The notes under the pieces are model-generated. The model had not been told where the DNA came from and made no database searches. It worked only from the letters and a program-made list of their open reading frames with translations. A DNA stretch of 40,568 nt from a virus. The stretch is from IMG/VR virus record IMGVR_UViG_3300045141_000106, positions 1 through 40,568 of that record; one strand, 5' to 3'. Shown piece after piece: positions 1-40,568 of the stretch. The translations under genes were made by a program, and so were the position numbers. Within the stretch, counting starts at the first letter, position 1, and each line of letters opens with the position of its first letter.

Positions 1-50
1 CCCCCCTATACACCTCTCTCACCTAAACTATCCCCTTTAATAGATATTTA

Positions 51-129
51 AGTGTGATAAGTGTGATAAGTGTGAACGTGCTGTAATCAGAAGATTTTTT
101 TCATCACACTCATCACACTCATCACACTT
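51..129. repeat. Inverted array of AGTGTGAT repeats, possible origin or iteron-like site
   Basis: Three AGTGTGA(T) units in direct orientation lie at 51-75. Three more lie in opposite orientation at 101-129, inside the last codons of the primase-helicase gene, where they encode a repeated Ser-Val-Met. The arms can pair over roughly 25 bp with a few mismatches around an A/T-rich loop. Two further copies occur at 250-257 (direct) and 283-290 (inverse). The 1-50 flank is more AT-rich than the rest of the window. Iterons beside a replication gene are a familiar origin arrangement, but a transcript-end hairpin for the minus-strand gene is equally possible. The function is inferred only. Confidence 0.5.
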
Positions 130-2330
130 GAGGGGTTGACTACGGGCCTCGTATAGCCCCGCGTTGTCTTTCCGTGGTGCTGAACCATGCACCTCTCCCA
201 CCCCAGACGCTTCATGATCTCCATGATTTTTCGCCCGGCTCCCCCGCTGAGTGTGATGCGCCGGTATCCTGATAAGTACTCCATCACACTTAAACTGCTG
301 ATGAATTGCTCGCCATTTCGCACCTCAATCCGCTCGCATCCCTGCGGTGCAATCGCCCCTGCCGGGATCTCGACAAGGTTCGCCAATTCGTCCTCCCATG
401 TGTCCACAACACGCCGCTTCTCCTGCGCGTCTCCTGCCGCCCCCCACAACTTCTGATCCAACACCAGCGTCTCTCCCCCGGCTTCGGCCGCGGCCGCTTC
501 GCCCCACAACGCCATCCGGTCCAATCGCAGTCGAGCGATATCGACCGGCGCACCCAGCTTGAACGGCCAGAACCGTCGGTTCCCGGTCTGCGACAGCAGA
601 TAACTGTCCGAATTGGTGGTGCCGACCTCGATGGACTGCCGTGGCTGATCCACCAGATACCGCCCGTAGGCAGGTCGGGCCCTGTCATTGACCCGTGAGG
701 CAAAAGCCTTCACATGCTCCACGTCGGCCCGCGACAGCCCCGACAGGTCCGCAATCTCATGCACCCATACGTCAGCCAGTTCCTCCTGCACCGACCGCGC
801 GTCCTTGCCCAGAATGTCCGCGTCCGAAAAGTTGCCCTCCCCCGCCAGCACCGCCCATGCCGACGACTTGTCCCAACCTTCAGGGCTCTCCGTCACCAGT
901 ATCTGGTCGAACTTCACCCCCGGCCTCCTAGCCCGCCGCACCGCCGCGATCATCACCTTGCGGAAACACGCCCGCGCCAGCTCCGTGTCCTCCGAATGAA
1001 AATAGTCGGGCCCCAGCCGGTCCAGCCGCCCTACCCCGTCCCACAGGACCTGAGCCTCTGCCAGCATGTCCACCACCGGGTTGAACCCGCATTCGAGCCC
1101 CAGCCGCATGATGGCGTCCCCGGTATGCACGGGCCCGAAATCCTTGCCATATGTCGCAACAGTCTCGGCCCGCAGCCGCAGCACCAGATGGTCCGATAGC
1201 CGCTCGACAGTCCCCGCAGGGTGCGATTTGCCACCGCGCGAGACAAGGAACCGGTGGTGAAACTGATCGTAGCGGCACGACAGACCCAGCCCCTCCAGCG
1301 CCCGGGCGGCGTTGTCCATCGTCGTCAGGATTTCCTTGTTCTTGCCCCGCTTGAACTTCACCGCCGCTTTGGCCCCTGCCGCTTCAGGCGCATCCGCGCC
1401 ATCATCGAACACCAGCGACGCATCCCACTGCCGGAAGCCTTCCTTGTCCGTCGCCTCGGCGAAGGCCCGCAGCTCCCCGCCCTTGGTCCTGAGCCCCGAC
1501 GTCCCGAAGCTGTCCCACGCCTTCTTCGTCTCCCCGGCGTCGTAGCCGCCCTCCCACGTCTGCGACCATGCGTCGAACACCTCGAAGCCCTCGTCGTCGT
1601 GCTCGCAGAGCGCCTTCAGGCCGTGCCCGACGACGTTGACCCATGTGTCGCGGGTGATCGTGATGGTATTCGGGATCAGGTCCATCAGGCGCTGAAGCGT
1701 GCCCCGCCTCAGGTTTACGGGCCATGTGGGTGCTGGCCCCGCCGCGGGCCCGGGCCTTGAGGCGGCCCCAGTGAGCGTGCCGTGAACGATCGTCGCCGGA
1801 TCCAGCGAAACTTCCGGGTTCAGCTCGACCAGCTCCACCGCAAACGTGCCGCCGCGTCCTTTGTCGGTGTTGACCCCCATCGGCAGCCGGAACAGGCATT
1901 GCGCGCCCTGATTGTCCAGCTTGACAGGCGGCGCGATCCGCGCCTCGACCCCGGCCCGCCACGCCTCCCAATCCGCCGCCGCTACCGGCCGCGCCAGCCG
2001 GTAAGCCCACTGATAATTATCCTTCGAGCTTCGCGTGATGGCCGTCGGCACCCCCAGCGCCATCTCGACCGCCAGCTCCGAAACATGGGACTTGGGCGCG
2101 GTGCCGACATCGTCGATCACGAGGGCCCGGACCTCGACCACGCTATCCCTGAGGTTGGTGCGGGCTTCCGGCGCGAACGCCGCCGGCGTGAAGTAGCAAT
2201 CGCGCGTGCCGTCCAGCTTCGTAAAATCACGGGTATGGAAAGGCGGATGGAGGTTGGCGAATATCCCGTCGGTTGCATGGCCGGGAAAAACCGCTTGGAG
2301 GAACCGCGCGGTGTCGGTATGCTTATCCAT
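87..2330 (-). CDS. Primase-helicase, VapE (virulence-associated E) family
   Basis: Predicted replicative primase-helicase of 747 aa. Residues about 65-150 resemble an archaeo-eukaryotic-type primase core, with an IDDVG acidic motif near 72-76 and an ITRSSKDNYQ segment. Residues about 205-290 resemble a primase C-terminal helper domain (TWVNVVGHGL, then AWDSFGTSG). From about 400 onward it is a VapE-type SF3-like ATPase. The P-loop, ESPEGWDKSS at 481-490, departs from GxxGxGKS but keeps Lys-Ser. It is followed by FSDADILGKD and WVHEIADLSGL. AAGGA lies 9 nt before the ATG. The gene runs in the same direction as the DNA polymerase upstream of it. The extreme C-terminus is a Ser-Val-Met repeat encoded by the AGTGTGAT array. 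The family call is firm; the exact activities are inferred. Confidence 0.88.
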   Translation of the reverse strand: MDKHTDTARFLQAVFPGHATDGIFANLHPPFHTRDFTKLDGTRDCYFTPAAFAPEARTNLRDSVVEVRALVIDDVGTAPKSHVSELAVEMALGVPTAITRSSKDNYQWAYRLARPVAAADWEAWRAGVEARIAPPVKLDNQGAQCLFRLPMGVNTDKGRGGTFAVELVELNPEVSLDPATIVHGTLTGAASRPGPAAGPAPTWPVNLRRGTLQRLMDLIPNTITITRDTWVNVVGHGLKALCEHDDEGFEVFDAWSQTWEGGYDAGETKKAWDSFGTSGLRTKGGELRAFAEATDKEGFRQWDASLVFDDGADAPEAAGAKAAVKFKRGKNKEILTTMDNAARALEGLGLSCRYDQFHHRFLVSRGGKSHPAGTVERLSDHLVLRLRAETVATYGKDFGPVHTGDAIMRLGLECGFNPVVDMLAEAQVLWDGVGRLDRLGPDYFHSEDTELARACFRKVMIAAVRRARRPGVKFDQILVTESPEGWDKSSAWAVLAGEGNFSDADILGKDARSVQEELADVWVHEIADLSGLSRADVEHVKAFASRVNDRARPAYGRYLVDQPRQSIEVGTTNSDSYLLSQTGNRRFWPFKLGAPVDIARLRLDRMALWGEAAAAEAGGETLVLDQKLWGAAGDAQEKRRVVDTWEDELANLVEIPAGAIAPQGCERIEVRNGEQFISSLSVMEYLSGYRRITLSGGAGRKIMEIMKRLGWERCMVQHHGKTTRGYTRPVVNPSSVMSVMSVMKKIF

Positions 2331-2415
2331 AATACAAGATCCTTTCGAGGGTTTCTCTTCGGAGGGTTTTGAGGCTTCTTTCCGTCTGTGGTGGGTGGTA
2401 AGAGCTTGATAATAG

Positions 2416-2445
2416 ACGGCCTTCGCGCTCCCCCGCGAGGGCCGT
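2416..2445 (-). terminator. Hairpin between polymerase and primase-helicase genes
   Basis: A 12-bp stem (ACGGCCTTCGCG with CGCGAGGGCCGT, one G-T wobble) has a 6-nt loop. It sits in the 146-bp gap after the polymerase stop and before the primase-helicase start. The minus-strand downstream tract (TCTATTAT) is only weakly T-rich, so it may be a leaky terminator or an RNA-processing hairpin. Nothing else was seen in this gap apart from the AAGGA ribosome site of the primase-helicase gene. Confidence 0.5.
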
Positions 2446-2476
2446 TACTTTTCACGGGCCTGTCATACTCTGCCTT

Positions 2477-4465
2477 TCATGGCCCTTTGGCCACTGTCCC
2501 CAAGGACAAGTTCACACCATATCGCCGCATGATTTTGCTCTCCCCCGCCAGCGGCAGCCCCCCGGCCCATGGCGGCGGCTCCAGCATCAGATCGGTCATC
2601 GCGTTGAGCAGCCGCGTGCCGGGACGGCCATCCACCGGATAGACCAGTTCGTCATGCACCGACATGCACGGCACCAGCCCGGCCCGCCGGAACCCGCGCA
2701 GCATCGCATCCGCCATGATGTCCCGGGCCGCCGCCTGCGTCGCGTTCTCCGCCAGTTTGCCGCCCCATGTCCGCTGCTTGACCCAGCGCCCCCCGACCTC
2801 CGCCCCCCAATACACCAGCGAGCCCGTCGCCTGATCCAGCCGCGGCTTGTGATAATAAAGCACCCGCCCCGAAGGTAGCCTCATCTGCAAGGTCTTCGCC
2901 GTCGCGACAAACGCCACCCCCGAGCCTCCGACCGCCTGCACGCTGCCGCGGTTCAGGACTGCCGACTTGGCGGCGAACTCCATCTCCGCCCAGAACTGCG
3001 TGATGCGGGCATTCTGCGCCCGCCACGCCGACTTGAACGTCTCCGCCTGCCCTGCCGAAAGCCGCACGCCGTACGCCTTCGCCGCTGTCTCCCGCAGCTT
3101 GATCGCCCCCATGCCGAAGCCCAGCGCCAGAATAAGCACCTTGCCCAATTGCCGGTCCGACGACCCGAACTGCCGTGCCGCCCAGACATAGACGTCGTCG
3201 CCCGACGCGAACACCGCCAGCACGTCCTGCTGTCCTGCCAGCCATGCCAGCACCCGGGCCTCGATCTGCGAGAAGTCGAACGACCAGAGAACCTTGGCGT
3301 CGTCGGTAGCCTTCAGGCAGGACCGTAGCGACCACGACACGCAATCCAGCACCGGATAGGCCGCCACGGCGTTCAGCGCATCAGGGCCCGCCGCAGCGGC
3401 TTGGCGGGCCATCTCACAGAACAAATCCGGCGAAAACCCTTTCGGCACCCGCGGCAGGTTTTGCACTTGCACCCCCCGCCCCGACCAGCGCCCGGTCCGC
3501 CCCGCCCCGCAGAACTGGAACTGGCCGCGCAGCTCGCCGTCCTGTCCGGTCATGTCCAGCATCCGCGCCAGCTTCCTCGTCGAGGCCCGGGCCGCGCGCA
3601 GCCGGATCTCCAAGACCTCGCGGACATCCAGATACGTCGACGGCATGCTGGCCAGCTGGTCTTCGATGGTGGCCCGCATCGTGTCGGGCAGGCTGAAGCC
3701 CTTCGCCTCCAGCCACGCCAATAGCCGTGCCGTCTGTGTCCCCGGCGACGTCACCGCGCCCTGCGTCAGGACCGTGCAGCGTGCCGCGTCGATCCGCTCC
3801 GCCGCCGCGGCGACGACCCCAAGATGGGTGACACGGTGAAAGTCGATGCCGAGTTCGCCGCCGCTATTCATCGCCGCGTCCAGCCGCGACAGCTCCGCTT
3901 CCTCCGCCGCCAGCTCCGGGATCACCCCGCTCAACTCCGCTTCGGCGTCGACGTCCTTGCCGCAATAGGCCGCCAGCGCCACCTGCTCCAGCGGCGTCCC
4001 GAATAGTATCGTCCCCGGTTTCGGCGGCCGCGACATCTTCAGCATCAAACGGTGCCCGACCATGTCCTTCTGATGCGCCAGTCCCAGCGCCGCGCACGCC
4101 GTCTCCAGCCGCCCCGGCAGGCCGTAGGCCAAGGCCCGCTGCATGGTGCAGGAGAGCGGGTTGGCGACGAATATCCCAGCAGGCGAAGCCTGCGATATCC
4201 GCGCCAGCACCGCCGTCTCGAACGCGGCATTGAAGGCGTGCCCCTGCACCTCCGGGTTTTGCAGCGCCTGCACCAGATCCGGCGGCAGCCGCTGCATGTG
4301 ACCGAGCAGCGTCGCCGTCTGCGTCGCCTGACTGTCCAGCTTCCACGCTACGCACAGCACCCGGAACGACGGATCGGCGACATAGCGATAGAGCCCGACC
4401 CTCTTCAGGTCCAGATCGCAATAGGTTTCGAAGTCGAGGTGCAGATCGTGGGTTGGCTTGGGCAT
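2477..4465 (-). CDS. Family A DNA polymerase with 3'-5' exonuclease domain
   Basis: Replicative DNA polymerase I-type enzyme of 662 aa. The N-terminal DnaQ-like proofreading domain shows Exo I LDFET (D11, E13), Exo II around FNAAFET (79-83) and Exo III YCGKD (Y167, D171). The polymerase domain shows motif A DFSQIEAR (397-404), the O-helix/motif B region RQFGSSDRQLGK followed by GFGMG (about 431-453), and motif C HDE (604-606). All catalytic acidic residues are present, so proofreading and synthesis should both work. The start is supported by GGGAG 7 nt upstream of the ATG. It is probably transcribed from the divergent promoter region at 4509-4552. Pairing with a VapE primase-helicase, DUF2800 and DUF2815 is a known replication neighbourhood in phages and prophages. 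Confidence 0.96.
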   Translation of the reverse strand: MPKPTHDLHLDFETYCDLDLKRVGLYRYVADPSFRVLCVAWKLDSQATQTATLLGHMQRLPPDLVQALQNPEVQGHAFNAAFETAVLARISQASPAGIFVANPLSCTMQRALAYGLPGRLETACAALGLAHQKDMVGHRLMLKMSRPPKPGTILFGTPLEQVALAAYCGKDVDAEAELSGVIPELAAEEAELSRLDAAMNSGGELGIDFHRVTHLGVVAAAAERIDAARCTVLTQGAVTSPGTQTARLLAWLEAKGFSLPDTMRATIEDQLASMPSTYLDVREVLEIRLRAARASTRKLARMLDMTGQDGELRGQFQFCGAGRTGRWSGRGVQVQNLPRVPKGFSPDLFCEMARQAAAAGPDALNAVAAYPVLDCVSWSLRSCLKATDDAKVLWSFDFSQIEARVLAWLAGQQDVLAVFASGDDVYVWAARQFGSSDRQLGKVLILALGFGMGAIKLRETAAKAYGVRLSAGQAETFKSAWRAQNARITQFWAEMEFAAKSAVLNRGSVQAVGGSGVAFVATAKTLQMRLPSGRVLYYHKPRLDQATGSLVYWGAEVGGRWVKQRTWGGKLAENATQAAARDIMADAMLRGFRRAGLVPCMSVHDELVYPVDGRPGTRLLNAMTDLMLEPPPWAGGLPLAGESKIMRRYGVNLSLGTVAKGP

Positions 4466-4512
4466 GTAAAGGCTCCCGGTGAAGGGGCCGACCCTACGCC
4501 ATCAAAAAGGGG

Positions 4513-4540
4513 TTGACAATGTATTTGTGTCGACTATGTT
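4513..4540 (+). promoter_or_regulatory. Sigma-70-like promoter of the rightward early operon
   Basis: A consensus -35 TTGACA (4513-4518), a 16-bp spacer and -10 TATGTT (4535-4540) predict a start near 4547. That is about 20 nt before the first gene's ATG at 4567. A GAAAGGAAA ribosome site lies between. It is the best promoter match I found in the window and faces the early plus-strand genes. Recognition by the host's housekeeping polymerase is expected, as no phage RNA polymerase is seen. Confidence 0.65.
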
Positions 4541-4548
4541 CACGTCAA
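4518..4548 (-). promoter_or_regulatory. Weaker leftward promoter candidate for DNA polymerase
   Basis: On the minus strand TTGACG (4543-4548) is followed by AATACA at 17-bp spacing or TACATT at 19-bp spacing. The -10 match is modest. It overlaps the rightward promoter almost completely and faces the polymerase gene starting at 4465. No other start for that gene is visible in the 100-bp divergent gap. Confidence 0.35.
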
Positions 4549-4566
4549 CCCCGAAAGGAAACCCTG

Positions 4567-4887
4567 ATGGCCAAGACCCTCGCCGACCGCTCCCGCAAGA
4601 ATACGCCGGAAGCGCGCCAAGCCGAACTGCCCAACATCCACCCCGCCGACGAACTCAGCGCCGTGCGCGAGGAAATCAAGATCCTCACCACCCGCGCCGA
4701 CCAGCTGCGCGCCCTGCTGCTGGAAAAGGACGCCGACCTCAGGGGCCACAGCTACACCGCCAAGATCACCGACAGCGTCCGCGAAAGCCTCGACCGCAAG
4801 GCCATCACCGAAGCTTTCGGCGAAGCCGCCGTCGCGCCGTTCGTCCGCGCCACCCATGTCCGCACCGTCAATCTCGTGGAGAACTGA
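4567..4887 (+). CDS. Small early protein, possible coiled coil, unrecognised
   Basis: 106 aa, first gene of the rightward early operon. Residues about 25-60 (DELSAVREEIKILTTRADQL...) look like an amphipathic, heptad-like helix. The remainder is a short mixed region ending in VRTVNLVEN. The ATG at 4567 is preferred over an in-frame ATG at 4513 because the latter lies inside the -35 element and lacks a ribosome site, whereas GAAAGGAA precedes 4567. I do not recognise a family. Its position suggests an early or regulatory/replication accessory role, which is inference only. Confidence 0.75.
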   Translation: MAKTLADRSRKNTPEARQAELPNIHPADELSAVREEIKILTTRADQLRALLLEKDADLRGHSYTAKITDSVRESLDRKAITEAFGEAAVAPFVRATHVRTVNLVEN

Positions 4888-4888
4888 C

Positions 4889-5188
4889 ATGCCGAAGCGC
4901 GAGCGTATCCTGTTCAGCCCCGCGCCGCCGGTGTGGAAGGTGCGGGACATCATCGAGAAGCTGGGCGGCGTCGGCCCCACCACCGAGAAGCTGATGGCCA
5001 AGGGGTTCTTCCCGCCCGGGGCCGACACGGTGCAGGGCTGGTCAACCCGCAATTCCCTGCCCGGGTCTTGGGCCCCGGCGATCTTCGCGCTGGCGCAGGA
5101 CGCGGGGCTGATCAAGGGCCCGATGGACGCGCTGATCCGCGACTTCCGCCTCGACCGCAAGCCGTCGCGCAAACCGAGGACCCGCTGA
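4889..5188 (+). CDS. Small Cro/YdaS-like helix-turn-helix protein
   Basis: 99 aa. The pattern VRDIIEKLGG...TEKLMAKGFFPPGADTVQGWSTRNSLPGSWAPAI matches a short lambda-Cro/YdaS-like HTH. The recognition-helix signature TVxxWxxRxxxP is typical of small phage DNA-binding proteins. The C-terminus is basic (RLDRKPSRKPRTR). It starts 1 nt after the stop of the preceding gene. It is the only evident DNA-binding regulator in the window and so the natural candidate to act on the 4509-4552 inverted repeat. Binding is inferred. Confidence 0.7.
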   Translation: MPKRERILFSPAPPVWKVRDIIEKLGGVGPTTEKLMAKGFFPPGADTVQGWSTRNSLPGSWAPAIFALAQDAGLIKGPMDALIRDFRLDRKPSRKPRTR

Positions 5189-5301
5189 TGTATTATCTCG
5201 GTGCGATTTTCTTCGCGGGCCTCGCTTTTCTTTTTCTGACCAGCGAGCCGCCCAACACGGTCCATGCCGGACCCTTCATCGTGACGGTGCATGTAAAATG
5301 A
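5188..5301 (+). CDS. 37-aa single-pass membrane microprotein
   Basis: A tiny ORF coupled on both sides: its ATG overlaps the previous stop (TGATG) and its stop overlaps the next start (ATGA). Residues 1-17 (MYYLGAIFFAGLAFLFL) form one hydrophobic segment, followed by a short polar tail ending in VTVHVK. The perfect coupling between the HTH and resolvase genes supports real translation. The hydrophobic segment could be a membrane anchor or an uncleaved signal. No family recognised. Confidence 0.6.
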   Translation: MYYLGAIFFAGLAFLFLTSEPPNTVHAGPFIVTVHVK

Positions 5302-5777
5302 TCTTCGCCGCCGTCGATCCCGGCGCGGTGCATGCCGCCATCGCCGTGTTCCACGACCACACCCCGGTGTTCGTCGACGACATCCGCACCGTCAACGGCA
5401 TGCTCGACTCGACCGCCTTTGCCCATGCCCTTGCCGACATGAAGGTGGAACACATGGTGGTGGAGAACGTGCACGCCATGCCCAAGCAGGGCCTCTCCAG
5501 CACGTTCAAATTCGGCATGGGGGTCGGCATCATCCACGGCGTTGCGGGCGCTCTACGCCTTCCGCTGACCCTTGTAGCCCCCAACCAGTGGAAGAGCTTC
5601 CACAGCCTGCGCGGGCCCGACAAGGAAGCCTCGCGCGGCCTCGCCATCCGGAAGTGGCCCGAACACAACCACCACCTCGACCGCAAGAAGGACGCCGACC
5701 GCGCCGAGGCCCTGCTGATCGGCGACTGGTATTACGTCCGCTGCGTCGTCCCCCGCGCCCCGGAGATCTTCGCATGA
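5298..5777 (+). CDS. RuvC-like Holliday junction resolvase
   Basis: 159 aa, RNase H-fold junction resolvase expected to cleave four-way junctions and branched replication intermediates before packaging. Motifs seen: the first catalytic Asp in AAVDPG (D7), a second acidic residue in VVENVH (E56), and the C-terminal KKDADRAEA cluster (D132, D134, E137), all characteristic of the RuvC family. The middle VAPNQWKSFHSL segment fits phage members. The start overlaps the preceding stop (ATGA) and the end overlaps the next start, so it lies mid-operon with the SNF2 helicase and DUF2800 nuclease. Confidence 0.88.
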   Translation: MIFAAVDPGAVHAAIAVFHDHTPVFVDDIRTVNGMLDSTAFAHALADMKVEHMVVENVHAMPKQGLSSTFKFGMGVGIIHGVAGALRLPLTLVAPNQWKSFHSLRGPDKEASRGLAIRKWPEHNHHLDRKKDADRAEALLIGDWYYVRCVVPRAPEIFA

Positions 5778-6004
5778 AGCGCCGTAAACGCTGGCATGAA
5801 ATTTTAGCTGACGAAGAACGGGAAAAAACCATGAGCAAGGGCGACGGCAAGAACCTGAAATTCCGCGTGCTGTGCAAAAAATGCAACAGCTACCAGCATA
5901 CTGCCGTGTACGCGTCCAATCGCTGGGGTGGCGAGCCGCCGAGGCTCTACATCGTCTGTGATAAGTGCGGCAACAGCGCCGAAAGTCTTGAGGAAGAAGC
6001 ATGA
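5774..6004 (+). CDS. Small zinc-ribbon protein
   Basis: 76 aa. Two CxxC knuckles (CKKC at about 34-37 and CDKC at about 62-65) around a beta-rich segment predict a zinc ribbon, common in small nucleic-acid-binding phage proteins. The N-terminal 20 residues are basic then acidic (MKRRKRWHEILADEEREK). The ATG at 5774 overlaps the resolvase stop. A second in-frame ATG (residue 20, before SKGDGK) could also be used. The end overlaps the helicase start by ATGA. Confidence 0.75.
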   Translation: MKRRKRWHEILADEEREKTMSKGDGKNLKFRVLCKKCNSYQHTAVYASNRWGGEPPRLYIVCDKCGNSAESLEEEA

Positions 6005-7374
6005 CCGCCAGCTCCCTGTTTCCCCACCAGCGCGACGGCGCGGCCTGTCTCGCCAACGGCGTGCCGACCTATCTCGCCTTCGACATGGGGATCGGCAAAA
6101 CCAGAACCTTCATCGAGGCGGTGCGGCAGCGCAACGCCAAGCGCGTGCTGGTGATCTGTCCGGCCTCCGCGCTGCTGGTGTGGAAAAGGGAAATCGCGCT
6201 CTGGCATTTCGGGGCCTCTTTCCGCATCGTGCGGACCAAGGCCGACCTTCTCGCCAAGCCGCCCGTCACCTACACCCTCGTCTCCCACGGCCTGATGTCG
6301 CAGAAGCAGGGCGACGTCGTCGAAGCCCTGATATCCGGTATCGCTTACGACATGACCGCCATCGACGAAGCCCACGCCTTCAACGCCGCCGACAGCAACC
6401 GCGTTAAAGCCCTCCGCCGTGCCGCCCCGAAGCTGGGCCTCATCACGCCGCTCAGCGGCACCCCGATGCGCAACCACGCCGGGGATCTTTACACCCTGCT
6501 CTCGATCTGCTGGCCGCAGGGCATCAAGATGTCCCGCCACGAATACGAGGAACGGTTCTGCAAGGTCGCGCACAAGCGCTTCGGCGGCGGCCCGATGGTC
6601 CGCGTCATCGAGGGCTCCAAGAACCTGCCCGTGCTCAAGACCCTGATCGCGCCCTTCATGATGCGGGTGCGCAAGGACGACGTGTTCCAAGACCTGCCCG
6701 CGATCCTCTGGGACACGGTCCCGGTGCCGCTGGATCCGGCGTATATGTCGGAGGCCGACCTCAAGGCGCTCGAAGACTACTTCAACCAGAGCAGCGCGCT
6801 GGGTACCCCCGAAGACGACCTGACCGAAACCCTGCGGGTCATGGGCAACAGCGTCCCGCTGATGCGGTTGCGGCGGCTGCTGGGCCTCGCCAAGCTGCGC
6901 GGCGCGACCGAGTACATCATCGACATGCTGGACAACCTCCCCGGCGACCGCAAAGTCCTCGTCTTTGCCCATCACGCCGACGTCATATCGGCCCTCGCCC
7001 GCCAGTTGGGGGAATATTCCCCGGCGGTGCTGACGGGCCAGACCACCCCGCGAGAGCGCGAAGAAGCCGTCGACAAGTTCCTGATGGATAACAGGTGCCG
7101 CGTCTTCATCGGCAACATTCAGGCGGCCGGAACCGCGATCACTCTCGTGGGGCCCAAATGCAAATGCTCCGACGTCGTCTTCGTCGAGAGTTCTTGGACC
7201 CCGATGGACAACGCGCAGGCCGCCTGCCGCGTGCACCGCATCGGGCAAAAAGACGGCGTCGTGGCGCGGATGCTCTCTGCTGCAGGCACCGTCGATGATC
7301 TCATCAACGGGCTCTTGGTGCGCAAGGCCCGCGACTTCACCCAACTGTTCGACACCACAGGAGCCAAGCCGTGA
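6001..7374 (+). CDS. SNF2/SWI2-type superfamily 2 helicase
   Basis: 457 aa DNA-dependent ATPase/translocase. Motif I DMGIGKT at 28-34, motif Ia region VICPASALLVW at about 51-61, motif II IDEAH at 121-125, motif III SGTPMRN near 155, and motif VI-like QAACRVHRIGQ near 410. The length is that of the compact phage SNF2 proteins without extra domains. It probably remodels branched or protein-bound DNA during replication/recombination. It is translationally coupled at both ends (ATGA upstream, GTGA downstream). Confidence 0.93.
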   Translation: MTASSLFPHQRDGAACLANGVPTYLAFDMGIGKTRTFIEAVRQRNAKRVLVICPASALLVWKREIALWHFGASFRIVRTKADLLAKPPVTYTLVSHGLMSQKQGDVVEALISGIAYDMTAIDEAHAFNAADSNRVKALRRAAPKLGLITPLSGTPMRNHAGDLYTLLSICWPQGIKMSRHEYEERFCKVAHKRFGGGPMVRVIEGSKNLPVLKTLIAPFMMRVRKDDVFQDLPAILWDTVPVPLDPAYMSEADLKALEDYFNQSSALGTPEDDLTETLRVMGNSVPLMRLRRLLGLAKLRGATEYIIDMLDNLPGDRKVLVFAHHADVISALARQLGEYSPAVLTGQTTPREREEAVDKFLMDNRCRVFIGNIQAAGTAITLVGPKCKCSDVVFVESSWTPMDNAQAACRVHRIGQKDGVVARMLSAAGTVDDLINGLLVRKARDFTQLFDTTGAKP

Positions 7375-7601
7375 TTGCCATCAAGGTTACGACCGGAGAC
7401 CCCAAGCGCAGCTATATCGTCCATTTCACCCCCGGCAGCTGCACCGTCGTCGACGTGCTGGACTGCCGCACCATTTTCGACCGCACCATCGACAACCGCA
7501 TGACCGCCCGCACCAGCGAAATCGTCGCCGCTGCCCGCACCGGGATCGGCAAGACGTTTGAAACTTCAACCAAGGAGAAGACCAGTGAAGATCACGTTTG
7601 A
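7371..7601 (+). CDS. Hypothetical protein, GTG start
   Basis: 76 aa. The start is a GTG overlapping the helicase stop as GTGA. The sequence begins IAIKVTTGDPKRSYIVHFTPGSCTVVDVLDC, which predicts a small beta-rich fold, followed by a helical, charged tail. Its last 17 bases overlap the next gene. No family recognised. Its place between the helicase and a repeat-rich protein suggests an accessory role in DNA metabolism. Confidence 0.65.
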   Translation: MIAIKVTTGDPKRSYIVHFTPGSCTVVDVLDCRTIFDRTIDNRMTARTSEIVAAARTGIGKTFETSTKEKTSEDHV

Positions 7602-8151
7602 AGGCAAGACCTACCGCGACATACTCGACGATATGGCGAGCGTACTCGCGGCGACATCCAAAAATGTAATAAAGACCGTGGAGCTACCCAAGGAGCTACC
7701 CAAGGAGCTACCCAAGACCACGCTCGACGATTTGCTCGACGACGGGCTTCAGGGCCCGGGCCCCGAGGTCAAGGCCCGGCCGGAGCCGGTGGATAACCCA
7801 GTGGATAACCCGGTGGATAACCCTGTGGATACCCCGCCGGAAAAACCCAAGATCGACCGCGTCGCCGCCATGAACAAGGCGCGGGAAGCCAAAAAAGCCA
7901 AGGCTGCCGCCGCCGCGGCCCCGCCCGTGCCGAAGGCGGTGGTGGAGGCACCGAAGCTGGATCCTGCCGACATGGTCAAGATCAGGACCAAGACCATCGA
8001 GGATCTGCAATCGGCCTACGCCAACGGCTACCAGAAGGAAGTGTTCGAGCTGCTGTCCCGCTTCGGCAACGGCGCAAAGAGCTTCCGGGAATTGCCACCG
8101 GACGCCTTTGTCCCGATCCGCGAAGCCATCGACAACGGGGCCCTGACATGA
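7585..8151 (+). CDS. Repeat-rich hypothetical protein with helical C-terminal domain
   Basis: 188 aa from a GTG start. AAGGAG 7 nt upstream decides this start; an in-frame TTG at 7558 lacks a ribosome site. The N-terminus is KITFEGKTYRDILDDM. A three-fold ELPK repeat (about residues 33-44) follows, then a four-fold VDNP/VDTP repeat (about 69-84), then an Ala/Lys-rich helix. A C-terminal helical domain of about 50 aa (IRTKTIEDLQSAYANGY...LLSRFGNGAKSFRELPPDAF) resembles a tail found on assorted phage proteins. Function unknown. The stop overlaps the next ATG. Confidence 0.75.
   Translation: MKITFEGKTYRDILDDMASVLAATSKNVIKTVELPKELPKELPKTTLDDLLDDGLQGPGPEVKARPEPVDNPVDNPVDNPVDTPPEKPKIDRVAAMNKAREAKKAKAAAAAAPPVPKAVVEAPKLDPADMVKIRTKTIEDLQSAYANGYQKEVFELLSRFGNGAKSFRELPPDAFVPIREAIDNGALT
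7681..7716 (+). repeat. Three perfect 12-bp direct repeats
   Basis: The unit GAGCTACCCAAG occurs three times without mismatch, encoding ELPK three times in the surrounding gene. Perfect identity at the DNA level suggests recent slippage-type expansion. Confidence 0.9.
7789..7836 (+). repeat. Four 12-bp direct repeats
   Basis: The unit GTGGATAACCCN occurs three times, plus a fourth diverged copy (GTGGATACCCCG). It encodes VDNP-VDNP-VDNP-VDTP, a probable flexible acidic/proline linker. Confidence 0.9.
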
Positions 8152-8369
8152 AGCGGCTTGTCCTTCTCCTGCTCGCACTGGTCCCCGCCACGGCTGCGGC
8201 GGGGACGCCGACCGAGGCGGAAAAAATCGAGGCGCTCAAACTCGGCTACGTCCTCAACGGCAACAGCATGGTGCGCTGGGGCTCGATTGACCTGTCCGGA
8301 CCCGCCCCCGAAAGCGCCCTGCCGAAGACCGACCGCATCATCCCGTTAACCAAGAAGAAAGACCGCTGA
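8148..8369 (+). CDS. Small exported or lipid-free periplasmic protein (signal peptide)
   Basis: 73 aa. It starts with a textbook signal peptide: KR, then LVLLLLALVPATAAA with a likely cleavage after AAA/AAG. That leaves about 54 mature residues (GTPTEAEKIEALKLGYVL...). No lipobox Cys. The ATG overlaps the preceding stop. Export of an early phage protein could relate to superinfection exclusion or envelope alteration, but nothing in the mature part is recognised. Confidence 0.65.
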   Translation: MKRLVLLLLALVPATAAAGTPTEAEKIEALKLGYVLNGNSMVRWGSIDLSGPAPESALPKTDRIIPLTKKKDR

Positions 8370-8373
8370 CGTC

Positions 8374-8565
8374 ATGACCGACCTGAGAACCGCCATCCGC
8401 CAATACCTCGACTACGCCGACGTCGCGCTCACGGACGGCGTCCGCAACGGCTCCCTGACCATCGAGGAAGCCAAGCTGGAAGCCGCCGATCTGGAGAAGT
8501 GGCAGCAGAAGCTGGCGCTGCTCGATGCCGAATATCTGCTCCATGACCGGGACACAGCCGCATGA
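8374..8565 (+). CDS. Small helical hypothetical protein
   Basis: 63 aa, predicted almost entirely helical and acidic (LTIEEAKLEAADLEKWQQKLALLDAEYLL). The stop overlaps the next ATG. It is the first of a run of very small genes in the middle of the early operon. No family recognised. Confidence 0.6.
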   Translation: MTDLRTAIRQYLDYADVALTDGVRNGSLTIEEAKLEAADLEKWQQKLALLDAEYLLHDRDTAA

Positions 8566-8753
8566 GCAGCAGCAGCACATTGAACTTTGTTCTAAGCGAT
8601 CCGAATGGAGCCGCCGACCGCATCGAGGCGCTGGAGGCGGCGCTAGAACAGTCGGATGCCCTAGGTAAATACTGGCAGGCTAGAGCTATCGCGACTGAAG
8701 AAGCCATCTCCGGTACTACTTTAGCAGCCATCGCACCGGAGCAGGACAAATGA
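8562..8753 (+). CDS. Small coiled-coil protein with shared APEQDK tail (1 of 3)
   Basis: 63 aa. It contains AADRIEALEAALEQ, a heptad-rich helix that is also present, nearly identical at DNA level, in the next gene. It ends in APEQDK. Both features recall Ea22/Ead-like small phage proteins, but that link is tentative. It is coupled by ATGA on both sides. Confidence 0.6.
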   Translation: MSSSSTLNFVLSDPNGAADRIEALEAALEQSDALGKYWQARAIATEEAISGTTLAAIAPEQDK

Positions 8754-8998
8754 ACGACCTTGTTGAACGACTGCGACTAATGCCGAGAAGTTTTCCCGGC
8801 CTTCAGGTTTGCGAGGAAGCCGCCGACCGCATCGAGGCGCTGGAGGCGGATGATAAGGTGTTTTCCGAGAACATGATTGCGTTGGAAGCTCGCATCGCGG
8901 CGCTGGAGACGGCGCTGGAGGACATCACGATCTATTCAGATGACCCCACCACCACCAAGATCGCCCGCGAAGCCCTCGCACCGGAGCAGGACAAATGA
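8750..8998 (+). CDS. Small coiled-coil protein with shared LAPEQDK tail (2 of 3)
   Basis: 82 aa. NDLVERLRLMP begins an N-terminal module, followed by the EEAADRIEALEA helix shared with the preceding gene, a second heptad stretch (IAALETALEDI), and the tail LAPEQDK. Small phage proteins with this ADRIEALEA pattern are widespread and of unknown role (Ead/Ea22-like). Coupled by ATGA. Confidence 0.6.
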   Translation: MNDLVERLRLMPRSFPGLQVCEEAADRIEALEADDKVFSENMIALEARIAALETALEDITIYSDDPTTTKIAREALAPEQDK

Positions 8999-9177
8999 GC
9001 GACCGTCACCCCAAATTCGGCGATGAAGTCGGTGACCGCACCGTTATTCGCGTCATGGAGAAATTCATTGTTTACGGCCAGCGTGAGGGCGACTTGCGCA
9101 ATTGCGGCGCATACCTGACGGACTTTGAGGAATGGTTTGCCTACAAGGCCGCCCTCGCACCGGAGCAGGACAAATGA
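8995..9177 (+). CDS. Small protein with shared LAPEQDK tail (3 of 3)
   Basis: 60 aa. The body (HPKFGDEVGDRTVIRVMEKFIVYGQREG...FEEWFAYKAA) differs completely from the two preceding proteins, yet it ends in the same ALAPEQDK. The stop overlaps the nuclease start (ATGA). No family recognised. Confidence 0.6.
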   Translation: MSDRHPKFGDEVGDRTVIRVMEKFIVYGQREGDLRNCGAYLTDFEEWFAYKAALAPEQDK

Positions 9178-9923
9178 GCGCGCACGCGGCATGCTCGCCG
9201 TCTTCGGCGTCGATGTGGCTGGCATGTCCCGCGAGTGTGACTTTGACGAAGGACGTGACCCGGCCTTCGTCGAAGTACGCCCGCGAGGGCACCGCGGCGC
9301 ATGCGGTTGCCGAGATGACGTTGAAGGGGGATATCTTCCTGCCTGATAAAGTCACGGTCGAGGGTGACGAGGTCATCGTGTCGCCCGGCATGTGCCGGGC
9401 CCTGAACCCATACGTGACCTTTGTGCAGGGCCTTAGCCGACGATGGAGTGCCCGGGTCTTTCTCGAAAAACGGCTCTACGTCCCCCGCACCAGCAAAATG
9501 GTCTGGGGCACCATGGACTGCGGCGTCTATAACCCGATGCACGGAAATCTGGACGTCGTCGATCTCAAGTTCGGCAAGGGGCACTTCGTCGACGCCGACA
9601 CTCCGCAGCTCAAGCTGTACGCGCTGGGGCTCGCGCATCTGGTCGGGGTGACGAACCCCGATACTTCGGTGTCCATGACCATCTGCCAGCCCCGCGTCGG
9701 CGATAACCCGTTGCGGACGCACACGATGACGATGGGGCAACTCTGGGATTGGGCGTATGACGAAGTGCGCCCCGCCATCAAGCGGATCAAGGCGGGAGAC
9801 ACCACCGAGAACGCAGGTGCGCATTGCCGCTGGTGCGTCCGCAAGACCGTGTGCCAAGCCTTCGCGCAGAAGCATCAGGGCCATGCCGCTGCGGCCTTCG
9901 ACGACGTCGAAATCTTCAGTTGA
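9174..9923 (+). CDS. Cas4/RecB-like PD-(D/E)XK nuclease, DUF2800 family
   Basis: 249 aa from the ATG overlapping the previous stop; an upstream in-frame ATG at 9132 would cut into that gene. The N-terminal HAACSPSSASMWLACPAS and REGTAAH (E38, H43) match DUF2800. The nuclease core shows LDVVDLKFGKG (Asp then LK) and the QLKLYALGL helix. Cys18 together with the C-terminal HCRWCVRKTVC cluster probably ligates an iron-sulfur cluster, as in Cas4/AddB nucleases. It likely processes DNA ends in recombination-dependent replication, working with the DUF2815 protein encoded next. Confidence 0.88.
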   Translation: MSAHAACSPSSASMWLACPASVTLTKDVTRPSSKYAREGTAAHAVAEMTLKGDIFLPDKVTVEGDEVIVSPGMCRALNPYVTFVQGLSRRWSARVFLEKRLYVPRTSKMVWGTMDCGVYNPMHGNLDVVDLKFGKGHFVDADTPQLKLYALGLAHLVGVTNPDTSVSMTICQPRVGDNPLRTHTMTMGQLWDWAYDEVRPAIKRIKAGDTTENAGAHCRWCVRKTVCQAFAQKHQGHAAAAFDDVEIFS

Positions 9924-9948
9924 CAGGGGGTTGATTTCGACACAGAAT
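9920..9948 (+). promoter_or_regulatory. Sigma-70-like promoter before the ssDNA-binding protein gene
   Basis: TTGACA (9920-9925), 17-bp spacer, CAGAAT (9943-9948). The -35 overlaps the stop of the nuclease gene. The 60-bp gap, unusual in this otherwise overlapping operon, and a strong AAGGA site at 9971-9975 (8 nt before the ATG) suggest separate extra expression of the abundant binding protein. Confidence 0.5.
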
Positions 9949-9983
9949 AGCCCTGTTACCAGATTGGAAAAAGGAACCAGATT

Positions 9984-10526
9984 ATGACCTCCATCAACAC
10001 CCCCTATGCGACGCTGTCGTTCGCCAACATCTTCACCCCGAGACCCCGCGCCGAAGGCGGCGCGCCGGTGTATTCCTGCTCGCTGATCTTCGATCCGGCG
10101 CAGCAGAAATCCCCGCAATACAAGGCGCTTCAGGACGCCTGCATCGCCGCCGCCCGCAAGGAGTTCGGTGACAACGTGCCGCTGAAGGGCATCAACATGC
10201 CGTTCCGCGACGCGGGCGAGAAGTCCTATGACGGCTACCATTCCGGTCACGTCTTCATTTCACCGTGGTCGAAGAACAAGCCCGGCGTAGTCGACGTCAA
10301 CCGGCAGGACATCCTCGTGCCGGAGGAAGTCTGGAGCGGGCAATTGGTGCGCGCCAATGTGGTGCCGTTTGCGTGGACCCATACCGGGCGCAAGGGTGTT
10401 TCGTTTGGCTTGAACCATTTGCAGGTGATCCAGAGCGAAGGCCGCCAGCGGCTGGACGGACGTCCGTCGGCAGGCTCCGCGTTCGACGACGGCGAAGTCG
10501 CCGAGAAGGAAGCGGTGCCGTTCTGA
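9984..10526 (+). CDS. ssDNA-binding protein, DUF2815 (Enc34-like) family
   Basis: 180 aa. The N-terminus TPYATLSFANIFTPRP followed by APVYSCSLIFDP matches DUF2815, a family including Enc34-type phage single-stranded DNA-binding proteins with an OB-like fold. Central GYHSGHVFISPWSKNKPGVVD and VWSGQLVRANVVPFAW segments also fit. The acidic tail ending in EAVPF recalls the protein-interaction tails of SSBs. The gene has its own promoter candidate and AAGGA ribosome site. It is the expected partner of the polymerase, primase-helicase and DUF2800 nuclease. Confidence 0.88.
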   Translation: MTSINTPYATLSFANIFTPRPRAEGGAPVYSCSLIFDPAQQKSPQYKALQDACIAAARKEFGDNVPLKGINMPFRDAGEKSYDGYHSGHVFISPWSKNKPGVVDVNRQDILVPEEVWSGQLVRANVVPFAWTHTGRKGVSFGLNHLQVIQSEGRQRLDGRPSAGSAFDDGEVAEKEAVPF

Positions 10527-10888
10527 TGGCCAGCATTCCCGAACGGCCCCACCCGGGCGACCTGCTCTCGCTGGCGTTTGAACTGATCAACGCGCGCGGG
10601 GCCGAGTACGACAACGCCGCCAGCATCGAGCAGAATTTCCGCGAGGCCGCCGCGGTGGCGTCGGTCGTCACTGGAAAGGACCTGACGGCGCGCGACGTCG
10701 CCCTGATTTTGCACTGTGTGAAACTGATCCGGGGCAAAAGCGCCCCTGACAAGCTCGACAACTACGTCGACGGCATGAACTATCTGGCGTTCGCGGCCTG
10801 CTTCGCCGGGCTCGCGCCGCTGCCGCCGCTGGTCAAGCCCGCGGCCGCCCCGCCGCAGCCCGTGGCGCTGCGCGAAGCCGCCGAATAG
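10526..10888 (+). CDS. DUF6378-like phage protein
   Basis: 120 aa. The ATG overlaps the preceding TGA (TGATG). The central pattern INARGAEYDNAASIEQNFREAA...TARDVALILHCVKLIRG followed by DNYVDGMNYLAF matches the small phage family DUF6378, whose His/Asp/Glu pattern hints at an all-alpha nucleotide-processing fold. That function is inferred. The C-terminus is a Pro/Ala-rich tail. It is the last gene of the early operon, directly before a strong terminator. Confidence 0.7.
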   Translation: MASIPERPHPGDLLSLAFELINARGAEYDNAASIEQNFREAAAVASVVTGKDLTARDVALILHCVKLIRGKSAPDKLDNYVDGMNYLAFAACFAGLAPLPPLVKPAAAPPQPVALREAAE

Positions 10889-10904
10889 CACCCGCCACGA
10901 AAAG

Positions 10905-10935
10905 AGCCCCGCCGGAGCGATCCGGCGGGGCTTTT
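10905..10935. terminator. Strong bidirectional intrinsic terminator
   Basis: A perfect 12-bp stem (AGCCCCGCCGGA / TCCGGCGGGGCT) with loop GCGA is followed by TTT on the plus strand and by CTTTT on the minus strand. It lies between the convergent early operon (ends 10888) and the late operon (ends 10972), and so insulates both. Confidence 0.9.
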
Positions 10936-10971
10936 AGTATTTTCAACCTGTTAACCGGTGCCGAGTATAGC

Positions 10972-11949
10972 CTATCGGCCGGTATTGGCAAACGGCGTAC
11001 CGGCCCACGGGTCGCCCGCATATCCGGTGATTTCGTTGTAGACGCTGCCGCCGCTGTTGGGTGCGGCGATCCTGCCGACGTCGAGACCGAAACCGGGCTG
11101 CCCGGTATAGGCGTTCGGATTGGCCCCCGGGGTCTGGATCCCGAAGCCCGGGGCCCCGAAGCCGCCGCCTTGCTGTATCCCCTGCCCGCTCGGCCCCAGC
11201 GCGCTGAAGGGATCGCCCTGATAGGGCGGGGCCTGACTGATGCCGCCGCCGCTGGGCTGGGCCCCGGACCGCTGCATCTGGCCGTTGAACGTCATCCGGT
11301 CGCTTTGCGACATCTGGTTCCATAAATTATCCGGCGCGCCATAGATGTTGCCGGTGCTGCTGTTGCTGTTGGTGCCCTGCCACATCAGGCCCGCGAGGTT
11401 GTCGCGCCCGCCGCCGCCGCCGATATTGCCCTGCGCCGACGGCGGCGAAGCATCGTAGGGGTTATAGCCGCCGACATAGCCCTGCTGCGGCGTCGGCGCG
11501 GGCTGGTTGGGGGCTCCGACCGCGTCGCTGCCGATGCCGCCGACCGGCGAGGCCCCGGATCCCGCCATCTGGCCGTTGAACGTCATCCGGTCGCTCTGCG
11601 ACATCGAGTTCCAGAGGTTATCCGGCACGCCATAGGTGTTGAAGGCCGACGTCCCGGTGTTGAACACCGAATTGCCGCCGACGGGACCGTAGATGTCGTT
11701 GTTGCCGCCGTAGCCGCCAAAGCCCCCGGTGTTGCGGCCATAGGCGGCCCCGAGGCCCGAATAGTAATCGGTCTGCTGGCCGAAATTGCCGAAGATGTTG
11801 TTGTACAGCGCCTGACTTTGATCGCCGATGCCGCCCGGTCCCATGCCCATCGAGGCGTTGATCTGGTTCGCGCTCATGGCGGGACCGGTGGGCATCGTCG
11901 CGAATGGGTTGGTCCCTGCGAGACCGCCGCCGCCGTTGAAATCAACCAT
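10972..11949 (-). CDS. Gly/Asn/Ser-rich low-complexity protein, last late gene
   Basis: 325 aa, rich in Gly, Asn, Ser, Gln and Pro, with no hydrophobic core apparent. A motif of about 23 residues (YGxPDNLWN then SQSDRMTFNGQM) occurs twice, near residues 106 and 203, also recognisable at DNA level around 11277-11335 and 11569-11636. The composition resembles disordered virion or internal proteins such as those at 22930-24406. It follows the endolysin in the late operon and ends at the bidirectional terminator. Function unknown. Confidence 0.7.
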   Translation of the reverse strand: MVDFNGGGGLAGTNPFATMPTGPAMSANQINASMGMGPGGIGDQSQALYNNIFGNFGQQTDYYSGLGAAYGRNTGGFGGYGGNNDIYGPVGGNSVFNTGTSAFNTYGVPDNLWNSMSQSDRMTFNGQMAGSGASPVGGIGSDAVGAPNQPAPTPQQGYVGGYNPYDASPPSAQGNIGGGGGRDNLAGLMWQGTNSNSSTGNIYGAPDNLWNQMSQSDRMTFNGQMQRSGAQPSGGGISQAPPYQGDPFSALGPSGQGIQQGGGFGAPGFGIQTPGANPNAYTGQPGFGLDVGRIAAPNSGGSVYNEITGYAGDPWAGTPFANTGR

Positions 11950-11967
11950 GACACTGCTCCCTTCCGT

Positions 11968-12528
11968 TCATGTTTCCGGGTTGTCGACCGCCTGCGGCAT
12001 CGGGTGCGGCGGCGACATGATTTCCTTGTCGGGCTTGCCGTCGTAATTGTCGTCCCTGATCCCGCGAAACAGCAGGCTCTCGCTTTCGCGGCGGCGCGTC
12101 AGCCCGTCCAAGATCTCGCCATTGGCCTTGTTCCACTTCACGAACTCTTTCGCCGCGCCATCGAAATCGGAAGCGTTCACTTTCTTGAGCAAAGTGCTTT
12201 TCGATAAATTGCCTTCGCCGCAGTTGTAAGTGAACGACACCAGCGCATCGAACTGGTGTTGGTTGAGGGGCACCTTGACCAGTCTACGAACCGCCGCCTC
12301 AAAGCCTTCCATATCCTCGAAGAAAGCCTCGTCACATTGTTCCATTGTCCATCGAGAAGCTGCATCGAATTTCTTGCCGTGATGGTTGGTGTGGCCCCAG
12401 CCGATCGTCAGCACCCCCGCCGGGCACTTGTAGGCGTGATAATGCGCGCCCTGCTTTTTCAGGCAGCCTTCAAAGTGTTGGATCAGGTGCGCGCCCGCCA
12501 TCGACAGGGTGAGGTGCTGGTTCGTCAT
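11968..12528 (-). CDS. Endolysin, GH24 lysozyme (T4/P22 type)
   Basis: 186 aa muramidase that hydrolyses peptidoglycan for host lysis. The GH24 signature is visible: E20 in IQHFEGC, C35 in YKCPAG (the Cys variant of the E-(D/C)-T triad) and T41 in VLTIGWGHT. It continues with FDALVSFTYNCGEGNLSKSTLL and LTRRRESESLLF, as in P22-type lysozymes. The start MTNQHLTL at 12528 is chosen; a longer frame would overlap the holin gene. No signal peptide or SAR segment is seen, so a classical holin is needed and one lies just upstream. Confidence 0.94.
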   Translation of the reverse strand: MTNQHLTLSMAGAHLIQHFEGCLKKQGAHYHAYKCPAGVLTIGWGHTNHHGKKFDAASRWTMEQCDEAFFEDMEGFEAAVRRLVKVPLNQHQFDALVSFTYNCGEGNLSKSTLLKKVNASDFDGAAKEFVKWNKANGEILDGLTRRRESESLLFRGIRDDNYDGKPDKEIMSPPHPMPQAVDNPET

Positions 12529-12539
12529 GGCCCGGGCCC

Positions 12540-12764
12540 TCAGTGGAATGGACTGCCGACGTGAACGCCAGCGTAGCCGAGTAAAGACAGGATCACCCAT
12601 AGCACGATCAGCACGAGGATCACCGTCATCAGGACCCGGACAATGGTGGCGAAGGGCTGCGCCATCGGGATCAGCGGCAGCAGCTGCTGCACCGCCCACC
12701 AGATCACGCCGCAGATGATCAGGGTGACGATGATCGAGATCAGGATGCCGATAAATCCGCCCAT
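12540..12764 (-). CDS. Two-TM holin candidate
   Basis: 74 aa, almost wholly hydrophobic. It has one transmembrane segment at about 4-28 (GILISIIVTLIICGVIWWAV) and one at about 41-63 (VRVLMTVILVLIVLWVILSLL), separated by a short polar turn. Size, topology and position directly upstream of the lysozyme fit a class II-like holin. The sequence resembles small membrane proteins next to endolysins in alphaproteobacterial phages. Pore activity is inferred. Confidence 0.75.
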   Translation of the reverse strand: MGGFIGILISIIVTLIICGVIWWAVQQLLPLIPMAQPFATIVRVLMTVILVLIVLWVILSLLGYAGVHVGSPFH

Positions 12765-12773
12765 GCGGCCCTC

Positions 12774-13025
12774 CTACGGATTGATGTTGAGCTTCCGCGT
12801 CATGATGTCCCGCATCACGTTGATGCTGTCCCGGTTGGCGTCGGTAAGTTTCTCCAGCGTCGTCAGCCGGGTGTTGATTTCGCCTAGGTGCGGCGAACCC
12901 CGCGTCTCCAGCGTCGAGACCCGGGCCTCAAGGTTGACCATGTAGATGCCGCCGACGATGGCTTGGCCAATCAGCAGGATTACCAGCGTCTGATTTTCCT
13001 TGAACCAGTTCCTGACGTCGCTCAT
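12774..13025 (-). CDS. Membrane-anchored coiled-coil protein, possible i-spanin
   Basis: 83 aa with one TM segment at about 13-31 (LVILLIGQAIVGGIYMV), then a coiled coil (VNLEARVSTLETRG...INTRLTTLEKL). N-in anchoring with a periplasmic coil is the Rz-type i-spanin layout, though it is short. No embedded Rz1-like lipoprotein gene was found. It could instead be a second holin component. It overlaps its upstream neighbour by ATGA. Confidence 0.6.
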   Translation of the reverse strand: MSDVRNWFKENQTLVILLIGQAIVGGIYMVNLEARVSTLETRGSPHLGEINTRLTTLEKLTDANRDSINVMRDIMTRKLNINP

Positions 13026-13330
13026 GTCCCTTCCATCTTTTTGGCGATGAAGTCAGCAAGCACCAGCGGCGGCTCGCCTTCCAGCTCGCGGATGCGGTTC
13101 TCGTGATTGAACAGCACGGCGTCTTCCGGTGACGGTTTTGGCGCGGGCGGTGGCGGCGGCGGCACGTAGGGATCGGGCACGCCGCCTGCTTCGACCCATT
13201 GCAGATAGCCGGGCTGCATCGCGTCGCCGTTATAGTCGCGGTTCGCCATGTCTGGCGGAATGCACGCCTTGTCGCTATAGCGAATGACGCTGCACGGTTC
13301 TTCGGTTGCGGTGAGTTGATATTCTGCCAT
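13022..13330 (-). CDS. Small fibre-adjacent protein, possible tail-fibre assembly factor
   Basis: 102 aa. Contains a GYLQWVEAGGVPDPYVPP segment followed by a Pro-rich linker and a helical tail (FNHENRIRELEGEPPLVL). The W..GG.PDP pattern recalls fibre-assembly or fibre-tip associated proteins encoded directly after phage fibre genes. That is family resemblance only. It begins at the stop of the fibre gene and overlaps the coiled-coil gene by ATGA. Confidence 0.6.
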   Translation of the reverse strand: MAEYQLTATEEPCSVIRYSDKACIPPDMANRDYNGDAMQPGYLQWVEAGGVPDPYVPPPPPPAPKPSPEDAVLFNHENRIRELEGEPPLVLADFIAKKMEGT

Positions 13331-14457
13331 TAGAGCCTCGCGTTTGCCGAAAACAATGTATGAAAATTAACAGCGGACCCTGAAACACTGGCTTGTGCCG
13401 TAGCTCTCCACCCATCGGCGGTAACTTGTTCTGCAAATGGTGTTAAAAAGCCAACAATGGCAATGTCTGATAAGCGTGCCACTGTCGGCGCAGCACGCAT
13501 CGCTACCGAAAACATATAGCTTGTCGAATAATAAGATGCGTTGTTTGAAACAGCCATCTGAAGGCCGCCCGTCACTTTTTGGTAGTATCGCTTACACGCC
13601 GCCAACTCGCTGGCGTAATCCGGCACCTGGAACGGCGGCGCGACGGTGCCTTCGGTGAGCGAGACGTCGAACAACTCAAAGACGTTGCCGTTGGTGCCCA
13701 TGAAGTTGAACTGAGAGGATGTGGCAAACCCGTTGGCATTGGCGGACCATGTATTAGCCGCCATTTGATACGTGGTGCCAGCCATCAGCATCCAGTTTAA
13801 CTGGAGCCCCATCGTGTTGTCGCTCGCCCATGTTCCAGTCGTGTCGAGTGCAACGACAACAGACTTAATGACATCAGTGTTGGCCTCGCCCGCAGCTATG
13901 ACATATTCAGCCGTATAAGTGCGATTGGGTACGGCGTTAAAAAACGAAACGCAGTAGGTGCCCGCTGGGGCTTTAACGCCGAATTGCAGCGTGATCGTTT
14001 TGGCGCTGGCGCCCAAGTTTAAATCTGCTGTGCGCAGCCCTTCCAGCTTGGTCATCAGCCAAGCGATATCCCCGGCTGCGACAGAGGCATCCGCCGTCGT
14101 TACGGTGCATCTAAGTCTATTCGGTGAACCACCGGGTGTTCTGCTTGCCACTTGCGCGGCAGAAACAACGCCTGTTGTGCTAACGTATTGGAATTGATCG
14201 ACAGGATAACCAACCGCTACCGCAGTCGCCCCATTCTCTTGGCTCACCATCATCGCGCCGTTGATGATGTAGTTTTTCTTGGTGACGCCGACATTGCTCC
14301 GCGCCTGCGCCTGCTGGTTGGCGTTCAGCCCCTGCGGCGTGTCGTAGCGCACCGCGCCGGATGCGGTCGCGCCCTGCACCTGCCAGCTCTCGCCGTTCCA
14401 GACATAGCCGGAATAGACTTGGCCTATTGTTGGCGTGTCAGGGAAATTATAGGCCAT
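13330..14457 (-). CDS. Tail fibre / receptor-binding protein 2
   Basis: 375 aa, starting [26 protein letters not shown] at 14457, where the ATG overlaps the stop of the larger fibre gene. An N-terminal attachment-like stretch is followed by [16 protein letters not shown] and a beta-rich domain (TLQFGVKAPAGTYCVSFFNA...[38 protein letters not shown]), then a variable tip ending SANARL. This domain is clearly paralogous to the C-terminus of the upstream fibre. Predicted to bind the host surface as part of a paired fibre. Confidence 0.85.
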   Translation of the reverse strand: MAYNFPDTPTIGQVYSGYVWNGESWQVQGATASGAVRYDTPQGLNANQQAQARSNVGVTKKNYIINGAMMVSQENGATAVAVGYPVDQFQYVSTTGVVSAAQVASRTPGGSPNRLRCTVTTADASVAAGDIAWLMTKLEGLRTADLNLGASAKTITLQFGVKAPAGTYCVSFFNAVPNRTYTAEYVIAAGEANTDVIKSVVVALDTTGTWASDNTMGLQLNWMLMAGTTYQMAANTWSANANGFATSSQFNFMGTNGNVFELFDVSLTEGTVAPPFQVPDYASELAACKRYYQKVTGGLQMAVSNNASYYSTSYMFSVAMRAAPTVARLSDIAIVGFLTPFAEQVTADGWRATAQASVSGSAVNFHTLFSANARL

Positions 14458-15500
14458 CAGAGCCTCGCGTTCGCGGACCAGCCGCCTGTAATCAAATAGC
14501 TGGCATTGACTGTGCCGCCGCTGATCGTCATGGACGCTGTATAACCGGCGTCGTTTATTGTGTTTGTTACGGTGGATGCCTGAGCGTATGTCGCCGCAGT
14601 CCCGTTGAACCATGACCACATGCCCGGAGAGCCTGTAACCGATGCTGGCTGAAAAAATGCCAACGTGGGGGTGACGCGCATTCTCGACGGAAAGAAAATC
14701 CGTTGCGAAAGAATTGCGGTCGTGGCGTAAGCGACACCGATGGCATTAGTACCTTCCACGGCATTGCCCGGGTTAGTCGCGATAGCAAAACTCTTGCAGT
14801 AATACCTCTGACACGCCGCCAACTCGCTTGCATAGTCCGGCACCTGAAACGGCGGTGCGACGCTGCCCTCGGTCAGCGACACGTCGAACAGTTCGAAGAC
14901 GTTGCCGTTAGTGCCCATGAGGTTAAATTGGTTGGACGAACTCATGAAACTGCCAGCGGTCCAAACTCCAGCCGTAGTCTGAAAATTTGTGCCCGTCATG
15001 AAAGACCAACCAAGATACAAGCCGACGGTGTTGTCGACTGCCCACGTTCCGGTGGTGTCTAGCCTGATGACAACGGCTTTAACAACGTCAGTATTGGCTT
15101 CGCCAGCCGCGATCGTGAACTCCGCGATATAGCTGCGGTTCACCCCAGCGTTTCTGAGCTGCACACAATACGTTCCAGCCGGGCCTTTGCACCCGAATTG
15201 CACGGTAATGACTTTAGCGGCTGCACTCCCGGATCGCAGCGCAGAGAATTTAAACCCTTCGATGGCAGTGAAGATGTAAAGGGCTTTTGCAGCAGTTGCT
15301 GATACGTCAACCGCCGTAATGGTGAGGCGTATCCGATTTATCGACCCCGCAGGGGTTGCACTGAGCACTTGTGCGACACTCCACGTGCCTGATGTGTTGG
15401 CATACATCCCAAACATATCTACCGGATAATAATTCGAAACCGTCCCCGCAGTACTCCCACTCTCTTGGCTCACCATCATCGCGCCGTTGATGATGTAGTT
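14235..15500 (-). repeat. Duplicated fibre-domain DNA
   Basis: A 40-bp block at 14235-14274 is identical to 15461-15500 and encodes the [13 protein letters not shown] region in both fibre genes. Further near-identical stretches follow, for example the segment encoding [14 protein letters not shown]. This marks a tandem duplication of the receptor-binding domain with possible later gene conversion. Confidence 0.85.
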
Positions 15501-16799
15501 CTTTTGCGGGGCTGGCGGTGCGGGACCACTCGCCATCGCTACCCACTGCGTCGACGAGCCGTCCGCATAACAGACGTAGAAGATGCCGGTGTCGCTCTCC
15601 CACCACAGCTGACCAGCCGTAGGGCTCGCCGGGGCCGTATCGCTGATCGTGACCCCACCGGCGGGCTTGGCGTCGACATACTGCTTGGTGGCGATGCCGA
15701 GCGGCGCGGTCGGGTCGCCCTTGACCTGCGCCAGCCCGGTGGCGCGCGTGATCAGCAGGCAGGCCCCTTGCAGCGCGCCTGCGTCGTTGTAGTTGGCGAA
15801 GACGAAGTTCGATCCGGCGTTGCTGCCGGTCTCGGGATCGTCATTGGCCCCGTAGACCCAGCGCATCACGCCGTTGAGGCCGCAATAGGTGCCCGCGATC
15901 TGCGCCGCCGCCGTCTTGTTCAGCAATAGCGACGGGACGGCCTTGGTAATGGTGATGTCGCCGCTGATCGTCATCGGCAGCGTCGACGTCAACGTGGTGT
16001 CGGAGATCGTCAGGCGGTTGATGCTGACGGTCTGGAAGCCCAGCTGGTTGGTGCCGACGCGCCACATCCCCATGCTGGCGTCGGCGGCGAAGCTCCATGT
16101 CGGCGTCCCCAAGGCCCCGGTAAAGCCGAGGGCCTGCGCGAAGAACGTCGTCTTGCCCGAGCCCGACCAGTTGATGCACTCGAAATTGTTGGCGGACACC
16201 GAGATGTTGTTGACCGACTTGCGGAAGAAGCCGCTCGCGGCGTCGCCGAAGGTGATCGCCGGTAGCGCCTGCGTCCCGGCCGGATGGGTCAGCACCCCGG
16301 TCATGACGTCGCCCGCCTTGGCGACCTTCTCGCTGTCGAGTTCGACCAAGGCGGCCTGCACGTTGGTCGCGGCGATGTTACCGGCGGGGGTGAACGTGAT
16401 CCCCGACGCCGCGCCGCCGCCGCCGCTGGCGGCGACCACCCATGAGGCGGTCGAGCCCTTGCGGTTGTAGACTTGGCCGTCGGCGGGGGCTTCCGGCACC
16501 GGACCCGCCGGGCCGGTCGCGCCGGTCGGGCCCTGAGGTCCGGTTGCACCGGTCGGCCCCTGCGGCCCGGTCGCGCCGGTCGTTCCGGGCGGGCCTTGAG
16601 AACCCGTTGCGCCGGTCGAGCCGGTATCGCCCTTGTCGCCCTTGGGGCCCTGCGGCCCCGGCACCGTGCTGTCGGCACCGGTAGACCCAGTGGGTCCGGT
16701 GGGTCCGGCGGGGCCGACCGGCCCGGTGCTGCCATCCGCGCCTGCGGGCCCCTGCGGTCCGGGCGGACCCTTGATGTTGGTTTCCGGGTTCCACGTCAT
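14457..16799 (-). CDS. Collagen-like tail fibre / receptor-binding protein 1
   Basis: 780 aa. Residues about 9-105 are uninterrupted Gly-X-Y triplets ([13 protein letters not shown]...), predicting a collagen-like triple-helical shaft. Then comes a trimerising/fibre section with [18 protein letters not shown] and [12 protein letters not shown] motifs typical of phage fibres, and a C-terminal beta-rich domain ([16 protein letters not shown] onward) paralogous to the next gene. It probably forms the main side fibre, with the second fibre protein attached or alternative. Its stop overlaps the next ATG. Confidence 0.9.
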
Positions 16800-16805
16800 G
16801 GCCGT

Positions 16806-17411
16806 CTACGCCCTCACATAGCCGACCCATGTCCGGCCGTCCCAGCGCCAGACGTTGCCGGTGGTCTCGTCCAGCCACATGTCGCCCTCCACCCGCAGGT
16901 CCGGGATCGAGGCCGTAGGATCGCCTGCGCCGGTGTACCAGCGCGATCCGCGCACGCCGGGGTCTCCGACCGGGCCGGGTGCGCCGGTCGCACCCACGGG
17001 CCCCGCAGGCCCGCTGGGGCCCGTCGGGTAGGAGGCGGGGCCGAGCGGCCCGGAGCTGGCATAGCCGTAGCCGGTCAGGTCGATGCGGCCGACCGCCAGC
17101 ATCCGCTGCGGCTGGCCGCTGTCGTTGCGCTCATAGACCTCGACGGCGAAGCGGTCGTTCATGACGGTGCCGGGCACCGTGGCCAGCCCCGAGGCTCCGG
17201 TCGGGTCGTCGATGACGATGTCGTAGCCGTGGACGCAGGGCTGGGTGTAGGGCCGCAGCACCAGCTGCGGGTACAGGGTGGCGATCGCCGGGTAAGCGAG
17301 ATTGGCCTGCGTCTTGAAACTGAACCGGATGTCGCCCGGCATTCCCGCCGCCTGCGCGAAGCCGATCGGGGCCGCGCCGACCGGGTCGATGTGAATGGTG
17401 GCGTGGTGCAT
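16806..17411 (-). CDS. Short collagen-like tail-associated protein
   Basis: 201 aa. An N-terminal beta-rich domain of about 120 residues (HATIHIDPVGAAPIGFAQ...) is followed by a short Gly-X-Y run (GPLGPASYPTGPSGPAGPVGATGAPGPVG) and a small tip (DPTASIPDLRVEGDMWLDETTGNVWRWDG). AAGGGGAC precedes the ATG. It is likely a fibre-base or adaptor protein that nucleates the collagen-like shaft of the next gene. Confidence 0.75.
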   Translation of the reverse strand: MHHATIHIDPVGAAPIGFAQAAGMPGDIRFSFKTQANLAYPAIATLYPQLVLRPYTQPCVHGYDIVIDDPTGASGLATVPGTVMNDRFAVEVYERNDSGQPQRMLAVGRIDLTGYGYASSGPLGPASYPTGPSGPAGPVGATGAPGPVGDPGVRGSRWYTGAGDPTASIPDLRVEGDMWLDETTGNVWRWDGRTWVGYVRA

Positions 17412-17414
17412 CGG

Positions 17415-17813
17415 TCATGTCCCCTTGGCTTCGAGGGCGTCGAGCCGCTTGCGGAGGTCGGCCATCGGGTCCGGGAAGTCGAACGGCGGCGGGTCGCTGA
17501 ACGTCCGGTGCGTGGCGTCGTAGACCTTGCGCCCGAAAGCTTCCTGCGGATCCCGCACCTGTACGCCGCTGACTTCCAAGACGGTCGCGCCGCCGGGAAA
17601 CAGCATCGTCGGGTCGGTCACGGCGGCGGCGACGGCACCGCCGACGATGGTCATCTTGATGCTGTCAGGGGCGAAATTCTCGCCGGAATTGACGTAATCG
17701 TACCAGTCCGCGGCGTCGTTCTCACGCTGTGCGAACAGCGCGTTGGCGGGCGCGCCCACCGGCAGCGTCGCGGGCTGGTAGCGGTGCCAAGCGCCGTGAT
17801 TTTTGATGTTCAT
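17415..17813 (-). CDS. Tail-associated hypothetical protein
   Basis: 132 aa from the ATG that overlaps the stop of the fibre gene before it. Segments: NHGAWHRYQPATLPVGAPANALFAQRENDAADWYDYV, then a beta-rich middle, ending in a short helix (MADLRKRLDALEAKGT). Its place between two fibre-type genes suggests a structural or assembly role. No family recognised. Confidence 0.7.
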   Translation of the reverse strand: MNIKNHGAWHRYQPATLPVGAPANALFAQRENDAADWYDYVNSGENFAPDSIKMTIVGGAVAAAVTDPTMLFPGGATVLEVSGVQVRDPQEAFGRKVYDATHRTFSDPPPFDFPDPMADLRKRLDALEAKGT

Positions 17814-18790
17814 CAGGCATATCCTATGGTGTACCAGCTCGTCGAAAAGAGCTGCACGTAACGCATCCTGAAATTCGACACGAGCGGGTAGCCGCCGAAT
17901 ATGACCCATATCCAGCCGGTGATGACCGCGCCATTGTAGGGCTCGTAGGTCGTGTTCTGGGGCCCGGTGGCCACCGCGATGTCCCCGGCATAGGCCAGCC
18001 GCCCGTTGATGACGGCGTTGTCGATGGTGGGGCTGTGGCTGCGCGGCAGGTAGCCCATGGTGTCGTTGTTATCGACCTGAAAGCGTATCCCGCTGCCGTC
18101 CCAGCCGAGATAGAGCTTGTTGGCGTTCATGCCGGTGCCGCCGCCCTGCTGCACCGGGGTGAAACCCAGATCGGCCTGCTTGGTGTTGATGCTGGCTTGC
18201 AGCGCCGCGTCCGCCGCGTCGGCGTATTGCTTGGTGGCGATGCCGAGCGCGTTGGTCGGGTTGCCCTGCACGGTGCCGAGGCCGGTGGCGCGGCTGAACA
18301 ACAGCGCCTGCCCGAGCAGCGTGGTGCCGTCGTCGGCGTAGTGCAGGACATCGAAATCCGAGCCGACGTTTCCGGTGCTCTCGGGCGTGCTGTTGCCGAG
18401 CCGCAGCACCCAGCGGGTCTTGTCCATGTGCTGGCCGACGAGGCTGGAGCCGAGCGCGTCGGTGTCGTCGAGGACAAGCTGGGGCCCGTCCTTCTTGATG
18501 GTCAGATCGCCGGTCATGGTGCCGCCGCCGCCAAACTTGGTGTCGGCATAGTTCTTGGTCGTGGCGTCCTGCGGGTTGACCGGGTCGGCGAGGCCCGTGA
18601 TCCGCTTGGCGTTGAACGGGATGTTCTGGGTGACGATGCTCTGGCCGTCCCGGGTAATGCAATTGGTCAGGCCCGCGGCGAAGCCGTCGTCCTCGCTGTC
18701 GTGGTAGTCGGCCCTGATCTTGATGCCAGCGGTGGTATCGGCCACCCAGTTCCGCACCCGCTGGAAAACGCCCGAACCGTTGAACGGCAT
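17813..18790 (-). CDS. Tail fibre / appendage protein
   Basis: 325 aa. Fibre-type repeats are visible: INGLA-like NAKRITGLADPVNPQDATTKNYAD, TMTGDLTIKKDGPQLVLDD, and [16 protein letters not shown]. They share the LL(F/I)(S/T)RATGL...GIATKQY module with the 780-aa fibre. The N-terminus (MPFNGSGVFQRVRNWVADTTAGIKIRAD) is typical of virion-attachment ends of short-tailed phage fibres. The C-terminal 70 residues are unique and may be a tip domain. Confidence 0.85.
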   Translation of the reverse strand: MPFNGSGVFQRVRNWVADTTAGIKIRADYHDSEDDGFAAGLTNCITRDGQSIVTQNIPFNAKRITGLADPVNPQDATTKNYADTKFGGGGTMTGDLTIKKDGPQLVLDDTDALGSSLVGQHMDKTRWVLRLGNSTPESTGNVGSDFDVLHYADDGTTLLGQALLFSRATGLGTVQGNPTNALGIATKQYADAADAALQASINTKQADLGFTPVQQGGGTGMNANKLYLGWDGSGIRFQVDNNDTMGYLPRSHSPTIDNAVINGRLAYAGDIAVATGPQNTTYEPYNGAVITGWIWVIFGGYPLVSNFRMRYVQLFSTSWYTIGYA

Positions 18791-18803
18791 GGCCCCGCCT
18801 CCC

Positions 18804-19046
18804 TTACATCTTGTCGCCGTCGGTGTCGGGCCTCACCGAGATCCGCAGATGCAGCCCCGGACCGCTTTTCGGCGACGATTTCGGCAGCCCGAACTGGCTT
18901 TTGCTCTTGCCCGGCTTCATGCCCTTCTGCATCGCCTTGGTCGTGGTGTAGCCGGGCGAGCCGGTGGCGTCGGCGATGGCGCTGGGCCTCTGGGCCTTGG
19001 CGAACTCGCTGGCGGCTGACGGCGGTACGTCTGCGGTGGTCTTCAT
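18804..19046 (-). CDS. Small basic hypothetical protein
   Basis: 80 aa, Ser/Lys/Pro/Gly-rich and apparently disordered (QKGMKPGKSKSQFGLPKSSPKSGPG). The start overlaps the stop of the preceding internal-protein gene (ATGA). Its place between ejection-type proteins and fibres suggests a virion or assembly accessory. No family recognised. Confidence 0.6.
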   Translation of the reverse strand: MKTTADVPPSAASEFAKAQRPSAIADATGSPGYTTTKAMQKGMKPGKSKSQFGLPKSSPKSGPGLHLRISVRPDTDGDKM

Positions 19047-20662
19047 GGCTGCGGTTCTCCGACGTTGGTGAAACTGGATGCGTAGTTGCCTGCGCCCTGC
19101 GCCAAGTTCTGCTTGAGCAGGATCTTCGCCAGCTCGTCGCGCGGGACATAGGCCCCCGGCTGCACCGCCGTCTGCCCGGTCGCGACGTTGCGGAGCAGGT
19201 CGTTGACCCGCTCCGCGCCTTTTTCGGCCAGCATCTGCCGCAGCCCGCGAGCCCCGCCTTTTGACAGCAGACCCGCCGCCAGCAGGGTCGCCCCGGTGCC
19301 TCCGGTTATGCCGCCCGCGTTGTAGGGGTCGCCGCCGAACAAGACAGGCAAGCCGACCCCCGCTGCCGTCCCGGCAGCGCCATAGCGTGTTAAGCTGTCA
19401 CCCCAGCGACTTAGCTCCTTCGCCAACCCTGCGGTCTTGGGGTCGCCCGTGCCAATCGCGTCGATCAGGCGGCGTTGCTCCGGGGTGTTCGGGTTGAACT
19501 TGTCCGGGTTCTTGGTGAACGTGTCGGAGTATCGCTTGAACACCGATTGTGTCGCCTCCGCCGGGTCCTTGGCTCCGGCGGCGACTTCGGCCAGGCCCTC
19601 CAGCTTCCCGGACTGCTTGCCCCGCGCATAAAGATCCTTGGCCGTCGCGACGTCCTTGGCCGGGTTGACCCCGGCGGCGACGCTGGCAGCGGGCATGGTC
19701 GGTTTCGCCGTATTGAGAAAATTATCGACTTCGCTGGCCAATTCGCCCGCGATCCGTCGGAGACGCGGGTCGGCATGGGCCTTCAAATCGCTGATCTGGG
19801 TCTGCATGTTGCGCAGCTGGTTCCATGTCATCCCGCCGCCCGAAGCCCCGATTTCCCCGAGCACCGGGATCACTTCCGAATGCATGTTCGGATTGAAGCC
19901 TTCCTTGGCGAGGCGCTGCGCCACGTTCCCCGCCAGCGGCGCGGTCTCCTTGGGGCTGTAGCGAATGCCCGCGTCCTTCAGCGTCTCGAAGATCTCGCCC
20001 GCGTCGGTCTTCATTTGTTGCCCGCTGCCGCCCCGGGAGGCGACGCCGATCTCCTTGCGGGCCCCGCGCGTGAAGCGGTCGAACAGGGTGTTCAGGGCCC
20101 CTGTCGTTACCGCATCGACGGTGCCGCCGATCGCCGCCCCCTTGGCGGCGCTGCCGATATCCTCGGCGTTGCGCGAGCCCCCGCCGATGGCCCCCTGCAA
20201 AAACGCCCGCGCGACCTGCGCGCCCTTGCCGATGATCTTGGGGCCGCCGCTGCCGCCGGTGAGCGCGCCTGCAACATCCGCCGCCGTCCCCGCCGCACCC
20301 CGGGTCTCGGCTTCGGCGGCCCGGATCTTCTCGTCCTGAGCCCCGACGCCGCCGCGCCAGTATTCACCCGCCGTGGCCGGTTTGCCGCCTTTGAACCACT
20401 CATTGGCCTTGCCTTCGAGCACCGAGTTCAAGCCGCTCAACGGCCGGGTCAGGCCCATCGTGTACTGGTCGATGGCCCGATCCAGCAGCGGCGGGACTTC
20501 CTGCTTCCGGAGTTCGGCGAGCTTCGAGTATTTGATTTCCTGCTCGCGGGTCAGCTCCTTGGCGGCGTAAGCCCCGCCCGAGGGGATCAAATGGTCATAG
20601 TCGCCGCCCGTCGCCGGGGCCGCGTCCGCCGTCTTGGGGATCAGGTGATCGTAATCGCCCAT
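19043..20662 (-). CDS. Large internal/ejection-type virion protein
   Basis: 539 aa. It opens with two copies of GDYDHLIP (residues 2-9 and 20-27), then is helical and Ala/Gly-rich. A glycine-rich stretch at about 115-190 (AADVAGALTGGSGGPKIIGKGAQ, GAIGGGSRNAEDIGSAAKGAAIGG) could insert in membranes. The rest is mostly helical. By position, next to the transglycosylase and coiled-coil protein, it fits the set of ejection proteins that short-tailed phages inject to build a DNA channel. Sequence alone does not prove this. Confidence 0.7.
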   Translation of the reverse strand: MGDYDHLIPKTADAAPATGGDYDHLIPSGGAYAAKELTREQEIKYSKLAELRKQEVPPLLDRAIDQYTMGLTRPLSGLNSVLEGKANEWFKGGKPATAGEYWRGGVGAQDEKIRAAEAETRGAAGTAADVAGALTGGSGGPKIIGKGAQVARAFLQGAIGGGSRNAEDIGSAAKGAAIGGTVDAVTTGALNTLFDRFTRGARKEIGVASRGGSGQQMKTDAGEIFETLKDAGIRYSPKETAPLAGNVAQRLAKEGFNPNMHSEVIPVLGEIGASGGGMTWNQLRNMQTQISDLKAHADPRLRRIAGELASEVDNFLNTAKPTMPAASVAAGVNPAKDVATAKDLYARGKQSGKLEGLAEVAAGAKDPAEATQSVFKRYSDTFTKNPDKFNPNTPEQRRLIDAIGTGDPKTAGLAKELSRWGDSLTRYGAAGTAAGVGLPVLFGGDPYNAGGITGGTGATLLAAGLLSKGGARGLRQMLAEKGAERVNDLLRNVATGQTAVQPGAYVPRDELAKILLKQNLAQGAGNYASSFTNVGEPQP

Positions 20663-20663
20663 C

Positions 20664-21956
20664 TCATGGTGCCTTCGGTTTCAGCTTGGACGGGTCGCCG
20701 CCCTTTTTCGCGAAGATGGCCGAGACCGCGTCGAGCGGAGCCCCCTTGTCGATGGCGGCCTGCGCCTCCGCCAACGGGTCGGCTGCCGGGGTCGCCGCCG
20801 CTGCCGGTGCCGGGGTCGTTGCGGTAGCCGCTTCCGCGCCTCCGAGCTTGGGCACGTCGCCGCCCGCCCCCTTGATGGCTGCGTTTTGCACCGCCAGATG
20901 CGCGGCGAGCTTGGTCTTCAGCACTTGGATCGCCTTGATCTTGTTGTCCTTGGTCTCGTTCGGGTCGTTGGCGATATTGAAGTTGATCTGGACGTCCTTG
21001 TCCGAGGACGCGCCTTTCATCTGGGTCAGCAGGCTCAACGCCTCCGCACCCATGATCTTGTTAAAGCGCCGGGTGTTGTTCGTGGTTTCCTCGTCCGGCA
21101 GCAGGCGGGAGCCCTGCATGAAGGTCGGGACATTCTCCCCGATGGTCTGGGTTTTACCGGCGAAGTTCCCGGTGTGGATGCCCTTGGGGCTGTTCAGCAA
21201 AGCGAGGGCTTCATCCAGCGTCCCCAAGGTGGACTGCGCGCTGACGCTCTCGTCCTGATGCTTGATGACGTGTTCTTGCTCAGCTGCCGAGGGCCCGGTA
21301 TTCTTCTTCATCCACGCATCGAACTCGTCCTTGCTGACCTCGCCGCGCTCCAGCGCGCGTTTCATCTGGGCGACCGGCGCGTCGGTGGGCCGCGCCAGCA
21401 GGCGGTTCTCTTCATCGACCTTGGCTTGCGCCTGCGTTCTGGCCAGTTCCGCCGCCGCGTCTTTCCGGGCCTGCACCTCCGCCGCCGCTGTGGTGTCCTG
21501 ATGCGTGAACAAGCCCTTCTGCGCCGTGTCGGCGTGCGTGAAACCCGCCTGCTGGTAGGTATCGTCGTGCGCGTATTGCTCTTTTTTCTGCCGGGCCTCG
21601 TACGCCTGCTCCATGAGCTTGTTGCGCAGGTCGGGGTCGGCGACGCCAATCGGCCCCAGCTCCTGCGGGCTCCAGTCGGCTCCCGCCGTGTGCTTCGCTA
21701 TCAGCCCCGCCAGCGCCTGCTTCTGGGCGGCGACGGCGGCGTCGGCACGGTTCTGCCGGACACTGTCGCCGATGATGTTGGCGAGGTGGCCGAAGCCCTG
21801 AATGGGGGTCTGGGTATTGTCGGGCGTGATGCCGCCCTGCTGCGCGGCCGCGATCTGGGCCTGCATGTCCTTCTGGCGCTGCTCCAGCGCCTTGATCGAG
21901 AGGGCCTTCAGCGGGTCGCTGTAGCCCGACGTGGTGGTGGATGCGAAGATCGCCAT
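20664..21956 (-). CDS. Helical coiled-coil ejection-type protein
   Basis: 430 aa, Ala/Gln-rich and largely helical, with coiled-coil stretches (ALSIKALEQRQKDMQAQIAAA; about 160-210 AEVQARKDAAAELARTQ). It contains a central FAGKTQTIGENVPTFMQGSRLLPDEE segment and an Ala/Pro-rich linker near the C-terminus. It sits between the transglycosylase and the larger internal protein, as expected for an internal virion protein. Function inferred from position and composition. Confidence 0.7.
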   Translation of the reverse strand: MAIFASTTTSGYSDPLKALSIKALEQRQKDMQAQIAAAQQGGITPDNTQTPIQGFGHLANIIGDSVRQNRADAAVAAQKQALAGLIAKHTAGADWSPQELGPIGVADPDLRNKLMEQAYEARQKKEQYAHDDTYQQAGFTHADTAQKGLFTHQDTTAAAEVQARKDAAAELARTQAQAKVDEENRLLARPTDAPVAQMKRALERGEVSKDEFDAWMKKNTGPSAAEQEHVIKHQDESVSAQSTLGTLDEALALLNSPKGIHTGNFAGKTQTIGENVPTFMQGSRLLPDEETTNNTRRFNKIMGAEALSLLTQMKGASSDKDVQINFNIANDPNETKDNKIKAIQVLKTKLAAHLAVQNAAIKGAGGDVPKLGGAEAATATTPAPAAAATPAADPLAEAQAAIDKGAPLDAVSAIFAKKGGDPSKLKPKAP

Positions 21957-21957
21957 C

Positions 21958-22926
21958 TCAGACTAGCCTCCCGCTGTTGAGGCGCTGCATCGCCAAGGCC
22001 AGCTGCTGGCGCTGGGCGTCGGCCATTCTCGGGTCCACCGTCGGAAACGCCCCCGACGGTGTGAGGGTCGGCATCGCGATGGTGGCGGGGCTGGAAGGCC
22101 GTGCGGCGTTCTGCGCCACCGGGCCTTTGGCGAGAATGTCGCCGAGGCCCGAGAAGATATCGCCGACGTCCTTGCCCAAATCTTTCTTGTTGATATTCGC
22201 GATGCTGTCCGCCAGCGTCGGATCGGGGCTTGGGTAATCGCTCGCGCCGGAGCCGACATTGGGCGTCGGATCGACCATCTTGGCCGCGGCAACATCGGCA
22301 GCCTGCTTGTCGTAGTCGCTCTGGCCCGCGCCGACATTCGGCGTCGGATCGAGCGGAACGTCGGCGGCAGCGACTTTGCCGTCGCCACCGCCGCCCCGCG
22401 CGATGCGGTCGTTCCACATTTTGGTGAATTCGCCGCTGGTGAGGTTGTCGACGCTGCCGTAACGGGCCTTGTCCTTGTCCGGGACGTTGCCCCAGATCGC
22501 CAGCCGCGACCAGCCCTCGCCCTTGGAGCGGCCCTCGCCGGTGGCGTTCATCGACTGCCACGCCGGACGCTCCGGATGGGTGAGGTGCTCATAGGCCCCG
22601 CCGACACCCTGCTGATGCACGAGGTAGATTTCACCCGGCGTCAAGGGCCGCCCGAGCTTGGTCGCGACCTGATCCGCCTCCTGTTGCAGCTTGAGTGAAG
22701 CGATGCGCGTATTCTCCTGCGGATTGAAGATGTCGCCCCGGCCACCGAGCCGGGCGAATTCCTTTTCCGAGAGCTGGTACAGCCCCTTGTAGGAGCCGGT
22801 CCGGGCATTCGGGTTGCCGCCGCTTTCGATCTTCAGGATCGCCCGCATCAATTCCGGCGTCAGCCGCGTGCGTATCGGCTTCTTGGCCGAAGGCAAATCA
22901 TACTGTCCGCCGTCTTCTTCCGCCAT
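21958..22926 (-). CDS. Virion-associated lytic transglycosylase (SLT-like)
   Basis: 322 aa. Residues about 20-150 resemble a soluble lytic transglycosylase domain: catalytic E34 in LKIESGGNPNART, then SYKGLYQLSEKEFARLGG, a tolerant form of the usual GLMQ motif, and NTRIASLKLQQEADQVATKLGR. The C-terminal half is low complexity with two DPTPNVG(A/S)G(Q/A)SDY repeats. In short-tailed phages such proteins are ejected and locally open peptidoglycan for DNA entry. They are distinct from the lysis enzyme. Confidence 0.85.
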   Translation of the reverse strand: MAEEDGGQYDLPSAKKPIRTRLTPELMRAILKIESGGNPNARTGSYKGLYQLSEKEFARLGGRGDIFNPQENTRIASLKLQQEADQVATKLGRPLTPGEIYLVHQQGVGGAYEHLTHPERPAWQSMNATGEGRSKGEGWSRLAIWGNVPDKDKARYGSVDNLTSGEFTKMWNDRIARGGGGDGKVAAADVPLDPTPNVGAGQSDYDKQAADVAAAKMVDPTPNVGSGASDYPSPDPTLADSIANINKKDLGKDVGDIFSGLGDILAKGPVAQNAARPSSPATIAMPTLTPSGAFPTVDPRMADAQRQQLALAMQRLNSGRLV

Positions 22927-22929
22927 GCT

Positions 22930-23457
22930 TCAGCCTCCTGCGGCGTCTTTGGTGCGCCAGTCGGTCGGGAACTGGTTGCCGACGCTCGGCGCGGGGCCCC
23001 ATCCCGGCACCGGGAAGACAACCCGCGCGTTGCTCTGGGCCACCGGGTTGGAGCCCGGCGGGCCCGGCGGGCCCTGAATATCGCCGCCGCCAAACATGCC
23101 GCCGCCTCCGCCGCCGAGCCCCATCGTGCCGACGCCTGCCGACGGGTCCGCCGCGGCACCACTGGTGCCCGACGCGCCTCCAGCGCCGGTCAGCGCCGCG
23201 AGCTGGTCGCGCAGCTGCTGGATTTGCGGGTCGACGCCGCCATTGGGTTTTTTGTACTGGAACATGTCGGGCCGCAGTCCGGTCGCCGACGGGGCCGGGC
23301 CCTCGGACGGGATGTCCGGCAGGAAGTTCTGGAACTGGCCATATTGATAGGGATCGCCGATGCCGCCGCCTTGGCCTGCAATCGGCAGGCCCGGCATCGG
23401 GGTGCCGCCCTGCAACAAGGCTGCGGGATTGCCGCCGCTGTCTCCGCTTGACGTCAT
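22930..23457 (-). CDS. Pro/Gly-rich low-complexity structural protein
   Basis: 175 aa, dominated by Gly, Pro, Ala, Ser, with a run of glycine around GLGGGGGGMFGGGD. A short helix (DPQIQQLRDQLAALTG) lies in the middle. Likely disordered, and comparable in style to the proteins at 10972 and 23468. It sits among ejection-type proteins. No family recognised. Confidence 0.65.
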   Translation of the reverse strand: MTSSGDSGGNPAALLQGGTPMPGLPIAGQGGGIGDPYQYGQFQNFLPDIPSEGPAPSATGLRPDMFQYKKPNGGVDPQIQQLRDQLAALTGAGGASGTSGAAADPSAGVGTMGLGGGGGGMFGGGDIQGPPGPPGSNPVAQSNARVVFPVPGWGPAPSVGNQFPTDWRTKDAAGG

Positions 23458-23467
23458 GTCACGCCTC

Positions 23468-24406
23468 CTAAGCGCCTAAGCCGCCCATGCCGAGCTTGGC
23501 GACGCCGCCGAGCAGGCTGAAGATGCCCGCATTGGTCTGCGACGCCGCCGCGCTCTGGGCCTTGTAATTGTCGCTGATGTACTGGCCGATATTCGAGGCC
23601 GACACCGGCGAGCCCTGAAACGGCTGGAATTGCGGGATGGTCGCCTGCGAGCCCGACATCAGTGCCGAGGTCTCGTTGATCGGCTGGTTGCGCAGCGCGA
23701 TGTCCTGCTGCATCTGCGCGCCGTGTAGGTTGTTGTAGTAGGACGCCAGCGAGTTCGCCATGTTGTATTGCTGCGTCGAGGCGTCGTTGTAGGCGGCCTG
23801 ATTGGCGCGGGCCTCGTTGCCGGAAGCGAGATAGGCTTGGCGGGTCTGCTCGGCGCGGCTGTCGTCACGCTGCATCTGGTAATTGCCGTAGCCCTTGCCG
23901 CCGGGCGCGAGCCCCCGTGCCGCCAGCTGCGCCTCCTGCGCCTTCTCGGTCGGCGCAACGGAGCGGTTGTAGCTGTCCATCATCGCCTGCTCGACCGAGG
24001 CGCGGTCGGTCGGGGCCTGATCCTGCCGGATGTTGGAGGCTTGCAGATTGGTCTGCCACGGCGTCCACGAACTCGGATCGAGCGGCTTGTTGAGGGTGTC
24101 GCGGACCCGCTGCGACTGCTCGACCGCCGTGGTGCCGAGATTGTACTTGCCCTGCGTCTCCAGCCCGAGCAGCTTCTGCTGGTCGGGCGACAGCGTCGTG
24201 GTGCGCTGGTAGCGCGGCGCGTAGCCGGTGATCTGGCCGTTGGTGTAGACCGGCACCTGCTCGATCGCCTGATAGCTCACCGTGCCGTAGGGATTGACTT
24301 CGTTGGCGTTACTCGCAACGGAGCTGTACTGGCTCGCGGACTGGTTCTGCGCGTTCTGCGCCGCCGCCGTTGCGTAGGGATCGGGGGCTGAAGGTTGAGA
24401 GGCCAT
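23468..24406 (-). CDS. Gln/Ala-rich internal virion protein candidate
   Basis: 312 aa, rich in Gln, Ala, Ser, Asn. The N-terminal PYATAAAQNAQNQSASQYSSVASNANEVNPYGTVSY and a later TTTLSPDQQKLLGLETQGKYNLG segment occur in a family of phage structural proteins found near GNAT and nozzle genes. The Gly-rich C-terminus (IFSLLGGVAKLGMGGLGA) could be membrane-active. Probably one of the ejection proteins, by position. Confidence 0.7.
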   Translation of the reverse strand: MASQPSAPDPYATAAAQNAQNQSASQYSSVASNANEVNPYGTVSYQAIEQVPVYTNGQITGYAPRYQRTTTLSPDQQKLLGLETQGKYNLGTTAVEQSQRVRDTLNKPLDPSSWTPWQTNLQASNIRQDQAPTDRASVEQAMMDSYNRSVAPTEKAQEAQLAARGLAPGGKGYGNYQMQRDDSRAEQTRQAYLASGNEARANQAAYNDASTQQYNMANSLASYYNNLHGAQMQQDIALRNQPINETSALMSGSQATIPQFQPFQGSPVSASNIGQYISDNYKAQSAAASQTNAGIFSLLGGVAKLGMGGLGA

Positions 24407-24897
24407 CAGTGCACCCTTTCATAAACAGCGGCATCGAGCACCGGGTTGGCGATCACCGTCGGGCCCTGATAGCCGGGCAGGTATTTGCAGTCGTCGCGCA
24501 GCATGCCGTACATCATGGTATCGCGGGTGCCTTCGAGGCCCAAGCGGCGGTAGCCCTCGTAGACGAAGCCCATCCGCTGCACCTGCCGCAAGGCGCGGCG
24601 ATTGTCCGGCTCGACTTCGGCGGTCAGCCGTCGCGCCTGCGTGAACGCCGCCGTGAAGATGGCGCGCAAAACCCTGCGCGACATGCAGCGCGGATCGAGC
24701 ACCAGCACGGTGACGCGGCCCTCGAACCAGTTCGGAAACTCGATGGTGAAAATCCCGGTGATGTTGCCGTTGTCGTTGCGTGCCCACGCCGAGAACCAGC
24801 GCGGGGCCCGGAAGTCAAAGCGCGTGAAGTCGACGCGAAGATGCTGGGTGAGCATCGCCTGCCCGTCCTCGGGAAGATTTCCGAACGCGACTTTCAC
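24406..24897 (-). CDS. GNAT-fold acetyltransferase-like protein (gp13-like position)
   Basis: 163 aa from a GTG start that overlaps the upstream stop as GTGA. Features of the GNAT fold: a beta strand ITGIFTIEF, WFEGRVTVLVLDPRCMSRRVLRAIFTAAF, and VEPDNRRALRQVQRMGFVYEGYRRLGLEG, the last being the typical N-R-A-x-x-x-x-x-x-GF motif. Position between the nozzle-like and ejection-type proteins matches T7 gp13-type internal-virion assembly proteins, which share this fold. Whether it acetylates anything or is purely structural cannot be told. Confidence 0.8.
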   Translation of the reverse strand: MKVAFGNLPEDGQAMLTQHLRVDFTRFDFRAPRWFSAWARNDNGNITGIFTIEFPNWFEGRVTVLVLDPRCMSRRVLRAIFTAAFTQARRLTAEVEPDNRRALRQVQRMGFVYEGYRRLGLEGTRDTMMYGMLRDDCKYLPGYQGPTVIANPVLDAAVYERVH

Positions 24898-26477
24898 ATC
24901 AGCCCTCCCAGCTCGTAGAGCACGTCGACGCCGGTCAGCGAGAACGTGCAGCCGGTGATGCTGACGCGGACCCGGGTCGCGCCGACGCGGCCGAGGCCGG
25001 TGACGCCCTGCCAGTCCTGCCGCGGCTGCACTGGCATCGCCCAGTCGGAGGTGTCCCACGGCGCGATGTCCCAGTCGGCACCACCCGAGGGCCCGGCGGT
25101 GACTTCCGGCTGGTTGGTCGGCGGCGTGTTGTCGTAATCCGTCTCCAGATCCATGAACGGCCGCGGCAGCCCGTCGGTGAGGGTGTAGAGCCGCACCATC
25201 TTGAAGTTCTTCTTGGCGGCGCTGCGGAAGCTCGACCACGCGAAGCGCACGTCGGCGTTGATCGCGGCCCCGTCATCGTTGAGATATTGCGAGCCGCCGA
25301 GGAAGATGCCGCCGTCGTCGGAGCCGAAATAGGCTTGGTTGTTGAGCCAGCCCCAGCACCGCGCCGGAACGTCGGACCATTTCGACCACACCTGCGACGA
25401 CATCCGCCGCACCATCTGCTGGTACTTGCCATCGCCGAGCGGCATGTTGCAGATCGCATGGTTGGTGTGGTGGTTGAGCATCGCCTGCCAGCCGTAATCG
25501 TCGCGGTGCAGCTTCGAGACGTCCTCGAACTCCTTCATGACGCCGATGTCGGACTTGCCCAATTGATCGGTCTCGGCGCGGACCAGCGTCGTCATCGGCA
25601 CGAAGCCGGTCGAAATCAGCACGTAGAGGTCGCCGCCGAAATTGATGATGCTGTCCTTCGACATCGGCGCGTCGAAGCGGAAGATGCCGACCAGCTTGAA
25701 ATCGCTTTCGGGGTCGATGCCGCTATAGACCGCCAGTTCGCCGTTACTGGTGAAGATCGCCAGCGCGTCGTCGAGCCCCAGCCCGCCGTCGATGGTCCAT
25801 GTGTAGATGGCGCGAATGGAGCCGCCGCGCTTGAACAGCACGTTGAGCGGAAACAGTTCGACGGCCCCGCTTTTCTGCTCCAGCGGCAGATAATACACCG
25901 CGAGGTTCTGGCTGTCGGCGAACCACAGCCGGTTCATGTGCGACAGCACCTTGTCGAATTTCAGCGGGTCGATCCACGTCTCGCCGGTCGGCACGGTGAT
26001 GGTCTCATGGGCGAAGACGGTGCCGTCCCACGAGATCACGCCGTCGACGCCGTTGACCATGATGGTGTAGTCGGTGTCGGAGAGATCGCTGTAGGAGATC
26101 CACGCCCAGTCGTCGCTGCCGTAGGTGCCGCCGACCTGCACGCCGCCGATGTCGTAGAGCTTGGTGCCGGAGGCGGCGACGATCTTCGAGGGCTCGCCGT
26201 AATACGGGATCATGGTGGAGACCGGCGTATTGGCCGCGATCTGCGCCAGCTTGATGTAGCCGGGCCGCACGGTGATGCGGTCGTCCTCGACCACCCAATT
26301 GGTCAGGATCGAGGCCAGCTGCGGATCGGCATCGCCCAGCTCCGCGAAGCGCGAGAGCCCTTTCAGCGGAGCCCCGAAATGCGAGACCCGGGCCGCCGGG
26401 CGGCCCTTGTTCATGGCCCGAACCGGGGTGCCCCGGCGGTTCTTCAGCGACAACATGCCAGTGGGCATCATTCTCAT
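24894..26477 (-). CDS. Tail nozzle / tubular protein B-like beta-propeller protein
   Basis: 527 aa, strongly beta-rich with repeating blades (SKIVAASGTKLYDIGG, YTIMVNGVDGVISWDG, ALAIFTSNGELAVYSG, GDLYVLISTGFVPM). Such proteins in short-tailed phages form the tail nozzle (T7 gp12, P22 gp10-like). The N-terminus (FGAPLKGLSRFAELGDADPQLASILTNWVVEDDRITVRPGY) is characteristic of this group. It is coupled to the adaptor gene upstream (ATGA) and the GNAT gene downstream (GTGA). Confidence 0.85.
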   Translation of the reverse strand: MRMMPTGMLSLKNRRGTPVRAMNKGRPAARVSHFGAPLKGLSRFAELGDADPQLASILTNWVVEDDRITVRPGYIKLAQIAANTPVSTMIPYYGEPSKIVAASGTKLYDIGGVQVGGTYGSDDWAWISYSDLSDTDYTIMVNGVDGVISWDGTVFAHETITVPTGETWIDPLKFDKVLSHMNRLWFADSQNLAVYYLPLEQKSGAVELFPLNVLFKRGGSIRAIYTWTIDGGLGLDDALAIFTSNGELAVYSGIDPESDFKLVGIFRFDAPMSKDSIINFGGDLYVLISTGFVPMTTLVRAETDQLGKSDIGVMKEFEDVSKLHRDDYGWQAMLNHHTNHAICNMPLGDGKYQQMVRRMSSQVWSKWSDVPARCWGWLNNQAYFGSDDGGIFLGGSQYLNDDGAAINADVRFAWSSFRSAAKKNFKMVRLYTLTDGLPRPFMDLETDYDNTPPTNQPEVTAGPSGGADWDIAPWDTSDWAMPVQPRQDWQGVTGLGRVGATRVRVSITGCTFSLTGVDVLYELGGLM

Positions 26478-26896
26478 TGGATGCGCCCCGGGTCGGCGTT
26501 GAGGTCGATCACGGGCGCGTTGCGGCCCGCGATCTTGTTGAGCCTTGAAATGAAGTCGCGCTGTTCCTCGCCGTATTCGAGGCCCTTGGCCTTGAGGAAG
26601 CGATATTTGAGGCCGTCGACGGCGAGCCGCGCGTCGAACAGCACGACGTCGTCGTCGGCGGTCGGCCGCGACTTCCTGACCCCCATGCCCGCGTCGATCA
26701 GCCAGTTGCCGTCGCCGAGCTGGTCGCGGTAGGGCGGGTCGATCAACAGTTCGTCGGCGACGTTTTGCAGCAGCGCCGCCATCTGCGCGATGTCCTGATC
26801 CGAGGTGTCGACGACGTTGGTCACGGGGCGTTGCACGATCCCGATTTCCAGCGAGGCGTCGGACACGACATCGACGATGGTGGCCAGTCTTGCCAT
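26474..26896 (-). CDS. Head-tail adaptor (gp11/gp4-like)
   Basis: 140 aa, helical. VSDASLEIGIVQRPVTNVVDTSDQDIAQMAALLQNVADELL, then LFDARLAVDGLKYRFLKAKGLEYGEEQRDFISRLNKIAG, matches the adaptor proteins that bind beneath the portal in short-tailed phages (T7 gp11, P22 gp4-like). Directly upstream of the nozzle gene, as expected. Coupled at both ends. Confidence 0.8.
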   Translation of the reverse strand: MARLATIVDVVSDASLEIGIVQRPVTNVVDTSDQDIAQMAALLQNVADELLIDPPYRDQLGDGNWLIDAGMGVRKSRPTADDDVVLFDARLAVDGLKYRFLKAKGLEYGEEQRDFISRLNKIAGRNAPVIDLNADPGRIQ

Positions 26897-27447
26897 CAGG
26901 CGGCAGCCTTCAGCCGGAGGGTTTCAATCAGGGTCTTCTGTGTGGCGATGGTCATCAGCGCCTCGTCGAACTGCTCCTTGATGGCCGCAAGCTGGCCTTC
27001 GAGGCTGCTGACGAGTTCTTCGTACTGCCCCGCCTTGGCGTGCAGTTCGATCATCCGCACCGCGCGGTCGGCGATTTCGAGAATGTCCGGCGGCATGGTC
27101 TTGGCGGCTTCGGTGCGGCGCTTCTTGGAGACGGTCTGCGCCAGCTGCTCGACGGTGTGGATGTCGCGGATCGCGCACATCTGGAAAATGTGGGGCAGAC
27201 AGGCGGGCCACAGTGCAAGCGGATAGCCGACGATTTCCTTGCGCGCGGCGCAGGTCTTTTTGTACAGCTCGTAGGGCCCGGGATGGTTGGCGATGTCGTC
27301 GTCCTCGGCTTCGCGCTCGACCGAAAGATATGGCGGCCGGTCCATGCGGACGCGGACGGTCTCGCGGTACAGCGGCAGGCCGTCGGGCCCTGAGCCGTCG
27401 CGCTCCCAGCCGGAATAAAAACGTACGAGGGTCGGGGTATCAGACAT
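26896..27447 (-). CDS. Structural-operon protein with C-terminal coiled coil
   Basis: 183 aa. The N-terminal part (TLVRFYSGWERDGSGPDGLPLYRETVRVRMDRPPYLSVEREA) is beta-rich. The C-terminal third is a coiled coil (EELVSSLEGQLAAIKEQFDEAL). Between capsid and adaptor genes, so perhaps a head-completion or assembly protein. No named family is recognised with confidence. Confidence 0.7.
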   Translation of the reverse strand: MSDTPTLVRFYSGWERDGSGPDGLPLYRETVRVRMDRPPYLSVEREAEDDDIANHPGPYELYKKTCAARKEIVGYPLALWPACLPHIFQMCAIRDIHTVEQLAQTVSKKRRTEAAKTMPPDILEIADRAVRMIELHAKAGQYEELVSSLEGQLAAIKEQFDEALMTIATQKTLIETLRLKAAA

Positions 27448-27460
27448 GGTGGCTCCAAGA

Positions 27461-27493
27461 GGGGAGCGCGGGGAAACGGCAGCCGTGCTCCCC
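27461..27493 (-). other. Hairpin in the 69-bp gap after the capsid gene
   Basis: GGGGAGC (27461-27467) pairs with GCTCCCC (27487-27493), and alternative pairings are possible through ACGGCAG and CTGCCGT in the same gap. No T-run follows in the minus direction, so it is not a convincing terminator. It may stabilise or attenuate the capsid mRNA, giving higher capsid than downstream expression. Confidence 0.4.
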
Positions 27494-27516
27494 GCAAACG
27501 ACTGCCGTCCAAGAGG

Positions 27517-28470
27517 TCAGGTTCCCGTTGCCGTGAGCCTGCCCTGCATCGAGCGGTTGGACAGCGTCAGCGCGCCCATGAAGGCGAGATGGCGGGTGAC
27601 GGCGTCCATGTCGGGCGACTGGTCGGGAAGGTCCAGCGCCTCGAAATTACGTCCCGAGTAGATCTCGAATTTCATGTATTTGGTGTTGAGGAAGTAGGCT
27701 CCGGTGATGCCGGTGGCCGCGCCGTCGAACACCAAGGGGGCCGATTTGTATTTCAGGGTCTCGAAGCCAAGCGCTCCGAGGCGGGCGTCGGCGTAACGCT
27801 GGTTCTCCTGCAACCCGCTTTCGTAGGTCGAATAGATTTCGCCGTCGGCGACGATCAAATCCGGCTTCTCGGCACCGCGGATCAGCTTCATCCAGAGTGC
27901 GTTCATGCCCGCCTTGAGCGCCGGATATTGCAGGCCGGTGGCGCGCGCGACGCTCTGGAACTGGTTCTTCCAGAACGTCCATGTGGTGGCGTCGATGCCG
28001 CCGACGATGCCGCTGCCGTCGGTGGTGACGAAGGCTTTGAGGCCCGCAAAGGACTTCGCCACCGTGCCGTCGCCATAGACGGCCTTGGTGATGTTGTTCT
28101 TCATGGTGCTCTCGGCGTTGTCGAGCTTGCCCTCCAGCAGGTTGAGGATGCGCTCACGGGAGCGGTTCTTGGCCAGATCGGGGCCCGAGAGGGTGACGCT
28201 GGCGACCGCATTCGCCGGGTCGTAATGCGCCTCGGAGATGGTGTCCTTGGTGGCGCGGGACAGCAGTTCGGTGCCGATGTACCACGCGAAAGTTTCCTCG
28301 GCGTAGGTCAGCGGGCAGGAAATCTGCTTGCCGCCTTCGATGACGCGGATGCGGTTGCCCTCGCGCAGCAGCGCGGTGACGGCGTTGGAGTTGGAGACGT
28401 TATCGGCGAACTGCTTGTGGTAGTTGTTGATGGTGGTGGCGACGAGCATCGAGACTGTCGGGTCGGCCAT
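27517..28470 (-). CDS. Major capsid protein (HK97-fold candidate)
   Basis: 317 aa, starting MADPTVSMLVATTINNYHKQFADNVSNSNAVTALLREG. A good AGGAG precedes the ATG. Typical features: a helical N-arm, long helix around NRSRERILNLLEGKLDNAESTMKNNITKAVYGDG, FAGLKAFVTT, WMKLIRGAEKPDLIVADGEIYSTYESGL, and a C-terminal strand FLNTKYMKFEIYSGRNFEALDL, as in coat proteins of short-tailed phages. It lies directly downstream of the scaffold gene. Predicted shell subunit. Confidence 0.9.
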   Translation of the reverse strand: MADPTVSMLVATTINNYHKQFADNVSNSNAVTALLREGNRIRVIEGGKQISCPLTYAEETFAWYIGTELLSRATKDTISEAHYDPANAVASVTLSGPDLAKNRSRERILNLLEGKLDNAESTMKNNITKAVYGDGTVAKSFAGLKAFVTTDGSGIVGGIDATTWTFWKNQFQSVARATGLQYPALKAGMNALWMKLIRGAEKPDLIVADGEIYSTYESGLQENQRYADARLGALGFETLKYKSAPLVFDGAATGITGAYFLNTKYMKFEIYSGRNFEALDLPDQSPDMDAVTRHLAFMGALTLSNRSMQGRLTATGT

Positions 28471-28487
28471 ATGGCGCTCCTATGAGG

Positions 28488-29684
28488 TCAAAATCCGACC
28501 TCGTCGGCAGACTGCTCGATGGCATCCCGAATGCCGCCCTTGGAAGGCCCGTTCGCGCCGTTCGGCCGTCCGACGGGGGTGGTGAGCCCCCGCGTGTTGC
28601 CGCGCTGCGCGAGCCGGGCCTTGGCGATGTCGTTCTGCGACTGGGTGCGGAATTGCTCGGCCGCGACCAGCTGCTTCCTGACTTCGGGGTGAGCCCAGCA
28701 GGCGGTCTCGTAGGCTTCGGCCAGATTTCGGCCGGGATTAGCCTTGTACAGGTCGATGATGAGCGGCAGCACGGTGTCGAAGTGCGGACGCAACGGGCGT
28801 CCGTCCTTGCTCTTTTCGTCCGCGAAGCCGTCGATCCCCGATCTGGCACTTCTGAGACCCCATTCCTGACGCGCGGCTTGTTCAATCTGCTCGCGCCGCT
28901 GCAACTCGCCCTTGAGGGCTTGGATGTCGTTCGACGTCTTGCCGAGATGGTCGGCGAAGATCTTGATTGCCGGATCCTTCAGGTCCTCGTTCGAGAGGCC
29001 CATCGGGTTCGGCGGCGGCTGGTTCAAGGCGGAAAAGATGCGCGCTGGGTCCAGCCCCATGCGTTGCGTCAGGTCGACCAGCAGGTTGAACTTGTCCCGC
29101 TGATCCGGCGAGGTGCCCATCTTGTGCCAAGTCGCCCATTCCTGAATGGCCTGCACCGGATGAACGCCCGCCTGCTTCAACGACGCCGCGATCCGCGGAT
29201 CGTTGAAGACCGGCGCAAGCGCCTGCGTGAACTGGACTGCTCCCGCACTCGCCTGAGACTTGCGCGTGAACTCGGCTTCCATTTCGCCGTGACGCTTCAG
29301 AAGAAAGGATTGCCCCTCCTGCGGAAGCTTGGCGAAGGTCGCCTTGTCTTCTGCGCTCCAGTGCTCCGGGGCCTGATTGCTTTTCGCCGCTTGCGCGGTA
29401 GCTGGATCAGCTGGTTGCCGCTGGCCTTCCTGAATGGGTTTCTTCGGGGCTGGATCGAGGGGTTCGATTGCTTCGCCCGGCTGGGGAGCCTCCGATTTGG
29501 CGACCCAGCGACCGCTTTTATCGCGCGGTCTGTCGTCCGACGCAAGGGGCTCGTCGACAGCCCCTTCGGGTTGCGGGCCGGGAGCCTCCGGGGCTTCGGC
29601 CCCGCTCTCGACTTCGTCGTAAGCGGCTTCGGCGATGTCCCTAAGGCTGGGCGGGGCTTCGTTCGGGGTGTTTTCTCCGGCCAT
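28488..29684 (-). CDS. Scaffolding protein
   Basis: 398 aa. The start MAGENTPNEAPPSLRDIAEAAYDEV at 29684 is set by AGGAGAG upstream; a longer frame lacks support. The acidic, Pro/Ala-rich disordered N-terminus is followed by HWSAEDKATFAKLPQEGQSFLLKRHGEMEAEFTRKSQ, a hallmark of scaffolds in this phage group, then helical segments and a basic C-terminus likely to contact the coat. It sits immediately before the capsid gene. It should be expelled or cleaved during head maturation. Confidence 0.88.
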   Translation of the reverse strand: MAGENTPNEAPPSLRDIAEAAYDEVESGAEAPEAPGPQPEGAVDEPLASDDRPRDKSGRWVAKSEAPQPGEAIEPLDPAPKKPIQEGQRQPADPATAQAAKSNQAPEHWSAEDKATFAKLPQEGQSFLLKRHGEMEAEFTRKSQASAGAVQFTQALAPVFNDPRIAASLKQAGVHPVQAIQEWATWHKMGTSPDQRDKFNLLVDLTQRMGLDPARIFSALNQPPPNPMGLSNEDLKDPAIKIFADHLGKTSNDIQALKGELQRREQIEQAARQEWGLRSARSGIDGFADEKSKDGRPLRPHFDTVLPLIIDLYKANPGRNLAEAYETACWAHPEVRKQLVAAEQFRTQSQNDIAKARLAQRGNTRGLTTPVGRPNGANGPSKGGIRDAIEQSADEVGF

Positions 29685-29916
29685 CGCGTGCTCTCCTGAA
29701 TGAAGCGGGGGTATCCCTCGGGTCGTAGCTGCCGGACGCATGGAGGTCGCGGTCGCGTTGCCGATGCGACGAAATCGTGCGCGCGTCAACCGGCGAGGCG
29801 TAGGCGTCGAACGACTGCACAGCGGGGGCCGGAAGATCGGAAGCGGCATGCCGGGGCTGCGCAGGCTTGTACCGCTTCTCGATCAACCGGCCCTCGTAGA
29901 ACACGTAGGTCGGCAT
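29641..29916 (-). CDS. Small head-operon protein overlapping the scaffold start
   Basis: 91 aa. MPTYVFYEGRLIEKRYKPAQPR...FDAYASPVDARTISSHRQRDRDLHASGSYDPRD resembles a small family in phage head modules that begins MPTYV and ends with a D-x-SPVD...R-x-R-D-x-x-x-SG pattern. The last 44 bp overlap the scaffold gene in another frame, and its final residues are basic. Function unknown. Confidence 0.65.
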   Translation of the reverse strand: MPTYVFYEGRLIEKRYKPAQPRHAASDLPAPAVQSFDAYASPVDARTISSHRQRDRDLHASGSYDPRDTPASFRRARDGRRKHPERSPAQP

Positions 29917-29917
29917 G

Positions 29918-30190
29918 TTAGCCTCCGTGATGGTCCAGCACGGCGGCGGAGGCCCACATCTGGGCTTCCTCCAGTTTGGTAAAGGCCAGCGCCATGCGGC
30001 GATCGCCGGGACGCGAGCCGAGCGACGTGCCGTCGAGTTCGTGCAGCAGGGCCCGGAACTCCTTGGCCGCGGCGTTGAGCTTGCCGAGCCGCAGGATGGT
30101 GATCTGCGTCAGCCGCTCCCCGGTGTGCGGGTCGACGGGGATGCCGAGGCCGGGGAGGCTCATCTGTTCGTTCGGGCGCAGGCCGTTCAC
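29918..30190 (-). CDS. Acb2/Tad1 hook-domain protein, predicted cyclic-nucleotide sponge
   Basis: 90 aa. The C-terminal half LNAAAKEFRALLHELDGT...GDRRMALAFTKLEEAQMWASAAV carries the R-x-x-ALA-x-TKLEEA-x-MWA-x-AA signature of the Acb2/Tad1 hook family. Members of that family sequester cyclic oligonucleotides (CBASS signals) or cyclic ADP-ribose derivatives (Thoeris signals) as small oligomers. Position inside the head genes is compatible with late or virion-neighbour placement in other phages. Which ligand it binds cannot be read from the sequence. It starts by ATGA overlap with the preceding gene. Confidence 0.75.
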   Translation of the reverse strand: MNGLRPNEQMSLPGLGIPVDPHTGERLTQITILRLGKLNAAAKEFRALLHELDGTSLGSRPGDRRMALAFTKLEEAQMWASAAVLDHHGG

Positions 30191-30528
30191 GGCAGCACCG
30201 ACGGGTAGGGCGCGCGGGGCGAGATGGCCCCGGTGCGCCCGGCAAGGCCGGTATACGGCCCGTAATCGGTGCCGATGTCGGCGAGCACGACGAGGCTCGG
30301 CACCATCGCCTGACCCTTGGCGGTCTGATTGACCGGGGTGTAGGCCGGATCGGTGTTCGCCGAGCCCGACCGCGCCAGCGAAACGTTAGCGGCGGCGGCG
30401 TTGACGTCGTTGCCGGTGGCACCGCCGGACCAGTCACCGGCGACACCGGCACCGGAATAGCGCGGCTTGGCGGCGTTGGCGTTGGCCAGCGTCATGTCGG
30501 CCACCGGCAGCGGGAAACGCTGGGTCAT
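30187..30528 (-). CDS. Head-operon hypothetical protein
   Basis: 113 aa, Ala/Gly/Asn-rich. The N-terminal MTQRFPLPVADMTLANANAAKPRYSGAG is followed by a disordered middle and a C-terminal AMVPSLVVLADIGTDYGPYTGLAG. Placed between the portal-side basic protein and the Acb2-like gene, with ATGA overlaps on both sides. It could be a minor head protein. No family recognised. Confidence 0.65.
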   Translation of the reverse strand: MTQRFPLPVADMTLANANAAKPRYSGAGVAGDWSGGATGNDVNAAAANVSLARSGSANTDPAYTPVNQTAKGQAMVPSLVVLADIGTDYGPYTGLAGRTGAISPRAPYPSVLP

Positions 30529-31103
30529 TTGTGCGTTTCCTTCTGCAAGGGCTTGTTGGGCTCGTTGTGCGGTTTGTCGGAGACGCCCTTGACGCCCTGC
30601 GAACGGGTGACGCCTTCGTCCGGCGGCGGCGGGCTGCCGGTCGGGTACGGGGTGCGGGGACCGATGCCCTGATCCTCGACGGTCTCGACCGGGCCCGAGG
30701 TGTGCTCGGCCGGGTCGACCGGGCCGACACCTGCGGTGGCGTCGCCAGCGGCACCGACGGCGTCCTTTTCCTGCTCGGTCAGCAGTTCATCGGGCGGAAT
30801 GTTGAAGGCTTCGGCCTCGGAGCGCGGCATCGCCCGCCGCTCCGGGGACAGCGTCTTGTTGGCGGGGTGGTTGGGATCCTGATCGCGGTTGTCGATGTGC
30901 CCGGCGGCCTTGTCGTGGTCGCGCTTTTCGGCAGCGGCCTTGTCGTGGTCGCGCTTCTCGGCAGCAGCAGCGGCCTTGTCGTCCTTGTCGGGTGTCGTCA
31001 TGGATCTCTCCCTCGGTTTGACGTTCGTTTTGGCTTTCGGTTTGACGGGCGCGGCTTTCGCGACCGGCTTCGTTTTCGGCTTGCGCTTGGCGGCGGCGGT
31101 CAT
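30525..31103 (-). CDS. Highly charged, disordered head-operon protein
   Basis: 192 aa if started 3 nt after the portal stop (31103). An internal ATG at 31001 has a much better ribosome site (GGGAGAG, 7 nt) and would give 158 aa, removing a Lys/Pro/Ala-rich basic N-terminus (KRKPKTKPVAKAAPVKPKAK). Both products may be made. A tandem EKRDHDKAAA repeat (two copies) and a Pro/Thr-rich C-terminus point to disorder. No family recognised. Confidence 0.65.
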   Translation of the reverse strand: MTAAAKRKPKTKPVAKAAPVKPKAKTNVKPRERSMTTPDKDDKAAAAAEKRDHDKAAAEKRDHDKAAGHIDNRDQDPNHPANKTLSPERRAMPRSEAEAFNIPPDELLTEQEKDAVGAAGDATAGVGPVDPAEHTSGPVETVEDQGIGPRTPYPTGSPPPPDEGVTRSQGVKGVSDKPHNEPNKPLQKETHK

Positions 31104-31106
31104 GGC

Positions 31107-33608
31107 TTACATCGCTCCGGGTGGCGGCGGGGGCGGGCCTCCGGGCCCTGCGGGGGGCGGCGGCGGGCCTTTCGGCGGACCCTTGCCGTTCATGCCGCGG
31201 GAAGGCCCCGGGGGAGGTCCGCCGCCGGGGCCCGGCGGACCCTGACCGGGCGGCGGTGGCGGCGGCGGACGCATCAGGGCTCCGGTCGGGTCCATCTGCA
31301 TGTAGGCGTGCAGCATCTCCTGATAACCGTCGATGAGATCGACGACGCCCCTCGAATGGCGGACCGGATGCAGCAGCATCTTGATCATTTCGAGGGTCAG
31401 ATTGATGATCATCGGCGGCGGCAGCAGGCCGGTCTGGAGCAGACCTCCGGCGGCCTGCATGGTGCCGCCGATCACCTGCATGATCTGGGCGTTGGCCTCT
31501 TTTTCGGTGGCCTCGTCGGCCTGCACGGTCGAGTCGGTCTCGATGTCGATGGAGCAGAACCGCGTGAAGTCGTTGCGCAGGATCTCCATGACGGACGGCG
31601 TGACGTTCTCGCCGGTCATGCGGGTCAGGGTCTCGGCATCGAAATTGCGGGCGATGATGTCGCTCTTGAGGCGCATCAGGTCGCGGACGAAATTGGCGAC
31701 GGAGGTCTGCACCCCCATCATCCGGCCACTGCCGACGGTGCCCTTCATGCGCTGCGCCGTCGCTGTTTCGTACGGATTGGTTGCGCCGCGGATGATGTCG
31801 GCGATGCCGATGATTTCGTAGATCGCATTCTTCTGCTGGTCGCGGCTCATATAGAGTTCTTTGAGCGCGTTGACCCATTCCAGAATGGGGACGAGCCAGA
31901 TGTGGTTCTGCAATCCTCCCGACATCAGATCGACGCCATCGACGGGGAGCAGCTTGCCGTCATCGGCGGTGAGAAGGTTAGCGATGTCCTTGTTGGCGGC
32001 GTTGTAGCCGCCGCGGACCTTGATCTTGGCGGTGAGGTCGGAGATGCGACGAGAGGTGTCGTCGAGGTCGGCGGCGAGATGGGCGTAGAGGTCGTAGAAC
32101 GCTTTCGGGATCATGGTGTCGGTGGTGACGACGGCGCAGATCGGCTTCGGAATGGGGTAGAAGCCTTCGAGGCCGAGAACATCAGGGTCGACGCGCAGCG
32201 CGCAGCCGCCGCCTTCGCGGATGATCCAGAGGACTTCGCGGGTGGAGCGGTTCCAGATCTCCCAGACCATCGCCTTGCGGACGACGGCGTCGAGACGGCT
32301 CGCGGTCCTCGGCGCGGGGCCGCCGCTGACGGGGGATTTGGCGGCGCTTTCCTCGGTCCATTTCAGCAGCTCGGAAAGCTTGTTGGCCTTCTGGTACTCC
32401 TGAAGCTTCTGGCTGTCGCCGAACTCACTGAGAAGCGCCTTTTCGGCGAACAGATGCCGGAACGCGATCCATTCGACGTCGCCGTGCTGGCGCACGGGGT
32501 CCAAGAGGATATCCTCCCAGAACACATATTCGTCGTCGACGGTCTCCCAGATCTTGGCGTCCTTCATCTCCGGCTTGCCGGTGAGCGGGTTTTGCAGCGG
32601 GCCGCCCATGACGGGATCCTCGACCGGGATCTGCTTCAGGATCGGCTTCCAGCGCACCCGGCAGGTGCCGCGCCCCGGCAGCAACATATCGCGGACCGCG
32701 GCCTTGACCGCCTCGTGGCTGGCTTCGTCGCCGACGACGATTTCCAGCGCCTTCTCCATCACGGCAGCGGCGGTCTCGATGTCCTGCTGGGACGGCATGC
32801 CGGGCGGCATCGGCGCGGGCTGCGGCACCGTGCCGGGCCCCATCGGCTGGGTCGGCGGGCTCAGGGTTGGCGGCGGCGGTGGGAGGCCCGGAGCCCCGCC
32901 GGGGGGTGAAAGAGGCGGGGCTCCTGCCCCCGGCGGCGTGGGCATTGGGGATGCAGCACCGCCGGGAGGGGGTGACATGGGAGGCGGGGGCGGCGGAGGC
33001 GGCATCGCTCCCGGAGGCGGGGGCGGCGGGGGCATCGGGCCGCCGGGCGGCACGCCGGGTGCGGCAGGACCTCGGGGGTCCAACGGCATCGGCGGTGCGC
33101 CCGGCGGGCCCGCGCCCGAGGGCATTGCCCCCGGAGGCATTCCCGGCGGCGGCGGCGGGGTCGGGGGAAGGCCGAAACCGCCGGGAATGATCGGCGGCGG
33201 CGGGGGCGGCTGGGGTGCGGCGGCCTTCTTGACGAAGCGGGAACGCACGACCGGGTCGGGCGGCTTGGCGTAGGCCGCAGGCAGCATGACTTCGGTGTTG
33301 GCGTAGAGGATGTTGAAGGTGGAGCTATTCTGCGGGCCGCTATAGGTGTAGGCGCGGCCGGTGCGTCCGCCCGCCTTGGGGCGGGAAATGGGAATGTCGC
33401 CGCGGTAGATCTGGACGATTTCGCGGCCCCGTGTGCGCCAGTCGCGTTCGGCACGCTCGGCATCGGCGAGGGCTTTTTCCCAGAAGCTGGTGTCCACCTC
33501 CATCGGGTCGGAGGCGGCGACCGGGGGCTTGTCAGGGTTGTCCGCCTCGGGGCTCAGGGGAGAGACTTGCGGCAGGTCATCGCCTTTGGAGTAGGACGTC
33601 TCCGCCAT
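31107..33608 (-). CDS. Portal protein with an internal Pro/Gly-rich insertion
   Basis: 833 aa from the ATG at 33608 (MAETSYSKGDDL). The portal core is recognisable before the insert (FWEKALADAERAERDWRTRGREIVQIYR, STFNILYANTEVMLPAAYAKPPDPVVRSRF) and after it (AVRDMLLPGRGTCRVRWKP, YVFWEDILLDP, YGLVAP-like NPYETATAQRMKG). Residues about 128-272, mostly proline and glycine, interrupt the core where related portals continue into a helix. A second Pro/Gly-rich tail covers about the last 50 residues. The portal forms the dodecameric DNA channel and anchors terminase and adaptor. The insert is probably a surface or lumen-exposed disordered loop. Confidence 0.9.
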   Translation of the reverse strand: MAETSYSKGDDLPQVSPLSPEADNPDKPPVAASDPMEVDTSFWEKALADAERAERDWRTRGREIVQIYRGDIPISRPKAGGRTGRAYTYSGPQNSSTFNILYANTEVMLPAAYAKPPDPVVRSRFVKKAAAPQPPPPPPIIPGGFGLPPTPPPPPGMPPGAMPSGAGPPGAPPMPLDPRGPAAPGVPPGGPMPPPPPPPGAMPPPPPPPPMSPPPGGAASPMPTPPGAGAPPLSPPGGAPGLPPPPPTLSPPTQPMGPGTVPQPAPMPPGMPSQQDIETAAAVMEKALEIVVGDEASHEAVKAAVRDMLLPGRGTCRVRWKPILKQIPVEDPVMGGPLQNPLTGKPEMKDAKIWETVDDEYVFWEDILLDPVRQHGDVEWIAFRHLFAEKALLSEFGDSQKLQEYQKANKLSELLKWTEESAAKSPVSGGPAPRTASRLDAVVRKAMVWEIWNRSTREVLWIIREGGGCALRVDPDVLGLEGFYPIPKPICAVVTTDTMIPKAFYDLYAHLAADLDDTSRRISDLTAKIKVRGGYNAANKDIANLLTADDGKLLPVDGVDLMSGGLQNHIWLVPILEWVNALKELYMSRDQQKNAIYEIIGIADIIRGATNPYETATAQRMKGTVGSGRMMGVQTSVANFVRDLMRLKSDIIARNFDAETLTRMTGENVTPSVMEILRNDFTRFCSIDIETDSTVQADEATEKEANAQIMQVIGGTMQAAGGLLQTGLLPPPMIINLTLEMIKMLLHPVRHSRGVVDLIDGYQEMLHAYMQMDPTGALMRPPPPPPPGQGPPGPGGGPPPGPSRGMNGKGPPKGPPPPPAGPGGPPPPPPGAM
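32793..33227 (-). repeat. Low-complexity CCG/GGC-rich segment within the portal gene
   Basis: About 435 bp encoding polyproline runs of up to eight residues and PPG-type motifs. Its composition is strikingly more skewed than the flanking portal sequence. It probably grew by slippage and recombination. Confidence 0.8.
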
Positions 33609-33612
33609 CGGA

Positions 33613-33831
33613 TTACCGCTTCTTTCCCGGTTGGATCGACATATTGCTGGCACCGGCGTTCGGCATCGGCTGGTCACGGCTGACGGTGTCGGCGAAGCCG
33701 CCGGAGGGCGGCAGCGGGGCTCCCGGCTCGATCTGGGCCGGGGGCATCTGCGGGGCCATCATCTGCGCCAGCAGCAGGCGCAATTGCGCGGCCTTGGCGG
33801 CTTGTTCGGGTGATAATCCGGCAGCAGGCAT
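33613..33831 (-). CDS. Small protein between terminase and portal
   Basis: 72 aa. An N-terminal helix (LSPEQAAKAAQLRLLLAQMMA) is followed by a Pro/Gly-rich stretch and a basic end (IQPGKKR). It lies 42 bp after the terminase stop and 4 bp before the portal start. Small genes at this site are common in short-tailed phages. Function unknown. Confidence 0.6.
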   Translation of the reverse strand: MPAAGLSPEQAAKAAQLRLLLAQMMAPQMPPAQIEPGAPLPPSGGFADTVSRDQPMPNAGASNMSIQPGKKR

Positions 33832-33873
33832 GGCGACGCTTCCCGTTGTGCCTGATTTGTCTGCGTATACCCG

Positions 33874-35283
33874 TTATTGTAGCGCGTCCAGCTTGAAAGC
33901 GTTTCGAATGAGAAGCGGGTTCAAATCTTCGTCGGCTTCGACGCGGGTGCCGAAGGGGCGGCTCATGCAGGCGTAGCGGATGTCGTCGACGGCGTGGTCC
34001 TCGCCTTCGGTATCGAGATCTTCGGGACGGTTGTCGTCGTGCTGCATCATCGGGATGGTGCGGATCGCGTCCCGGCAATGGTCGACGAAGAAGATCATGG
34101 GGTCGCCGTCCTGCTCGCCCTTGAGCCGCCAGCGGAGCTGATCCCAACCACCCATCCGTTTCGGCGTAGAGACACGCGAGTTATCGGCACGCCTGAAGTA
34201 AACGCCTTGTCTTGCAAATGTCTCACCAATTGACGGACCTGACACGACCGCGAAGGCGGCAGGGTCCATGATGCCGTAGGCGATGGGTTCCCGGAAGCCC
34301 TTGCCATCTGTTTCACGGCGCACGACCTCCTTGGCGACGGCATCCGCAGGCAGGCGGAGGCCCTTGTTGGGTCCTGATGCGCCATACCATTCACGATACC
34401 GTACAATGGCGTTTTTCGGCAACCGCCGCTTGTGATGGATCAAATCTTCTTGGACCACGACCCACCAGCCAATCGAAAATGGGGTAGCTGAACCCCAGTC
34501 CATCGAGCGGAACCGGGTCCAGTGCAGCGGAAACTGGTACGGCGGTATGACGTGGCGGGTGGGGTCGAACTCGGGGAAGAACGCGCCCTCGATCACGTTC
34601 CAGTCGCCGTCGAGCCAAGCCCTGACGAGGGCGGGGGAGCCGGAGGCGCGCAAGCGATTGATGTAATTGGGATCGTTGCCCAGCAGCGCCGGGTTGTCGC
34701 TTATTTTCGCCGGGATGAAAATACGGATGAGGTTGGTATCGGCGTCCTTGATCGGACGGTAAGGCCCGTTGTCGATGATCCAGTCCTTGACCCAGTGATG
34801 GCCCGGGCCGCCGGGGTTGCAGGTGGCGCGGAACTGGCAACGCGCACCGCTGGTCGTCCGCAGCGTCGCGAACAGCCGGAAGATGCCGGTGGGGCTGGCA
34901 TATTGGGTTAACTCTTCGACGTAAACCCTTGTCAACGACCAGCCTTGGTAGTTCATCGCGTCGGCGTCATTCTCCAGATACGCCATGTGAAAAACCGCAC
35001 CGTTCTGGAACCGGAACTGCTTCTCCTTGTCCTTCCACTCGGCTGCGGCACCGTACATTTGCCGTGCGACATCAATGGTATCCTTGAGGTCTTCGCGCGA
35101 GCGCCGCAGCATCAGGCCCTTGGCGGCCGGGCCCCAGTCGTCGGCGTGGCACCAGAACTCGCCCAAGCTCGCGAAAGACTTTCCGCCGCCCCGCGCACCA
35201 CCGTAGACGACGATATCGGCAGGGCAGGTCAGGAAGTGGTGCTGGGGTCCGGGTTGCGGCTTGAAGCCGGTGACGATCTTCAA
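33874..35283 (-). CDS. terL: Terminase large subunit
   Basis: 469 aa packaging motor. ATPase: Walker A GGARGGGKS at 28-36, Walker B VYVEEL at 120-125, and coupling motif FRATCNPGGPG at 151-161. Nuclease (RNase H-like): MDWG with D262, later IMDPAAF and the HAVDDIRYA segment with Asp-Asp near the C-terminus. All core residues are present. The start overlaps the small-subunit stop (ATGA). It docks on the portal encoded just downstream. Confidence 0.97.
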   Translation of the reverse strand: MKIVTGFKPQPGPQHHFLTCPADIVVYGGARGGGKSFASLGEFWCHADDWGPAAKGLMLRRSREDLKDTIDVARQMYGAAAEWKDKEKQFRFQNGAVFHMAYLENDADAMNYQGWSLTRVYVEELTQYASPTGIFRLFATLRTTSGARCQFRATCNPGGPGHHWVKDWIIDNGPYRPIKDADTNLIRIFIPAKISDNPALLGNDPNYINRLRASGSPALVRAWLDGDWNVIEGAFFPEFDPTRHVIPPYQFPLHWTRFRSMDWGSATPFSIGWWVVVQEDLIHHKRRLPKNAIVRYREWYGASGPNKGLRLPADAVAKEVVRRETDGKGFREPIAYGIMDPAAFAVVSGPSIGETFARQGVYFRRADNSRVSTPKRMGGWDQLRWRLKGEQDGDPMIFFVDHCRDAIRTIPMMQHDDNRPEDLDTEGEDHAVDDIRYACMSRPFGTRVEADEDLNPLLIRNAFKLDALQ

Positions 35284-36254
35284 TCGCTCGCTCCGGGATC
35301 TCCGAACAACTCCTTCATCTTCTTCAGCTTTCTTTTCTCGGCACCGCTTTTCCCCCGTTTTTTAACCGGTACTTGTCCCGCTGGAGGGAGGACCCGTTTT
35401 TGCTTGACGGGGGAGTGGCCCGGGGGCCTCGATGGCCCGGGCCCTAATAGATCGGAGTGCCCGCACGGTGGGGGAGCCTCAGTTACCGGCCGAGCTGGGG
35501 CCCCGTTTTCGGGTCGCCCGGGTGCCAGCCTACCGTCGCCAGCTAACCAATTGATTGCATTAGAGGATTTCCCTTCAAAGGGCCCGGGCCCTACGGTATT
35601 AGGATACGGGCCTTGAGGCCCGGGCCCTGATAAAGCGTTGATATCATTGGGAGATTTGGCTTGAGGCTCGATGGTTGGATTATATGGGGCGGCGGGCGCG
35701 CCGCGAAGAGGCCCTGAAAGCTCCCCTACGGCCGGGCCGTCAGGGCCCGGGCCATTGAGCGCGGGAAGGCTTGCCACCCAGTCGCCAAGCGCCTGCTCCG
35801 ACGGCGCATCCGGGTCACGCGACGGCCTACGAATAACTTCAAGTGTGGCCCGGTCCGTCACGTGACCATAGAGCCTCGCGAGGCTGAACGCGGCGTTATG
35901 GGCCGCGCTGTATTCCGCATCGTGCAAAGCGCCCGCAAACACGCGCTTGAGCATGTCGGTGACTTCAGGGAGCGTGATAACGCCTTGCGTCCGACGGGCC
36001 TCAAGGATCGCTGCGGCCCGTTCCTGAATGTGCGGCTTGTGGAAAAGAATGAACGGCGCATTGTGAGCCTTCGACGTAAACCCCGCCTTCACAAATGCCG
36101 CGCCAATGGCGAGGCCATCACAGACCATGCGAACGAAAGCCTCTTCCTTGGCGTCGCTCAAATCGACGCCCAAGAGGACAACGGTCCGGGCCTGTCTAAG
36201 ATGACGCCTTGTATCTTTACCTATCAAAGCGGCCATGTTCTGTATCTCATCCAA
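35280..36254 (-). CDS. Terminase small subunit with long disordered linker
   Basis: 324 aa from ATG 36254 (AGGA 9 nt upstream). Residues about 25-150 are helical and fit a DNA-binding small terminase: KEEAFVRMVCDGLAIGAAFVKAGFTSKAHNAPFILFHKPHIQERAAAILEARR, with an HTH-like stretch followed by further helices. Residues about 165-300 are Pro/Gly-rich, with repeated GPGP encoded by GGGCCCGGGCC-type DNA. The C-terminus is basic (VKKRGKSGAEKRKLKKMKELF), plausible for DNA or large-subunit contact. It is the first late gene. Confidence 0.82.
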   Translation of the reverse strand: MDEIQNMAALIGKDTRRHLRQARTVVLLGVDLSDAKEEAFVRMVCDGLAIGAAFVKAGFTSKAHNAPFILFHKPHIQERAAAILEARRTQGVITLPEVTDMLKRVFAGALHDAEYSAAHNAAFSLARLYGHVTDRATLEVIRRPSRDPDAPSEQALGDWVASLPALNGPGPDGPAVGELSGPLRGAPAAPYNPTIEPQAKSPNDINALSGPGPQGPYPNTVGPGPFEGKSSNAINWLAGDGRLAPGRPENGAPARPVTEAPPPCGHSDLLGPGPSRPPGHSPVKQKRVLPPAGQVPVKKRGKSGAEKRKLKKMKELFGDPGASD

Positions 36255-36761
36255 ATTGGTCCTATCATCAAACCGGGTATGTTTTCAAATCAGTCTTGTT
36301 TTCAAAGCGGTACGATCCCGAAACGGCCCTATCTGGCCTATGGTATCAAAACACCAAAAGCCTGAGTTCCATACACATCTTACATATCATGGAACTTTTA
36401 AACAGGCCCTAGGATGCGATGAGAGCGCCGCTGATGGGCCATCCATCAGGGAGTTGCTTATGTGCTCCCTCTCCAAAATAACGCATGGGTGGCGTTTTCG
36501 CCTTTTGTTCTTTTGGCCCGGTTTTAGGACGTCAATCCTAGGTTCCCGCAAATAATCCTCTCTCAAAACGGCCCTGTTTTATGCCCGATATCGTGCATTG
36601 GAACCCGGAAATCTGCCGGGCCCTTGCGAGCGTATATAGAGGCTTGGGGTTTGAGGCCCGGCCCCAAATAGGGAGTTGACGTTAAGCCCCGGATATGAAA
36701 CAAGACATATGAGGCCCGCAAAGGGCCCGCAAATCCGTTAACCCAAAAAGGTAAAATCACC
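36255..36761. other. 507-bp non-coding divergent region, GGCCC-rich
   Basis: No credible gene is seen. The region separates the leftward late operon from the rightward ATPase/vWA module and should carry both promoters, but no clear consensus promoter was found. It holds two copies of TGTTTTCAAA 17 bp apart (36280-36289, 36297-36306), which read TTTGAAAACA toward the terminase. It also holds a short inverted repeat TGATGG/CCATCA near 36433-36449, CCCGG/CCGGG at 36604-36620, and GGCCC roughly every 50 bp. The last 40 bp (GTTAACCCAAA, AAAGG) form the leader of the next gene. Confidence 0.6.
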
Positions 36762-38234
36762 ATGTTGACCATCAACACCCAAATACCCACCGCATCGCGC
36801 GGCATGGTTCGCTCTCTTGTCAAGGCTCACAAAGATTGGCCCGCGTTTCTCACTGAAAAGGGCCTGATTTCAGCCTCTGCACGCAATGCGGATTTAATCG
36901 AGTTCGCACTTCGATACCCGGGCCTGACCCATGACATTGAAATGATTTTAGGCCAAAGCCCGCAAGGCGCGCAAACCGATGGACCCGAAACCATGATGGA
37001 CGATGGCGACATGATGCAAGACGCATTGGACACCGTTCCGGCCGATAGCGGTTTCGCGCTGGATAGCGTTCTGGCTGGCGTCGATCAGTTTCTTTCGCCA
37101 TTGGTCCGCAATGAACTCGCCAAGACCTTAGGCCCGGTTATCACGGCGGCGAACAAGCCTGCCGTCGAAGTCGAACGCATCGTTGAGGTTGAACGCATTG
37201 TTGAGGTTGCGCCCGGGGAAGGCCCGCGCGTCGTATCCTTGCCCAAGTCACGCCGCGACAAGCGGACAACATTCCGCACGCTGTACCCGTCGCGGGCCAA
37301 AGACCTATGGCGCGATGCGCCGTTGACATTATGGACCGGCGCGCCCGCACCCGCCGTTGATCCCTTTTACGTCACCAACCATGAGCAGATGGCGCTGCTC
37401 ATGACGGCAATCGAACGCGGTACAAACTCGTGGCTCACGGGCCCGCCCGCCACCGGCAAATCGACCATGCCGGAACAAGCAGCGGCGAATTTGGGCCGCG
37501 AATTTGTCAAGATCGGCATGACGCGACAAACAGAAGTTGAAAGCCTCGTTGGCGGCATGGGGCTGCGCAATGGCAACACCGTTTGGGAAGATGGCTCTTT
37601 GGTCAAGGCGATGCGCCGTCCCGGAACCATTATCCTGATCGACGAACTCACCATCGCACCCGCTGGCGTACAGGCGATCATTCAGCTTGTGGCCGATGAC
37701 CACAGAAGCCTCACGCTACCTACAGGTGAAGTTGTGAAGGCCGCCGATGGCGTTGTCTTTATCGTGGCCGACAATACCGCTGGTAGCGGCGATGAGGGCG
37801 GCTTGTATGCTGGCACCAATATCAGCAATGCCGCCCTTGTGACGCGCTTCAAGCGGATGCTCGTGATCGACTATTTGAGCGCCCAAAAAGAGGCGGAAGC
37901 CCTTGCCAACCATACCGCATGCCCCTTGCCTGCGGCCAAGCATCTGGCGGATTTCGTCGCGCAAGCAAGGCGCTTGCCTGCGCTGCAAGGCGTCGTCGTT
38001 TCGCTGCGGCAAATGGTCGGTTTCGTGCAATGCGTGCAGGACGGCTTTGCCGCAAAAGACGCTTTTGTCACCACCATTTCGTCACGCATGCCGTCGACCG
38101 AAAAGGCCGCGATTGAAGCCTTGGCCGATCTGGCTTGGAACCAAAATTTTGAAGCCTTGATCCATGGCACACCCGTGCCCGCGACACCGTCCAGCAGTGC
38201 CGCGTCCAAGGCGTTTTCGGACGAACAATATTAG
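36762..38234 (+). CDS. CobS/MoxR-like AAA+ ATPase
   Basis: 490 aa. The N-terminal 160 residues are unusual and helical, with a VEVERIVEVERIVEV repeat at about 136-149. The AAA+ core resembles CobS/MoxR: Walker A GPPATGKST at 227-235, Walker B IILIDEL ending at E295, sensor-1-like FIVADNTAGSGDEGG at about 333-347, and TRFKRMLVIDY. CobS forms the AAA+ chaperone of aerobic cobaltochelatase together with CobT, and MoxR ATPases generally pair with vWA proteins. Here the partner is the next gene. No CobN-like gene is present, so a role in B12 synthesis would need host subunits. The leader differs from those of the late and early operons. Confidence 0.85.
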   Translation: MLTINTQIPTASRGMVRSLVKAHKDWPAFLTEKGLISASARNADLIEFALRYPGLTHDIEMILGQSPQGAQTDGPETMMDDGDMMQDALDTVPADSGFALDSVLAGVDQFLSPLVRNELAKTLGPVITAANKPAVEVERIVEVERIVEVAPGEGPRVVSLPKSRRDKRTTFRTLYPSRAKDLWRDAPLTLWTGAPAPAVDPFYVTNHEQMALLMTAIERGTNSWLTGPPATGKSTMPEQAAANLGREFVKIGMTRQTEVESLVGGMGLRNGNTVWEDGSLVKAMRRPGTIILIDELTIAPAGVQAIIQLVADDHRSLTLPTGEVVKAADGVVFIVADNTAGSGDEGGLYAGTNISNAALVTRFKRMLVIDYLSAQKEAEALANHTACPLPAAKHLADFVAQARRLPALQGVVVSLRQMVGFVQCVQDGFAAKDAFVTTISSRMPSTEKAAIEALADLAWNQNFEALIHGTPVPATPSSSAASKAFSDEQY

Positions 38235-38253
38235 GGTTTGACGTTCAAACCCT
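38233..38253. other. 9-bp inverted repeat at the ATPase stop codon
   Basis: AGGGTTTGA and TCAAACCCT are separated by CGT, beginning within the TAG stop. No T-run follows. It could stabilise the mRNA 3' end or slow ribosomes or polymerase before the terminator 15 bp further on. Confidence 0.6.
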
Positions 38254-38267
38254 GACCATGCTACAAG

Positions 38268-38292
38268 AAACGGGCCCGCAAAGGGCCCGTTT
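38268..38292 (+). terminator. Intrinsic terminator or attenuator between ATPase and vWA genes
   Basis: A perfect 10-bp stem AAACGGGCCC / GGGCCCGTTT with loop GCAAA runs into TTTT. It sits between the two genes of the module, so expression of the second is probably reduced relative to the first or needs its own start. No clear promoter is seen between it and the ATG at 38321. Confidence 0.8.
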
Positions 38293-38320
38293 TCGCGTTA
38301 ACCCAAAGGAAAAACCAACA

Positions 38321-40129
38321 ATGTCATATACATATCCGGAAGCTTTAAGCGCCTTGGAAAGCATCGCCAATGACTACATCAAGTTGTTGCGGCCCAATGA
38401 TGGCGCCCGCGTCTACATGGTGTGCGACAGCCTCGCACAAACCGCATCGGTCAGTTGGAACGTTTACGAAATCCGCGTCAACATGCCGGTTCGCGCCGCG
38501 ACGTCGACCATGACGCAAGCGGAATTTGAGGATTGGACCGCCTACCTTTTGCATGAATTAGGCCATCCGACGCACACCGATAAAGCCGTATGGCAGGATG
38601 CCGTCCGCGCCGGACATGGCCGTTTGGTCAACGCGCTGGAAGACGTCCGCATGGAAAAGGCCCTGATCGCCTCCAGCATCGTGCCCAATGCCAAGGCAGT
38701 GCTTTCCCGGCTGATATCCCGCAAGGTGGTTGAAGCCCGCGCCAATGGCTGGCGGCCCAATGCCCGAAAAGAAATCGGCTGGACCATATGCGTTCTCGGT
38801 CGCGCCGCGAACGGGTACGCCTTGGACGCGGCCGACATGGCTTGGCTGGCATCGCAGATCAAAGCAGGTTCCACGGTTGAAGCCGTTCTGGCATGGGCGA
38901 TGCCGGAACTCGCGGCGTGTGCGTCGACGGCCGATTGTCTGGAACTCGCGAAGCGTATCGCGGCGGCCATTGCTGCACCACAGCAAGGCGAGCAGGGCGA
39001 GCAGGGCGAGCAGGGCGAGCAGGGCGAGCAGGGCGAGCAGGGCGAGCAGGGCGAGCAGGGCGAGCAGGGCGAGCAGGGCGAGCAGGGCGAGCAGGGCGAG
39101 CAGGGCGAGCAGGGTACAGACAGCGACGAAAAACCTACCAGCGACGCTCCCAAGGGCTCTGAAAGGCCATCCAGCGACAACGAGGGCGACAGCGACGCCG
39201 GAAAAGGCGGCAAGGGCCACGGCGACGGCACGGTTGATGCCGACGAAACGCCGGTAGCGGACGAAAGCGACTTGGTGGAACGCGATTTGGTTCCAGAAGG
39301 CGAACCCATGACCGAAGGAAGCAAGTCCACCGAAAAACTTGTTCTCGACATCTTGCGGGACCGCGCCATGCGCGAAGAGCCCCGGCATACCACTGAAAAC
39401 CGCAAATTAGGTCAGCATGGCACTCGACTGCGCGAGGCGGCCGCGAAAGCCTCACGCCAGCGCGCGTTGTTGGCCCGGGCCTTGCGCGCCAATGAGACCG
39501 AAGACCGTGAAGGCGGGCGCAAGGCCGGGCGGCTGGATCGCGGTGCCTTGTCCCGGGCGATGGCGGGCGCGCCCAACGTATTTGCCCGCCGCGAAATCAG
39601 CGAGGGTTTCGACACTGACGTTTCGGTCTTGCTGGACGCGTCCGGGTCAATGGCGGGCGCGAACATGTCGGCGGCCCTTGAAGTAGGTTTGATCGTTGCG
39701 CAAGCGGCCGGAAGTGTCGGCGCATCCTGCACCACCGAAGTTTTCAATGGGCAGGGTTATATCCGGGCCGGTGGCGTCGCCAGCAAACGCGCGCCCAATG
39801 CCGGAGACTACGGCGCGCTGATCAATTCCGCATGCAGCGGCACCCCGTTGTCGGCGCATATGGCCCGGGCCGCGTTGTCCCAAGCCAAGCGCGCGGCGCA
39901 TAAACGCCGCGTCCTGTTCATCGTCACCGATGGCGGTTGCGACTATGGCCCGCAAACCGTCAAACGCATGGCGGCCTATCTGGAACAAGCACACGGCACC
40001 GTTTTGGCCCATGTCTCGATTGGAACGCCGTTACAGGGCTCATTCCGGGCGGAAGTCATGGTCCCCTATGGCGCGCCCTTGGCGGACGTCGGCCTTGAGC
40101 ATTTCGTGAAAGTTCTACAGGCGCTCTAA
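38321..40129 (+). CDS. CobT-like protein: zincin motif, (GEQ)14 linker, vWA domain
   Basis: 602 aa from the ATG at 38321 (AAAGGA upstream); an in-frame ATG at 38258 lies before the terminator. The N-terminal domain has [10 protein letters not shown] at 78-87 and [10 protein letters not shown] at about 104-113, the HExxH-like arrangement of putative metallopeptidases that occur with vWA domains. Residues 223-264 are 14 exact Gly-Glu-Gln repeats, followed by an acidic, Gly/Asp-rich region. The C-terminal vWA domain has a complete MIDAS: DASGS (439-443), Thr in SGTPLS, and Asp in VTDGG. It probably forms a CobS-CobT/MoxR-vWA type complex with the preceding ATPase. Its target is unknown. Confidence 0.82.
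38987..39112 (+). repeat. Fourteen perfect 9-bp repeats (GGCGAGCAG)
   Basis: 126 bp of exact head-to-tail GGCGAGCAG copies without a single substitution, encoding (Gly-Glu-Gln)14 between the zincin-like and vWA domains. Perfect identity implies recent expansion and likely copy-number variation between isolates. It is also an assembly risk. Confidence 0.97.
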
Positions 40130-40155
40130 AACCTCAAAGCCTCAAAGCCTCGAAC

Positions 40156-40185
40156 AACGGGCCCGTAATCACGGGCCCGTTTTTC
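40156..40185 (+). terminator. Strong intrinsic terminator after the vWA gene
   Basis: An 11-bp stem AACGGGCCCGT / ACGGGCCCGTT with loop AATC, followed by TTTTC. Both arms are themselves palindromic (ACGGGCCCGT). It closes the rightward module 26 bp after the stop. Confidence 0.9.
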
Positions 40186-40252
40186 TTTGCCTATCAGAAG
40201 CCGTAGGAAGGCCCGTAAGAGCTTATTTTCAACTCCCTGCTAGGGTGATAGC

Positions 40253-40306
40253 CCTTAGGGCCCGAAACGCGCCTACGGGCCTCCTAGAGCCTTACGGGCC
40301 CTAAGG
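40253..40306. repeat. 12-bp perfect inverted repeat near the right end
   Basis: CCTTAGGGCCCG (40253-40264) and CGGGCCCTAAGG (40295-40306) with a 30-nt loop that itself contains GCCTACGGGCC. No gene lies between 40130 and the tandem repeat. The repeat could mark a terminal, packaging or regulatory site, which is not demonstrated. Confidence 0.7.
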
Positions 40307-40317
40307 TGTTTAGATAC

Positions 40318-40568
40318 CATCGCGTGACGCGCACACGCGCGTGACGCGCACACGCGCGGGCGCGCACACGCGCGGGCGCGCACACGCGCGTGACGCGCAC
40401 ACGCGCGGGCGCGCACACGCGCGGGCGCGCACACGCGCGGGCGCGCACACGCGCGGGCGCGCACACGCGCGGGCGCGCACACGCGCGTGACGCGCACACG
40501 CGCGGGCGCGCACACGCGCGGGCGCGCACACGCGCGGGCGCGCACACGCGCGGGCGCGCACACGCGCG
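40318..40568. repeat. 16/17-bp alternating purine-pyrimidine tandem repeat at right edge
   Basis: Fifteen CACACG cores spaced 16 bp apart, or 17 bp where a TGA trinucleotide is present (spacings of 17 bp after cores 1, 4 and 10), embedded in CGCGCACACGCGCG. Long stretches alternate purine and pyrimidine, the pattern that favours left-handed Z-DNA. The array runs to the last base, so it probably continues beyond the window or halted the assembly. ORFs through it (Ala-Arg-Val-Cys repeats) are not genes. Confidence 0.9.

Follow-up and report, generated by a model that had tools for sequence, protein, structure and literature searches.

MoxR-vWA pairs of established function, such as NorQD, CbbQO and RavA-ViaA, remodel without proteolysis. 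In jumbo phages, a MoxR gene next to a gene that joins a metallopeptidase domain to a vWA domain has been described, and a role in virion assembly was proposed (Iyer et al. 2021; PMC7824862). Viral cobST genes in tailed viruses of eight host orders were read as a cobaltochelatase, with the peptidase annotation called mistaken (Liu et al. 2021; PMC8651126). Microcystis phage Mae-Yong1326-1 also carries the pair, with the motifs HETLH and LEDVRIE (PMC9503304), and there are halovirus and ATV precedents (PMC7911831, PMC4124505). The two published readings conflict, one being a virion-assembly chaperone with a peptidase and the other a cobaltochelatase with a misannotated peptidase. Given these descriptions (Iyer 2021; Liu 2021), the pair analyzed here is not new as an architecture; it belongs to a family already seen in other phages, one that conjugative plasmids share. 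A limited, partial literature search found no paper uniting the phage and plasmid forms or proposing CobT as a degenerate zincin.

The pair lies on a 40,568-base IMG/VR virus contig, the whole of which is referred to below as the window (Table 1). A preliminary description of this DNA had recognized an AAA+ ATPase with intact Walker motifs, followed by a protein combining an HELGH motif, a flexible linker and a vWA domain with an intact MIDAS. The first open reading frame and all three elements of the second protein were located as described. The start assigned to the second gene, 38258, had to be revised: homologs open with M-(S/P)-YTYPEAL at the position equivalent to 38321, which we therefore take as the start. 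This places the start downstream of the intergenic hairpin, a stable structure standing between 38258 and 38321, and leaves the ATG at 38258 inside the leader.

Table 1. Features of the MoxR/CobS-like and zincin-vWA gene pair in window coordinates.
Feature	Position	Strand	Basis or remark
Promoter-like TTGACG dyad, GTTGACGTTAAGCCCC...AACAAG, before AAA+ gene	36675..36704	+	Unique in this form within the window, apart from 38235
35-nt leader repeat copy 1, ahead of AAA+ gene	36713..36747	+	83% identical to copy 2
MoxR/CobS-like AAA+ ATPase (490 aa)	36762..38234	+	Pfam, phrog, motifs; 82% homolog in L006; dN/dS ~0.1
Walker A GPPATGKST, aa 227-235	37440..37466	+	Motif reading
Walker B ILIDEL, aa 291-296	37632..37649	+	Motif reading
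Promoter-like TTGACG dyad before zincin-vWA gene	38235..38267	+	Conserved position in relatives
Intergenic GC-rich hairpin then U4, terminator/attenuator-like	38267..38293	+	-21.1 kcal/mol, z -4.1
35-nt leader repeat copy 2	38273..38307	+	83% identical to copy 1
Zincin-vWA protein, CobT-like superfamily (602 aa), corrected start	38321..40129	+	Homolog N-termini; profile match to PDB CobT 9uka_G, E 6e-42
Zincin-type N-domain (predicted), aa 1-222	38321..38986	+	AF2 pLDDT 92.9, pTM 0.89; Foldseek
HELGH motif, aa 78-82, within helix 66-85	38552..38566	+	HExxH in 41/43 aligned N-domains
Glutamate helix motif NALEDVRME, aa 104-112	38630..38656	+	Conservation; E107 candidate third zinc ligand
9-bp tandem repeat AGCAGGGCG x14.8, coding GEQ linker (GEQ x ~15)	38982..39114	+	Repeat analysis
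vWA domain, aa 432-601	39614..40123	+	Foldseek best: NorD VWA in NorQD, E 7e-8
MIDAS DASGS, aa 439-443	39635..39649	+	D439, S441, S443 invariant in 22-row alignment
Terminator hairpin and T-run 3' of pair	40156..40181	+	-24.2 kcal/mol, z -5.7

Beyond its Walker motifs, the first protein shows a sensor-1 (VADN at aa 335) and an Arg-finger region (LVTRF at aa 359), completing the set of features of a MoxR-type AAA+ ATPase. It matches AAA_5 in Pfam (2.4e-18) and phrog_249 (1.4e-47), with a weak match for CbbQ_C (0.093), and its sequence matches among solved structures are Midasin, CbbQ, NorQ and CobS (CobS at 1e-10). Matches to it extend to 617 phage records, mostly from cyanophages, many of which are labeled 'cobS', 'cobT' or 'porphyrin biosynthesis'. 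The neighboring gene supplies the vWA half of a MoxR/vWA pair, with a complete MIDAS (D439-S441-S443/T508/D537). The best solved matches of the vWA model are the NorD VWA of NorQ-NorD complexes (PDB 9qhd-9qhg) and the MIDAS domain of Midasin; NorD and Midasin are both partners of MoxR-type AAA+ rings. The NorQ-NorD system has a MoxR ring and a vWA partner in common with the phage pair, but the structural match is confined to the vWA domain, and its role is in metal insertion. Upstream of the vWA domain, a linker (aa 224-305) is predicted to be disordered, with pLDDT below 50 in the full-length model. Its repeat differs in each relative, and because the others use GE, GEA or GSSQ, the collagen-like matches of the protein (Pfam 3.9e-9 and many PDB collagens) were dismissed as an artifact of the GEQ microsatellite.

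In the AlphaFold2 model of the N-domain (aa 1-222, 32-row alignment), a helix and three strands precede the HExxH helix (66-85), which is followed by a further helix and the glutamate helix (100-118); the motif therefore sits in a helix after a beta sheet, with an acidic ligand helix downstream, as in zincins. In Foldseek searches against the PDB, zincin-fold proteins made up 10 of the first 12 matches, including M61, ZMPSTE24, selecase, a putative Zn-dependent peptidase, SPRTN and an M34 protein. Since none of the PDB matches reached E<0.001, the assignment rests on the motif, the order of elements and the rank of the matches. Against the viral library, 16 matches fell below 0.001: eight carry names of phage and halovirus CobT, cobalamin-biosynthesis or vWA proteins, an uncharacterized HHTV-2 protein accounts for one, and seven are nameless. 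Structure prediction, which the preliminary description had put forward as the check on a zincin-like N-terminus, thus supports a zincin-type fold with an intact zinc motif, as a confident model whose nearest PDB matches are mostly zincins, if short of that E-value.

Conservation across 43 aligned N-domains extends from HExxH to the glutamate helix, with N104, E107 and D108 each retained in 42 and E112 in all 43. HExxH is absent from Pseudomonas phage nickie (DSEIS) and Stenotrophomonas phage BUCTxx99 (DREVS), and catalysis would therefore be dispensable in some lineages. The scan that yielded the distant relatives chose proteins by the second, glutamate-helix motif only, so the conservation of HExxH in that scan is not a selection bias.

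The relation to CobT was examined at several levels. Alone, the zincin-vWA protein gives weak CobT matches only, while a profile built from 22 relatives aligns with the solved CobT chain 9uka_G across profile positions 96-609 (E 6e-42), pairing NALEDVRiE with DAVEQARVE of CobT. In a co-linear alignment, CobT LRQARH falls at LHELGH and AVEQARVE at ALEDVRME, the ungapped HExxH register being our own reading. Direct hhalign comparison of the phage N-domain with rhizobial CobT N-domains is weak (E 0.003-0.014, probability 3-4%), and homology of the N-domains therefore rests on the full-length profile match, on four family members that match PF06213 and on bridging proteins such as L174, which matches the phage profile at 1e-7 and the CobT profile at 1e-39, keeps NALEDARIE and lacks HExxH. 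Unrooted trees were constructed from the N-domain plus vWA and from the vWA alone. The CobT clade received a support of 100, with the window protein outside it, and HExxH-less proteins appeared in three separate places, two of them with HExxH-bearing sisters at 95-99 support. This distribution suggests three or more losses of HExxH, one of them en route to CobT; loss is preferred to repeated gain because the motif sits where the zincin fold needs it. On these sequence comparisons, we consider it likely that CobT derives from a zincin-like protein and that its N-domain is a degenerate zincin, a judgment held at that level because the direct profile comparison is weak. A match of the N-domain to ordinary CobT with no zincin fold had been named in advance as the observation that would speak against a zincin-vWA protein; this is half the case, in that alignment makes the N-domain a homolog of the one in ordinary CobT, yet of the two it is CobT that appears degenerate.

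A rival to the peptidase reading is that phage CobST are auxiliary metabolic proteins that hijack the CobN of the host to boost cobalamin production (Liu et al. 2021). The profile homology to CobT, the sequence match to CobS and the published proposal itself (PMC8651126) favor it, and the pair shares with CobS-CobT of CobNST an AAA+ protein plus a CobT-like protein with a co-linear N-domain, an acidic linker and a vWA domain. CobT, however, has RQARH-type residues at the place of HExxH and needs CobN. In agreement with the preliminary description, a PF02514 search detected no CobN in the window, nor in 20 IMG/VR relatives and 8 annotated phages, some of these viral records being fragments; the same search was positive in an Ochrobactrum genome carrying CobT. 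The pair thus occurs without CobN in 28 related viral records, and its relatives are not confined to phages of CobNST-dependent hosts. Escherichia phage PhiR41_1, whose host is E. coli K-12 MG1655, carries it with the motif HEVAH, and CobN was not detected in the E. coli control genome, which did give an RNR match; E. coli plasmids carry the module as well. The equivalog cut-offs for cobaltochelatase are missed by far (23.1 of 759 bits for TIGR01651 and 45.2 of 559 bits for TIGR01650), the tree sets the window protein outside the CobT clade, and the large RNR subunit was not found in the window phage. Of 84 Pseudomonadota genomes sampled, some of which may be incomplete, 20 have even canonical CobT but lack any gene of the CobN/ChlH family. 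We conclude that the pair very probably does not act as a vitamin-B12 enzyme, in line with the initial doubt about a cobaltochelatase, and that the auxiliary cobST proposal is very improbable. Since relatives reside in a phage of CobN-less E. coli K-12 and on IncC and IncHI2 plasmids, cobalt chelation is also unlikely as a general function. The viral cobST belong to the same family, and whereas their authors read a cobaltochelatase, the conservation of HExxH argues that the peptidase label is at least structurally right.

To place the pair in a wider context, viral scans recovered 33 IMG/VR loci besides L006, to which annotated phages were added. Wherever a phage locus had sufficient flank, the AAA+ gene was adjacent to the zincin-vWA gene or within a few genes of it. 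Phages of Listeria (L010) and Mycobacterium (L011) were recovered via the AAA+ protein only, with no zincin-vWA partner among the neighboring ORFs read. A first genome-contig scan for chromosomal relatives recovered none, and a class-level genome search only three weak matches. In plasmids, relatives of the L165 protein occur in 2329 records, down to weak partial matches. E. coli IncC and IncHI2 conjugative plasmids encode clusters of a CobS-like AAA+ protein, DUF3150 and a vWA protein with an HEAAH or HEAGH N-domain, which differ from the phage pair in the added DUF3150 gene and in their position beside ssb-bet-exo or a toprim gene. The neighbors are replication and recombination genes in cyanophages, nickie, BUCTxx99, PhiR41_1, a Klebsiella phage, JSF23 and plasmids, and terminase on one side and primase on the other in the window clade.

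Across the clade, which consists of ~40-kb phages, the pair occupies one fixed site between TerS and primase, and loci with sufficient flank show the order portal-TerL-TerS on the minus strand, AAA+ and zincin-vWA on the plus strand, and primase-PolA on the minus strand; L006 indicates that the two ends of the window adjoin. The closest terminases, 33-45% identical, belong to uncultured phages, Pseudanabaena phage Pam5 and alphaproteobacterial phages, among others. The pair was correctly placed outside the phage core operons from the outset, and it is in addition antiparallel to both the packaging and the replication operon. At the unsaturated distance between L017 and L023, dN/dS is 0.116 for the AAA+ gene, 0.095 for the zincin domain and 0.125 for the vWA domain, against 0.081 for TerL; many comparisons with the window itself are saturated at synonymous sites. 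The pair is thus a core locus of the clade under strong purifying selection, not cargo. A role in host takeover or superinfection defense, entertained in the preliminary description, found no support: a patchy superinfection-exclusion gene is at odds with so fixed a site and such strong conservation, and PADLOC returned nothing beyond a weak AAA+ match (mad8, E 0.0067). With regard to vWA-MoxR ternary conflict systems, no third component (VMAP, beta-propeller or FtsH) stands beside the pair, which is flanked by terminase and primase, and the bpMoxR profile stayed below its cut-off for the phage ATPase.

The fixed location also bears on the proposal that the pair is a virion-assembly chaperone processing structural proteins, made by Iyer et al. 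for jumbo phages and with a precedent in ATV p618/p892 (PMC7824862, PMC4124505). The jumbo-phage pair likewise places a MoxR AAA+ gene next to one encoding a vWA protein that has an N-terminal metallopeptidase domain, a likeness drawn from its description, whereas the window pair and its relatives lie at a terminase-primase site in ~40-kb phages. Placement beside terminase and portal in the clade fits this proposal, as does the arrangement in the more distant L028 and L029, where the pair precedes TerL and portal and shares their strand, but most other phages and the plasmids show replication or recombination neighbors and plasmids have no virions, leaving it an improbable account of the pair.

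Signals around the genes bear out the earlier claim that the pair has its own leaders and terminators, through leader repeats, hairpins, dyads and their conserved positions in eight relatives, not through consensus scores. A TTGAC(N) dyad stands ~85 nt ahead of both starts and in that form nowhere else in the window; TTGAC(N) recurs 64-90 nt upstream of the AAA+ start in seven of eight relatives, and a TTGACN element (TTTACA in L006) 80-101 nt upstream of the zincin-vWA start in all eight. A GC-rich hairpin of differing sequence occupies the same intergenic place in each of the eight, as does another downstream of the zincin-vWA gene. We rely on positional conservation because generic scans were not above shuffles, with 0 matches against 1.9 for the sigma-70 consensus and 5 terminators against 6.1. 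With a TTGAC dyad and a leader ahead of either gene, a hairpin between the two and another after the second, the arrangement suggests separate expression or attenuation of the two genes and not a plain two-gene operon.

Taken together, we moderately favor the view that the pair is an ATP-driven protein-remodeling machine of the MoxR-vWA class, whose zincin domain processes the delivered protein. The vWA protein would recruit a substrate through the metal site of its MIDAS, which the AAA+ ring would contact as in NorQ-NorD; the AAA+ protein, presumably a hexamer, would pull on or unfold the substrate, and ATP hydrolysis would strain it. The long flexible linker may let the zincin-type domain reach the recruited protein; with its intact zinc site, this domain could bind zinc and clip or process that protein. 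Candidate targets are protein complexes on DNA, or virion and packaging proteins, and the choice stays between them because neighbors differ between groups; complexes on DNA appear slightly favored. Replication and recombination neighbors in most other elements go with the former target, and terminase neighbors in the window clade with the latter.

An alternative without proteolysis is a metal-insertion or activation chaperone like NorQ-NorD, in which the HExxH domain would bind a metal, zinc or some other, in a structural role or to donate it. The closest vWA structures are indeed those of NorD from a metal-insertion MoxR system, the CobT branch works in metal insertion and some relatives have lost HExxH. 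The loci read nevertheless share no recognizable metalloenzyme partner, and the catalytic Glu of HExxH is near-invariant, which catalysis explains better than metal holding; we regard this alternative as unlikely. For the remodeling machine with a processing zincin domain, SPRTN/Wss1 with Cdc48/p97 offers a parallel, likewise joining a zincin to an AAA+ unfoldase, SPRTN (6mdw) lying near the N-domain fold by probability (0.75); it has no vWA domain and serves as an analogy only. In its broadest and distinctly speculative form, the proposal would be that phages and conjugative plasmids share a compact zinc protease powered by ATP, equivalent in prokaryotes to Cdc48-Wss1/p97-SPRTN, which strips proteins from replicating or recombining DNA or clips them there, and that CobT arose from it by loss of the zinc site.

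Between the two published readings, the conserved zinc motif, the absence of CobN, the presence of the module in an E. coli phage and on plasmids, and the nesting of an apparently degenerate CobT among HExxH proteins speak against a cobaltochelatase as the general role. The same evidence makes the peptidase question directly testable, and 'cobS', 'cobT' and 'porphyrin biosynthesis' labels on phage records need further proof before they are taken to indicate auxiliary metabolism.

Between the AAA+ ATPase and zincin-vWA genes, a comparison of the window with the intergenic regions of eight relatives (L006, L014, L015, L017, L018, L019, L021 and L023) recovered a TTGAC dyad with a hairpin downstream of it, conserved in position while the hairpin sequence varies. 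This positional conservation of a dyad and a sequence-changing hairpin suggests an attenuator, or a terminator overlapping the leader. The window as a whole holds 60 copies of GGGCCCG where 24 would be expected; a count of 60 came up in 0 of 100 shuffles. Some copies form terminator stems. In the relative L006, the primase follows the junction corresponding to that at which the window ends in a tandem array; the window record is therefore a permuted or cut genome.

Sequence features of the window
Feature	Positions	Remarks
TTGAC dyad and hairpin	38235-38293	intergenic
9-bp microsatellite	38982-39114	codes the collagen-like GEQ linker of the zincin-vWA protein
16-bp CGCGCACACGCGCGGG tandem array	40321-40568	continues past the contig end

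Linker repeats differ in relatives of the window (GE, GEA and GSSQ), and the linker is thus fast-evolving in both length and sequence. The phages nickie (L003) and BUCTxx99 (L007) have lost HExxH, paralleling its probable loss in CobT, with the aligned N-terminal and vWA domains retained in both. On the IncC (L175) and IncHI2 (L176) plasmids, DUF3150 clusters with the AAA+/HExxH-vWA pair, and this cluster is adjoined by ssb-bet-exo and a toprim gene, respectively.

Among 299 sampled Pseudomonadota genomes, some possibly incomplete, 20 of the 84 with canonical CobT had no CobN/ChlH-family protein, and the Caulobacter vibrioides control likewise had CobT but no such protein. A role independent of CobN is possible for cellular CobST.
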